From contig SKCR01031805.1 in the NCBI GenBank assembly GCA_019454045.1, forward strand, positions 79,831 through 143,830: a DNA stretch of 64,000 bases, written 5' to 3'. A model generated the notes under the pieces. The model saw only the letters and a program-made list of their open reading frames with translations, was not told the DNA's origin and ran no database searches. How positions within the stretch are numbered: position 1 is the first letter of the stretch; every line of letters starts with the position of its first letter. Origin of the DNA: Zanthoxylum bungeanum (Eukaryota > Streptophyta > Magnoliopsida > Sapindales > Rutaceae). Both the position numbers and the translations under genes were made by a program. Positions 1-64,000 of this stretch are shown one piece after another.

Positions 1-81
1 TTCCTTTGTCAAATAGTTAATTTGTACAACAACACCGTGTTCTGTACAAATAGTGATGCTATGGGTCATAATTGTCCAACA
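1..81 (-). repeat. CopA LTR tip, cut by the window edge
   Basis: Reverse complement starts TGTTGGACAATTATGACC, the same start as the CopA LTRs at 5551, 17548 and 55976. No polypurine tract follows at 82, so this is the outer end of a minus-strand 5' LTR or a solo LTR. CATAT at 82-86 would be the TSD. The rest lies left of the window. Confidence 0.8.
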
Positions 82-312
82 CATATGGGTTTAATGGTGA
101 ATTCCGGCCAGATATAGATGACATTCGGTCGGGTTTAGTGGATAAGCTCGGTCGGATGTAGATGACATTCATCCTAGATTTGGCTGATTCTTTTGGACTT
201 CTTTAAGGTTTCTTTTCCTCCCACTGTTAAACCTAACTAATTTCCCAAACTTTTAGGAGTGTTCTGATATGAGACTCATCATCGAGCTATATGTAAGAAT
301 GTAATATCTACA
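82..312 (+). repeat. Diverged LTR-E-like tail
   Basis: The last ~60 bases contain GAGACTCATCATCG and end in CTACA at 312. They match the ends of the LTR-E copies at 5281 and 59633, but with many changes. The part before it carries CCGGCCAGATATAGATGACA-type motifs. No gene is seen. Confidence 0.45.
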
Positions 313-660
313 CAAGTCCCGTTGAATGATGAATGCTAGAAGGGAAATAGACTTCGGGGAACTCCATTGGATATAGCCAAATACTGACCGGACATCACAT
401 ATGTCATGAGTACCTTCTCTTAGAATAGAAAGACCGACTGAACATACGCCTAAAACCCTAAATCCAGCCAGACATAGAATAATTGTCAGTGATATATTGT
501 TTGTCAATGCCTGTAATCATGGGATTTGATGATGTCCAGCCGAATATGTAATTCAAAATGCATGTATGGCCATAGATAAAATTTAAATACATGTCCAGTT
601 GGACATGTGTCGAGCTGTCATCGATTGTACAAATCTTCAGTTATTGAAATCACGGACCTG
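313..660. other. Old repetitive sequence, no gene
   Basis: No coding signal. It holds degenerate palindromes such as GTCCAGTTGGACATG, also found near 29,760 and 32,150. It is probably part of the same old host element as those regions. Confidence 0.35.
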
Positions 661-926
661 ATTATGTTCGACTGGACATATATCTCAAAATATACATCTG
701 ACTAGATATGAATTAAGTTGTAGTTGACGATGTAAATTGGCAATCACTATAAACAAAGAGGGAATCACTGATTCACTTCCCTTTTCAGAGCATAATTATG
801 TTTGACTGGACATATATCTCAAAATATACATCCGACCAGATATGAATTGAGTTGTACCTGACGATGTAAATTGTCAATCACTATAAACAGAGAGGGAATC
901 ACTAATTCACTTCCCTTTTCAGAGCC
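661..926 (+). repeat. Tandem duplication, period 134 bp, two copies
   Basis: ATTATGTTCGACTGGACATA begins at 661 and recurs with few changes at 795. The two copies run to the same TTCCCTTTTCAGAG end. Each copy contains a CGACTGGACATA / CCGACCAGATATG pair. Confidence 0.85.
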
Positions 927-2360
927 TGGCCTTTTATTATAAAAATGGGAGATAATGAAAAATGATATGGCCTATCCTAGCCACTCACGAGAAACAAAAA
1001 AATCAGTTATTTGCCTATAAATAAGGAACTATTCACTCATCTTTCTCAAGCCAAAACGTGGGCATGGGTTCAAGAAAGCTTTCCAATTTTTTTACTTCAT
1101 TCTCATGGGAATTTGGATGAAAGGGTGATGATTTTCAAGATCCAAAGCACACAAAGTAAGTTCTAATCCTCATTCCCCCTTCTAATTTCAATTTTGAGCT
1201 TGAATAATAAAGGTCCCAAATTTTTATTGATGAACCCTAGTTCCAACTTTGTGCATTAGAGCTTGAGACAAGTTGATAACATATGTAATCATGCACTTTT
1301 ATATAAATATAACATGTATTAGGCTTGTTTATCAAATTATCCAAGTTCCCCCAATTTAGAAGAGGTTCAGTTTTAATTATTTGAGGCAGATTTTAATGAT
1401 TAGAGAGTGAATAAGATGGATAAAATAATTTATAGGTTGTGTTGGGAATGGTTAAGAAAGTAAAGCCTGAAAAATGGTGAACTTTTGGCATTTCGTACTC
1501 CAAGTGTTTGACGAAATGCCCCAATGAGTCAAAATAATTATTCGGACATATTTAACACGAAGTAACATATTTAGGAAGTTAGGAGAATATGGCTAATTGA
1601 ATAAAATCATAAGGGAGGCATAATTCATGAGTTAGGTAGTGAACTCACTTTTCAATACATTCTACACAGGCTATTTGTTTATGCTTGTAACATGAGGTTT
1701 AGACATAAAATTGATGAGCCATAAACTTTTGAGTGAACTAGACATGATTTTGAATAACATATCCAAAAAAATTAGAATTTATAGACTTGAGATGGAGTCG
1801 CACCGAATTTTTTAACTTGGTCGTACTGCAGTTGTCCACTAGTTCTGTGTTAACAGAACAGAGCATAAGGAAAAATTTATAACTTGAGTTCTATGAATCA
1901 AAATCATGATCCGTAAAAGCCAACATAAAATAGACACATAAATTTGATCCCCAAATTCAACCCCGATTAAGCGCACCGAATTTTGAAATTCAATGTAGTG
2001 CATTGAAACTTTTCTGGAAAGAGGGCATAATATGGAGTTTTGAGAGTAGCTTCTGAGATCCTCGAACAAGCATAGTAAAATAATTTTTATATCACCATAA
2101 AATGTTACTAACATAGCTAGGATGCATTATCAAGAATAGAGAATAAATTTTTTTAAGCAAGGATAAAATTCGCAACCTTGGTACTAACAAATTTGCTAAT
2201 TCTAGATTATCACCATGAGATGAGTTCCGCCACTGTAGCAAGGAGTCACCAGAAAATTCCAAACTTATGAGTGCACCTTTCAAAGTTGATTTTACTCAAT
2301 TGATTTGATTCAAGACTTAATTTTCAGCACATAGGGCGTTAGCCAAATTTTTTCCAGTTG
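927..2360 (+). other. Probable LTR promoter and leader, unclassified
   Basis: A TATA box (CCTATAAATA, 1014-1023) is followed by a start-like CATCTTTC stretch, then AAAGTAAGTTC near 1156, which looks like a splice donor. A matching acceptor-like TTTTACAGGTA lies at about 3055. The rest is AT-rich with no coding signal. It probably belongs to the Tekay/Del-like LTR that continues to about 3290. That reading is inference. Confidence 0.35.
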
Positions 2361-3290
2361 TTTTATAAATGAGAATGATTTGAGAAATGTTTTAGAAAGT
2401 TGTGACTTTTAAAGCATGATTTTATGATTTTTGGAGGAATGTGGGAAAAACCCACTTTAGTTGTAACTTGATATATATATAGAATTGACAAATTCAGAGA
2501 ACGTGTGCACACGTAGTTCAGGACTAGGGATGATAGATACCCATAGATCCTAGATTCATAGTTAGGGGGATGGCGAGACGTAACTCCCATAGACCCTATA
2601 TTAAGTGTAAGGAGGGTAGCATGGATCCGCACCCCCGACTCCAATTCAGAGGCTTGGGGGACGTCGAGACCTAACGCCCCAAGACCACCAGTTTAGATGT
2701 ATGGAGGGACAGCGAGACATAACACTCTCATACGTCTAGATTTACAGAGACAGATTTTCATAAACAAGATTATTAAAGTTATGATTTTTAGAAATGATAA
2801 GTTTTATTATGGAGTTTTCTAGAGAACTCAGTTTTACAGAATATATCAGAATTTTATAGAAAAAATGGTTTTCAGAAAGGTTTTTCAGAAAGAGACATGT
2901 TTTCAGAAAAGAAAGATTTTTTAGAAAAATACAACTTTCTTGAAAGATTTCAGTTTTAGAACAATGGATTTCAAAAAGTATTTCAGTTTTCGTTTTAAAC
3001 TATCCACTCATTAGGTTGTTCAAACAATCTAACCCCCTCATTCCCAGTATTTTTGTTTTACAGGTATACCCGGAGGACGAGCTCGAGAGGATGAATCCTG
3101 ATGGCAGTCACAAGGGTGTTTGGGTACATGAGGTCAAGTCAGAGATATAGTGTCAGTCAGAGTCAAAGTAAAGTTGCATGTCAAGCATTAACATTGTGAA
3201 GTCACCGTAATATGCTCAGGTGTTCTTTAATAGAGTTATGAAGTAAAGTATTATTGTATACATAGTTATGAGAATTACGTCTAAGTTTGC
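2361..3290 (+). repeat. LTR-C-related (Tekay/Del-like) LTR remnant
   Basis: It shares with the 4.2-kb LTR-C at 47656-51843 the order: AATGTGGG..AACCCACTT, ATAGAATTGACA, then several GGGGGACGTCGAGACCTAAC-like units, then TTTTTCAGAAA-rich sequence. The tail CCCAGTATTTTTGTTTTACA, followed by GGTATACCCGGAGGACGAGC, resembles Del/Tekay LTR 3' regions. Its own start is not found and it abuts LTR-E sequence near 3300. Confidence 0.55.
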
Positions 3291-3299
3291 ATGCTTTGA

Positions 3300-5281
3300 A
3301 AGTAAGTCATTATAACGGCAAGCATACAATATCACACAACGAGCATGTCGAATCATCAAACACAAAGAACAATTAAATAACTACATAAACATGAACGTAA
3401 ACTAAATTCCGAATGCGAAAGTAAAGAACTAAATAATGCGTAGGAAAATAACATAATCATGCTTAAACAATATACTAAACTAGAGCAAGCTTAAATTAAT
3501 AAATAACCTATTAGATTGAATCATGCCAAATAAATTAATAATCTACTAACTACATCATGCTCAAATACAAGATTGGATGAAACGAAATATGTGTCTCTCA
3601 AGTGGTTCGTGGCATTGTATCCCGAGTACAAACCACACTACCGTCCATTCGGATTCGGCTATGGAATTTACGTCTGGGTTTCCATCTGATATACCATAAA
3701 AGATAACATGCATTCCGTTTACTCGGAATTCACATCATGCATCAACAAACGACTCTCATATGATAATATATTAAAATAAATAAAAAACGAAGAATAATAA
3801 ATAAAGAAGGTGCCCTCCGGTCTAACCTCTTTTGTCGTCTCTCGAAAGTGCGTTACACGGCCGTCGGAAGGGTTAATATTCTGCAACTTTCCTGGTTCAC
3901 TAATCCAATGTTTTTCCTTGTTGTTTCGCTGCTTGGGCTGCTGTTTTCACTCCGTTTCGCTGCTGTTTGTGTTGTATTTTCTGGTCACTATTTTTTGGTA
4001 ATTAGGGAACTATTTTGGGGTTAATTCGGGAACTATTTTAGGGACTGTTTCGGGGACTGTTTGAAGGCAGTGTAAGGGCTGTGTTGAAGGCAGTTTGCGT
4101 GGCTTTTTGAAGGGTTTTTGAGTTGAAGGTCAGGGGCAGTTTTGGTTTATGGTTTTCGAGTAAGGGTTTCTAAGGGTTTGTGTGTTGATGGATGTTACTG
4201 TTTGCGTGTGAATTAAGGGAGCTGAGCTGTTGCATGAAGGTTTATGTGTATGCTTGAAGGTGGCGTGAATCAATTTATTGTTTACATGATGGGCTGTGCG
4301 TGTTGAATGAAGAGAGGGGCTGCGATGTCAGTTTTTTGGGGGACGTGTGTGTTGGACGTGAGTGGCTTTTTGTGTGTGAGTTGTGCGGCAATATGATGTG
4401 AATTTGGGAGGCTTTTAGGCGTGAATGAGCTAGTAAGTGGTTTGTGTGTTAGACGTGAATTGGAGGCTATTTGTGAGGGTTTATTCTTTGTGTTTTCGTG
4501 AGAATTAGTTGGTGGCAGTTCGGTTGGTGATGGTGTGGTGCGGCAGTTTGGGCAGTGCGATGAAGGGCAAGGTTTCACGGAAATGTAAGGTTATTGGATG
4601 GAGGGGGCTGTCAGATGAGGGAGGTGTGAATGCTTAGGTTTTCTTCTTTGTATTTTTGTGAGAATGGGCTAGGCTTTTTTGTGTGTTTAGATAAATGAGC
4701 TAGGGGTTTAATGTGTTGGTAAAGGGTTCTTTTATAGGCAAAGGGATGGGGGATTTCCATGTTTGAGAAGGAGAAGGATTTATGTATTAAAGAGAATATC
4801 TTTTAATTTAGTATGTGATAAGGAAATCTTTTAATTAAGGAAATGATTTAATTTAATTTGATTTCTTCTCTTTTGATTAGGGAAGGTGATTTAATTTAAT
4901 TAGGAATGTGATTTATGAGATTTGATTTGATTTATTTAATTTAGGAATGAGATTTGTTTTGATTTAATTGGATTGGATTTAATTTGATTTGATTTAATTT
5001 AATTTTTGACATGTGTTTTAAATGTTTTAATTATTATTGGATGTGATTTTATGGGCTTGGGCTAGGTGGGCGTGCGGATTGGTTTTGGGCTAAGGATGTG
5101 TTTTGAAACGGAGGTCCAACAAGCGAACTCGAAGCTAATCCAGCGAATTAAATCCAACAATGTGTTTATTCTTGACTTTTTCCTTCCGACGTCTGTTTCC
5201 CGCGGCTTCCACAATTAAAGAGGTAATGTCTCCATACGAGACTCATCATCGGGACTTATATGCAAAAATGCAGTGCCTACA
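3300..5281. repeat. LTR-E copy, left end missing
   Basis: It aligns with 56,820-59,633 (for example CTCTCAAGTGGTTCGTGGCA and CCCTCCGGTCTAACCTCTTT) and ends with the same GTGCCTACA. It is joined directly to CopA RNase H-end sequence at 5282. The first ~300 bases of the family and its 150-bp tandem repeats are absent. The ORF on the reverse strand at 4282-4578 has no family features. TTTAATTTAATTTGATT-rich low-complexity sequence fills 4800-5020. Confidence 0.75.
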
Positions 5282-5550
5282 ATTAGGTGTAGTTCTGTTA
5301 GCAGTTGAGCTAGGCTTCAGCACAAGCTAAAGAATTAATGGTCTCATCAACGATCCAAGTATGTACTTTAATCGTTTCATCTGATTCGTAAGATCATACA
5401 TCATGGCGATGAGATGATCGAATAAATCGCATCAGATGATCACATTAGAAATCCGCTGATGAAAGCTAATTCTCAGCAGAAGTTTGAGTGACCCGTACAT
5501 AGTTCAGGTGGAGAACACCTGAATGATTGGCTATTGGCCAAGTGGGAGAT
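5282..5550 (+). pseudogene. CopA pol 3' end (RNase H tail) and polypurine tract
   Basis: The sequence matches the end of the other CopA and CopM pol genes, where the last RNase H motif and ADPLTK tail are encoded. It has stops and frameshifts. The AGTGGGAGAT polypurine tract (5541-5550) sits directly before the LTR start at 5551, as in a 3' LTR junction. The rest of this copy was lost or lies beyond the LTR-E insertion on the left. Confidence 0.7.
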
Positions 5551-7459
5551 TGTTGGACAATTATGACCAATAGCATCACTATTTGTACAGAACATGGTGT
5601 TGTTGTACAAATTAACTATGTGACAAAGGAAATTGCTATTTTAGCATTTGTAATTGGATTACCGGGATATATAAATGATAAAAGTACATATGATTAGTAC
5701 CGGATTAATAAGATATGAGACAATATTAATCCACTAATGTTTAATCATTAAATATCCATAGTCGTAGTATTATCGAGACTGGACATCGATAATGTGTAAT
5801 ATGTTAGTATTACACTTGTGCGTGTTATGGAAGCGTAACAAAATAGTTCTCATATATTTGGGTATTGGATACTCATGCAAGAGTAATAGGAGGTTCTGTT
5901 TACCGATGGTACGGAAACAGCTTCACTCTGGATAGACCTCTCGGAATCCCATTGGTAGTATTACTATGTGTCTATGGGAGTTTGAATCAGGGTGGGTGTA
6001 TTTGGTCTTAACCTAAGACTTGCATCGCTAATACTTACAACAATCAGTATACTTTGGTTTTGGTCCTCTGGGGCTTTAACAGGTTCTGTGTATGCCTCTT
6101 CTGTGTATATTGAGAATAGTAGTGTATTGGGTGTGATGTCAAGATGAAAGTATCACTTCAGTATTATGGAAATGATGATCACGCAGGATACATAACTGGT
6201 ACTCTCTTAAATGCTTCAGCTATCGGGATAATATGACAAGGTCATGATTATCCGATTAAAGAGACTAGTTGCTGTTAATATGATTTATGCTTCGTACGGG
6301 GCAGACACAATTCCAGCCCCAGGCCTAGCATGTGACATCCGATACTGGATCGTTGTAGGCGATACTACGTATACTATGTCTGATATAGATTATGTATATT
6401 CCATGTTGAAGATATTTATGGAGAATTGGGTAGGCACGATGCTTTGTTAGAAGCCAACCATGTCTTGTAAATCGGTAAGAACGTGGTACTAGGTACGTAC
6501 GTATTCGGATAATCTGATAACCATATTTACTGCCAACATATCCAGGGATCTCTTGGGTCACATCCCAAAGATTCACCGATGACATTTGACTCGAACAGAT
6601 AATTAATCTGGGAATTAATTAAGAGAGAGAAAATTAATCTGGGATTAATTGTGTCAAGAATTTATCAGGGAATAAATTCATCGAGAAGAGAGAACACGAT
6701 TAATTTAGAATTAATCGATAAAGTAAATTTAATAGTGAAATTAGATTTTACTATTTAATTTATTTAATTGGGCTAAAATAATATATTATATATATTAATT
6801 GAAATTAGATTTCAATGCGGAATTAAAATTGGATTTTAATTCAAGCGAACGAATTAATTTAAAATTAATTCGCGAGCGACTTCTGTAATAATTTTACTGG
6901 GTATTATTATTTAATTAAATTAGATTTAATTATGTCGCGACAGAAATTTCGTTTATTTGGAATAAACGAAACTGAGCTCGAAGTGTGTTGAGCCACCTGA
7001 CTTGAATTTTGAATTTAAGTGTGGGACCCACTAGTCACATCACTTGTCAAAATGTGATGGTGGTAGTTGGCATAAAGCAAATGGTTTTTTTCAAAACCAC
7101 TTGGCTTTATCCAACATGGTTTTTGAAACTATTTATAAAAACACAATTGTTTTAGAATACACTATTCACTCTCTACCATTTTGCTTCTCTTGGCCGAACT
7201 TAGAGGCCTCTCTCCATGGAATTTTTGTTTCAAAAATTCTACCATGCTAGCACATTTTGGAGTCAAAGGAAGGTGATAGGGAGACCAACTCAAGAGTTTG
7301 GAACTCGTCTTCAAGCTCCGAAGCTTCCAACGCATCCAAGGTAAGATGGAAATTTTTAAAATCTCATCCACTAATCAATGTGAGTATTCCGCAACTCTCT
7401 TGGTAATTCACAAACAAATCACTCTTAGTTGATCTTGTGGTATGTCTTGGAAACTAACA
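5551..7459 (+). repeat. CopA 3' LTR (1.9 kb)
   Basis: It runs from TGTTGGACAATTATGACC to AAACTAACA and is preceded by a polypurine tract. It shares the family block AGGAGGTTCTGTTTACCGAT and the imperfect repeats of AATTAATTCG type. A TATA-like ACTATTTATAAAAACA lies near 7129. The 5-bp flank on the right is ATCTA; its partner is not found because the left end of this copy is gone. Confidence 0.85.
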
Positions 7460-7566
7460 ATCTAGACATTCTACAAGTCATGCTGAATATGCATCGGTTT
7501 CCAGTTTTGGAGAAGGAATCGATCCATTTCATTCTTTACCAATTTTCGTAAAACCAAGTCACTTTC
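7460..7566. other. Host sequence between two CopA copies, with left TSD CTTTC
   Basis: This is a short unclassified spacer. Its last five bases (7562-7566, CTTTC) equal 29492-29496, so it is contiguous with 29497 onward before insertion of the 22-kb CopA complex. Confidence 0.8.
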
Positions 7567-8889
7567 TATTGGACAATTATGACACATAGCATCACTATTT
7601 GTACAGAACATGGCGTTGTTGTACAAATTATCTATGTGACAAAGGAAATTGCTATTTTATCATTTGTAATTGGATTACCGGGATTTATAAATGATAAAAG
7701 TCCATATGATTTGTACCGGATTAATAATAAATGAGACAATATTAATCCATGTAAGGTTTAATCATTAAATATCCCTAGTCGTAGTATTATCGAGACTGGA
7801 CATCGATAATGCGAAATAGGCTAGTATTACACTTGTGCGTGTTATGGAAGCGTAACGACATAGTTCTCATATATTTGGGTATTGGATACTCATGCAAGTG
7901 TAATAGGAGGTTCTGTTTACCGATGGTACGGAAACAGCTTCGCTCTAGAGAGACCCCTCGGAATCCCATTGGTGACCGGCGTAAACACACATGTATAACG
8001 CAAGCGTACGTATTGTTCAAGTAGTATAAAAAGAATCGATCCCACGAGGACTTAATACCTAAGCTATTAATTTTATGAGTTCAAATGATTACTAATATCT
8101 AACAGGTTGATTGATTGATTTGAAATGGTGACGATTCTAAATTTAAAAGCAAGTAAATAAAATTGTCGAAAGTAGGTTTTAAGAAAATTCAATATTAAAA
8201 ACTATCTAGGGTTGTGATTTCTTCCAATATTATTTAAAGATGAAGTGGTTATCTTATAGCTGGGTAAAATATTGATTTATTAACCTGGAACATTAAATTA
8301 TGTAAAAGCCTCTTCCGATGGTCAATTACAAATACCTAGTATAATCCAATTGAACCATATGCCTATGTCAACCAAATTACCTAGATTCATTAAGATTAAG
8401 TTCCAATTTAGCTACCCCCGCCCGACAGGTATATTCCTATCCTATAAGAAAATCTATTAAAAGGTTATCTATCCTTAAGGAAGATCGTGGGCTATTGAGT
8501 CTAAGGTCTTTAAACTTAAAATCCCTATGTCTAGTTCATTTTAAGTTTACCTAGTAAATTTTATTAGTGGCCAGTTAATAAAATGCATTAAGATTAAGAC
8601 TCAATAAATAAATCTTTATATTACCCAAACTATAATCTAACCCCTTATAAACCGATGATATTGGAATACATCATAACCCTAGATAACTAACTTAGTTACA
8701 ACACATAACTAGGGCTAGTAAAATGAAAAACATAAAGTAAAAATGCCAAAAGTAAAATGCGGTAAAGTAGAAATTGAAAAGTAAAATAAAATAAAATGAA
8801 ATTGCTAAGGTAAAAGGAATTACTTTTACTATTTACTATTTTAGATATCTCCCATAAAATAATATATAAACTTGTGATAATATTACCAA

Positions 8890-9112
8890 CCAGCCATATA
8901 GGCGGTAACCTGATTAAGTCAAATTAAGTCCAACCAGCCATTAAGGCGGTAATATTTGTCCATAATCCAGCCATAAAGGCGGAATCAAAATAAACCAGCC
9001 ATAAAGGCGGAACCAAAAATAAATTACCAACCGACTAATCCGGCGGTATTCTTGATTAGTAAGGTTTAAACCAAATTAAAAATGAATCACCAACCGACCA
9101 ATATGGCGGAAT
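8890..9112. repeat. Cluster of ACC-GCC / GGC-GGT dyads in the solo LTR
   Basis: Six or so degenerate units of the form ACCAGCC-ATATA-GGCGGT or ACCGACCAATATGGCGG. Each half mirrors the other. The same cluster recurs at about 30980-31170, 39665-39840 and 45760-45935. Confidence 0.7.
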
Positions 9113-9464
9113 CCTTTTTAAGTCAAATTTTAAATAGTGAATTTATTATTTTAAGGGAGATTAATCTAAATAGTAATAGTAAAAGAATTACCTTTCACCT
9201 TAGCAGGGGGAATTTACCTCCTCATGGTAAATAGTAAAAACTGTAAAAATAAAGAAAGTAAATTACTATTATTACAAAAAGTAAAATAAAATTTAATTAC
9301 AAAACTTAAATTAAAGAAACTAGAGAGAGAAACTCCATATTTACATCAAAGAAATGAGAGAGAATGGTACAACTAAAACTGAAATCTCGAGCTCAATTTA
9401 TAGGCTCGGGTAAGGGACGCGCGTCGCAATGCCCAGCTCGCGTCGCCACGCCCGTTTAGTCGAC

Positions 9465-9890
9465 GTGGCAGCTTTTGGTTCGTCGGTTGAAGATTCTGGA
9501 TAAGGTGACACATGGCAAGGTGGTTGGGGCTCAATTATTATGACACGTTGCGGATTCTGATTGGTTGGCTAGATTCTTATCCGCCACGTGTCAGATAGGG
9601 ATAAGAGAGCCAATAATTGATGCTGACGTGGCAGTGATGTGGCAGTGACGTGGTGATTTGACTGTCGGCACCATAGAATCGTGACACATGGCACGCTGTG
9701 ATTGGTTGATGATGACGTGGCAATGAGGTGGCATGTTGACTCTGTCAACCTGGTGATGTGGATGATGACGTGGCAATGATGTGGAGTGACACGTGCCGAT
9801 GGTGACTGTCGGCACCGTAGGATGATGACACGTGGCACGACGCATGTTAGCAGATCGGCTGTGATGGTGACACGTGGCACGGTGCACGTT
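9465..9890. promoter_or_regulatory. Array of G-box / ABRE-like motifs
   Basis: About a dozen copies of TGACACGTGGCA, TGACGTGGCA and near variants occur within ~430 bases, in the upstream part of the LTR. ACGTGGC is a known bZIP-binding core in plants. A regulatory role here is inference. Confidence 0.5.
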
Positions 9891-11726
9891 AGGAAAGTCA
9901 AACTTTTTTCAGATTCTGATTTGTGGAGCCGGCACACGTTAGCACTGTTCGGCGCACTTTAGGCGTCGCGACGCGGAAAATTACCAAAATGCCATTTTTC
10001 CAATTTTCATTGTTTTTGTCCAAATCACCTCTAGAATGTCCTGAAACTTTATTTATCTACAAAATAACACAAAACACATCAAAATATTCATAAATCTCAA
10101 GAAACTATACAAAATATTAGGTTAAATTAGTGGAAAATAGTGATAGATTTACCACTCATCAATTGGTAGTATGACTATGTGTCTATGGGAATCCGAATCA
10201 GGGTAGGTGTATTTGGTGTTAACCTGAGACTTGCATCGCTAATACTTGCGACAATCAGTATACTTTGGTTTTGGTCGTTCGGGGCTTTAACAGGTTCTGT
10301 GTACTCCTCTTCTGGGTATACTGAGAATCGTAGTGTATTGGGTGTGATGTCAAGATAGAAGTACCACTTCAGTCATATGGAGATGATGATCATGCAGGAT
10401 ACAGAACTTGTATGCTGCAGCTATCAGGATAATATGACAAGGTTGTGATTATCCGATTATAGAGACTAGTTACCAAAGATCCGATATATGCTTCGTACCG
10501 GGCAGACATAATTCCAGCCCCCAGGCCCAGCATGTGACATTCGATACTGGATCAATATACGCAATACTACGTATACTACACATGAAAATGATCATGTATT
10601 CTGTAGAAGAATATTTCTGAAGAATTGGTAGGTACGGTGCTTTGCTAGAAGCCAACCATGTCTTGTAAATCGGTAATAATGTGGTACCGGGTAAGCACAT
10701 ATTCGGATAGTCTGATAACTGTATTTACTGCCAACATATCCAGGGATCTCTTGGGTCGCATCCCAAAGATTCACCGATGATGTTTGACTCGAACAATAAA
10801 TTAATCTCGTATTAATTATGAGAGAAAGAATTAATCTGGGATTAATTGCGGCAAGAATTTATCTGGGATAAAATTTGAATTGAAGAGAGAGAAAGATTAA
10901 TTTGGAATTAATCGATTAAATAATATATTAGATATATTAAATGAAATTAGATTTCAATGCGGAATTAAAATTGGATTTTAATTCGGGCGAACGAATTAAT
11001 TTAGAATTAATTCGTAAGCGACTTTCGTAATAATTTTGCTAGGCATTATTATTTATTTAAATTGGATTTTATTATGTCGCGATGGAAAATTTGTTTAATC
11101 GGATTAAACGAACCCGAGCCCGAATTGTGTTGAGGAAGCCACTTGAATTGTTGAATTTAAAGTGGGTCCCACCAACTTACATCACTAGTCACTTTTTGTT
11201 GATGGAAGTGGTTGAGTGTAATTATGGTAACTTACACAACACACTTTGCTTTTTCTTTTAAAATGATATACACCAACTTTTGAAGTTGAATTTTTGAGTT
11301 ATTGTTTTAGAAACAAAATATATCAAAATGCTCTCTCTCTCTCTCTCTCCCTCCTCACCTTGGCCGATTGCCCTTGAAGCACCTTGGCTGAATGGCCATG
11401 CTTCTTGGCTTAATGGCCTTGATCTTGGCCGAATGGCCTTGTCTTACCAAGGCTGATTGGATCCTTCTCTTTTAGCCAAACCTTGCTTCTCTTGGAGGGC
11501 GATTTTTGGGTACATTTTGTTCTTGCTAGCACTTAAAGGAGTCAAGAGAAGGTGATAGGGATACTCACCTATGAGTTTGGAACAACAAAGAAGGCTTGGA
11601 AGCTTCAACATCCATGAAAAGTTTTGAACTCAACCGATCAATGTGAGTATTCCGGAACTCCCTTTGATTTTATTCACACACGAATCACTCTTCGATGATC
11701 TTGGCATGTTCTAGGAACACTAACAA

Positions 11727-11738
11727 TGGTATCAGAGC
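11727..11738 (+). other. CopA primer binding site (initiator Met tRNA)
   Basis: TGGTATCAGAGC lies one base after the LTR end and matches the 3' end of initiator tRNA-Met, the usual copia primer. Confidence 0.93.
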
Positions 11739-13240
11739 GATCTAAGTTTGATTTGGATTTCTAGGGTACATGACTTTAAATTTGGGTATTTTTGCTTTGA
11801 GCATAAAAATGCCAAATTGGATGTTTGGTTGATGTTAGATGATGATTACTTAGAGTTTTGCATCATTGGATTTGTGTAAAATTGATTAGAATAATTTTCC
11901 CAAAATCCTTATGTTGGCCGAATACATGACCTAGGAATGCTAATGGTGAATTTTTGAAATTTAACAATTGGATGTGTTAAATGGCATGATAGAAATATTG
12001 AATGTTGATTTAATTAGATTGAAATCAAATTGAATGATTTTGTATGCCTTTGCCGTGAGCCTTGATGCATGTTTAAGATTGATTTTGCTTCAATTTGTGT
12101 TGGACATGAATTGGAAATATTAAACATGATTAATTGAATTAATTAGTGTTTTGGAAGCATTAGATTAATTATTTAATTATGGTAATTACACTTGAATTGA
12201 ATTAATTTGAAATTTGTAATAATGAATTAATTTAATTGTTATATTTGGGCGTATTGGGCTTGGTTGGGCCATGTTTGATTTAGGTTAATTGGTTGGATCC
12301 AATTAGACCTAAAACCATTTCCATAAAGTCCAAATATGATAATTGGGCCTTTAATATTTTAATTGGGCCTAAATTGATTTATGACATATGGTGATTCCTA
12401 ATTGGGCCATGGCATATTGGGTTTGACCCATAATTGCCAAAGCCCATGCCTTAAGAATTAATTGAAAGCCCATTGGACTTTAATTGAATAGTATTAGATA
12501 CTAATTGGGCCATTGAGACCCGTATAGATTGGATTTGGAATCCAAGTCTAAAAGGCACTATTGAAAGTGTAATTATTTAATTTGGAATTAAATATGAATT
12601 AGTATTGATTATAATTTAAATTTGATTTAAAATTGTAGTTCAATATAATTCAAGAATTCATACTTTGAGTATTTATTCTAAAACGAGTTGGACTCGCGCA
12701 AATCAAATTGTTGTTTGAACATTGGATGGTCACTAATCAAAGATTAATTAATTGGATTAAATTGATTGATAACAAGCTTTGTGTGAATACTTGGATGTAT
12801 GTATGAATAATGTATATCGGATGGATATTAGAAGAGTGAGGGCAATTTTGGAAATTGTTATAATAAATTTAGAATTTATTAAATTGGACCTACGTGTCCA
12901 GCCTATTACCTATTTTCTCATTGTATTTCTCTTTTCACCAATTCCCCTCAATGTAAATGAGGTTTCTTTAGAAGTATTATGTAATTGGGTAGAAGAATGA
13001 ATAGTGCTAGCGGGAGAGAGGAAAGGGTGAGATTTGTTCTAGGAACAAGTTTGTTGTATATCCATCCGCATATCAATATTAAATTTTATTGCGCCTTATT
13101 ATGCTTTTAGAATGCATGCTTAAGAGTGTATGATGAGACGTAATTAAAGATAATAAATTGGTTGCCAAATCACAGCAAAAACCCTCATTTTATATTACGC
13201 GGTTTTCCTTCCATTAAGTGATTCTCTCTCAAGATCCAAG
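11739..13240 (+). other. CopA long untranslated leader, first part
   Basis: AT-rich, with no credible reading frame. The small ORF at 12779-13000 resembles no family and has no context. TTGGGCC and TGGGCC motifs recur between 12240 and 12520 (GTTGGGCCATG, AATTGGGCCTA and similar). The matching stretch of CopD (about 24,650-24,930) carries the same motifs on the other strand. Confidence 0.6.
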
Positions 13241-13252
13241 ATTGGCATTGGT

Positions 13253-13630
13253 TTGTTGGCCAAAGTCAAGACCTTTGTCCATCGCGGATGTGTTTGAATC
13301 ATGAAGGCTTTATTCTATATCGTACGCCTTGGGCAAGTTGTGATTTGTTGGCCAAAGTCAAGGTCACTTCTTGTCATCGGCCTCGATTACGTAGCTTTCC
13401 CACTGTCAATGTGTCACGCTTAACTGGTTTCATTAAGCTTGTTGAGCCAAAGCCAAGGCTTAGTTGATTCAGAGGAAAAAGGTAAGGGAATATATCAGAT
13501 ATATGGCATATATTGGATATATGTTTCGGACTTGGATGTCCACCTAGTGGATCTAGGAATTGGATGAGATCCAATTGATCTTAGAGATCTACCTAGTTAA
13601 GTTTCATACAATTTGTTGGCCAAAGTCAAG
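13253..13630 (+). repeat. Phased TTGTTGGCCAAAGTCAAG repeats in the CopA leader
   Basis: Copies start at 13253, 13345, 13439 (imperfect) and 13613. Spacings are 92, 94 and 174 bases, which fits a unit of roughly 90 bases with one missing copy. The related minus-strand CopD leader keeps four copies (about 23,500-23,880). Confidence 0.8.
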
Positions 13631-13870
13631 GTTGTGTGTTATTTAACAGGATCCTAGCCCACTAGGAAACTAGGTTCCCGAGTACTCCACATAGTGTTAG
13701 AGGCTCGCCGAAAAATAGTAGGAGACAAGTATTAAATTTGCAATTTTGTTTAGATACTTGCCAATACGCGCTCATTTCATTTTTTGTCATCAATTATTTA
13801 TAAATATATTAGTTGGACTAATATTCAATTGTTGTTTTAATTGAACAGTTGGAATGTATTCAAACTACTT

Positions 13871-14040
13871 CATTTATAGTTGGTTATATAATTGGATTAT
13901 AGTAATCAATATATTTGAATTTAACCGATCATTTATAGTTGGTTATATAGTTAGACTATAGTAATCGTTATATTTGATTTTACCGAAATCGTTGATTGGA
14001 TAGTTGGACTATAGCAATCAAGATAACTGCAAAATTAGCG
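13871..14040 (+). repeat. Short tandem repeat before gag, period about 59 bp
   Basis: CATTTATAGTTGGTTATATA begins at 13871 and 13930, and a third, weaker unit (GTTGGACTATAGCAATCAA) follows. The equivalent sequence in CopD is at about 23,050-23,330. Confidence 0.7.
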
Positions 14041-14054
14041 TTTAAAACATAATC

Positions 14055-14650
14055 ATGGGTGAAAATGTCTTTAAGCGGCTTCAATTTTCAAATTGGGAAT
14101 AGAATCTCAGGATAGTCCTGGGAGCCGAGAAGTTACTTTATTTGATAGAGTGACATCTCGGGCCTGAGCCCGGAGTTGAGCAAATAGTGGAGCATGAGCT
14201 TTGGAAGACTCATGGTGATGATAACTTTAGTGCTCAATCCGTTATGCTTGCTGCAATGACTCCTTAATTTCTTCGTCAGAACTAAGGATTAGATCCTTAT
14301 ATTATGATATTGAAATTGAAGGATCTTCATAGATCTTTTCTTAGATATTAGAAGTACTAATTGCAATAAAAAACTCTTGGAGAGTTAATGGCTATGCTCA
14401 ATGAGACAGAGCCAGAGCTTGCAAAAGGGCAAGAAGCGCAAGGCGCATCTTACTCCTACATCCCAGAAGTTCTAGGCTTGGCCGAAGACTTCTAGAAATG
14501 TGAAAAGGGGCAAAAGCAAAATCGTCACAGTCTTCTGGGAAGACAAATGACATATCCCAAGATGTCTGCCTAAGCTGTGGCAAACGGGGTCACTGGAAGC
14601 GTGACTGCCGTATGGACAAGGCAGACATGAAGGAAATGAAGACGGGCTAG
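14055..14650 (+). pseudogene. CopA gag (broken)
   Basis: ATG at 14055 opens MGENVFKRLQFSNWE and then hits a stop, so the gene is dead from codon 16. This is a typical copia Gag start. A good zinc knuckle is kept at 14567-14608: CLSCGKRGHWKRDC, a CX2CX4HX4C pattern for nucleic-acid binding. The frame stops after the DMKEMKTG tail. In a live element Gag would form the cytoplasmic particle that packages the RNA. It lies directly upstream of protease remnants. Confidence 0.85.
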
Positions 14651-17290
14651 GCTCCGACTTCAGGTATCTTTGTTATAAACATGTCCACTGCTAGTTTTAA
14701 AATTGGATTTTAGATACTGGATGTGGTACATAAATATATGTACTGATGTGTGGGATCTGCTGAGAAGCAGGAGACTGGCTTCAGTTGAGATCGACCTATG
14801 AGTCGGAAACAAAACATGAGTCATTGTTTTAGCCGTAGGAACCTAAGTTTTGGAACTGCCCATTCGGCATGTACTTAAATTAGGAAACAGTTATAATGTA
14901 CCTAATTTGACTAGAAACATTATCTTTATATCCAGTTAACCCATTGTGGGTATACCTTTATCTTCTATAACACTAAGTGTTTTGTTTATAAAGGTGATAT
15001 TGAGATAAGCACATTAGATGTGAATAACAGAGTTTATATTTAGAATATAAATGAATCTCAAACATATAATATGACAAACAAAAGCTCAAACTTAATAAAT
15101 TTGTTGAGACTTACATGTGGCATTGTTGTTTGGGACATATAAATAAGATTCGTATATCCACACTTTCGAAGAGCGGATACTAGGACAGATTTGATTCTAA
15201 TTCAAATGATGTCTATGAGTTTAGTTTATTACGCAAAGTGCCTAGAACACCTTTGACTAGGTAAAAGTTCAAGTGCCACAGATATGTTAGCCCTCGTTCA
15301 TAGTGACGTAAGTGGGCCCATGTCTAGCTAGGCTAGCGGTGGATATGAATACTTCGTAACCTTTACGGATGTGGCATCACGTTATGGTTATGTGTATCTT
15401 ATGAAACACAAGTCATAAATTTTTAGAGTTTCGACACGAAGTAAGAAAACAGACCGGTAAAAGTATTTAAAACATTACGGTCGGACCATAGTGTAAAATA
15501 CTTGAACATATGAGTTTCAAGATTACTTGAAAGACTATGGTATTCTTTCACAGTGGACTCCTCCCGAGACACCTCAATTTGACGGTGCGTCCGAACAGAG
15601 AAACCGAACTTTGTTGGACATGGTAAGGTTATGATGAGTCGCTCTGAGCTACCAATTTCCTTCTGAGGATACATGTTAAACAGTGCAATACTTATTTTGA
15701 ATAAGGTTCCATGAAAATCTATTAGACAGACTTCATATTAGATATGAACAGGAAAGAAACCGGGTTTCACATTCCTGAAGATTTGGGATGCTGGGCAAAT
15801 GTTTGGATGATACCAAACTAGAACCCAAATCGGGTAAGTGTCTAATTGCAGGTTGTCATAGGGAAACTAAAGTATAGTACTTATACAACTCACAATAGAA
15901 CAATGTAATTGTTGCTCTCCATGCGGTTTTCCTAAGAGGAATTCCTATATGCAGTGGTAAGTGGGAGGAAATTAAAACTCGATGAAAATCAGAGTAATAT
16001 TGTTCCTAGCGCTGACTCCTTTACGGAACACAAATAGTTCATCAGAGATGAAATTGTACCACAATCTTTGAATACACAAGAACCGTGTAGGTCGGAGAGA
16101 GTCAGAAAACAACCTGGGAGGTATAGAACAATATCAATCTTATTGAGGAAGACGAATCGACTACGTATGAGGAAGTGATACAAGGTATCGACTCATTTTA
16201 TGGCAAAGTGCCATGAAGTCCGAAATGGATTCCATGTATACAACCAAGTTTGGACACTGGTTGATGTACCGGAAGGCATTGTGCCTATTGGTACTATATG
16301 AGTCTTCTAGGAAGACATACATGGATGGCAACATACAAATGTACATAGCTAGGCTTATACAAAAATGATATCTTCAATGACATAGTGTCGACTACGACGA
16401 AATTTTTTCACTGGTTGCTATGATTTAATCCATTTGGATAATGCTTGCTAATGCTGCATATTTCATTTATGAAATATGGCACATGGATGTCAAAACTGCT
16501 TTCCTTAAACGGAAACCTTTTGGAGGATGTTTACAACATCCTGGCGATTTTGTCGTACCAAAACAAGAAAACAAGGTTTGCAAGTTAAATCGCTCCATTT
16601 ATGGATTGAAACAAGCATTCCGTTCTTGGAACCGGTGTTTTGATGTAATCATAATTTTATATGATTTAATTCAAAATGAAGACGATTCTTATGTATATAA
16701 GAAGGTTAGTGGGAGCGCACTGACAATGAATGTCCTATAAGTTGATGATGTATTGCTTCTTAGCAATGACATTCCCATACTAAAATCTGTGAAAGCTTGG
16801 CTTTCATTTAAATTCTCCATGGAATACCTGGGAGAAACAGGCTTTATTATTGGAATAAAGATCTATTGGGATAGATCTAGAAAGCTACTGACAACCCTCC
16901 CATAGTTCGTACATTTTTGAAATGTATGTGACTTGATGTCTCATATGTTTTGAGCATATGTAGACGCTATAAGGCCAATCCAGGTGATGGTCACTGGATT
17001 GATGTAAAGAACATCCTTGAGTATCTTGGATGAACTAAGGATGCTTTCTGGTAATATGGGGAAATGAGAACTTGAGGTAACTAGGTTCACCACTGCAAGT
17101 TTCCAAACCGACAAAGATGACTTTAAGTCGTAATAAGGGTACATATTTAGTTTAATAACGGAACAGTGGGCTGGAAATCTTCAAGCAAGATACTGTTACC
17201 AAATAAATAACAAAAAGCGGAATATTGCTACAGCTGAGGCAGCAATAAAAGCATTTTGGATCTAAATAATCCTAATTGGATTAGGTATAG
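14651..17290 (+). pseudogene. CopA pol (protease, integrase, RT, RNase H), heavily mutated
   Basis: Pieces of all pol domains appear in copia order. The protease core DTG of LDTGCGT is at 14713-14721. The GAG-pre-integrase piece MWHCCLGHINKIR is near 15115. An integrase core with HSDVSGPM and YEYFVTFTDVASRYGYVYL is near 15300-15410, and PETPQFDGASEQ marks the catalytic Glu region near 15570. The RT piece MDVKTAFL is near 16480, with KVCKLNRSIYGLKQAF at about 16575-16620; VDDVLLLSND is at about 16742-16770. RNase H remnants run to ~17290. Stops and frameshifts occur throughout. The longest open piece is 16441-16740 (99 codons). Confidence 0.9.
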
Positions 17291-17537
17291 TTCTGTTAGC
17301 AGCTAAGCTAGGCTACAACACAGGCTAAAGAATTACGGTCTCATCAACGATCCAAGTATATACTTCGACTAATTCATCTGATTCGTTCGATCATACATCA
17401 TGGCGATGTGATGATCGAATAAATCGCATCAGATGATAACATTGCACATCCGCTGATGAAAGCTGTTTCTCAGCAGAAGTTTGAGCGACCCATACATAGT
17501 TCAGGTGTAGGACACTTGAGTGATTGGCTATAGGCCT

Positions 17538-17547
17538 AGTGGGAGAT
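17538..17547 (+). other. CopA polypurine tract
   Basis: AGTGGGAGAT directly precedes the 3' LTR start. It is the presumed plus-strand primer and is identical to the tract at 5541-5550. Confidence 0.8.
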
Positions 17548-17680
17548 TGTTGGACAATTATGACCCATAGCATCACTATTTGTACAGAACATGGCGTTGT
17601 TGTACAAATTAACTATGGACAAATGAAATTGCTCTTTTATCATTTGTAATTGGATTACTGGGATTTATAAATGATAAAAG

Positions 17681-19783
17681 TGTTGGTTTTTATTAAGGTG
17701 CCAAGATCAAACAAGACATGAAAACATGTGTGAATACATCAACGGAGGTAGCGGAATACTCACATCGATCGGTTGAGTCGATTTGGAGACGAATCAAGCC
17801 AAAAAGCCCACTGCCCTCACGCCAAACTGCTGCAGTTCACTGCCTCCATTTTTAGAATTTGAGCTGAGAAAACGGAGCTCCGAGCTTCGTCCGACGGATC
17901 CCGGCTCATGGGCGAACCTCCCTACCACCTTCGCAAGACTCGTAGTGTGCTAGCACTTGCGGTTTATGCCATAAAAACCCAACTCTTGCTTCCCTTATTC
18001 ACGCCAAAATAGCTTCAAAAACCAGTCCCTATTTTTCTGTTTTGGGCGTGAGAGATGAGAGAAATTTGAGAGAGATGAAGTTGTGTGTATTGGTTGCAAA
18101 AAGTGTAAATCAATTATCCTTTTTATATTTTCCAAAAATACATAATGATTTACCAATTACTTTAATTCAAAATCAAGTAAAAGTTGGAGCCAAAAGCAAA
18201 AGATGCTTTCCAACAACTTGCATCAACTATTCACATCAACTTAAGTCATATCAACTTTAATAAAGTGACATGTCTTTCAATCAATCAATCACATCAATCA
18301 ATCACATCACTCAAAGTGACATTTGATTTGACGCTTGATGTGACGAATGATTTGACGCTTGATGTGACTTGCGTCGCCGCACTCAAATTCGAAATAGAAT
18401 GCGCTCGCAATCACACTCGGGCTCGGGTTCGTTAATTCCAAATTAATGATTTTTCCGTCGCGTCGTAATTAAATGATTACGCCTAGCGAATTCACTATTC
18501 ACGTCGCTAACGAATTTATTCTAAATTAATTCGTTCGCCCGAATTAAAATCTAATTTTAATTCCGCGTCGAAATCTAATTTCGTTTAATATATAGAATAT
18601 ATTAATTTATTGATTAATTCCAAATTAATCGTTATCTCTCTCTAGACGATATTTTATCCTAGATAAAATATCTCCGTAATTAATCCTAGATTAATTTTCT
18701 CTCTCTCTTCTATATAATCCCAGATTATTCAAGAGTGCGAGTTGTGCGTCATCGGTGGATTATCGGGAAGCGACCCATGAGATCTCTGGATAAGTTGGCA
18801 GTAAATACGGTCGTCAGAGTATCCGAATCACGTACGTACCAAGTACTACGTTCTACCGATTTACGAGACAAGGTCGACTCCTAGCAAAGCACCAAGTCTA
18901 CCCAATTCTCCGGACATATCCTTATAAGAATATTAAGATCTATATCAAGCGTAGTATATACCATTGTATGTGCATATCGGTCCAGTATCGGATAATCACG
19001 TGCTAGGGCTGGGGCTGGATAAGTGTCTACCCCGTCCGAAGCACATATCGGATGTCTGGTAACATAGTCTCTATAATCGGATATACATGACCTGGTCACA
19101 ATATCCCGATTGGTTGCGCAACACTCAAGAGCACTAGTACCGTATCCTGCGTGACATCAACTCCAATATGACTGAAGTGACAATTCCGTCTTGACATCAC
19201 ACCCAATACTCTACGACTCTCTGATAAACCCAGAAGTGGTGTACTCAGAACCTGTTTAAAGTCCCCTACCACCAAAACAAAAGTTTATCGATTATCGTAA
19301 GTATTAGCGATGCAAGTCTCAGGTTAAGACTATACACCCTACCTTGATTTCGGCCTTCCATAGACACATAGTCATAATACCAATGGGATTCCGAGGGGTC
19401 TATCCAGAGCGAAGCTGTTTCCCGTACCATCGGTGAAACACGACCTCCTATCGCACTTGCATAAGTATCCAAATATATATGAGAACTATGTCGTTGTGCC
19501 CTCACAACGCACACAAGTGCAATACTAGCCTATTCCGCATTATCGATGTCCAGTCTCGATAATACTACGGCTAGGGATATTTAATGATTAATCCTTCGTG
19601 GACTGATACTGTCTCATATCATCTCAATCCAGGAACTAATCATATGGACCTCTCTTCATTTATATATCTATGGTGATCTAATCACAAATGATGAGAGTAC
19701 AATTTCCTTATTACATAGTTAATTTGCTACAACAACACAATGATCTGTGCAAATAGTGACGCTATGGGTCATATTATCCAATA
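17681..19783 (-). repeat. CopD 3' LTR
   Basis: On the + strand it reads TGTTGGTTTTTATTAAGGTG at the left and ATATTATCCAATA at the right (CA mutated to TA). It holds two TGATTTGACGCTTGATGTGA units at ~18330-18368 and CATCAATCAATCACATCA repeats. Open frames here (18042-18435, 18881-19514) are chance frames. Confidence 0.9.
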
Positions 19784-22600
19784 ATCTCCCACTTGGCACA
19801 TAGCGAGTCACTCAAGTGTCCAACACCCGAACTATGTATGGTTCACTCAAATTGCTGAGGAAAGGTTTTCGTCAGCGGATTTGTTTGATTATCGTTTGAT
19901 GCGATTTATACGATCATCACATCGCCACGATGTATGATACGAACGAATCAGATGATATAGAAGTATATATCTGGATCGTCGATGAGACCTTTAATTCCTT
20001 AGCTTGTGCTGACGCCTAGCTCAGCTGCTAAAAGAACTATATCTAATCTAATTAGATTTATTTCAATCCAAAAGACTTCTATTGCTGCCTCAGCTGCAGC
20101 AATAATCTGCGTTTGTTGTTTATTCGACAACAGTTGTCTTGCTTGGAAGATTTCCAGCTCATTGTCCCGTTATTCAAACTTTATAGTACCGTAGTATTTA
20201 ATCGTTTGGAAACTTGCTGCAGTGATCTCAGTCACTTCAAGTTCTCCTTCTCCATAGTAAAAGATAGCATCTTTAGTTCTCAGAGATACTAACAGATGTT
20301 CTTAACTTCAATCCAGTGACTATCACTTGGATTGACCCGATTGTGACTCCATATGCTCGAAGCGTATGAGACACCAATACAAGTACATTTTAAATGTACA
20401 ATTTCCCAGAGAGTGTTAACAACTCCAAATCTATCCCAGTAGATCTTTATTCCTTGAATAAAGGTTTACTCCCCAGAATTCTACGGAGAATTTCTATTGA
20501 AAGAATATCTATGAAAACCAAGCTTTCACCAATTGTTTTATGGGAATTTCACTGTCAGTGCGCTCTCCCACTAACCTCCTTATATACACAAGAATTATTT
20601 CGTTTTGAGTTAAATCATAAACCATTATGATTATTTCAAAACGTCAGTTCCAAGAACCTTATGCTTGCTTCAATCCAAACATGGATTGAATAAACCGCAA
20701 ACCTTGTTTGTCGGTTATACAAAATCGTCAGAATGTTATAAACATTCTCCAAAAGGATTCCTTTTCAGGAAAGCGATTTTGATTTGTAACTGACATATTT
20801 CATAAATGAAATATACAGTTATCAACAAGCATCTTCAAAATGGATTTACCATGGCAACAGGTAAAAGGTTGAACCGTTATTAACACAATGTTGATAACGA
20901 TACCTTTTTCATCAAAAGCCTAGCTTTGTACGTTGGTATGTTGCCATCCATGTATGTCTTCCTTGAAGACGTTTAATGTACCAATAGGCACAATGCCTTG
21001 TGGTACAACTAGTATCCAAAATAGTTGTTATACATGGAATCCATTTCGGACTCATGGCACTTTGCCATAACAGGGAGCCGATACCTCGTATCACTTCCTC
21101 AAAACTTAGTCGGTGAATATACCTTCACAAGATTGACATCTTTATGAGGTTAGATCAGAAACCCATACCCTAGGTTGTTTTCTGACTCTATCCGATCTAC
21201 AAAGTTCTTATGTATTTGAAGATTAATGGTATAGATTCATCATTGATGAACTGTTTGTGTTCCATTACGGACTTCGTGCCTAAAACAGTATCACTCCGAT
21301 TTTCATCGAGTATCACTATCCTCCCACTGACCACTGCATATCGGTATTCCTCTCAGGAAAAACCGCATGGTGAGCAACAATCACATTGTTCTCATGTGAG
21401 ATTTACAACTACTATACTTAAGGTTTCCCTTAGGAAAACCTATATTGGCACTTATCCAATTTGGGTCTTTTAGTTTGGTATCATCCAAACGTCATGCCTG
21501 GCATACCCCCAATTATCAGGAATGAGAAACCCTGTTTCTTCCCTGTTCATATCCTATATGACATCTGTCAAACAGATTTTCATGGAACCTTATTCTAAAT
21601 AAGTTTTGCACTGTTAATACATATCCTATTAAGGAAACAATAGCTCAAAGCGACTCGTGATAAACCTTATCATGTCCAACAAAATTCGGTTTTAGTTTGG
21701 ACACCCGTCTAACTGACGTGTCTCGGGAGGAGTCCTCATATGAAAGAACACTGTACTCTTTCATATACATATGAAACTTACTGCTTAAGTATTTTCCAAT
21801 ACGGTCTTACCGTGGCGGCATAATACTATAGCCGATCTGTTTGTCTACTTCGTGTCGAAACTCTAAAGTTTCTGATTTGTATTCTTTAAAAGAGACACAA
21901 AACACATAACGTGAGTGACTATGTTAAGGTCACTAAATATTCATGTTCACATCTAGCCCAGCTAGATATGGGCCCACTTACTTCACCATGAATTGGGCTA
22001 ACAGATCGGTGGCACTTTTACTATTACAAAGTAAATAGTATTTTAGGTACCTTACCTAATAAACTAGATTCGCAGACCTTATTTGAATAGTCAAATCAGT
22101 CCTAGTACCCACTCTTAAAAAGTGTGGATATACGAGGCTTCTTTAATTGTGTCCTAGACAACAATGCCACAAATAAGTCTCTATGATCAAATCAATTTGA
22201 GCTATTTATTTGTCATTTTATATGTTTGAGATTTTTCTTTATATTCAAAATATAAATTCTGTTATTTACATCTAATGTATTTTATCTCAGTATCATCTTT
22301 ATATAATAAAACACTTAGTGTTCTATAACATAAAGGTTTTATCCACAATGGATTAAACACTGATATAGAGATAATGTCTCTAGTCAAGCTAGTTACATTA
22401 TAACAGTTCCTAATTTAAGTACATACCCAAAGGGTAGTTCCTAAACTTAGGTATCCACGGTCGAAACAGCGACTTTCGTCCCGTTTCCGATTCGCAGAGA
22501 AATCTCGGTTTGAAGTCAGTATCCAGCTCATAGCGGATTCTGAACATCAACACATATATTTTATATACCATACATAGTATTTAAAATCCAATTTCAATAC
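19784..22600 (-). pseudogene. CopD pol (broken)
   Basis: Reading from right to left, the integrase, RT and RNase H remnants appear in copia order. An integrase piece of the SGP type is near 21,970. RT pieces equivalent to KVCKLNRSIYGLKQA lie near 20,640-20,720, and RNase H and its TEAE-like region near 20,060-20,180. Every domain has stops and frameshifts. The largest open pieces are under 90 codons, so no product is expected. Confidence 0.8.
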
Positions 22601-22860
22601 TAGTAGTGAACATAACTTTGACAAATATTTTTAAAGTTAGAGCCTCGCCCTTTCTTTAATTCCTCTGTGTCTTCCATATCCAAATGGTAGTCGCTACGGG
22701 ATATGTCAATTATCCTTTTCAATATTTCACAAACCTTTGGCCAAGCCTTGGGTTTCGGAATATCGAAACGATGTGCACCTTGTGCTACATGCCCAATTGC
22801 AAACTTTGACTTCTCTCCACTAGAATAGTCAATTAATTCTCCAAGAATTATTAATTGCAA
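22600..22860 (-). pseudogene. CopD gag C-terminal remnant
   Basis: An 86-codon open piece lies where CopA has its Gag zinc knuckle. Some residues match the basic tail, but the Cys/His pattern is lost. It precedes the protease region of the same dead element. Confidence 0.5.
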
Positions 22861-22869
22861 CTTTAATAC

Positions 22870-25578
22870 TTTTAAATCTAAAGATAGATTTATTATAAGT
22901 ATATTAATTAAGCGCTAAAGTCATCATCACATAAATCTTCCAAATTTGCTTAATTATGGGCTTAGTCATAATAAGTTATTTTATCAAATAAATTAACCTA
23001 TTATTATTATTTCCCAATTGAAAATTGAATCATTTAAAACATTTAATCCAAGGATTATATATTTTAAATATTCAACTTTTTAAATTCTTTCTTGATTTTA
23101 ATAGTCCAACTATTTAATCAATTTAATGAGTTACTATTCATTATAATGATTACAATAATCCAATTATTTAATCAACTACAATTTTAATATTGATTACTAC
23201 AATCCAATTATAAAATCAACTATTATTTAATTCAATTATTTTGATTACTATAATCCAATTATAAAATCAACTATATATTGAATGAGTTTGTATATAGTCC
23301 AACATAAAATATTAGTCCAACTAATACTTTTGATTAACGCGATGAGTAAAATATAAATGAGCGTGTTTAGTGAGTAATTGAACGATTGTTGCAAATTCAA
23401 TACTTACCTCCCACTATTTTTCGTCGAGCCTCTAACCCTCTGTGGAGTACTCGGGAAACCGTTGTTTCCTAGTGGGCTAGGATCCTATTAAATAACATAC
23501 AACCTTGACTTTGGCCAACAAGCTGTATGCTATTTAACTAGGTAGATCTCACAGATCAATTGGATCCATCCAATTCCTAGATCCGGTTAGGTGGACATCC
23601 AAGTCCTAAACATATTACTTATGCCAATGTATCTAATACATTTTCCTAACCTTATCCTCCGAATCATCTAGGCCTTGGCTTTGGCACAACAAACCTAATG
23701 ATTCCAGTTAAGTGGGACCCATTGACAAGGAAAGTTTCGTAATCAATGTCGTTGGACAAGAAGTGATCTTGACTTTGGCCAACAAATCACAACTTGGATA
23801 AGACACCGATGTGGAACAAAACCCTCATGATTCAAATACATCCATAATTGACAAGGTCTTGACTTTGGCCAACAACCAATGCCAATCGGATCTTGAACAA
23901 GAATCATTCAATGGAAGGATAATCGCTTAATATAGAACGAGGGTTTTTCGCGTGCAAATTGGCCACCAATTTAATTATCTTTGTTAAGGTCTCATCATCA
24001 TACACCCTTAAACATGCATTCTAAATACATAATAAAGCGAGTATGAAAATAAATAATAATGATATGCGGATGGATACTTTACACATTGATCCTAGATCAA
24101 ATCTCTCCCTTTCTCACTCAAGCTAGCACTAGTATTACTTCTACCCGTTACACTACACTTCTAAAGAAACCTCATATACCTATAGGGAATAGGTGAGAAG
24201 AGAATACAAGAGAATAGAGGTGATAAGGCTGGACACGCAGGTCCAATTTAATAATCGAATTTATTACAACAATTTCTAAAATTGCCCACCCATCTAATAT
24301 CCATCCGATATACATTATTCATTCAACACAACCACGTATTCACACACATAAGCATGCTATCAATCAATCTAATCAAATTAATTAGTCTGATAATTAAGTG
24401 ATCATCCAATGTTCAAACAACGATTTGACTTTGTTCGAGTCAAACTCGTTTTTGCGAACAAGTACTCAAAGTACGAATTCATGAATTAAATTAAACTACA
24501 TCATTAAATCAAATTTAACATGTATTTAATACTATTCACTATTCAATTCAAAATTAAACATTACACTTTATTTAATAAACCTTTTACGATTTAAATTCCA
24601 AATTTAATCGTAACGCGTCTCAAAGACCGATTAACGTCCAACGTCAATTCAATTAAAGTCCAATGGGCTTTTAATTGATTTCTTATGGCGTGTACTTTTG
24701 GTCAACTCGGGTCAAACCGATAACCAAAGTCCAATCCGGGATTTACCCTATAAGCCCATAAATCAATCTTGGCCCATTAGGCCCAATTGAACTTTAAAGG
24801 TTCATTAGTCGCATTTGGGCTTTATGGTTAAGGTTTTGGGCCCAATGGATCCAATCCATATGGCCTAAATCCAACTTGATAAAATCAAGCCCAATAGGCC
24901 CAAATACAACATTAGAAGCACAATTCAAAAATAGGCCCAAATAATTTAATTCAAAAAATCCAATTTTCAAATTTAATTACCTAAAGTGCATTACATGATT
25001 AATCAACTAAATCAACTTTTCCAAAACACTAAATTAGTCCAATTAATCATTCTTAATTCATTATCACATGTCAAACACACAATATGAAAAATCAAACCCA
25101 TTACATGCTTTAAAGCTCTCGGCCAAGGAGGGATTTTGTGTCCGATTTGGTTTCGATCCAATCGAACCTACAATCGACATCAAATCACCATCCAATTTGA
25201 TTTCATACACATCCAATGTCACAAAACCAAAAACACCAAGACATTAGGGCAAAGGCACCATTCGGCCAACACAAGTATTTTGGGGTTTTTGTCCAATTCG
25301 AAATCTAATCCAATTCGATTCAAATTAACGTCAACCTAATCGATTCTAACTCATCAAATGAATAAAATTCAAAAAATCCAAGATCCCAAAATTACATATA
25401 CATTCGGCCATGATGTCCATTTTGGGGAAAATAATTCCAAATCATTTTTCGTCAAATTAGTCCAACCAAAATGAAATTAAACATGTTATAAGCATACTCA
25501 AACAATCAATTTATTCAAATCATGCTCAAATCACATTTACCCAAATTTTAAGCCCTACAAATTTCATGCTTGAACCTA
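22870..25578 (-). other. CopD gag 5' part and long leader, no open gene
   Basis: It mirrors the CopA leader. ATTATAGTAATC-type repeats lie at 23,050-23,330 and four CTTGACTTTGGCCAACAA copies at about 23,500-23,880. Many GGCCCAAT motifs lie at 24,650-24,930. The ORF at 25136-25339 is not supported. Confidence 0.65.
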
Positions 25579-25579
25579 A

Positions 25580-25592
25580 GCTCTTGATGCCA
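25580..25592 (-). other. CopD primer binding site, mutated
   Basis: GCTCTTGATGCCA on the + strand corresponds to GCTCTGATACCA, the complement form of the initiator-Met site, with one added base and one change. It directly flanks the 5' LTR. Confidence 0.75.
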
Positions 25593-25593
25593 T

Positions 25594-27694
25594 TGTTGGT
25601 TTTTATTAAGGTCCCAAGATCAAACAAGACATGAAAACATGTGTGAATACATCAACGGAGGTAGCACACCGAATACTCGATCGTTGAGTCGATTTGGAGA
25701 CGAATCAAGCCAAAAAGCCCACTGCCATTCACGCCAAACTGCTGCAGTTCACTGCCTCCATTTTCAGAATTTGACCTGAGAAAACGGAGCTCCGAGCTTC
25801 GTCCGACGGATCCGGCTCATGGGCGAACCTCCCTACCACCTTCGCAAGACTCGTAGTGTGCTAGCACTTGCGGTTTTTGCCACAAAAACCCAACTCTTGC
25901 TTCCCTTATTCACGCCAAATAGCTTCAAAAACCAGTCCCTATTTTTCTGTTTTGGGCGTGAGAGATGAGAGAAATTTGAGAGAGATGAAGTGTGTGTATT
26001 GGTTGCAAAAAGTGTAAATCAATTATCCTTTTTATATTTTCCAAAAATACAAAATGATTACCAATTACTTTAATTCAAAATCAAGTAAAAGTTGGAGCCA
26101 AAAGCAAAAGATGCTTCCAACAACTTGCATCAACTATTCACATCAACTTTAAGTCATATCAACTTTAATAAAGTGACATGTCTTTCAATCCATCAATCAC
26201 ATCAATCAATCACATCACTCAAAGTGACATTTGATTTGACGCTTGATGTGACGAATGATTTGACGCTTGATGTGACTTGCGTCGCCGCACTCGAATTCGA
26301 AATACGAATGCGCTCGCAATCACACTCGGGCTCGGTTCGTTAATTCCAATTAACGATTTTTCCGTCGCGTCGTAATTAAATGATTACGCCTAGCGAATTC
26401 ACTATTCACGTCGCTAACGAATTTATTCTAAATTAATTCGTTCGCCCGAATTAAAATCTAATTTTAATTCCGCGTCGAAATCTAATTTCGTTTAATATAT
26501 CGAATATATTAATTTATTGATTAATTCCAAATTAATCGTTATCTCTCTCTAGACGATATTTTATCCTAGATAAAATATCTCCGTAATTAATCCTAGATTA
26601 ATTTTCTCTCTCTCTTCTATATAATCCCAGATTATTCAAGAGTGCGAGTTGTGCGTCATCGGTGGATTATCGGGAAGCGACCCATGAGATCTCCGGATAA
26701 GTTGGCAGGAAATACGGTCGTCGGAGTATCCGAATCACGTACGTACCAAGTACTACGTTCTACCGATTTACGAGAAAAGGTCGACTCCTAGCAAAGCACC
26801 AAGTCTACCCAATTCTCCGGACATATCCTATAAGAATATTAAGATCTATATCAAGTGTAGTATACCATTGTATTGAGCATATCGGTCCAGTATCGAATAA
26901 TCACGTGCTAGGGCTGGGGCTGGATAAGTGTCTACCCCGTCCGAAGCACATATCGGATGTCTGGTAACATAGTCTCTATAATCGGATATACATGACCTGG
27001 TCACAATATCCCGATTGGTTGCGCAACACTCAAGAGCACTAGTACCGTATCCTGCGTGACATCAACTCCAATATGACTGAAGTGACACTTCCGTCTTGAC
27101 ATCACACCCAATACTCTACGACTCTATGATAAACCCAGAAGTGGTGTACTCAGAACCTGTTTAAAGTCCCCTACCACCAAAACCAAAGTTTATCGATTAT
27201 CGTAAGTATTAGCGATGCAAGTCTCAGGTTAAGACTATACACACCTACCTTGATTTCGGCCTCCCATAGACACATAGTCATAATACCAATGGGATTCCGA
27301 TGGGTCTATCTAGAGCGAAGCTGTTTCCCGTACCATCGGTGAAACACGACCTCCTATCGCACTTGCATAAGTATCCAACACTTATATATATGAGAACTAT
27401 ACCGTTGTGCCCTCACAACGCACACAAGTGCAATACTAGCCTATTCCGCATTATCGATGTCCAATCTCGATAATACTACGGCTAGGGATATTTAATGATT
27501 AATCCTTCGTGGACTGATATTGTCTCATATCATCTCAATCCAGGAACTAATCATATGGACCTCTCTTCATTTATATATCTATGGTGATCTAATCACAAAT
27601 GATGAGAGTGCAATTTCCTTATTACATAGTTAATTTGCTACAACAACACAATGATCTGTGCAAATAGTGACACTATGGGTCATATTATCCAACA
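25594..27694 (-). repeat. CopD 5' LTR
   Basis: It starts TGTTGGTTTTTATTAAGG and ends ATTATCCAACA on the + strand. It is nearly identical to the partner at 17681-19783, with small indels (for example near 25,665 and 26,860). Confidence 0.92.
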
Positions 27695-29496
27695 AAAAGT
27701 CCATATGATTAGTACCGGATTAATAAGATATGAGACAATATTAATCAACGTAAGGTTTAATCATTAAATATCCCCAGTCGTAGTATTATCGAGACTGGAC
27801 ATCGATAATGCGGAATAGGCTAGTATTACACTTGTGCGTGTTATGGAAGCGTAACGTCATAGTTCTCATCTATTTGGGTATTGGATACTCATGTAAGTGT
27901 AATAGGAGGTTCTGTTTACTGATGGTACGGAAACATATTCGCTCTGGATAATCCCCTCGAAATCTCATTGGTAGTAAGACTATGTGTCTATGGGAATCCG
28001 AATCAAGGTAGGTGTATTTAGTCTTAACCTGAGACTTGCATCGCTAAAACTTGCGACAATCAATATACTTTGGTTTTGGTCGTCCGGGGCTTTAAAGGTT
28101 TTGTGTACGCCTCTTCTGGGTATACTGAGAATCGTAATGCTGTATTGGTGTGATGTCAAGATGGAAGTATCACTTCCGTCATATGGAGATGATGATCACG
28201 CAGGATACGGAACTGGTACTCTTGTATGCTGCAGCTATCGGGATAATATGACAAGGTTGTGATTATCCGATTATAGATTTTAGTTACCAGAGATCCGATA
28301 TATGCTTCGTACGGGGTAGACACAATTCCAGCCCCAGGACTAGCATGTGACATCTGATACTGGATCGATATACGCAATACTACATATACTACGCCTGAAA
28401 AAGATCATGTATTCCGTAGAAGAATATTTCTGGAGAATTGGGCAGGCACGGTGCTTTGCTAGAAGCCAACAATGTCTTGTAAATCGGTAAGACCGTGGTA
28501 CCGGGTACGCACATATTCAGATAGTCCGATAACTGCATTTACTGCCAACATATCCAGGGATCTCTTGGGTCGCATCCCAAAGATTCACCGATGATGTTTG
28601 ACTCGAACAATAAATTAATCTGGGATTAATTATAAGAGAAATAATTAATATGGGATTAATTGCGGCAATAATTTATCTGGGATAAAATTTGAATTGAAGA
28701 GAGAGAACGATTAATTTGGAATTAATCGATTAAGTAATATATTAGATATATGAAATGAAATCGGATTTCAAAGCGGAATTAAAATTAGATTTTAATTTGG
28801 GCGAACAATTTAATTTAGAATTAATTCTTAAGGGACTTTCGTAATAATTTTGCTAGGCATTATTATTTATTTAAATTGGATTTAATTATGTCGCGATAGA
28901 AAATTCGTTTAATCGGATTAAACGAACCCGAGCCCGAAGTGTGTTGAGGAAGCCTCTTGAATTTTTGAATTTAAAGTGGGTCCCACCAACTTACATCACT
29001 AGTCACTTTTTGTTGAATGAAGTGGTTGAGTGTAATTATGGTAACTTACACAACACACTTTGCTTTTTCTATTAAAAGGATATAACCAACTTTTGAAGTT
29101 TAATTTTTGAGTTATTGTTTTAGAAACAAAATATATCAAAATGCTCTCTCTCTCTCCCTCTTCACCTTGGCCGATTGGCCTTGAATCACCTTAGCCGAAT
29201 GGCCTTGTCTCACCAAGGCCGATTGGATCCCTCTCTCTTAGCCAAACCTTGCTTCTCTTGGAGGGCGATTTTTGGGTTCATTTTGTTCTAGCTAGAACTT
29301 AAAGAAGTCAAGAGAAGGTGATAGGGATACTCACTCATGAGTTTGGAACAAGAAAGAAGGCTTGGAAGCTTCAACATCCATGAAAAGTTTTGAACTCAAC
29401 CGATCAATATGAGTATTCCGCAACTCATTTTAATTTTATTCACACACGAATCACTCTTAGATGATCTTGGCATGTTCTAGGAACACTAACACTTTC

Positions 29497-30058
29497 ATTA
29501 TTAATCGATTTCCTTATTAGCTAAAGCCTTCACACTATAAAAATAGAGACAAAACACACAAACAATGGTCTTTTTCAGAATGTTTAAAAACCAAAAACAC
29601 ATAACCTATTTCCCAACTACAGTAAGAGATCCAACATCTAACCTAGGCTTTTAGAGGTATTTTCGGAGCCAAATTACATTTAAGGTACGACTTGAAGGTC
29701 CCGAAACCTTAACTTTGTGTAAATTTTTTCCAGTTTATTGACGTTGTATATCCAGTCAGATGTCCTCTATGTCCGACCGGACATACTTTTGTCAAACAAA
29801 AATTCCGACCAATCAATTGGATACATCCGACCATCTGTTTTTCTGCGGTATATAGGATTGAAACCCGGACATAGATTCCATAGACAATTCTCAATGGACA
29901 TTAATATGGTTTGTATTTGGGATATAACTCCACCTACCGCACGAAAATGGATGTTCCCAATCTTGCATCTATATTTATCATCATGATTCTGTTTTCTTTA
30001 ATTATTTACTATTGTTACTGTTTTTCTTTTGATCTAACCATTTATGATAATGTCATGG
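29497..30058. other. Old host-element sequence, no gene
   Basis: A TATA-like CACTATAAAAATAGAGAC lies at about 29532-29549. TGTCCGACCGGACATA-type palindromes lie near 29,770. It links to 7460-7566 across the CopA insertion. Overlapping short ORFs near 29,709-29,986 are not supported. Confidence 0.4.
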
Positions 30059-32079
30059 TGACCGGCGTAAACACACATTTATAACGCAAGCACACGTTTC
30101 GTTCAAGTAGTATAAAAATATTGATCCCACGAGGACTTAAAACCTTATCTATTAATTTTATAAGGTCAAATGATTACTAGTATTTAACAGGTTGTTTGAT
30201 TGATTTGAAATGGTGACGATTCTAAATTTAAAAACAAGTAAATAAAATTGTTCGATAGTAGGTTTTAAGAAAATCCAATATTAAAAACTATCTAGGGTTG
30301 TGAATCTTTCCAATCTTATTTAAAGATGAAGTGGTTATCTTATAGTTGGGTAATATATTGATTTGTTAACCTGGAACACTAAATTATGTGAAAGCCTCTA
30401 TCGATGGTCAGACACAAATACCCAGTTTAACTCAATTGAACCACATGTCTATGTCAGCCAAATAATCTTGATTCATTAAGTTTAAGTTCCAATTATGGCT
30501 ACCCCCGCCCGACATGTATATGTCTATCCTGTAAGGAAATCTATTAAAGGGTTATCTATCCTTAAGGAAGATCGTGGGCTATTGAGTCTAAGGTCTCAAA
30601 CTTAAAATCCCTATGTATAGTTCATTTTAAGTTTACCTAATCAATTTTATTAGTGGCCAGTTAATAAAAAGCATTAAGATTAAGACTCAATAAATAAATC
30701 TTTATATTACCCAAACTATAATTTAACCCTTATAAACCGGTGATATTGAAATTCATCACAACCCTATATAACTAACTTAGTTATGACACATAGCTAGGGC
30801 TAGTACAAACTTAAAAGTAAAAGCCATAAAGTAAAAATGCGAAAAAGTAAATGCGGTAAAGTAAATACTGAAAAGTAAATTACAATAAAATAAAATGATA
30901 AGGTAAAATGAATTACTTTTACTATTTACTATTTTAGATATCTCCCATAAAATAATATATAAACTTATGATAACATTACCAACCAGCCATATAGGCGGCA
31001 ACCTGATTCATTCAAATTAAATCCGACCAGCCATAAAGGCGGTATGATTTGTCCATGAACCTGCCATATAGGCGGTAAGAAAATTTAATTGCCAACCAGC
31101 CATATAGGCGGTATCCTTGATTAGTCAGGTTTAAACCAGTTTAAAATGAATTACCAACTGACCAATATGGCGGTATCCTTTTTAAGTAAAATTTTAAATA
31201 GTGAATATATTATTTTTAAGCGAGATTAATCTAAATAGCAATAGTAAAAGAATTACCTTTCACCCTAGCAGATGGAAGTTACCTCCTCATGGTTGTATAG
31301 TAAACACTGTAAAAATAAAGAAAGTAAATTACTATTATTACAAAAAGTAATTAAAATTTAATTACAAAACTTAAATTAAAGGAAACTAGAGAGAGAAACT
31401 CCCTATTTACATCAAAGAAATGAGAGAGAATGGTACAATTGAAACTGAAATCTTGAGCTCAATTTATAGACATCGATAGGCCACGGGCGTCGCAACGCCA
31501 AAGCCTTTGGCGTCGCGACGCGAGAACAGTTGATTTGGTCCACACATTTTAACTTTGACTGTTGACTCAGAGTTTGTCGGCCCAATAAGAATTTGACACG
31601 TGGCACGCGGTAGATTCGGTTCAATGAGAAAATGACACGTGGCAGAATATGATTCGCCGATGATTCGGTCCAATGAGAAGATGACATGTGTCACGCGGAG
31701 TGTCGGCACCATAGGCTTGTGACACGTGTCCTGGCGCATGTTAGCGGATCCTCTGTGATAGTGACATGTGGCAAGGCGCACGTTAGCAAAGTCAAACTTC
31801 TCAAATTCTGACCCATTGACCCGGCACACGTTAGCAGCTCTGGTGCAAGTTAGGCGTCACGACGCCAAGGTCTTGCGCGTCGCGACGCCTCAAAATTACC
31901 AAAATGCCATTTTTTTTCCAATTTTCACTGTTTTGGTCCAAATCACCTCCAGAATGTCCTGAAACTTTATTTATCTACAAAATAAAACAAAACACATCAA
32001 AATATTCACAAAACTCAAGAAACTATACAAAATATTATGTTAAATGAGTGGGAAATAGTGATAGATTTATCACTCATCA
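30059..32079 (-). mobile_element. Second solo LTR of the GypL family (2.02 kb)
   Basis: It begins TGACCGGCGTAAACACACAT and ends TCACTCATCA. The TSD CATGG lies at 30054-30058 and 32080-32084. It contains the dyad cluster (about 30980-31170) and a G-box-like group (about 31590-31830). Open frames at 31412-31962 are side products of these motifs. Confidence 0.93.
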
Positions 32080-32084
32080 CATGG

Positions 32085-32580
32085 CTATCATTTGGATATA
32101 ATTTTACATTTCTGATCTTTATGTTTACATAGGAAATCTAGCTAGACATCGAACATGTCCGACCAAACATAAAATTCGAAGCCACGCCAGAAAGATATTT
32201 TTAATTCATATTTTTTATTATTGCTTTGATAATTTCTAGACATTTTATAATTTATTCTTTTATCATTTTTTATGGATGATTGCATGTTGTATTAAATATA
32301 AATTATTCTATGTGATTCTTTCCTTACAAGACATGTAGATCCTCATCTGACTCTGGATATTATACTGTCATCATTAAGGGCTATTCCAAACACAAACGGG
32401 TTTTAGGTCGGACATTGCGAGGGGTGTGATGCGGCCTTAAATCATTCCTTTTGTCTTATAGTGGGTGGCGACTCCATTATTCTCCGGTTTATTCCCAATA
32501 GACTAATACGTACTTTCTACGAGCTGCAAGCTCAACAGTGTCATAGGCATAGCTGTAAACCCTATTTCGCTCTTATAGAT
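32085..32580 (-). repeat. Diverged LTR-E-like (Tat/Ogre-type) LTR start
   Basis: On the reverse strand it carries AATGATTTAAGGCCGC..CACCCCTCGC and GGAGTCGCCACCC (near 32,465). These match LTR-E at 56,600-56,670. CCGACC motifs continue at ~32,155 and 32,405. No gene. Confidence 0.5.
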
Positions 32581-33088
32581 GGTGACTCCAAAAGGGATAG
32601 ATAATCGCCCTTCGAAAAATTCCTTGTAGTATCCATGGCAAGACTGAGGTGAATCATCTCTTTATTCTTTTACATACATTTTAAAACTGATATTATTGCA
32701 TATCGTGAAATCACATTCCACTGGAGAGAAGTGGAATGATAAAGAATGACCAGACCATTGTGTTAATATTCTCCCCAACGAGGGGCTCTAGATCAAGACA
32801 AGTTATTGTGGCACTCGACCAGACCTCATTAAAAGAGGGTTTTATGGAGCTATTAGAGTTTGTATAGGCCGACCAATTTGGGAATACCATGACGTATGCA
32901 CTCCTTAGGAAGGGGTACATCTAGAAGGCTAATGATGAATGAGATAAAAAAAAGTTCATAGTTGTCGTAGGCCCTATAAGCCACCATATGCTAGTGCAAT
33001 GGCAGAGTGGTAGCCACCAGAGGCCGTTATAGACCGATGCAATGGCAGGGAAATGAGTTTTTTTGATTGGTCGAGAAGATGGTGGACG
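32581..33088. other. Unclassified, no supported gene
   Basis: Short ORFs at 32711-32920 and 32921-33172 on the reverse strand show no motif I recognise. The direct repeat TGCAATGGCAG occurs at 32,995 and 33,038. Probably internal sequence of the old host element. Confidence 0.3.
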
Positions 33089-34114
33089 TGTAGGAACCGA
33101 TTTCCTAACGCTGCGGAAACACATTAGGGACCCGGGATCAGACTTGAAAATTTTTTTTGCCTTTCCCTTCACCTGGCTGAATATGACAAACTACTTCACT
33201 GAAATTTTACTTCTATTTTTAATAAAATTTCAGCCCCCGAACAGCCACTGAATAGTGGCTTAAATTCGAACTGTTTTGGACTCGAAATGCATCCAACACA
33301 CCCCTCCTATAATTTGCGCATACACCAGTAAAGTTTCAGGTCTGATTTTTCTATTAAAACAACCCTAAAACAGTCTTAAAAGATCCCTTAATGTTTCCCA
33401 ATTTTTTGGATTAAAAACAAAACAAACCGAGCCCCGTTACACAAAGTAATATGCGGCAGTGAGTAGAAAATTGCTCATTATCGTGTGATGTATTGAGATG
33501 GAGAAGATGATGAATTTTTATTCGACACCAAATAACCTTTCGTGCTATATCTCGTTACCAACAGAATATAGTGTGGGCTATACTCACAAATTAATCTCTA
33601 AACTTGTTAGAGATAATTTTTGTCACACAAGTTTTGCATTTGATTTTCTTGTTCTTCTTGTTCTTTGTTGAACTCTTGAGAGAATTCTAATAACAAGAGG
33701 GGGTGGTTAGGGTGAGAGTGAATTAACTTAGGTAAAAAGAAAGACTAATTTTTATTATATACCTAGGGTTTTATTTTACAAACTAAAACAAAACAACCCA
33801 TCCCCTTCCAAAAGTAGAATTCAGAAATTGAATAATTTTGTAACATCAAATATTACACAATATTTAACTTAATGATAATTTAAAATAACCATTTAAAAGT
33901 TGTAACATCCAAATTAAAATATGTAACTTCCAAAACAACCAAAAGGATTTCAAAAAATTATTTTTCAAATTAAAAAATTAAATCTTTATTAAATTATAAT
34001 ATATATAATTTAATAACTTATAATAAATAATTATCATATGATCATTTATTATAAAAACCATATATTAAAATTAATATATAGTTTCAAGTGTGACAAGAAT
34101 TATCATTAATCATA

Positions 34115-34161
<47 letters not shown>

Positions 34162-34483
34162 TAAGTATATAATTGGACAATGCAAATATATTTTAATCTA
34201 CTACAGTATATCGACCAAGCACGGGGACCAAATGGACCTATGGTTCTGAGCTCCAATAATCTCATAATATTAATTAAACTCTTACTTAGATATTCAAAAT
34301 TATTAACTTCGGGTTATTCCAATAAAACTCGAAGCTGCACTCTTGTTGCTACAAATTGATAATTTAAATCGAACTACATCGGTGTCTCTCGATATAGTCA
34401 TTACATACAGATTGTCCCTTCACGAGTATCTCATAATTAGAGCATGGTCATAATATTTGTTATACTCTTCTAATTATTTTTAC
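33089..34483 (-). repeat. Tork/Angela-like LTR piece
   Basis: It starts TGTAGGAACCGATTTCCTAA followed by CGCTGCGGAAAC. That order resembles the reversed 3' end of Tork/Angela-type LTRs and the start of LTR-G at 36076. No right end or TSD is found. An (AT)n run occupies about 34120-34159. Confidence 0.45.
34120..34159. repeat. (AT)n microsatellite
   Basis: About twenty AT dinucleotides without interruption. Confidence 0.95.
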
Positions 34484-36075
34484 CTTAAGTTTTGGAGTGT
34501 ACGCATCGGAAGGTCGCGGTGGAAGGCGAAAATGGTTCTTAAACATTTTAAAATTTTCCGAGCGAATTAATAAATATCAAATCTTTTTAATTCACCTAAA
34601 TAAGTTTAAATATATTATTTATTAACATTTAATAACATAATATATTTCGAAACACGACGAATTATTTACGAAAATATTTTTCGACAAAAAATACGCGTAA
34701 CTGGCAAATGGTCAAACTGACCAACAGTCGAGTCGGGACAACCCGGTCCCTCGGGCAATGTTTGGCCAGCCCTTGGGTTGCTCGAACAGTGCCCAGTTCG
34801 CTGGTTTCATAGCCGGCACTCGGTGAGCCCGTTTTGATGCGAATTTCACCGTTTTCTCGCGTTTTCCCTGGAACATTTTCCGAAATTTATCCACCACCCA
34901 ATATACATCCAAAATCATCCAAATAACATACTTTTCCATGAAAATATTATGTTTTAAGGGACCAAATCAGATCTGATCCAGTTTGTTATTTTCTCCATTT
35001 CTCATGCCTAAATTCGATTTATTCACAAATTAATCTAATTAATTTTCACCAAATTTAATCACCACAACATAAAGTCTCAAGAACAATTCTAGGCAATATT
35101 AGAGTGGTAGTATCACTCTAGAATGACAATTTTAATTTTTAGATTAATTCCCTAATTAATCTTAATACACATGCTAAATAAAGAAACTTATTAACGGTCA
35201 CTAAACACTCAACATCAAAATTTTTGGTTCATATATATCCAAGATACATATAATTTAAGATATGTAAAATACATATCCAATATATATTTACATGCTTAAG
35301 AAACAAAATTAAGATATTAGAAATTAGAACTTTCCATTACCTTAATTCCAATTCTTCAATTTCTTCACCTTTGATGTTGAGCAATTAATTTAGAACCCTA
35401 ATCCCTTTTATTTATTTATCTCAACACATGAGAAGTGATTAAAGTAGCAAAAATGAAATAAGTTTCATTTATATACTTAAACCATATAGTATGGACGAAA
35501 ATTGGGCATTTTTTAGTCAAAAAATGCTTTAATATTTGGCCCAATGATTTTGGTATAAATTAATCTTATCCATAATAAAATTAAATGATTATTTTGATTT
35601 TTGTTAATTAAAATCCATGGGTTCAAAACCCATGGATTAGCAAATCACAATTTGCCATTTATAAGAATATTCCAAAATAATATTCTTATCTAAAATTAAT
35701 TAATTAACAAAAAAGACAAAATAAAACATGGAAAAAATATTCTTCCAATTTATCATTATTAATAATTAATTAAATAATAATAATATTAAAACAAGTGTCA
35801 GAATATAATTGGTTAATAATGTGTACCGAATCTAAATTATGTATCATATAGAAATACACGTTATTTAATACGCATTTGTATATTATGAATAATGAGAATG
35901 ATCTATAATTAATTTCACAAGTTCTCAACGAGTACACTTTATATTGTGGAACTCTCTAGGTTCAAGTTTATCTGTCATGGAAACCATTTCCATGTCCGTA
36001 ATTTGTCCACTCACAAATTACGACGACCACAAATAATCAATTTGAACTATGCAAGTCGAAATCATTGCATATATA

Positions 36076-38401
36076 CGTTGGGGTTTTGGTGCGGGCGCAA
36101 CGGAAGCTCGCGGTTCGGGTGAAATCATAATTTTAAAACTTTTAAATTTCTGAATAAATTATTCAATATCAAATATGAATAATTTATTCATATTTCACCT
36201 AAACATATTTATTCGATATCAAAAGTCACCTGGTAACGCCGTTTTCGCATATTTCAACTCCGAAACAGTTTCCATCAATTGTTCCAACACCCAAAACACA
36301 TCCAATACATTTATATGACATAATTTTCATCACCATTAACCCAGAATTTCCAGATTTGATCCAAAAACCAAATATGTCAATTTTTCATGCTTTAATCTAA
36401 CTTTCTCAATATTAATCATATATTAACACTAATCCAAGCCACCACCAATAAAGCACCCAAGAATAATTATAGACATTACAAGAGTTGTCATTACACTCTA
36501 GAATGACAAAATATCATCAATTGATCAAATTGACCAAATATTACAATAATATCTTTCAATAATTCTTCACACTTGCAATAAGCCTTCAATTCAATCTTCC
36601 AAATCCAAAACACACACATTCTTAAGAAAAGAAGAAACCCTAGAATCTATCTAGATGATCAAGAACAAGAAACATGCTTTCCAAGCTTAGGGATATTGAG
36701 GATTACCTTTAATTCTCTGAATTTCCTAAAGTTTTTTCTTGATTTTCTTCCTTTTCCTTCTAGAATCATCAAACAATTTGAGAGTGTTTTTGGGAAAGAA
36801 GGTTTCGGCCATAGCTAACATAAAACAAGAAAAGAAAAAAAATTCCCTTTAAAAAAATTTCGACCATAGTTACCAATTAATAATAAGCATGTGTGATAAC
36901 AATTATCACAAATGAAAATTATTTAATTAAATTAAATATAAAGTTAAAGTAGTGAAAAATCAAATTTAACACTTTAACCTTAAATTTTATGTCATGTGTA
37001 ACCAATAATAATTAAAAATATATTCCATAACAATTATGAAATATATATATATCAATTATTCATTTAAATATTTAACATTTAAATATCTAAATAATTAATT
37101 AATATAATTATTAATCTATATGTATTTTATTTACATTAAATAAAATACGTATAGAAGTGACATGTGTCAAAAACTCATTTGACAATTAATTAATGTGTAT
37201 CTAATCAAATTATGTATCAAATACAAATACACAATAATTATGACTGACCAAAAATGCCCTTGTGCATGTGTTTTCGTTTAACCGCTTAAACGATTCAAAT
37301 TAACTTATTTAATCCTGTGAAATATTATGAATAATCTGTATTATTCATAACGCTTTGCTCACGTGCTCAACGAGTACACTTCATATTGTGGGACTCTCTA
37401 AGTTTAGGTTTATCCGTCACGAAATCCAATTTCGTGTCCATAATTCACCCACTCATGAATTATGACGACCACGGATAATATCGCTAAACTATTCAAGTCG
37501 AGGTCATTGCATACATATAATTCTTCTGTCACAGGCTATCCATATTATACCTAGCATATAGATAAGAACGTCAAATCCTTATGGTATAATATAGTCGACT
37601 TTCAAATTTACGATCTCTAAATAACACTCAGAACTTGGTTCCGAAGTTATACCACGGCCATGGATTTACTAGATCGCAAACACGTGTAGGATACATATGC
37701 CATGTACACATGACTGACGGATTCTATCTTGATACGCACTGGATATCATTAGCATCAGTCCACACCCAACGAACAGGCGTAGGTCTGATCTAAATAGATC
37801 GGTGATGTGACTGCCATCAAAGTTTAGAGGATAACTCATATATCCACGGTGGTATCTCAAGTCGAAGTACCACTATGCTCTCTCAACTCGAGAAGATTCC
37901 TATTGATGTTGGTGTACCATCTATTAGGAAATCTTCAGTAAGTCGTTCATTGTTTATCAAATAAACACCTACATATCTATATTAGTCTCCCGAGACACAT
38001 GGTTCATTGGGATAAACTATCAGACCAAGTCACGATATACGACATATACTGGTCTCAGCGAATTTTACTAACCGACCCCGTGTTAGTAAATCTTGACCAG
38101 GAACTTTATTTAAGGATATACAACTTATAGTGATGCTTCCTAATGTTAATTCCAAACTACGTTGTAACTGCGCACTACATTGTAAATCCTAGGGTCTTTG
38201 TCTAATATACATGTATCACTAAATCAGATTTAGTTTCAATATAATCATAATTAGATATCTAATCATAATTAGATCGAATATGTATATAAAAGACAAGAGG
38301 TGCTACCATTAAATAAGTAATATTATGGAAAAAAATTCATTGATCGTATTCATGAATCAGACATAAATACAATCTGAATTGGCACTCCGAGCACCCCAAC
38401 A
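36076..38401 (-). mobile_element. Solo LTR-G (2.33 kb)
   Basis: The ends are CGTTGGGG and CCCCAACA (first TG mutated to CG), with TSD ATATA at 36071-36075 and 38402-38406. It sits inside a diverged copy of its own kind. The host site GCATATATAATCCTTCAGTC matches its own internal GCATACATATAATTCTTCTG near 37,510. The internal ORF at 37669-37860 is not supported. Confidence 0.88.
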
Positions 38402-38768
38402 ATATAATCCTTCAGTCATAGGTTATCCGAATTGTTCCGGAGATATAGATTAAACATCGAATCTCCGCTATGAACAATTCATGTGTCGCAACATAATTAT
38501 GATTCTTAAACAAATAATCGGAAATCATTTCTGAATCATACCTCAGCAAAGGATTTCAAAGAATCACAAATTGGACACTTAAATCCTATACACGAGACTA
38601 ACAGATCCTCTCTGGATACATCACATGATATCGTGGGTATCAGTCCATACCCGACGAACATGCGGAGGTCTGATCATAAAAGATCATTGACGTGACTGTC
38701 ATCAAAGTACTGAGGATATCTCACATATCCACAGTGGTATCACAAGTCAAAAGAGCTAATATGCTATT

Positions 38769-40601
38769 TGACCGGCGTAAACACACACGTATAACGCAAG
38801 CGCACGTACCGTTCAAGTAGTATAAAAATATCGAACCCACGAGGACTTAATTCCTACTATTGTTATTAGTTGTTGATACTATTTATTTACAAATATCTAA
38901 TTGAGGGAGAAGTGAATGATTGCTTGAAATGATCTGCTTTGTAGATTTGCTAAATAAATAAATAAATAAAAAGACAAAATAAAATACTAAGGAAAATAAA
39001 AGACTCAAAGTTCTAGGGTTGTGAATCTTTCTAATATCAATTAAAAGATGAAGTAGTTAAATCATAGTTGGGTAAATTATTGAATTATTAATCTGGAACA
39101 CTAAATTATGTAAAAGCCTCTTCCGATGGTCATTTACAAATACCTAGAATAATCAAATTGAACCATATGTCTATGTCAATTAAATTACCTAGATTCATTA
39201 AGATTAAATTCCAATTATGACTACCCCCGCCCGACAGGTATATGTCTATCCTGTAAGGAAATTTATTAAAGGGTTATCTATCCTTAAGGAAGATCGTGGG
39301 TTGTTGAGACTAAGGTCTTAAACTTAAAATCCCTATGTCTAGTTCATTTTAAGTTTACCTAATCAATTTTATTAGTGATCAGTTAATAAAAAGCATTAAG
39401 ATTATGACTCAACAAATAACTCTTTAATTACCCAAACTATAATCTAACCCTTTTTAAATCTGGTGATATTAGATTTAATCACAACCCTAGATATTTAACT
39501 TAGTTACAACACATAACTAAAGCTGATATAAACTTAAAAGACAGAAAATGAAATTGCAGAAAGTAATTAAAATAAATAAATGAAATGCTAAGGTAAAAGA
39601 AAATAACTTCTACTATATACTATTTAGATATCTCCCAAATATAAATATATAATCTTGTGATATTTTAAACCAACCGTCCGGAATGGCGGTATCGTGATTA
39701 AGTCAAATTCAAATATACCAGCCATAAGGCGGAACAGAAATATAAATTTAAACCAACCGACCTAGAATGGCGGTATCCTCATTAAGTCAGGTTTAACCAG
39801 TTTAAATTGAATAACCAACCGACCTAGAATGGCGGTATCTTTTTATTAATTCAGATTTTAAATAGTTTATATATTATATTTTAAGGGAGATTAATCTAAA
39901 AAGAAAAGTAAAAGAATTACCTTATTACCTCAGCATGGTGAGTTTACTCCCTCATGGAAGAATAGAATTACTACTACAAAGCGTAAATAAAACTGAATAA
40001 AAGAAGAAAATATGAAGAACTCTCAATTAATTTATAAGGATTTCAGAGGAAGAGGTACATTTGAAACTAAAAATTCGAAATCTATTTATAGGCAAAAAAA
40101 TCTAATTTTTTATTATTATTTTCTGATTTTTATTTTTTATTATTTTATTATTTTTATATTTTTTTTTTTTGGATCGCTGAATTTTCGACACGTGGCATGG
40201 TGTGCTAAAAAAGACGGCTCGTTGAATTTTTGACACGTGGCATGGTGGTGCAATTACCAAAATACCCTCGGTGTCGGGATGCCCAAAATTACCAAAATAC
40301 CCTTTTCGTCAAATTTCATAGTTTTGCTCCAAATCACCTCCAGAATATCTTGAAACTTTATTTCGGTGTCGGGATGTCGAAAATTACCAAAATACCCTTT
40401 GTGTCGGGATGCCCAAAAATTACCAAAATACCTTTTTTGCCAAATTTCACAGTTTTCCTCCAAATCACCTCCAGAATGTCCTGAAACTTTATTTATCTAA
40501 AAAATAACACAAAACACATCAAAATATTCACAAAACTCAAGAAACTATACAAAATATCAAGTTAAATGAGTGGGAAATAGTGATACATTTATCACTCATC
40601 A
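38769..40601 (-). repeat. GypL 3' LTR (1.83 kb)
   Basis: TGACCGGCGTAAACACACAC to ATCACTCATCA on the + strand. ACC-GCC/GGC-GGT dyads lie at about 39665-39840. Two GACACGTGGCATGGTG motifs lie at about 40188 and 40221. A partial internal duplication (AATTACCAAAATACCC ... CCTGAAACTTTATTT) occupies 40250-40500. The ORFs here are chance frames present in both LTRs. Confidence 0.95.
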
Positions 40602-40646
40602 CACCCCCAAACCTAACATTTTGCTAGTCCTCGAGCAAAATAAAAT
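40602..40646 (-). other. GypL polypurine tract region
   Basis: On the minus strand, GTTAGGTTTGGGGGTGTG abuts the 3' LTR. The G-rich run is the presumed plus-strand primer. CTCGAGGACTAGCAAAAT precedes it. Confidence 0.75.
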
Positions 40647-42210
40647 AACATAATAAAATTTTAACTAAGCCACTTTCGTAGGGATCACGATTGCATTTAG
40701 CATATGCAACAAGCCTTTAAACCCATAGGTGTCCCTAGTGGACGAGTTGTAGTCTCGTGAAGGTTTACAGCAATGATACCCACAAACATTTTACAAAAGT
40801 AAAAAGGTAGTGAAACTAATGCACACAAAAGCAAAAAGACAAGAGAAATAAAGAAGTTAGTGACTAATCATGTGAAACTTCTACTTCAAGTTATTAGTTG
40901 TTTTGTTTCATTCTAAATTACTAAATAAGTAAATTCTCCGATTATTTTTACCATTCTTCATATACACAGCCAACAAAATATTAAACAACTCATTTTTGCC
41001 CACAACGGTCATAAGTGCAGTTGATAATAGAGTAATATTTTTGTCCTAAAGTTCTATCAGAATTCACATCTTTTGTAGTAATGGAATAAATTTTCTGATT
41101 TTTCTGATTTTTTCTTTGATTTTTTTCTCTATTTTTTATTTATATACAATATCTTCCATCTATGTAGCAAGCTTTAGGTCGGTGACTCCCAAACCAGTTG
41201 GCTTTAGGGCATCAGGTGTTAAGACACCCCTAAGGACTTAATTACTCAGACTTCAGATATATATACATATATATAAATTTTTCATCATTTTTGATCCATG
41301 TAGCGAGCTTTGGGCCAATGACTCCCAAACCAGTTGGTTTTAGGGCATTAGGTATTAAAATACCCTTACAGACTTAATAACTCGGATCTCAGATGTTTTT
41401 TTTTTTTTTTTATTCCATTACTTTTTTTTGAGATGCTTCTCCAATTAAACTATAGCACTGAATATTACAATCTTTTCAATTTTATCCTATGTCCGTATGT
41501 TACCATGTATGTTGATAATATCTACCAACTAAGTATATGAAGATTCATTTTAGTCAGTTTTATGGAGAATTTACAGATTTAATAATTCAAAAGGAAATAA
41601 ACAAAAATTAACTTGTTTTGAATTAGGTTTGAAATACGTCTCAGGAGTGAGAATTCCTTACACAGCTATTTCTTACCAATTTCATCTTTTTAGTCAACAT
41701 AACAACCACATATTTCTACTAGTCATAAAACTATAATTTACATGTTTTTTTTTCCAAAGGCTCTCGCTGACGAAGGATTGTTCACAACTAGGACTCCCCA
41801 CTCAAGGGTTCAAGCGACCTAGTGAACGCACCTTTTTTATACCTTATGGTACGTGCCAACGAATTTATGGTGTGTGACTAACTGTCGAATGGAATTCCCG
41901 TTGTAGATTCCCCAGAGGGAAGGTGGAGCGAGGCTCACTTAAATACCCAAGCCCCTTAGGCTCTTATCGCTTGTTGTCAGGAATAAACAACGAGTCCTCC
42001 AAACTAGTCTGTCACAACACGCTACAAGTGAATGATTATCTAGGTGCCTCCACAACGTTTCCTTATAAAAAGGTAGTGAGTGAAGGAAGACACCAAACCA
42101 TCACCTAGCTTTAAATATGCCCTTTGTTTTTATTAATTTTTTTGTATTTTTCGAAAAATTTTGGACTAAAAATAAAAACACAATACAAACAAGTACTATT
42201 AACTATTCCT
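40647..42210 (-). other. GypL 3' untranslated region, no gene
   Basis: No coding signal on either strand. A direct repeat of ~100 bases with period 136 lies at 41157-41260 and 41293-41397. Each copy has GACTCCCAAACCAGTTGG and a TTAGGGCAT stretch. The poly-T run at 41398-41411 and T-rich runs elsewhere are simple sequence. The ORF at 41923-42108 is not supported. Confidence 0.6.
41157..41397. repeat. Direct repeat, period 136 bp
   Basis: ATGTAGCAAGCTTTAGG (41162) recurs as ATGTAGCGAGCTTTGGG (41298). Both are followed by GACTCCCAAACCAGTTGG and GACTTAAT(T/A)ACTC. Confidence 0.8.
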
Positions 42211-42248
42211 CACCCCCAAACCTAAATGAGACATTGTCCTCAATGTCT
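42211..42248 (-). other. Athila/Tat landmark motif and hairpin
   Basis: The minus strand reads ACATTGAGGACAATGTC and then a G-rich GGTTTGGGGGTG. GACATTG-TCCT-CAATGTC (42230-42247) is a perfect 7-base stem. From memory, similar sequence sits downstream of the last gene in Athila/Tat elements. Confidence 0.6.
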
Positions 42249-42308
42249 TAAACAGTAGAAGAAGAGTTTAGAAGATAGTACCTGGTTGGCTGAATTACTA
42301 CAAGCAAA

Positions 42309-43004
42309 TTAAAGGTTAAGATCCAGATTAACACGACGCCTCTTACCACGATCATCATCAAACCATTTTATCTTTGAAATGATAGGGTCAACTTGTGGTT
42401 CATAGGCTACGAGTTGGTCAAGTAGATCTGGAGCAGTTCTGGCAGTAAAAAGGAGTTCTTTCATAGGTTTTGACACGAACCCATTTCTCTGAGCATCATC
42501 AAGAAACACACAAAGAAAATCATAAAATCCATCAACGTTGAGCAGTCCAAGCGGTTTCTGGTGTATGTTCAGGTTCGCCCAAGATAGTACTACAAAAATT
42601 TCCTCCAATGTGCCTAACCCACCTGGCAGAGCAATAAAAGCATCAGAACGGTTAATCATTTCAACCAGTCGTTCAGACATACCTGGCATGATCAGTTCCT
42701 CTCCGTTTGATGATCCAATAAGATTTGCCTCTACCAAGGGTTTTGGGATGATTCCCAAAACATGACTGCCTCCTTCTTGTACGGCCTTTGAAACGATCCC
42801 CATTAGTCCAAGATTGCATCCGCCATATATTAAGTGCATATTCCTTGCAGCTAAGACTCGACCCAATTCCTGTGCTGCTTCTATGTATTGTGGTTTAGTA
42901 CCAACAGTACTACCGCAAAACACACAGATGTTCTCAACTCGTCTTCTTGAAGTGGCTTCCATTTTTTTTTTATGTATTTCTTTCTCAACTCTGGATGCCT
43001 TCAA
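42309..43004 (-). CDS. LOG-family cytokinin riboside 5'-monophosphate phosphoribohydrolase, intronless, inside GypL
   Basis: LOG enzymes cut the ribose phosphate from cytokinin nucleotides to release active free-base cytokinin in the cytosol or nucleus. The 231-codon frame is full length for the family. It has CVFCGS at 27-32, YGGCNLGLMG at 60-69, the Arg of MSER at 112, and PGGLGTLEE at 127-135, the family's PGGxGTxxE signature. The second ATG (residue 15, 42962, MEATSRRRVENIC) fits known starts better than the first; both are in frame. There are no introns, while the plant LOG genes I know are split, so a copied mRNA is likely unless the parent is intronless. Oddities: the usual third Gly of the YGGG loop is Cys, MHERK is MSERL, and the tail ends LDLNL. 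It lies in the 3' part of GypL and would be transcribed from its 5' LTR. Which LOG subgroup it comes from is unsure. Confidence 0.93.
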   Translation of the reverse strand: MKASRVEKEIHKKKMEATSRRRVENICVFCGSTVGTKPQYIEAAQELGRVLAARNMHLIYGGCNLGLMGIVSKAVQEGGSHVLGIIPKPLVEANLIGSSNGEELIMPGMSERLVEMINRSDAFIALPGGLGTLEEIFVVLSWANLNIHQKPLGLLNVDGFYDFLCVFLDDAQRNGFVSKPMKELLFTARTAPDLLDQLVAYEPQVDPIISKIKWFDDDRGKRRRVNLDLNL

Positions 43005-43416
43005 AAGTGCAATGACAGGCTGAATTTATAAGACCTGAAAAGGATGAGTAATAAAAGCACTAGTATCTTCCAAAGGAAGCTTGTTAGCTAAACAACAAAA
43101 GAAATCGTGAAAGGTCAAAAAGTCTGGATCCTGTCTACGAAAATAAAGATAATTGCGACAGAAAAGCAAATCAAAGCAATTATTAAGGCAACAAAATTGT
43201 GTACGCAATACGCCATTCGTTTAGTATAAATTCATTAGGATGCGTCTAAAGAAATCATTCTTTACTCAGCCATCACAAATGAAATAGCTCTCTTCTTTGT
43301 GATTGTCAAACATCATTCCTTCTGTCTTAAAATGCTCCATTTGTGCTTTTCCCTACAAAATAACACACAAAATTAAAAAGTTCACACAAAATATGAAAAC
43401 AAATTACAACAAATTG
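43005..43416 (-). other. GypL spacer upstream of LOG, no gene
   Basis: It lies between the GGGAGGCAACCC landmark and the LOG start. The 60-codon ORF at 43026-43208 shows no motif. It may include captured 5' untranslated sequence of the LOG mRNA. Confidence 0.45.
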
Positions 43417-43465
43417 CATGGGTTGCCTCCCTGCTAGCGCTAAATTTTTCGTCTTTAGCCAGACG
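43417..43465 (-). other. Athila/Tat landmark: GCGCT..GGGAGGCAACCC with upstream hairpin
   Basis: The minus strand has CGTCTGGCTAAAGACG (a 5-base stem, 43450-43465), then TTTAGCGCT, then GGGAGGCAACCC (43420-43431). From memory this arrangement follows the pol gene in many Athila/Tat elements. Confidence 0.65.
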
Positions 43466-43592
43466 TGACTGAAATCTATCTGTTAAGGCGGTTTCATCGT
43501 CGTTTTGGATGTCCGATCAAAGACAATCCCGTGAGCGTTGCTTTTGAATGGTCTCTTCCAACGGTAAAATGGCAAAAAGAGTTTTGTCTCAT

Positions 43593-43838
43593 TCAGTGTT
43601 TGTGCCACCTTTTTAATCTTTGTTGCTCCACTGGTTCCTGAAAAGAAAGAAGAAAATCAGGAGGTCTTGTATGGTGCTTGACTTGGAATGGAAGTTTCAT
43701 TCTGTCAAACTTCTGTGTGATATCTTTAAATTGTAACTCCCCAAAACAGCGATGTTTTTCCTGAATGTTCTGGATCTTTGATAAGTTCAGACATTTGCTC
43801 CTCCATTTGCTCTGTTTCTTGCTCCACCTTTTCTTCAC
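43593..43838 (-). pseudogene. Possible frameshifted continuation of the GypL gag-related frame
   Basis: An 81-codon frame rich in K, R and Q (KDITQKFDRMKLPFQVKHHT). It overlaps the 3' end of the 331-codon frame and runs to a stop at 43593, before the post-pol landmark. It could be the remains of a region where pol was deleted. No family recognised. Confidence 0.35.
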
Positions 43839-44721
43839 AGATGAATTTCAAAATTTCCTCGTTCAGTTCTTCATCTGTCATCTGTGAAATACATGCTTCA
43901 AAATTGTCAACCTGAGGATGAAAAGAAATGTCAGATTGTAGGTCTTCATCCTCTGATTTGGGTGAAATGATTGGCTCAGATAGATCTTCTTCAAACATTT
44001 GTGCAATGGAATCTCCAAGATCTTCATTTTGAGGATACATAATTCCATCCTCAATTCTTGTTGCAGTTGGTACAAACAACTCAGCTTTATCCTCGTCAGA
44101 ATCAGAATAATAAAAATCAAATTGAGACTTTGTTGGTTTGGGCTCCTGAACCGATATCTCAGATTCTTGATACTGCTCAGCCTCATCCTCTGTTATGATG
44201 TCATGATGAGTCTCAGGATATTCGAAGGCTTCTTCAGTAGTATTTGAATTTGCTCCGTGAGATATGTGATTCAGGTTCTCTGTTAATTGTCTAACTTGAT
44301 CTGTCATTCTCTGTATAGACGCCGCTTGACTCTGAATTTTTACATTAAATTGAGCTTCCCGTTCCTCGAACAAATTTTTGAGCATGTGAATCAACTGATC
44401 TTCCTCTGATGGATCTGGTTCTTGATAAAGATCATAGATGGATGGCGGATAAGATGGAAAATGTGATGATTCTACATACCTTGAATGATTCCAATAATTC
44501 TGCCACTCTGAAAGGTATATACATTGATCGCTCGGGTGGTTACCATCATATATTACACATCTCCCCAATTCATTCTGATGAGCAAATGTAGTGTTGCTTG
44601 GTTCTGGCTTCCAGTGATAGTTGTTGGGCTGGACAACAGGCCTCAGAAAACTAGATTGTTGCTCCCGGATTTGAGGTGTATCTTTTTCTAGTAAAACTCG
44701 TAATCTTTCAAAATGTTCCAT
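43726..44721 (-). CDS. GypL gag-related reading frame (non-autonomous element protein)
   Basis: A 331-codon frame from MEHFERLRVLLEKD (44721). An in-frame ATG at 44931 lies inside the LTR and gives a hydrophobic lead with no sense, so I reject it. Residues 55-67 (CVIYDGNHPSDQC) resemble the Athila-type Gag zinc knuckle CX2CX3HX4C, with the second Cys changed to Tyr. Residues about 110-155 look like a coiled coil (LIHMLKNLFEEREAQF onward). The rest is very acidic (many E, D and S). TTTTGTTTTCAG|GTGATTG just upstream looks like a 3' splice site. A second frame (43593-43838, 81 codons) overlaps the end and may be its continuation after a frameshift. It has no capsid, protease or pol. The product could help package the RNA or be inert. 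Confidence 0.6.
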   Translation of the reverse strand: MEHFERLRVLLEKDTPQIREQQSSFLRPVVQPNNYHWKPEPSNTTFAHQNELGRCVIYDGNHPSDQCIYLSEWQNYWNHSRYVESSHFPSYPPSIYDLYQEPDPSEEDQLIHMLKNLFEEREAQFNVKIQSQAASIQRMTDQVRQLTENLNHISHGANSNTTEEAFEYPETHHDIITEDEAEQYQESEISVQEPKPTKSQFDFYYSDSDEDKAELFVPTATRIEDGIMYPQNEDLGDSIAQMFEEDLSEPIISPKSEDEDLQSDISFHPQVDNFEACISQMTDEELNEEILKFICEEKVEQETEQMEEQMSELIKDPEHSGKTSLFWGVTI

Positions 44722-44835
44722 TTTTTCAATCACCTGAAAACAAAAGAAAGAAATAAAAATTGCAGATAAAAAACAAAGAAAATTAGATACAAGTAAATTA
44801 GATAGCTTCAAAATTAATAACTCAAGAAAAATAAG

Positions 44836-44853
44836 TCCCCGGCAACGGCGCCA
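44836..44853 (-). other. GypL primer binding site (tRNA-Asp)
   Basis: The + strand TCCCCGGCAACGGCGCCA equals the 3' end of plant tRNA-Asp plus CCA, 18 of 18 from memory of that tRNA. It lies 6 bases inside the 5' LTR. It fixes the element on the minus strand. Confidence 0.9.
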
Positions 44854-44859
44854 AAAACT

Positions 44860-46691
44860 TGACCGGCGTAAACAAACACGTATAACGCAAGCGCACGTAT
44901 CGTTCAAGTAGTATAAAAATATCGATCCCACGAGGACTTAATTCCTACTATTGTTATTAGTTCTTGATACTATTTATTTACAAATATCTAATTGAGGGAG
45001 AAGTGAATGATTGCTTGAAATGATCTGCTTTGTAGATTTGCTAAATAAATAAATAAATAAAAAGACAAAAGAAAATACTAAGGAAAATAAAAGACTCAAA
45101 GATCTAGGGTTGTGAATCTTTCTAATATCAATTAAAAGATGAAGTAGTTAAATCATAGTTGGGTAAATTATTGAATTATTAATCTGGAACACTAAATTAT
45201 GTAAAAGCCTCTTCCGATGGTCATTTACAAATACCTAGAATAATCAAATTGAACCATATGTCTATGTCAATTAAATTACCTAGATTCATTAAGATTAAAT
45301 TCCAATTATGACTACCCCCGCCCGACAGGTATATGTCTATCCTGTAAGGAAATCTATTAAAGGGTTATCTATCCTTAAGGAAGATCGTGGGTTGTTGAGA
45401 CTAAGGTCTTAAACTTAAAATCCCTATGTCTAGTTCATTTTAAGTTTACCTAATCAATTTTATTAGTGATCAGTTAATAAAAAGCATTAAGATTATGACT
45501 CAACAATAACTCTTTAATTACCCAAACTATAATCTAACCCTTTTTAAATCCGGTGATATTAGATTTAATCACAACCCTAGATATTAACTTAGTTACAACA
45601 CATAACTAAAGCTGATATAAACTTAAAAGACAGAAAATGAAATTGCAGAAAGTAATTAAAATAAATAAATGAAATGCTAAGGTAAAAGGAAATAACTTCT
45701 ACTATATACTATTTAGATATCTCCCAATAATATAATATATAATCTTGTGATATTTTAAACCAACCGTCCGGAATGGCGGTATCCTGATTAAGTCAAATTC
45801 AAATATACCAGCCATAAGGCGGAACAGAAATATAAATTTAAACCAACCGACCTAGAATGGCGGTATCCTCATTAAGTCAGGTTTAACCAGTTTAAATTGA
45901 ATAACCAACCGACCTAGAATGGCGGTATCTTTTTATTAATTCAGATTTTAAATAGTTTATATATTATATTTTAAGGGAGATTAATCTAAAAAGAAAAAGT
46001 AAAAGAATTACCTTATTACCTCAGCATGGTGAGGTTACTCCCTCATGGAAGAATAGAATTACTACTACAAAGCGTAAATAAAACTGAATAAAAGAAGAAA
46101 ATATGAAGAACTCTCAATTTATTTATAAGGATTTCAGAGGAAGAGGTACATTTGAAACTAAAAATTCGAAATCTATTTATAGGCAAAAAAATCTAATTTT
46201 TTATTATTATTTTCTGATTTTTATTATTTTATTATTTTATTATTTTATTATTTTTTTTTTGGATCGCTGAATTTTCGACACGTGGCATGGTGTGCTAAAA
46301 AAGACGGCTCGTTGAATTTTTGACACGTGGCATGGTGGTGCAATTACCAAAATACCCTCGGTGTCGGGATGCCCAAAATTACCAAAATACCCTTTTCGTC
46401 AAATTTCACAGTTTTGCTCCAAATCACCTCCAGAATATCTTGAAACTTTATTTCGGTGTCGGGATGTCGAAAATTACCAAAATACCCTTTGTGTCGGGAT
46501 GCCCAAAAATTACCAAAATACCCTTTTTGCCAAATTTCACAGTTTTGCTCCAAATCACCTCCAGAATGTCCTGAAACTTTATTTATCTACAAAATAACAC
46601 AAAACACATCAAAATATTCACAAAACTCAAGAAACTATACAAAATATCAAGTTAAATGAGTGGGAAATAGTGATACATTTATCACTCATCA
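44860..46691 (-). repeat. GypL 5' LTR (1.83 kb)
   Basis: TGACCGGCGTAAACAAACAC to ATCACTCATCA on the + strand. It is nearly the same as 38769-40601; the differences are scattered single bases plus the length of a T/A tract near 46,200-46,260. It contains the dyad cluster at about 45760-45935 and two GACACGTGGCATGGTG motifs near 46,276 and 46,321. It would drive LOG transcription. Confidence 0.95.
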
Positions 46692-46959
46692 CTATTCGAC
46701 TCGTAAAGATTCCTATTGATATTGGTGTACAATCTATCATGAATCTTTGAATGAGTCATTCAGTATTTATCCAATAAATATCTACATGTCTATATGAGTC
46801 TCCCAAGACTCATGATTTACTGAGACAAACTATTAGAACAATTCTAATATATGACACGTTCCGATCTCACGGGTTTACTAACTGAAAAAGTATGTAAACA
46901 TTGACTAGAACAATTAAAGAATGAATTGTATTGTGATATTTCTCAGTAATAATTGTGGC

Positions 46960-47500
46960 ACTTTTGCAATTACATCAAAACGAATCAACGAATCGAATTT
47001 GTATCGAATCCTAAACGAAACGAATTAAAATGTGATGCATTCGTATTCGATTCGTTTATTAAACGAATTCTAATATCACTATTCGTATTAAATGAATCGA
47101 ATATGAATATTCGTTTAGTCATGATATTATTTAATAAAATAATTTACCACACTTAATTTACATTAATTCTCCATAAATATATACATATGAAATATGTAAT
47201 TAATATATTTACTAAAAATACCTCACCAAAAATCAAAAATATTTACTTTTTCTATGGTAATTTGCTATAATTCTCGAATCTTAATTGAAAAATATTAAGA
47301 ACTAGAAAAAAAATAATAAAATAAATCATAAAGGAATAAAGGAATCAATGAGCTTAAATTCGTATTCAATTCGTTTAATAAACAAATTGAATCGAATTGA
47401 CCCATTTATTAAATGAATCTATTTTTTCAAACCCGTATTCGTTTTAAAACGAATCGAATCAAACGAATAAATGAATATTGACCCAAATTGCCACCTATAA
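46960..47500. mobile_element. MITE-like segment rich in CGAATCGAAT motifs
   Basis: It is bounded by AATTGTGGCACTTTTG on the left and CAAATTGCCACCTATAA on the right. These pair imperfectly as inverted ends (GTGGCAnTTTnG), as in hAT-type MITEs. The inside has many ATTCGTTTAATAAACGAAT-type palindromes. No clean 8-bp TSD is visible. Confidence 0.4.
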
Positions 47501-47655
47501 GTACCATTGATTCTCTAATGAATGATTTTTTCATAACCAATATGAATGTTAATCTTTCTATTCGTAATTAAAAGACTTGAGAGCTCTAATCGTTTAAGTA
47601 CCGAATCAACCCTTAAGGAAGATACTCCCATACTTCTCAAAATAATATGTGAATT

Positions 47656-50600
47656 TGTAATATCCCGAATATTTTCGGAACAGATCTAGAAACTTTCTGA
47701 ATTGGATTTTGGAATTTGGAACTGATTGATATTCGAAAATTAGATTTCATGTGTTGGAAAATAGGTGGGAATATTTTAGATTGAATATTTATCGCGTTGG
47801 AAAACGCGTGGTTTCGAAAACCAGTTAACGCGGTCTCTGATTTTATCATTATACACGTAAAAAAATCTTGTTTCGGCTATTAACATGTAAATAAACTCCG
47901 ATTGTGTTGATTCTTGAAGACTCGGACTCGACTTTCCGAGGCGAACAACTTTCATGTTGAATACTTTTCGAAAATCACATCAGAAGGGCTTCAAAATAAA
48001 TGAATTCTGAAATTACCCTTTAACTATGGGCAATTTAGTAATTTCAGGAAGAATGACACTATATGTTACTGTTCATCCTTAAAAAAAAAAGAAAGAAGAA
48101 AACAGAGAAGAAATACGAGAGAGAGAGAGAGAGAAAGGAAGGTGCGGTCGGTGAACGGTCGGCCGGCTAGCACCGTCGGCTTCGTCTCGACTAGGCTGGC
48201 CACGTGGTGGCCAATGATTCACCATTAGGCGGCCGAGCGGTGAGAAAAATAGGGAGAAAGTTTCAGAAATGAGTTTATCGATCCTGGCTCCTCGCTTCAT
48301 TTCACGCCCTAAACACCGGCCAAATCGAAGCTCTCGGAGAGTACTACAAGATAACGGTGATGATTTTTCCGATGTGTGCTCGGTTGCATGCAAAATGAGG
48401 AGAAGAAATGGTGGTGAACAGTAACATCGAATGAACAGTACCTCCGATTGAAATTCATCGATTCCAGTGCATTCGTGGGATCGTTCGAAGTCCGTATATG
48501 GCCTCGAAATCTTGGTAAGACCTCCCGCTAAAAGTTCATTAATTTCAAGTTTTTCGTTAAATGTTCAAATGTTTCTAGTAGCTTCGTAGAGAAGCATAAT
48601 GATATAAATTGAATTATTTGATTATTAATATATTGAATATGTGCATTTGGTAGAATCTGAGAGAAATTGGAGCTAAATTGATCGATCCGATAAGTAAAGC
48701 GAGTTTCCTGTAAAATCGGGTTTCACACGCATTTGTGATTTGGTGAATGTAATTAAGGATATAGGTTAATTATGATGATGCACTAGTATTTGAGTAATTT
48801 CAGAAAGGTTCGGAGGGCTTAGGTTATTTCAGCAGCGTTTTCGGAAATGTTTTGGAAGATTTTTCGGAAACGCGTAATTTGTATATTTGAGCTACGAAAT
48901 TGATATAGAATAATTTTAAATGATATAAGTATTAGATGTATTATTAGTAATGAAACTGAAAACGAATTTAATTTGGATTTTCTAGAAAAGTTTAGGAGTT
49001 TATGCTATCAGTAAGTTTTCCATGATTAGTGACCCTCATAGTCCGTATTTTGTGTTAACAATGGGGAAAAAGAAAGGATAGCATGGACCCCAGGTAAGTG
49101 TCTCACTATGAACTCGTCATAGTAGACAAGATACGATGGTTGATTATATGTTTAGATATATGTATAGATTGAAGGCTCACAAAAATAAGTCATAGTAGTT
49201 ATGTAGTTTTAGAAAACGTGAAATGAGAGATTCGAGAGTTATAGACAGTGGGATTCGTAAATAGCACGTATAGAAATAGATTGTCTGAAAGTATGCATAG
49301 TGTCGGGTTTCTAAATAGCAAGTTAGTATCAACATGAAAAGTTTAGTACAAGTTGTCATTACATTTTCATAGTTAAACATATCTTCAAGTATAGCACGCT
49401 TTCGTACTCGAGATGTAATAGTTTTGTAAAGAGTTTTAACGAAGTTCTCCATACTTCAGTTTAGTTTTGGTCAGAGTGTGGAACCAGTGTATGAAATATG
49501 TTGATATGTTTAATGACATGTGCGAGCATTTTCCATATAGATGCGTTTGTTGAAATGGGGTACATGTCCATTTTGTATGTATTGGATGAGTGAGATGTCA
49601 CCAGCTCGTAATGGAGTGTAGTTGACTTTGCTGTTGTATATATGGATAATGTCATTGCCTTGCATTGCATTTCATTGCATGACTTATATGATCATATGGT
49701 TGATATGATGATGCATATGCATTTTGCATACCTAGAGGGAGACACAACACACATTGACAGATACAAACCCAGGACCAGGGGGACGGCGATGCGTAACGCC
49801 CATGGATCCTGGTTATAGTGGGTATAACTTTCTTTTCAAAGTTCATTTTATTTATATGTCTTGATATCAGACTTATTGTTAAAGTACTTAGAGCGTTAGC
49901 CAGATATTGTCTCAAATTTTTTTTAAAGAAAATCATGTTTCTAAAAGACAGTTTTATTACATGTTGAGTTTTTTTTTGAAAGAATGATTTTAGAAATTGA
50001 GTTTTATGTTTTTGAGGCATGGGGAAGAGCCCACCTCGGTATGTAACTTGATTCAGATATGGAATTGACGGAGAGCACATATGCACATGTAGAGGACTGA
50101 GGGAAGGTGATACGTAATGCCCTCATATCCTAATTCAGGACTAGGGATGACTGATGCCCCTATATCCTAGATTCAGAGCTTAGAGGGTAGCATAGTTTTG
50201 CACCATAGTTCTAGTTCAGTGGCTTGGGGGATGGCGATATGTAACGCCCCATAACCACTACTTTCAGGGAAAAGAGTTGCATGTTTTGAGAGACAGCGAT
50301 ATGTAACGCCCCAAAATCATGGGTTTGCATTTCTTGCTCTAGTTAGACGTATATGGGGACAGCGATACATAATGCCCCCGTACGTCAGGTTTTCAGAGAG
50401 AAAGACTAGTTTTTCAAAAACAGTTTTCAGAGATCAGTTTTAGAGATAGTTTTTAGAATAGATCTTTCAGAGACAGATTTACAGAAAATGATGGTTTATA
50501 AACGAGTTTTCAAGAGAAATAGGTTTAAAGGAATCTCAGAGATTTACAGACATAAAAGGATTTTCAGAAAAGTTTCACAGGAAGAGATTTATTTTCAAAC

Positions 50601-51843
50601 AAGAAAAGAGTTTTTAGAATGATTGGCTTTCTTGAGATATTTTCTTTGATATGAAAATTTAGTGATATCCAGTTATGATTTGATGAGTAGCATCATAGTA
50701 AGCTATGAGTATGTGCCTTATATAAGTTGTGTGTTGAGATGCATGATCGATTTGGGATATTAATGTAAGGTGTGAGTGTTGGGTGTTTACCATATTTAGA
50801 ATGCAGTTGTGAGGATTCCAATGAATGGAATCAAGCGTCAGTATATTATACTATATTGAGGTATGAGCCTTCAGCTCTGTGTTTCAGTAGAAATTTTTCA
50901 GCTCATAGATAGCTAATGTTTGTTTTAGCTCACGTGGTTCATATGAAGTAACCATCCATAGTTTAAGTTGACTAAACCACCACTGGTTTGGGATGGCTTA
51001 AGCCACGAGTTTGGGTGGTTTGGTAGATAATAAGTTAGTTCTTATTAGGAGAAAATATGATGTTGTTAGTATATAAAGTATAGCTACAGTGCGGAAGAAG
51101 AGTATGTACATACGCGGATGAATGCTTCTAGATTGGTGTATAAGAGATGTCAGAATTTTGTAAATGTGAAATATAGTGTGGAATCGAGCAGATAAGTTTA
51201 CTATAGTATTGCATTCAGTACAGTGAATAAATTATCCAGGTATAACATAAGTAAACGGCCATTGGGTTAGGATGTGATTTATAAGTTTGTGTATTTACAT
51301 ATGTCTGATTATATTCCAGTTTTGTTGTCATTTGATATATTTACATAAGACGTGAGTACTTACTGAGCTTTATAGCTCACACCCCGGCTGTTTACTAGTT
51401 TTGCAGGTTCACATTGGACTTAAAGAGCTAGAAGTTTTCCTTTGATGTCTTACAGACATCAGATCACCCTGATGCAGTCAAGTCGGTCTTCAGTCGTTGA
51501 ATGGTTCTGGGATGTGCGATTGGGCTCTCACAGCCTTAGTGTTATTTGTTTGTATCATATTTATAATTTTAAATCTTGTTGAGTACGTAGTTATTTGTTT
51601 TATGTCAGGTCGGAGGCCTATTTACATATGAGTTGAGATTTGTCGAGCCGGAGGCCTATTTGCATGAGTTGAGATGATTGCTTTTGAATTTTTTATCAGG
51701 AAACCTCGAGGTGCTGGACTTGGATCAAGGTTTCATTACTTTTAGCAAAGGTCATGTCGAAATTTTAGTAGAAATAGAGGCTTATGCAGATGGGTTTTCC
51801 TGTCTCCTGCCGGTAGCAACCTGGCTTCGGGCGGGATGTTACA
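47656..51843 (+). mobile_element. Solo LTR-C, 4.19 kb (Tekay/Del-like)
   Basis: The ends are TGTAATATCCCGAA and TTCGGGCGGGATGTTACA, which mirror each other. TSD GAATT lies at 47651-47655 and 51844-51848. Size and ends fit Tekay/Del chromovirus LTRs. Inside are GA repeats (48118-48136) and a donor-like TTGGTAAGACC near 48,513. At least four GGGGGACGGCGATGCGTAAC-type units lie between 49,776 and 50,370, and an acceptor-like TAGTTTTGCAG near 51,400. The ORFs at 48079-48393, 49177-49452, 49652-50086 and 51678-51974 show no retroelement or host motif. Confidence 0.9.
49776..50370 (+). repeat. Degenerate GGGGA..GGCGATRYGTAACGCCCC units
   Basis: Units lie near 49,778, 50,225, 50,290 and 50,350, with weaker ones near 50,100 and 50,145. 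Each starts in a G run and ends in a C run, so it could fold as a hairpin. Related units are at 2540-2740. Confidence 0.7.
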
Positions 51844-51848
51844 GAATT

Positions 51849-52447
51849 CCCTATCTATGTAAAACATCCCCAGCTACACACCAAACCATGTCCCCAAACT
51901 ATGTAGCTATTGGTCGAGATTGCTACACAAACCTCACCTTTGTTAATCGAATGACATACCCTGCCATGCAGTAGTTCGTAGTACACATAGGATTCAGATC
52001 AATCCATATATGACCATTTAGTAGATTGAAATGAATTTTTTTATTTAACGGATATTACAATAAACTCATTTCTATCTGGGTCCAGTCCTATATGGTCACA
52101 TCATATAAGGTGCCTTCATTCTCATGTCTCTAATGGATGATCTCGGATCAATGTCACTATACAATTATAGAATGGACTACAACTATAGATAGATAAACCA
52201 AAAACAAAGTCCCCGATTTGTTTGCTCTATATGGACTATTTTAGATTACTAACTTCATATTTAAATCCTTTTGTGTATGACACTCATACACTAAGTCTGA
52301 AGGCACGTAAGTAATCTAGGGTAAATAATATAATTTGTAATATGCGATATTAAACAAACACTTTGATAAATGAAAAATACATCTTTTTATTTCATAAAAT
52401 ATAATTCTTTTTACATTACATAAAGCTCTAGGGCATATATCCAAACA
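51849..52447 (-). repeat. CopK 3' LTR, start end
   Basis: The minus-strand start is TGTTTGGATATATGCCCTAG, typical of Tork/Angela-type copia LTRs. It abuts the polypurine tract AACTCCCACTTGC (read on the other strand). It is the right part of the split host LTR. Confidence 0.7.
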
Positions 52448-55375
52448 AACTCCCACTTGCACTAGAGTAGATAGGACATTTCATATAACCCTATACTATC
52501 TTAGTGACCTTTAAGCACTTTAGTCGACAAGGTCTTTGTAAACGGATCAACAAGATTCTTTATGGGTGCAATCTTAATGACAATATCGTCTCCTCTCTGC
52601 ACTATCTCCATGATGAGATGATATTTTCTCTCTATATACTTCTTGGTTCATTGCAATTCGCCACTGTATAACTATTATCACAATAAAGTGTGAGTGGTTT
52701 ATCCATATCTGGAACAACTTCCAATTCTCCCAAGAACTTCCAGATGCAGACTGTTTCTTTAGTTGCTCTACAAGTTGCTACATACTCAGCCTCTATGGTG
52801 GAGTTAGTAATACAAGATTGCTTTATGCACCTCCACACAATTGCCCCACCATCTAGGGTAAACACTATTCCAGATGTTGATTTTCTAGAATCAACATCTG
52901 TCCTGAAAATTAGAGTCTGCATATCCATGAGGATCATATCCTCACCAGAATATGCAAGCATATAATTTCTCGTTCTCTTAAGATACTTGAGAATATGTTT
53001 CACACCACCCAATGATCTAATCCTAGGTAAGACTAAAACCTACTAACTACTCCGACTACAAAGCAGATGTATGGTCTCCTGCATAACATGGCATACATGA
53101 GACTACTAATTGCTGAGGAAAATAGGATATGTCTCATTTCCTCAACTCATTGATGTGTCTTAGGAGACTGTTCATTCGACAAATTATTTCCATACTGATA
53201 AGGAAAATTGCCTTTCTTAGAATTCTGCATCCCAAATCATATAAGGATATTGTCGACGTAAGATGCATAAGACATTGCTAATAGTCGTTTCTTGCGATCC
53301 CGAAGAATATGGATCCCAAAGACATAAATGGCCTCACCCAAATCTTTCATTTGGAATTGGTTAGCGGGCTAGGTCTTCACGTCTGATAATGTTTTTACAT
53401 CATTCCCAATGAGTAAAATATCATCGAAGTACAAAATAAGAAAAAACATATTCCCGTCAATAATGCGTTAGTATGCACAAAGCTCATCAACATTCTGCTC
53501 AAAATCATAAGACTTGATCGTGGTATCAAATCTTATGTTCCAAGATCAATATGCTTGTTTGAGTCCATAAATGGACCTTTGCAGCTTGCAAACCTTTTGT
53601 TCTTGGTCTTGGGCTATGAACCATTTGGTTTTTCCATATAGATACACTCATCAAGATTGCCATTCAAGAATATAGTCTTGACATCCATTTGCCAAATTTC
53701 ATAGTCATGACATATGGTAATTGACAGAAGAGTACGGATGGATTTGAGCATGGCTACTGGCGAAAAATTTTCCTCATAGTCAACTCCTTCTTTCTGGATA
53801 TAAACCTTGGCCACTAGCCTAGCCTTGAAGTTATGTACCTTCCCATCTACTCCTCTTTTTGTCTTGTAGATCAACCTATAGGTTTCACCCCATCAGGTTG
53901 GTCTACAAGTTACCGACTGAGTTGGAGTACATAGACTTCATCTCGAGGTTTATGGCTTTAAGCCATTACTCTTTATCAGAATCATACATTGCACTATGAT
54001 AAGTCAATGGATCATCTACACCATCGCTGGAAGGGACAACTTGTGCCTCTCTAACTCCTACATAGAAATCGAGTTATCGTACAACCCTCCCACAACATCT
54101 AGGTGGCAGATTATTCTGAAAAACTTGCATCTGATGCTCACATGTCGAAGGTACAATGTGTTTATCAACTATTGTTGACGATGATGTGTTGTTCGAAACA
54201 TCAAGTAACTCCTCAAGTAACATTTTACTTCAAGGTATGAACTCTCTCATATAGTCCTCCTCTAGAAACGTAGCATTTGTCAACATAAATACCTTATTAT
54301 CTTCAAGACTATAAAAGAATTCACCTCTAGTCTCCTTAAGATAGCCTACAAATAGGAAAACCTATGAACATGGCTCCAACTTAGTACTCTTATTCTTCAG
54401 CTCATATGCTGGACGCCCCCATATGCGATAATATAGTAAACTAGCTTTATCACCACTCCACAACTCTAAGGGAGTTATAGGAACATACTTAGATGGAACT
54501 ACATTAAGGATATACAATACAGTTTACAATTCATACCCCCAAAGCAAACTAGGTAGTGAACTATATATAAATATAGATCTTATCATGTCTAGTAGGATCC
54601 GATTTCTCCTCTCTGTAATATAATTTTGTTGTGGTGTTCCAAGTGCTGTTAGCTGGGATACTATCGTATGCTCAACTAAGAATTCCTTGAAATCTCTGAC
54701 AAGATATTCTTCTCCACGATCCTATCGTAGAGTTTTTATTATTTTACCTAGTTGGTTCTCAACCTCCGTACGATACTCTTTGAACTTTTCAAGAGTATAT
54801 AACTTGTACTGCATTAGGTAAACGTACAATATCTTGAATAATCATCAATGTGACGAAGTATTCATAATCACCTCGGGCTCTTACATTCATTGGTCTGTAA
54901 ATGTCCGAATGTATTAGCCTAAGTGGTTGATTGACTCTTATACTTTTTCCTGTAAAAGGTCTTTTGCTCACCTTTCCTTCGTGATAAGATTCACATACTG
55001 GTAAAGTTCTATGATTTATCTAATTTAAAGCCCTGTTCTTTTTCAACATATCTATTCGGTCCACGCTAATATAACCAAGTCTAAGATGCCACATATATGT
55101 GTCATTGTGAGAAATATTTTTCCATTTTATTTTAGGTTTTTCAACTTTAAATATTTCAGTGTTGAGCAGTGACCTATGTCTTAACGATATTAACATATAT
55201 AAATTATTTTTTGAGTTTCCTGTGCATATGTTTAATCCATTTATACAAATAATAATCAAATTACTATTAAAAGAAATGGAAAACCCATCCAAAAGTTTGG
55301 AAACATAAATCAAATTCCAGCGAAAACCAGGAATGGATAACACATTGTCCAAATTTAAATAACTATTATTTAAAA
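52448..55375 (-). pseudogene. CopK pol remnants (integrase, RT, RNase H)
   Basis: Ty1/copia pol on the minus strand, read right to left. The GAG-pre-integrase piece is at 55020-55352 (MWHLRLGYI, with the usual GH changed to GY). The integrase core is at 54789-54971 (LRLIHSDIYRPMNVRARGDY). An RT piece is at 53614-53874 (VDYEENFSPVAMLKSI, WQMDVKTIFLNGNLDECIYM). RNase H is at 52632-53012 (TDVDSRKSTSGIVFTLDGGA, IEAEYVATCRATKE, LYCDNS). The frames are separated by stops and shifts, and the region between 53,020 and 53,600 has lost its reading frame, though a YFDD-like block remains near 53,420. Confidence 0.9.
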
Positions 55376-55470
55376 AACATAGAAAGAAAACTCTCAGTAC
55401 TCTTGCTGAAACAACATCTTATGTCCCGACCCTCATGGTGTAGTCACATTCAGCAATGTCCCTCAATGAA

Positions 55471-55975
55471 TCAAGCAGTTCTAGCCTTCTTCTCTTTCAG
55501 CTTAGTAAGGTATTTATGACAGTTTCTTTTCCAATGCCTATAATTGTTGTAGTGGAAACACTTTCCCTTGGGCTGGGCATCCTTGGAGCCTTTCTTGTTC
55601 TTCTTCTTCATAGGCTTAGCCTTAGCCTTCACAATGCCTTTCTTTTTGTTCTTGGCCGATTTATAAGATTCGACAACATTTGCCTCTCCATTGGGCCTAC
55701 GAGGATCCACCAGCATGGACTCTCAATGGGTGAGCTCATTTAACAGCTGAGTTAATGTAAAAGACAACTTGTTCATAACATAGTTTCTTTTAAACTGTAA
55801 GAAACTCTTCGAAAGAGTTTCCAGGATCATGGTCATCTGGCTACACTCGTCTATATGAGCTCCATTAGTTTCAACAGTATTGAGATAGGTCATCATCCTT
55901 AAGACGTGCTCTCAGACTGATTTCCCTTCCTTCATCCTAGAAATCATCGCAGAGACCATGGCCTCATGACGTTGA
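55471..55975 (-). pseudogene. CopK gag (truncated, broken)
   Basis: The right part (55717-55975) encodes an UBN2-type Gag region (AMVSAMISRMKEGKSV, MMTYLNTVETNGAHIDE, MTMILETLSKSF) with a stop. The left piece 55471-55716 encodes a basic linker and the knuckle CFHYNNYRHWKRNC, where the second Cys is Tyr. The upstream half of gag and the 5' LTR are cut off by the CopA insertion at 55976. Confidence 0.85.
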
Positions 55976-57179
55976 TGTTGGACAATTATGACCAATAGCG
56001 TCACTATTTGCAAAAACATTGTGGTTTTTGTACAAATTAACTATGTGACAATGGAAATTGCTATTTTATCATTTCATAATTAGATTACTTGAATATATAA
56101 ATGATAAAAGTCCTTATGATTAGTTCCAGATTAATAAGATATGAGACGATATCAAACTAAAAAGGTTTATCATTAAATATCCCTATTCGTAGTATTATCG
56201 ACTAGACATCGATAATGTGGAATAGACTAGTATTGCACTTGTGCGCTTTGTGGGAGCATAACGGCATAGTTCTCATATATTTAAGTATTGGATACTTATG
56301 CAAGTGTGATAGGAGGTTGTGTTTACCGATGGTACAGGAACAGCTTCGCTCTAGATAGATCCCGTGAAATCCCATTGATAGTATGACAATGTGTCTATGG
56401 GAATACGCATCAGGGTAGGTGTATTTGGTCTTAACCTGAGACTTGCATCGCTATTTCTTACGACAATCAATATGCTTTGGTTTTGGTCATCTGATTAACA
56501 GGTTCTGTGTACGCCTGTAGGACACAGAAATTGGACGACGCTGTTCCGGGCTCGCATCCCGGTCGGGAGTACGGAGTAGCCCACTGGGGAACTAAACCGT
56601 AGAAATAACATGGAGTCGCCACCCGGTGTGAACCAGGAAAATAATTTATGGCCGCACTCACCCCTCGCAAGGGAAGACCTCAAACCGTTGGGTTCAGAAT
56701 GGTCCCTTACTTATGCCACTTGTAATGATATGATTTGTGCAATAATCTAACCAAGCCTAAGCAACATATATTTCCAAGGATAATCTATTCCTAAGTTCAC
56801 ATGTATAAAATAAATCATCATAATGGCAAACATATGATATCTCATGCTCATGTTAAATCATCAAACACGAAAAAATAAATAACAACCTAAACGTAAACGT
56901 AAATTGAACGCCTATTGCGAAAAAAGATAACCAAATCATGCATAGAGGAATAACGTACTAACGACTAAATCATGCTTAAGAACCAAGTAACATCCTAACG
57001 ACCTAATCATGCTTGAATACCATCTCACGAACACATCAAATAGATAAATATGGGAATACAAATAAATGATAACAGTAAAAGTGTCAATAATAGAATGGTA
57101 TGATCAATTACATAATACAAGAGAAATCACCCAAGAAGCAATTATGCATGAAATAGAAAGGAACCAGTTCAGTGTATGT

Positions 57180-57540
57180 GCGTTCATGTAGCGTTTGAAA
57201 ATGCGTTCGAATGGTAAACATAAGGTTTGCATTCATATAGCGTTCGAGAACGCGTTCGAACAGGACAAGACCTGATGCATGATAAAACAAAACACATGAA
57301 CATTCGAGTAGCATTCGTAAACGCGTTTGAAACGTGTTCGAACGGTAAATAGAAGGTTTGCGTTCGTATAACATTTGAGAACGCATTCGAACGGGACAAG
57401 ACCTGATGCATGATAAAACAAAGAAAACACATGCGCGTTCGAGTAGCGTTCGTAAACATATTTGAACGGTAAACAAAAGGTTCGCGTTAGTATAGCGTTC
57501 GAGAACGCGTTCGAATGGGACAAGACCTGATGCATGATAG
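57180..57540. repeat. Tandem repeat with GTTCGAACG palindromes, period 124-130 bp
   Basis: GACAAGACCTGATGCATGAT recurs near 57,264, 57,395 and 57,519. Each unit has GCGTTCGA / TTCGAACG blocks. Confidence 0.85.
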
Positions 57541-57629
57541 ACGACGCAACACATACATAGATAAGCAAATCCATAATTTAGGACTCTGTGTGCCTCATTG
57601 AACTCATTCCCATTCAATTGGGTGTACCT

Positions 57630-58200
57630 CGTCCGGCGCGGCAAAACATCGTGGTAAAAGGTAGCCTTTAGGCATTTTCCCTCTAATGGAGGACCTTGAA
57701 TCCACCCTAGTTAGCCCATGCGCACTAGAATGCAATGCATGCGTAAATAAAGCAATGGTATGCAAAGGGTAAATGACATAATAAAAGGCGCGGCAAAACA
57801 TCGTGGTAAAGGTACCCTTCACGCATTTCCCTCGAATGGAGGACCTTGAATCCACCCTAGTTAGCCCATGCGCACTAGAATGCAATGCATGCGTAAATAA
57901 AGCAATGATATTCCAAGGGTAAATGACATAATAAAAGGCGCGGCAAAACATCGTGGTAAAGGTAGCCTTCAGGAATTTCCCTCGAATAGAGGACCTTTAA
58001 TCTACCCTAGTTAGCCCATGCGCATTATGTTACCATGCATATAAAATAAAGACAACAATATAGGACCTTGTATGCTCGGTTGAGCATATCTCACATTCAA
58101 CCAAACATACTTCGTCCGGTACGGCAAAGTATTGTCGTAAATGTAGCATTTTGGACTTTTCTCCCTTCAAATTGAGAACCTTTAGACTAACATACTAAGC
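57630..58200. repeat. Tandem repeat, period 150-152 bp, three good copies and one weak
   Basis: CGGCAAAACATCGTGGTAAA starts at 57639, 57791 and 57941; a diverged form is near 58,122. Each copy keeps CCACCCTAGTTAGCCCATGC or a near form of it. Confidence 0.9.
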
Positions 58201-59632
58201 CCATGCACATTACATCACAATTCATAGAAAGTAAAATGCAGAAAGTAACAGCTTACTAACGATTAAATCATGCTTAAAAGATAAATAACATGCTAAAAAC
58301 CCAATCATGCTCGAATACAAGGTTGGATGAAACAAAATGTGTGAATCTCTCAAGTGATACGTGGCATTGTATCCCGAGAGCAAACCGTAATACCGTCCAT
58401 TTGGATTTGGCTATGGAATTTAAGTCCGTGTTTCCATCCGATATACCACAAGAGAGAACATACATTCCATTCATTCAAGGACCACAAAATATATCAACAA
58501 AGGACTCTCATGAGAGGGAATTCTAATAAACAAACAAAAAAAGATGAGAATAAATAAAAAGCGTGCCCTCAGGTCTAACCTCTTAGGTCATCTCTCAAAA
58601 GTACGTTACACGATCGTGGGAAGGGTTGGTGCTCCGCAATTCCTACGGTTCACTAGTCTACTGCTCTCGTTCACTGCTTCGATATTTTGAGCTGTCATTT
58701 CCTCTATTTTGTTGTTGTTTTGTTGCTGTTTCTTACGATAATTTAAGGGTTTTAAAGAACAGTTTTTTTGTCACTGTTTTGCTATATTAAGGGACTGTTT
58801 TTGGGGTGATTCATTCACTGTTTTGGGGTGATTTGGGACTGTTTTGCGTGAAGGTATGGCTGGTATGGGGGGTTCGTTTATGCGGCAATGGATGGGTTAT
58901 TTGGTGAGTGTTTCCGTGATGGTGGAGTAGGGTATGAGAGAAAATTATTTGTTTTCTTCTTGCTTTTTTTTGTCTTGGACGTGTGAACTAGGTAGGCAAG
59001 GGTGATAATGCTTTGCATAATTTCTTGTGATTTGTGTGTATGTGCTTTTTTGTGAGAATGAGCTCGGGTGTGAAAGGTTGGTTTATGCTTCTTTTTATAG
59101 GCAAAGGCTAGGGTTTCTAAGGTTTGAATAGGAATGGATCAAGTAATTATGGGGGGGGAATATTTTGATTAGCGTCTCACAAGGAAAAATCTTCTTAAGT
59201 TAGGGAGGTGATTTGGTTTGATTGGGAAGGTGATATATTTGATTTATTTATTTAGGTATGTGAATTATTTAGATTGGGACGTGATTTATTTAATTTAGGA
59301 AGGATATTATTTTAATTTGTGACATGTTTTAAATGTTTTAATTATTTTTGGGTGGGTTTTGGTGGGCTAAATGGGCTTGGGCGTGAGGCTAGCAACAAAA
59401 CCAGAAGTACCGACACCGTTCGAACGCTGTACGAACGCCCGCTGATTGACGTTCGAACGTGTTCACAAACGCAGCACAAACGAAAGCAGTGAACATGTGA
59501 ATTGAATCCGATGACATACTTATTCTGAATTTCCCATTCCGACATTCGTTTCCCACGACTTTCACAACCTAAAGAGTAGTGCCTCCGTACGAGACTCATC
59601 ATCGGGACGTATATGCAAAATACAGTGCCTAC
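58201..59632. other. LTR-E right part, no gene
   Basis: It matches 3560-5280 of the other LTR-E copy. It contains CGAACGCTGTACGAACG near 59,418 and GACGTTCGAACGTG near 59,450. ORFs at 58274-58557 and 59342-59602 are chance frames. Confidence 0.6.
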
Positions 59633-60039
59633 AACGCCTCTTATGGGTATATTGAGAATCGTAGTATATTGGGTGTGATTTCAAGACGGACGTATCACTT
59701 CAGTCATATGGAGATGGTGATCACGCAGGGATACAGAACTGGTTCTCTATTATGTTGTAACTATCGGGATAATACGACAATGTCATGATTATCTGATTAT
59801 ATAGACTAGTTGCTTGTGATCCGATATATGCTTCGTACAGGGCAGACACTATTCCAGCCCCAGGCCTTGCATGTGACATCAGATACTAGATCGCAATACG
59901 CAATATTACGTATACTACGCCTGACAAAGATTATATATATTCCTTAAAGAATATTTCTGGAGAATTGGGTAGGCACGGCGCTTTGCTAGAAACCAACCAT
60001 GTCTTGTAATTCGGTAAGAACATGGTATGGGGTACGCAC

Positions 60040-60781
60040 TGTTGAGTTCTAATATAGGTCCCAAGAATCATGAAATCAAGCATAAAAACGCATGAATACA
60101 TCAAAGGAATAAGGCGGAATACATACTCACATTGATTGGTTTGATGCTAGGAAGAACAAAAACCCATTTTCCTCCTCCTTGTGTGAGCTCGGTTTTGGCC
60201 TCCTTGGACTGCTATCATGCTCGGTTTTGGGCTGTCTTCCTCCTTGAAAATTCGGCCATTGAAGACCTCCATGGAAGCTCAAAGCTTCAAGGTTCAAAAG
60301 GAATTCCAAGCTCATAAATTGTTTCCCTATCACCATAATATAACCCATGTGTGTGCTAGCACTACTCATCTTCATTTTCTCCTCAAAAATTCGGTCAAAC
60401 CAGGAGATTTTTGTTAAGAAATCGGCTTGAAGCCGTGAGAAGAAGAAGGAGAAAAGAGAGGGAAAAAGGTTTCACGTAAAAGGGAGAGAGTGTATAGAGA
60501 AATAAAAAGTATTTTGGTTTATATATATTTTCCAAAAATAAACAAACCATTTACCACTTTTCATTTCCCAAAAACCAAAAAGTCAAAAAGCAAAACAATA
60601 AATGCCTTTCAACTACCACATCAATCACTCAAATCAAATGATAACTTGTCACATCACTCAAAGTGACATTTGATTTGACGCTTGATGTTACTAGCGATTT
60701 GACGCTCGAATTAACTTGCGTGCCGCACTCGAATTCGAAATGCGAATGCGCTCCCAAATAATCCCGGGCTCGGGTTCGCTA
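60040..60781 (-). repeat. CopD-like LTR, left part
   Basis: It starts TGTTGAGTTCTAATATAGGT, akin to CopD LTRs, and shares TTTGATTTGACGCTTGATGT and the TGCCGCACTCGAATTCGAAA block. The candidate TSD is CGCAC (60035-60039). It is cut at 60781 by the CopM LTR; the rest lies beyond the window. ORFs at 60127-60417 are not supported. Confidence 0.75.
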
Positions 60782-62735
60782 TATTGGGAAATAATAACCA
60801 AGCCCCAAGATCAACAAGAACAAGCAAAATATATATAAATACATGAATGAATAAATTGAAGTATGGCGGAATCATACTCACAATACTTGAAAATGGATGC
60901 ATAGATGATGCGAAAACTCCTCCCTTGTGCAGTGAAGCTCTCGGCCAAGAAGAAAAGAGGGACTCCAAGTCGAGTTTGATCCTTCCAATCTCAAGGATTA
61001 GCTTCCCATATCACCTATGTATGATCCTTGAAGGTGCTAGCCTTTGTTGTGATTTTGAATGCACAACTTCTTCAAATCTTGCCACAAAAATTGAAGAAAG
61101 GAGAGCCAAAAACTGCTTGCAAGTTTCGGCAATGTGAGAGAGAAAAATTGAATGATTTTTGTTACAAAAAATCAATTTATATTTATGCCATAATATCTAT
61201 TAAATTAATAATAAACTTATGACACAAATCATGCAATGGCTTAGAGTGTCAAACACTCAATTTCCATGCAAAACCATTGAGTGCATTGTACACTATCTCC
61301 ATGCAATGCATTAGAGTTAAATAATGCATAATATGACATGTGTCATGTGGGCCCCACACATTTCCAAATGAAAGTGGGCCCACGTGCACTCATGCGTTCG
61401 GTTTCGATATTTCCGAGAAATACCGAACTTACATCGCGACGTTAATTAAATCGAATTTAAATAAATAATTGCGCCTAGCGAAATTATTATTTACGTCGCT
61501 AACGAATTAATTCTAAATTAACTCGTTTGCCCGAATTAAAATCTAATTTTAATTTCGCGTCGAAATCGAATTTCGATTATTATATCGAATATAATAATTT
61601 TACGATTAATTCCAAATTAATCGTTCTCTCTCTATGTATAGTACTTTATCCAAGATAAAGTCTCTCCTTAATTAATCCAAGATTAATCGAGTTTGAATCA
61701 TACGTCATTGGTGAATCTTCGGGAAGCGACCCAAGAGATCTCTGGATATGTTGGCAGTAAATACGGCCGTCAGATTATCTTAATACGTACGTACCAAGTA
61801 CTACGTTTTTACCGATTTACATGACAAGGTTAGCCTCTAGCAAAACGCCATGCCTACCCAATTCTCCAGAAATATTCTTATTGGAATATAAGATCTATAA
61901 CAGGCGTAGTATACCGTAGTATAGTGTATATCGAACCAGTATCGGATGATCACATGTAAGGCCTGGGGCTGGAGATGTGTCTGCCCCGTACGATACACAT
62001 ATCGGACATCAAGCAACCAGTCTCTTTGAATCGGATAATCCTGACCTAGTCATATTATCCCGATGGTTGCAACCATTATAGAGTACTAGTTCTGTATCCC
62101 TCGCGATCATCATCTCCATATGTCTGAAGTGATACTTCCATCTTGACATCACACCCAATACACTACGATTCTCGATAAATCCAGAAGAGGTGTACACAGA
62201 ACCCGTTAAAGCCCTGGACCACCAAAACTAAAGTTTACCGATTGTCGTAAGTACTAGCGATGCAAGTCTCAGGTTAAGATCATATGCACCTACCCTGAAG
62301 CGGACTCCCATAGACACGCAGACATACTACCAATGGGATTCCGCGGGGTCTATCCAGAGCGAAGCTGTTTTCCGTACCATCGGTAAAACACAACCTCCTA
62401 CCGCACTTGCATAAGTATCATATACTTAAATATATGAGAACTATGCCGTTGTGCCCTCACAACATGCACAAGTGCAGTACTAGTCTATTCCGCATTATCG
62501 ATGTCCAATCTCGATAATACTACGACTAGGGATATTTAATGATTAAACCTTTATGGATTGATACCGTCTCATATCATCACAATCCGGAACTAATCATAGG
62601 GACTCTTACCATTTATATCAAAGTAAATAAATTACAAAACGGTAAAAGGCAATTTCATTACTACATAGTTAATTTTGTACAATAATACAATATCATTTAC
62701 AAAATAGTGACGCTATGGGTCATAACTGTCTAACA
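60782..62735 (-). repeat. CopM 3' LTR (1.95 kb)
   Basis: On the + strand it runs from TATTGGGAAATAATAACCAA (TG mutated to TA) to CATAACTGTCTAACA. The polypurine tract ATCTCCCACTTGG (complement form) follows at 62736. The flank CGCTA (60777-60781) would be its TSD, with the partner outside the window. It is related to CopD and CopA LTRs. Confidence 0.85.
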
Positions 62736-62749
62736 ATCTCCCACTTGGC

Positions 62750-64000
62750 CTATAGCCAGTCACTCAAGCATCTAATACCTGAACTATGTATGTGTCGCTC
62801 AAACTTTTCCCGAGGAATTATTTTCGTCAGCGGATCTGCAATGTTGTCCTCTGATGCGATCTTTTCGATCTTCACATCGCCACGATGTATGATCTCTCGA
62901 ATCAGATGGAATCGTCGAAGAACATGTTTGGATCGTTGATGAGACCTTGGTTCCTTAGCCTGCGCTATGGCCCCGCTATTGTCACAATACAATAAAACGG
63001 GCTCAGCTGCTAATGGAACTACTCCTAATCCAACTAGGAATGTTCGGATCCAAACCGCTTCCTTTGCTGCTTCAGCTGCTGCAATGTACTCCGCTTCAGT
63101 TGTTGAATCGGCAACAGTATCTTGCTTGAAAGATTTCCAGCTCACTGCTCCGTTATTCAAGCAAAATATGTACCCGGTTTGCGACTTGAAGTCGTCTCTG
63201 TCGGTTTGGAAACTTGCATCGGTATACCCAGATACCTCAAGTTCTCCATCTCCATAGATTAAGAAAACATCCTTAGTTCTCTTAAGATACCTAAGGATAC
63301 TCTTAACCGCCATCCAGTGATCCTTTCCTGGATCGGCCTGATATCGACTACACATGCTCAAAGCATAGGACACATCAGGTCGTGTACATATCATGGCATA
63401 CATGATCGATCCAACTGCCGAGGCGAACGGAGTCCGACTCATGTTGTCTCTCTCATCTTGTGTTTTAGGACACATTTCCCTAGATAGATAGACGCCATGT
63501 GATGTTGGCAACAGTCCCCTCTTGGACTGATCCATGTTGAATCTCTTCAACACTTTATCAATATATGTACTCTGGGAGAGTCCAAGTAGCCTTCTAGATC
63601 TATCCCTGTAGATCTTTATTCCTAGAATAAAAGCTGCTTCTCCCAGATCTTTCATGGAGAATTTCAATGAAAGCCAAGCTTTCACCGACGTTAACATGGG
63701 AATGTCATTGCCTATAAGCAATACATCGTCGACATAAAGGACAATAAAAGTCAGTGCACTCCCACTAACCTTCTTATATACACAAGGATCATCTACGTTT
63801 TGAATGAAATCATATTCTTTTATGACCTCATCAAAACGTTGGTTCCATGACCTCGATGCTTGCTTCAGTCCATAAATGGACCGATTTAACTTACAAACCT
63901 TGTTTGCAAGTCTTGGTGCGATAAAAACCGTCAGGTTGTTGCATAGAAACATCCTCCAACAGGTTTCCGTTAAGGAAAGCGGTTTTAACGTCCATCTGCC
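62750..64000 (-). pseudogene. CopM pol, RT and RNase H end, with one frameshift, running off the window
   Basis: The 400-codon open frame (62750-63952) holds the RT palm YVDD (residues 73-76) and fingers motif SIYGLKQASRSWN. RNase H has its acidic residues at D245 (YTDAS), E286 (TTEAE), D324 (YCDNSGA) and D373 (ADPLTK). It would copy element RNA into DNA in the particle. Upstream, QMDVKTAFLNGNLLEDV continues in another frame to the window edge, so a one-base change near 63,910 (T run) breaks the gene. The ATG at 63952 is only the first Met after that break. Otherwise the domain is intact, making this the least decayed copia pol here. Confidence 0.9.

What the first reader, a model, noticed from the sequence alone, without database searches (positions are those of the whole stretch)
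38769..46691. A young retrotransposon carries an intact cytokinin-activating LOG gene
The LOG frame (42309-43004) lies between two near-identical LTRs with a perfect TSD (CTATT). The element has a tRNA-Asp primer site and no pol. The gene has the PGGxGTxxE signature, no stop in 231 codons and no introns. A cytokinin-releasing enzyme moved by an LTR element would be a route for new LOG copies under LTR control. Capture of plant genes by LTR elements is known (maize Bs1); I know of no described LOG-carrying family.
Basis: partly seen in the sequence, partly recalled or inferred. Interest (0 to 1): 0.92.

Follow-up and report, generated by a model that had tools for sequence, protein, structure and literature searches.

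The report
Retrotransposon family carrying a LOG gene
A very abundant plant jumping element carries a gene resembling plant hormone-activating enzymes, and that gene seems to be kept intact by selection even in copies that have lost the element's own replication genes; it looks like a working part of the element, probably with a changed job, rather than a chance passenger.

Summary
In detail: a young LTR element (38769-46691, minus strand, TSD CTATT, no pol) carries an intact intronless LOG ORF (ATG 42962, 217 codons, not 231). It belongs to a large family: a LOG-specific 29-mer occurs 19,273 times in this 3.96-Gb genome. Primer-site-to-LOG distances form classes; the two ~6.7-kb copies read carry gag-pol, then an ORF resembling betaflexivirus cysteine-rich silencing suppressors, then LOG. 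LOG shows purifying selection, also within the pol-less class (7 of 15 intact), while the gag-like ORF beside it shows little. 'Cytokinin-activating' is unproven and doubtful: catalytic residues are kept, but pocket residues Lys100 and Glu125 are replaced in 67 of 68 full-length relatives each, which share a basic LxLxL tail not seen in ordinary LOGs. A LOG-type (YgdH) domain in Gypsy elements of Citrus and Populus is already in print (PMC9289625), so the kind is known; abundance, suppressor-like partner, altered pocket and tail, and selection in pol-less copies I did not find described. No expression or enzyme data; host species not identified.

The parts
38769..40601 (-). 3' LTR (element lies on the minus strand)
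44860..46691 (-). 5' LTR
   Evidence: K2P to the other LTR 0.0088
38764..38768 (.). target site duplication CTATT, left copy
46692..46696 (.). target site duplication CTATT, right copy
44837..44853 (-). primer binding site, 17 nt (tRNA-Asp type; assignment recalled)
   Evidence: a 24-mer over it occurs 17,683 times in the genome
40602..40613 (-). polypurine tract GGTTTGGGGGTG next to the 3' LTR
   Evidence: sequence
43726..44721 (-). gag-like ORF (331 aa from its first ATG; zinc-knuckle-like stretch and QSQAASI stretch, labels recalled); no Pfam match above cut-off
   Evidence: little constraint
42309..42962 (-). LOG ORF, 217 aa plus stop, intronless, same sense as the element
42600..42626 (-). 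PGGLGTLEE phosphate-binding and catalytic motif
42312..42344 (-). C-terminal tail KRRRVNLDLNL: basic patch plus LxLxL (EAR-like), predicted disordered

Best explanation
SHOWN: the window element is a recently inserted, pol-less member of a very abundant Ty3/gypsy family (Athila-like by exclusion). The two long copies read have the order LTR end-PBS-gag-PR-RT-RNaseH-INT-[CRP/NABP-like ORF]-LOG, with LOG in the part where Athila elements have an env-like gene (that placement is recalled). The LOG frames show a purifying-selection pattern in the multiplying lineages, also within the pol-less class, and the LOG has a shared C-terminal tail and altered nucleotide-pocket residues. INFERRED: pol-less copies are moved in trans by proteins of long relatives but keep LOG because its product helps copies that carry it. 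The likeliest biochemistry is a nucleotide 5'-monophosphate phosphoribohydrolase, or a nucleotide-binding protein, whose base specificity differs from cytokinin nucleotides. The basic LxLxL tail would carry it to the nucleus and to a TOPLESS-type co-repressor, or otherwise bend host regulation. In long copies it would act beside the suppressor-like CRP as a small host-directed accessory module.
For: Family: 19,273 LOG 29-mer sites, control 0, against 24 sites of an ordinary-LOG 26-mer, control 0 (the two patterns differ in degeneracy); eight of eight fetched 9.2-kb loci carry LTR, PBS and LOG in one sense; complete pairs with TSD: window AATAG, L034 TGATT, L037 TTGCC, L038 TACAC, L031 CTCA (4 bp). 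Architecture: 42 of 94 PBS sites have a sense LOG 1-15 kb downstream (controls: 6 antisense, 2 upstream), 15 at 2.2-2.3 kb, 16 at 3.5-4.3 kb, 6 at 6.3-6.7 kb, 5 others; gag, RT, RNaseH and INT by Pfam in L079, the same pieces by reading in L080. Selection: 40 loci in contig order plus window, ratio of codon position 2 to 3 is 0.23 on inner branches (0.16-0.32) and 0.50 on end branches (0.41-0.61), inner lower in 100 of 100 resamplings; flanks split into three artificial positions differ little among themselves. Pol-less short class: 7 of 15 intact, 0.089 inner, 0.27 end, inner lower in 59 of 60. Gag-like ORF in 24 copies 0.69 and 0.69. Pocket and tail. Three of three host LOG loci read are split into exons, keep Lys100 and Glu125, and have an ordinary C-terminal exon.
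Against: No expression, enzyme or localisation data. Constraint in the pol-less class could come from recombination with long copies (not tested). The inner-branch estimate there rests on little change (position 3 sum 0.156; resampling range 0-0.29). 36 of the 40 loci sampled by the 29-mer are broken. None of the 4 long copies sampled has an intact LOG. 52 of 94 PBS sites have no LOG by this pattern downstream. End-branch sums of the flanks exceed LOG position 3 (3.4-7.2 against 2.6), so flank alignments are noisy. The 29-mer counts may include allelic or duplicated contigs (L021-L023 have the same frame). LxLxL is short and basic tails are common. The Athila clade was not tested with reference sequences.
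Confidence: 0.6

Rival explanations
1. The element spreads an ordinary cytokinin-activating LOG: its enzyme raises active cytokinin, drives cell division, and so favours cells in which the element replicates.
For: Catalytic Arg99 (61 of 68) and Glu122 (68 of 68) and the PGGxGTxxE positions (66-68 of 68) are kept; the model matches AtLOG3 with TM 0.94 by target length. Carlavirus CRP p12 is described as inducing hyperplasia (PMC12172455, passages seen), so a growth module would make sense in long copies.
Against: Lys100 is replaced by L/I/M and Glu125 by H/Q/T and others in 67 of 68 tailed proteins each; AtLOG3 has both, and so do 22 of the 31 rows of the other group, which also holds tail-less fragments of the tailed kind. 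PMC4979012 section 6 reports almost complete loss of activity for alanine changes of the residues for AMP binding and catalysis, among which Lys100 is named, S19A being the exception. Score 116.9 is under the NCBIfam LOG equivalog cut-off of 300 (not tried on a plant LOG as control).
Confidence: 0.25
2. LOG in the pol-less copies is a passenger: the signal of selection was made in autonomous copies and reaches the pol-less class by recombination or repeated new deletion.
For: Size classes exist side by side; window and long copies share LOG with flanks at 87-88%; retroelements recombine by template switching (recalled). Recombination was not tested.
Against: Short copies have more intact LOGs (7 of 15) than the 4 long copies sampled (0 of 4); the gag-like ORF in 24 copies shows little constraint, so LOG is what is held.
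Confidence: 0.2
3. A normal host LOG gene lies by chance between two solo LTRs.
For: None found.
Against: TSD at the outer ends, PBS and PPT inside, 19,273 pattern sites, intronless frame, while three host LOG loci read are split into exons.
Confidence: 0.01

Closest known systems
Gypsy LTR-retrotransposons with YgdH (LOG-type) domain in Citrus sinensis, C. clementina and Populus trichocarpa (PMC9289625, passages seen; Steinbauerova 2011 cited there, not held)
   Same: LOG-type domain inside plant Gypsy elements; Populus LOGL10 proteins and the Citrus gene model P0211 are relatives in sequence of what is seen here
   Different: The passages seen report a domain hit in one or two sentences. Here copy number, structure classes, selection, pocket change, tail and the CRP-like partner are shown
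Athila / OTA clade of Ty3/gypsy
   Same: gag-pol order of non-chromoviruses, extra gene between INT and 3' LTR, tRNA-Asp type primer site, one RNase H only
   Different: Extra genes are a CRP/NABP-like ORF and LOG instead of an env-like gene (recalled); clade not tested with reference sequences
Plant LONELY GUY phosphoribohydrolases (AtLOG3, 2a33)
   Same: Fold, catalytic Arg and Glu, PGGxGTxxE
   Different: Intronless, Lys100 and Glu125 replaced, basic LxLxL tail, thousands of pattern sites
Carlavirus/betaflexivirus CRP (NABP) silencing suppressors
   Same: Extra ORF of long copy L079 matches PF01623 and PF05515 above cut-off; the five best structure matches are proteins of this kind
   Different: 182-aa family with a conserved C-terminal half; structure matches are not significant (E 0.76-2.5)
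Orchid Ty3/Gypsy elements with an m6A RNA demethylase domain (PMC9289625, title and start of abstract in the listing)
   Same: Accessory host-type enzyme fixed in a Gypsy lineage
   Different: Different enzyme
Maize Bs1 (recalled)
   Same: LTR element with host gene sequence and no pol
   Different: Bs1 is a low-copy capture; here a gene under selection in a very abundant family

Membership tests
LTR retrotransposon | two LTRs, TSD, PBS, PPT | tested here: met
Ty3/gypsy (for the family, long copies) | gag, then PR-RT-RH-INT order | tested here: met
   L079: PF03732, RVP_2 (17.0 bits, under its cut-off 20.3), PF00078, PF17917, PF00665 in this order; frames are interrupted; L080 read without Pfam
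Athila clade | OTA clade without additional RNase H; reverse transcriptase phylogeny | tested here: inconclusive
   one RNase H region and little room before INT in L079; criterion from PMC6317226 passages; no reference tree could be made
LOG / TIGR00730 family | family profile | tested here: met
   TIGR00730 163.6 bits, cut-off 96.35; PF03641 122 bits, cut-off 27
cytokinin riboside 5'-monophosphate phosphoribohydrolase | NCBIfam equivalog NF058542 | tested here: not met
   116.9 bits, cut-off 300; no plant LOG control was run
cytokinin riboside 5'-monophosphate phosphoribohydrolase | catalytic Arg99 and Glu122, PGGxGTxxE | tested here: met
cytokinin riboside 5'-monophosphate phosphoribohydrolase | proposed prenyl pocket Met96, His97, Lys100, Glu125, Trp129 | tested here: not met
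   window copy M, S, L, V, W; residue list from PMC4979012 section 6
cytokinin riboside 5'-monophosphate phosphoribohydrolase | releases cytokinin base in vitro | not testable with these tools
   -
carlavirus-type CRP/NABP (extra ORF of long copies, not in the window) | Pfam Carla_C4 / Viral_NABP gathering score | tested here: met
   L079 ORF 28.9 and 27.6 bits, cut-offs 20.9 and 23; 7 of 10 relatives scanned reach at least one of the two cut-offs
carlavirus-type CRP/NABP | structure match | tested here: inconclusive
   ranks 1-5 of 20 are plant-virus silencing suppressors or a 15-kDa protein, E 0.76-2.5; model pLDDT 63.7
EAR-motif repressor | LxLxL motif | tested here: met
   LDLNL at the C-terminus of the window LOG; 79 of the 120 listed relatives end in a similar pattern, 78 of them after a basic pair
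EAR-motif repressor | binds TOPLESS-type co-repressor | not testable with these tools
   -

The most novel reading that the evidence does not exclude
A Gypsy lineage carries a two-gene, virus-style module aimed at its host: an RNA-virus-type cysteine-rich silencing suppressor and a LOG that has lost the cytokinin pocket and gained a nuclear, EAR-type tail. Its pol-less derivatives dropped gag-pol and the suppressor-like gene but are still selected to keep this LOG, so the LOG product must help the very copies that encode it.
Probability: 0.3. Interest if true: 0.88.

Novelty: new variant of a known kind. Interest (0 to 1): 0.72.

Why it matters
Non-autonomous retroelements are expected to lose every protein gene. 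A gene that stays under selection in pol-less copies implies a benefit tied to the copy that encodes it, which is directly testable here with thousands of copies. It would also show retroelements using hormone-type enzymes and virus-type suppressors, and it suggests that some 'LOG' gene models in plant genomes (for example the tailed Populus LOGL10 proteins) may be element genes with changed active sites rather than cytokinin enzymes.

Tried and rejected
Host gene between solo LTRs: rejected. Fresh capture from a present host LOG: rejected; three host LOG loci match the window LOG at about 40-65% per exon and ordinary LOGs form a group of their own against the tailed clade (the host loci were not in that tree). 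Search for the family in viral contigs: the CRP query gave 7 pattern matches and no relative; the LOG alignment gave 20 loci at 29-48% identity in the best segment, not followed. A splice acceptor 72 nt before the LOG ATG (CCTTTTCAG) was looked at: AG kept in 30 of 40 copies, motif conservation 0.85 against 0.73 for the rest; suggestive only. PDB sequence search with a CRP-like protein: nothing at E 1. A search of the genome with an ordinary LOG protein listed 150 hits that cover the query in one open frame at 50-53%, i.e. element-type copies (145 of 150 without a stop), so host genes were found by motif instead. Host species, number of CRP-like genes and selection on the CRP-like gene: not obtained, the genome search stayed busy. 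Sampling limits: the 30 loci are the best LOG scorers, so their dN/dS of 0.12 is biased low and is not used for the claim. In one search six listed primer sites on C152-C153 were left out because the LOG listing ended at C151. In one search the long class has 4 of the 6 loci at 6.3-6.7 kb; the middle class is mixed (L036 keeps gag and protease-like parts, L032 and L033 keep the gag-like ORF with an extra stretch before LOG).
Full report
What is in the window. On the minus strand at 38769-46691 lies an LTR element: LTRs 44860-46691 (5') and 38769-40601 (3'), TSD CTATT, PBS at 44837-44853 and a polypurine tract at 40602-40613. The LTRs differ by 16 substitutions (K2P 0.0088), which is 0.34-0.63 My at rates of 1.3e-8 to 7e-9 (rates recalled). 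The 30 loci fetched all have the 217-codon ATG frame. Pfam PF03641, TIGR00730 and the AlphaFold2 model (pLDDT 82.8; best PDB match AtLOG3 2a33, TM 0.94 by target and 0.76 by query length) agree on a LOG fold; residues 201-217 have pLDDT under 50.

It is a family. A degenerate 29-mer for WANLNIHQKP occurs 9,712 + 9,561 = 19,273 times in the 3.96-Gb assembly, its control 0 times. The PBS junction 24-mer occurs 17,683 times, control 0. A 26-mer for the ordinary LOG stretch MHQRKAEMA occurs 24 times, control 0. Contig redundancy may inflate all of these (L021-L023 have the same frame). If each site stood for an 8-kb element this would be about 150 Mb (inference). Eight loci of 9.2 kb were read: all carry LTR, PBS and LOG in one sense. 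Five complete LTR pairs, window included, have TSDs at different sites: AATAG (window), TGATT, TTGCC, TACAC, and CTCA of 4 bp. In three loci the LTRs are cut by the fetched stretch and one is a tandem, so TSDs were not readable there.

Structure classes. Of 94 listed PBS sites, 42 have a sense LOG 1-15 kb downstream; controls are 6 (antisense) and 2 (sense upstream); 52 have none by this pattern. Distances cluster: 15 at 2.2-2.3 kb, 16 at 3.5-4.3 kb, 6 at 6.3-6.7 kb, 5 others. The window copy belongs to the shortest class. Two 6.7-kb copies were read. L079 holds gag, protease-like (under cut-off), RT, RNase H and integrase pieces by Pfam, then an extra ORF, then LOG; L080 shows the same pieces by reading; frames are interrupted in both. 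The middle class is mixed: L036 keeps gag and protease-like parts and an integrase C-terminal stretch, L032 and L033 keep the gag-like ORF with an extra stretch before LOG. The window element shares with the long copies the LTR end, PBS and leader (84-93%), a short stretch before LOG (77-79%), and LOG with its flanks (87-88%). It is thus a pol-less relative. Pol-less copies presumably move with proteins made by long copies (inference).

The extra ORF of the long copies. L079:5710-6108 matches PF01623 Carla_C4 (28.9 bits, cut-off 20.9) and PF05515 Viral_NABP (27.6, cut-off 23). It has 98 database relatives at E 0.01, many 182 aa long, with names from Rhamnella, Xanthoceras, Acer and Citrus beside unnamed sources. 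Seven of ten relatives scanned reach at least one of the two cut-offs, three do not. Two gene models, from Acer yangbiense (P0203) and Citrus x changshan-huyou (P0211), run from this protein into a LOG-like stretch, whose Pfam scores are just under cut-off (24.5 of 26.3 and 24.3 of 27); so the adjacency seems to exist in other genomes. In the viral structure library the five best of 20 matches are four plant-virus silencing suppressors and a 15-kDa protein (that they are all betaflexiviruses is recalled), but with E 0.76-2.5 and a weak model this is only a hint. Carlavirus CRPs are described as silencing suppressors, and CVB p12 as a transcription factor inducing hyperplasia (PMC12172455, passages). 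The window holds no match to this protein.

Selection. Forty loci taken in contig order from the 29-mer list (not by LOG score) include 4 with an intact LOG. On their tree with the window copy, the ratio of position 2 to position 3 change is 0.23 on inner branches (95% 0.16-0.32) and 0.50 on end branches (0.41-0.61); inner is lower in 100 of 100 codon resamplings. Flanking DNA split into three artificial positions on the same tree gives inner sums of 1.58-1.63 (upstream) and 1.11-1.30 (downstream), near LOG position 3 (1.06) and far above positions 1 and 2 (0.38, 0.25); flank end-branch sums (3.4-7.2) exceed LOG position 3 (2.6), so the flank alignments are noisy. By class, chosen by PBS and LOG patterns only: short class 7 of 15 intact, ratio 0.089 inner (resampling 0-0.29) and 0.27 end (0.17-0.39), inner lower in 59 of 60; middle class 4 of 15 intact, 0.165 and 0.29, inner lower in 56 of 60; long copies 0 of 4 intact. 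In 24 copies with the gag-like ORF just before LOG (23 of the 29 other loci, plus the window) that ORF gives 0.69 on both kinds of branch (resampling 0.51-0.93 and 0.46-1.02), while LOG in the same copies gives 0.22 (end) and 0.10 (inner); these copies were drawn by LOG score, so their LOG values are biased low and only the gag value is unbiased. So LOG, more than the rest of the coding remnant, is what selection holds. Recombination between classes was not tested.

What LOG may do. In CgLOG, Arg99 and Glu122 are the proposed catalytic residues, Met96, Lys100 and Glu121 form the adenine site, and Met96, His97, Lys100, Glu125 and Trp129 are proposed to line the prenyl site; alanine changes of the AMP-binding and catalytic residues nearly abolish activity, S19A excepted (PMC4979012, section 6 read). 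In 68 full-length tailed relatives, Arg99 is kept in 61, Glu122 in 68 and the PGGxGTxxE positions in 66-68, but Lys100 in 1 and Glu125 in 1. The window copy has M, S, L, V, W at the five pocket places. Three host LOG loci read in the same genome are split into exons, keep Lys100 and Glu125, and have an ordinary C-terminal exon. The tail (basic patch plus LxLxL, here LDLNL) ends 79 of the 120 listed relatives. A tree of 89 proteins puts the 68 tailed rows (window included) on one side of a branch (SH-aLRT 92) and 18 ordinary LOGs on another (100), with three Xanthoceras models beside the tailed rows. LxLxL as an EAR motif and the basic patch as a nuclear signal are recalled labels, untested. 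Hence 'cytokinin-activating' should be replaced by 'LOG fold, catalytic residues kept, substrate unknown'.

Known or new. Ten paper searches were made. A YgdH domain in Gypsy elements of two Citrus species and P. trichocarpa is reported in a passage of PMC9289625, the only paper that the search for YgdH with retrotransposon found; it cites Steinbauerova 2011, which is not held. The search for carlavirus, nucleic acid binding protein and LTR retrotransposon found no paper; that for the two Pfam names found two unrelated ones. In PMC7264820 (a review of extra ORFs) the terms lysine decarboxylase, Rossmann, Citrus, Populus and nucleic acid binding do not occur, and in PMC11963269 (on Retand elements) decarbox, YgdH, cytokinin, carlavirus and zinc do not; neither was read in full. 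Most subscription papers are missing from that library. The kind (Gypsy element with extra ORFs, even with LOG) is known; the variant described here I did not find in print.

Noticed in passing
L079:5710-6108 (also L080, L036, L017): ORF between integrase and LOG in long copies resembles carlavirus cysteine-rich nucleic-acid-binding proteins; 182-aa relatives occur in several plants.
   Followed up: partly
window 7973-9451 and 30059-31521: Two LTR-like stretches, 76-77% identical to this element's LTR over about 1.2 kb and 87% to each other, with no primer-site sequence of this kind elsewhere in the window: probably solo or cut LTRs of a related family.
   Followed up: partly
window 62750-63952 (-): 400-codon open frame that reads like a Ty1/copia RT-RNase H piece (recalled label).
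   Followed up: no
L035 and C45499:12357, 28499: L035 seems to lie in a tandem sharing an LTR, and two LOG copies sit 16 kb apart in C45499: possible LTR-LTR recombinants.
   Followed up: no
window 42963-43132 (-): CCTTTTCAG 72 nt before the LOG ATG, AG kept in 30 of 40 copies: a possible splice acceptor for a subgenomic LOG mRNA.
   Followed up: partly
P0016, P0018, P0036 (Xanthoceras gene models): Models with doubled LOG stretches whose first LOG keeps the Lys100 and Glu125 places where readable and which branch beside the tailed LOGs: possible intermediates.
   Followed up: no
protein P0210: A 98-aa protein of the CRP-like family is filed under Clostridioides difficile on a 293-base contig; probably plant DNA contamination.
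   Followed up: no
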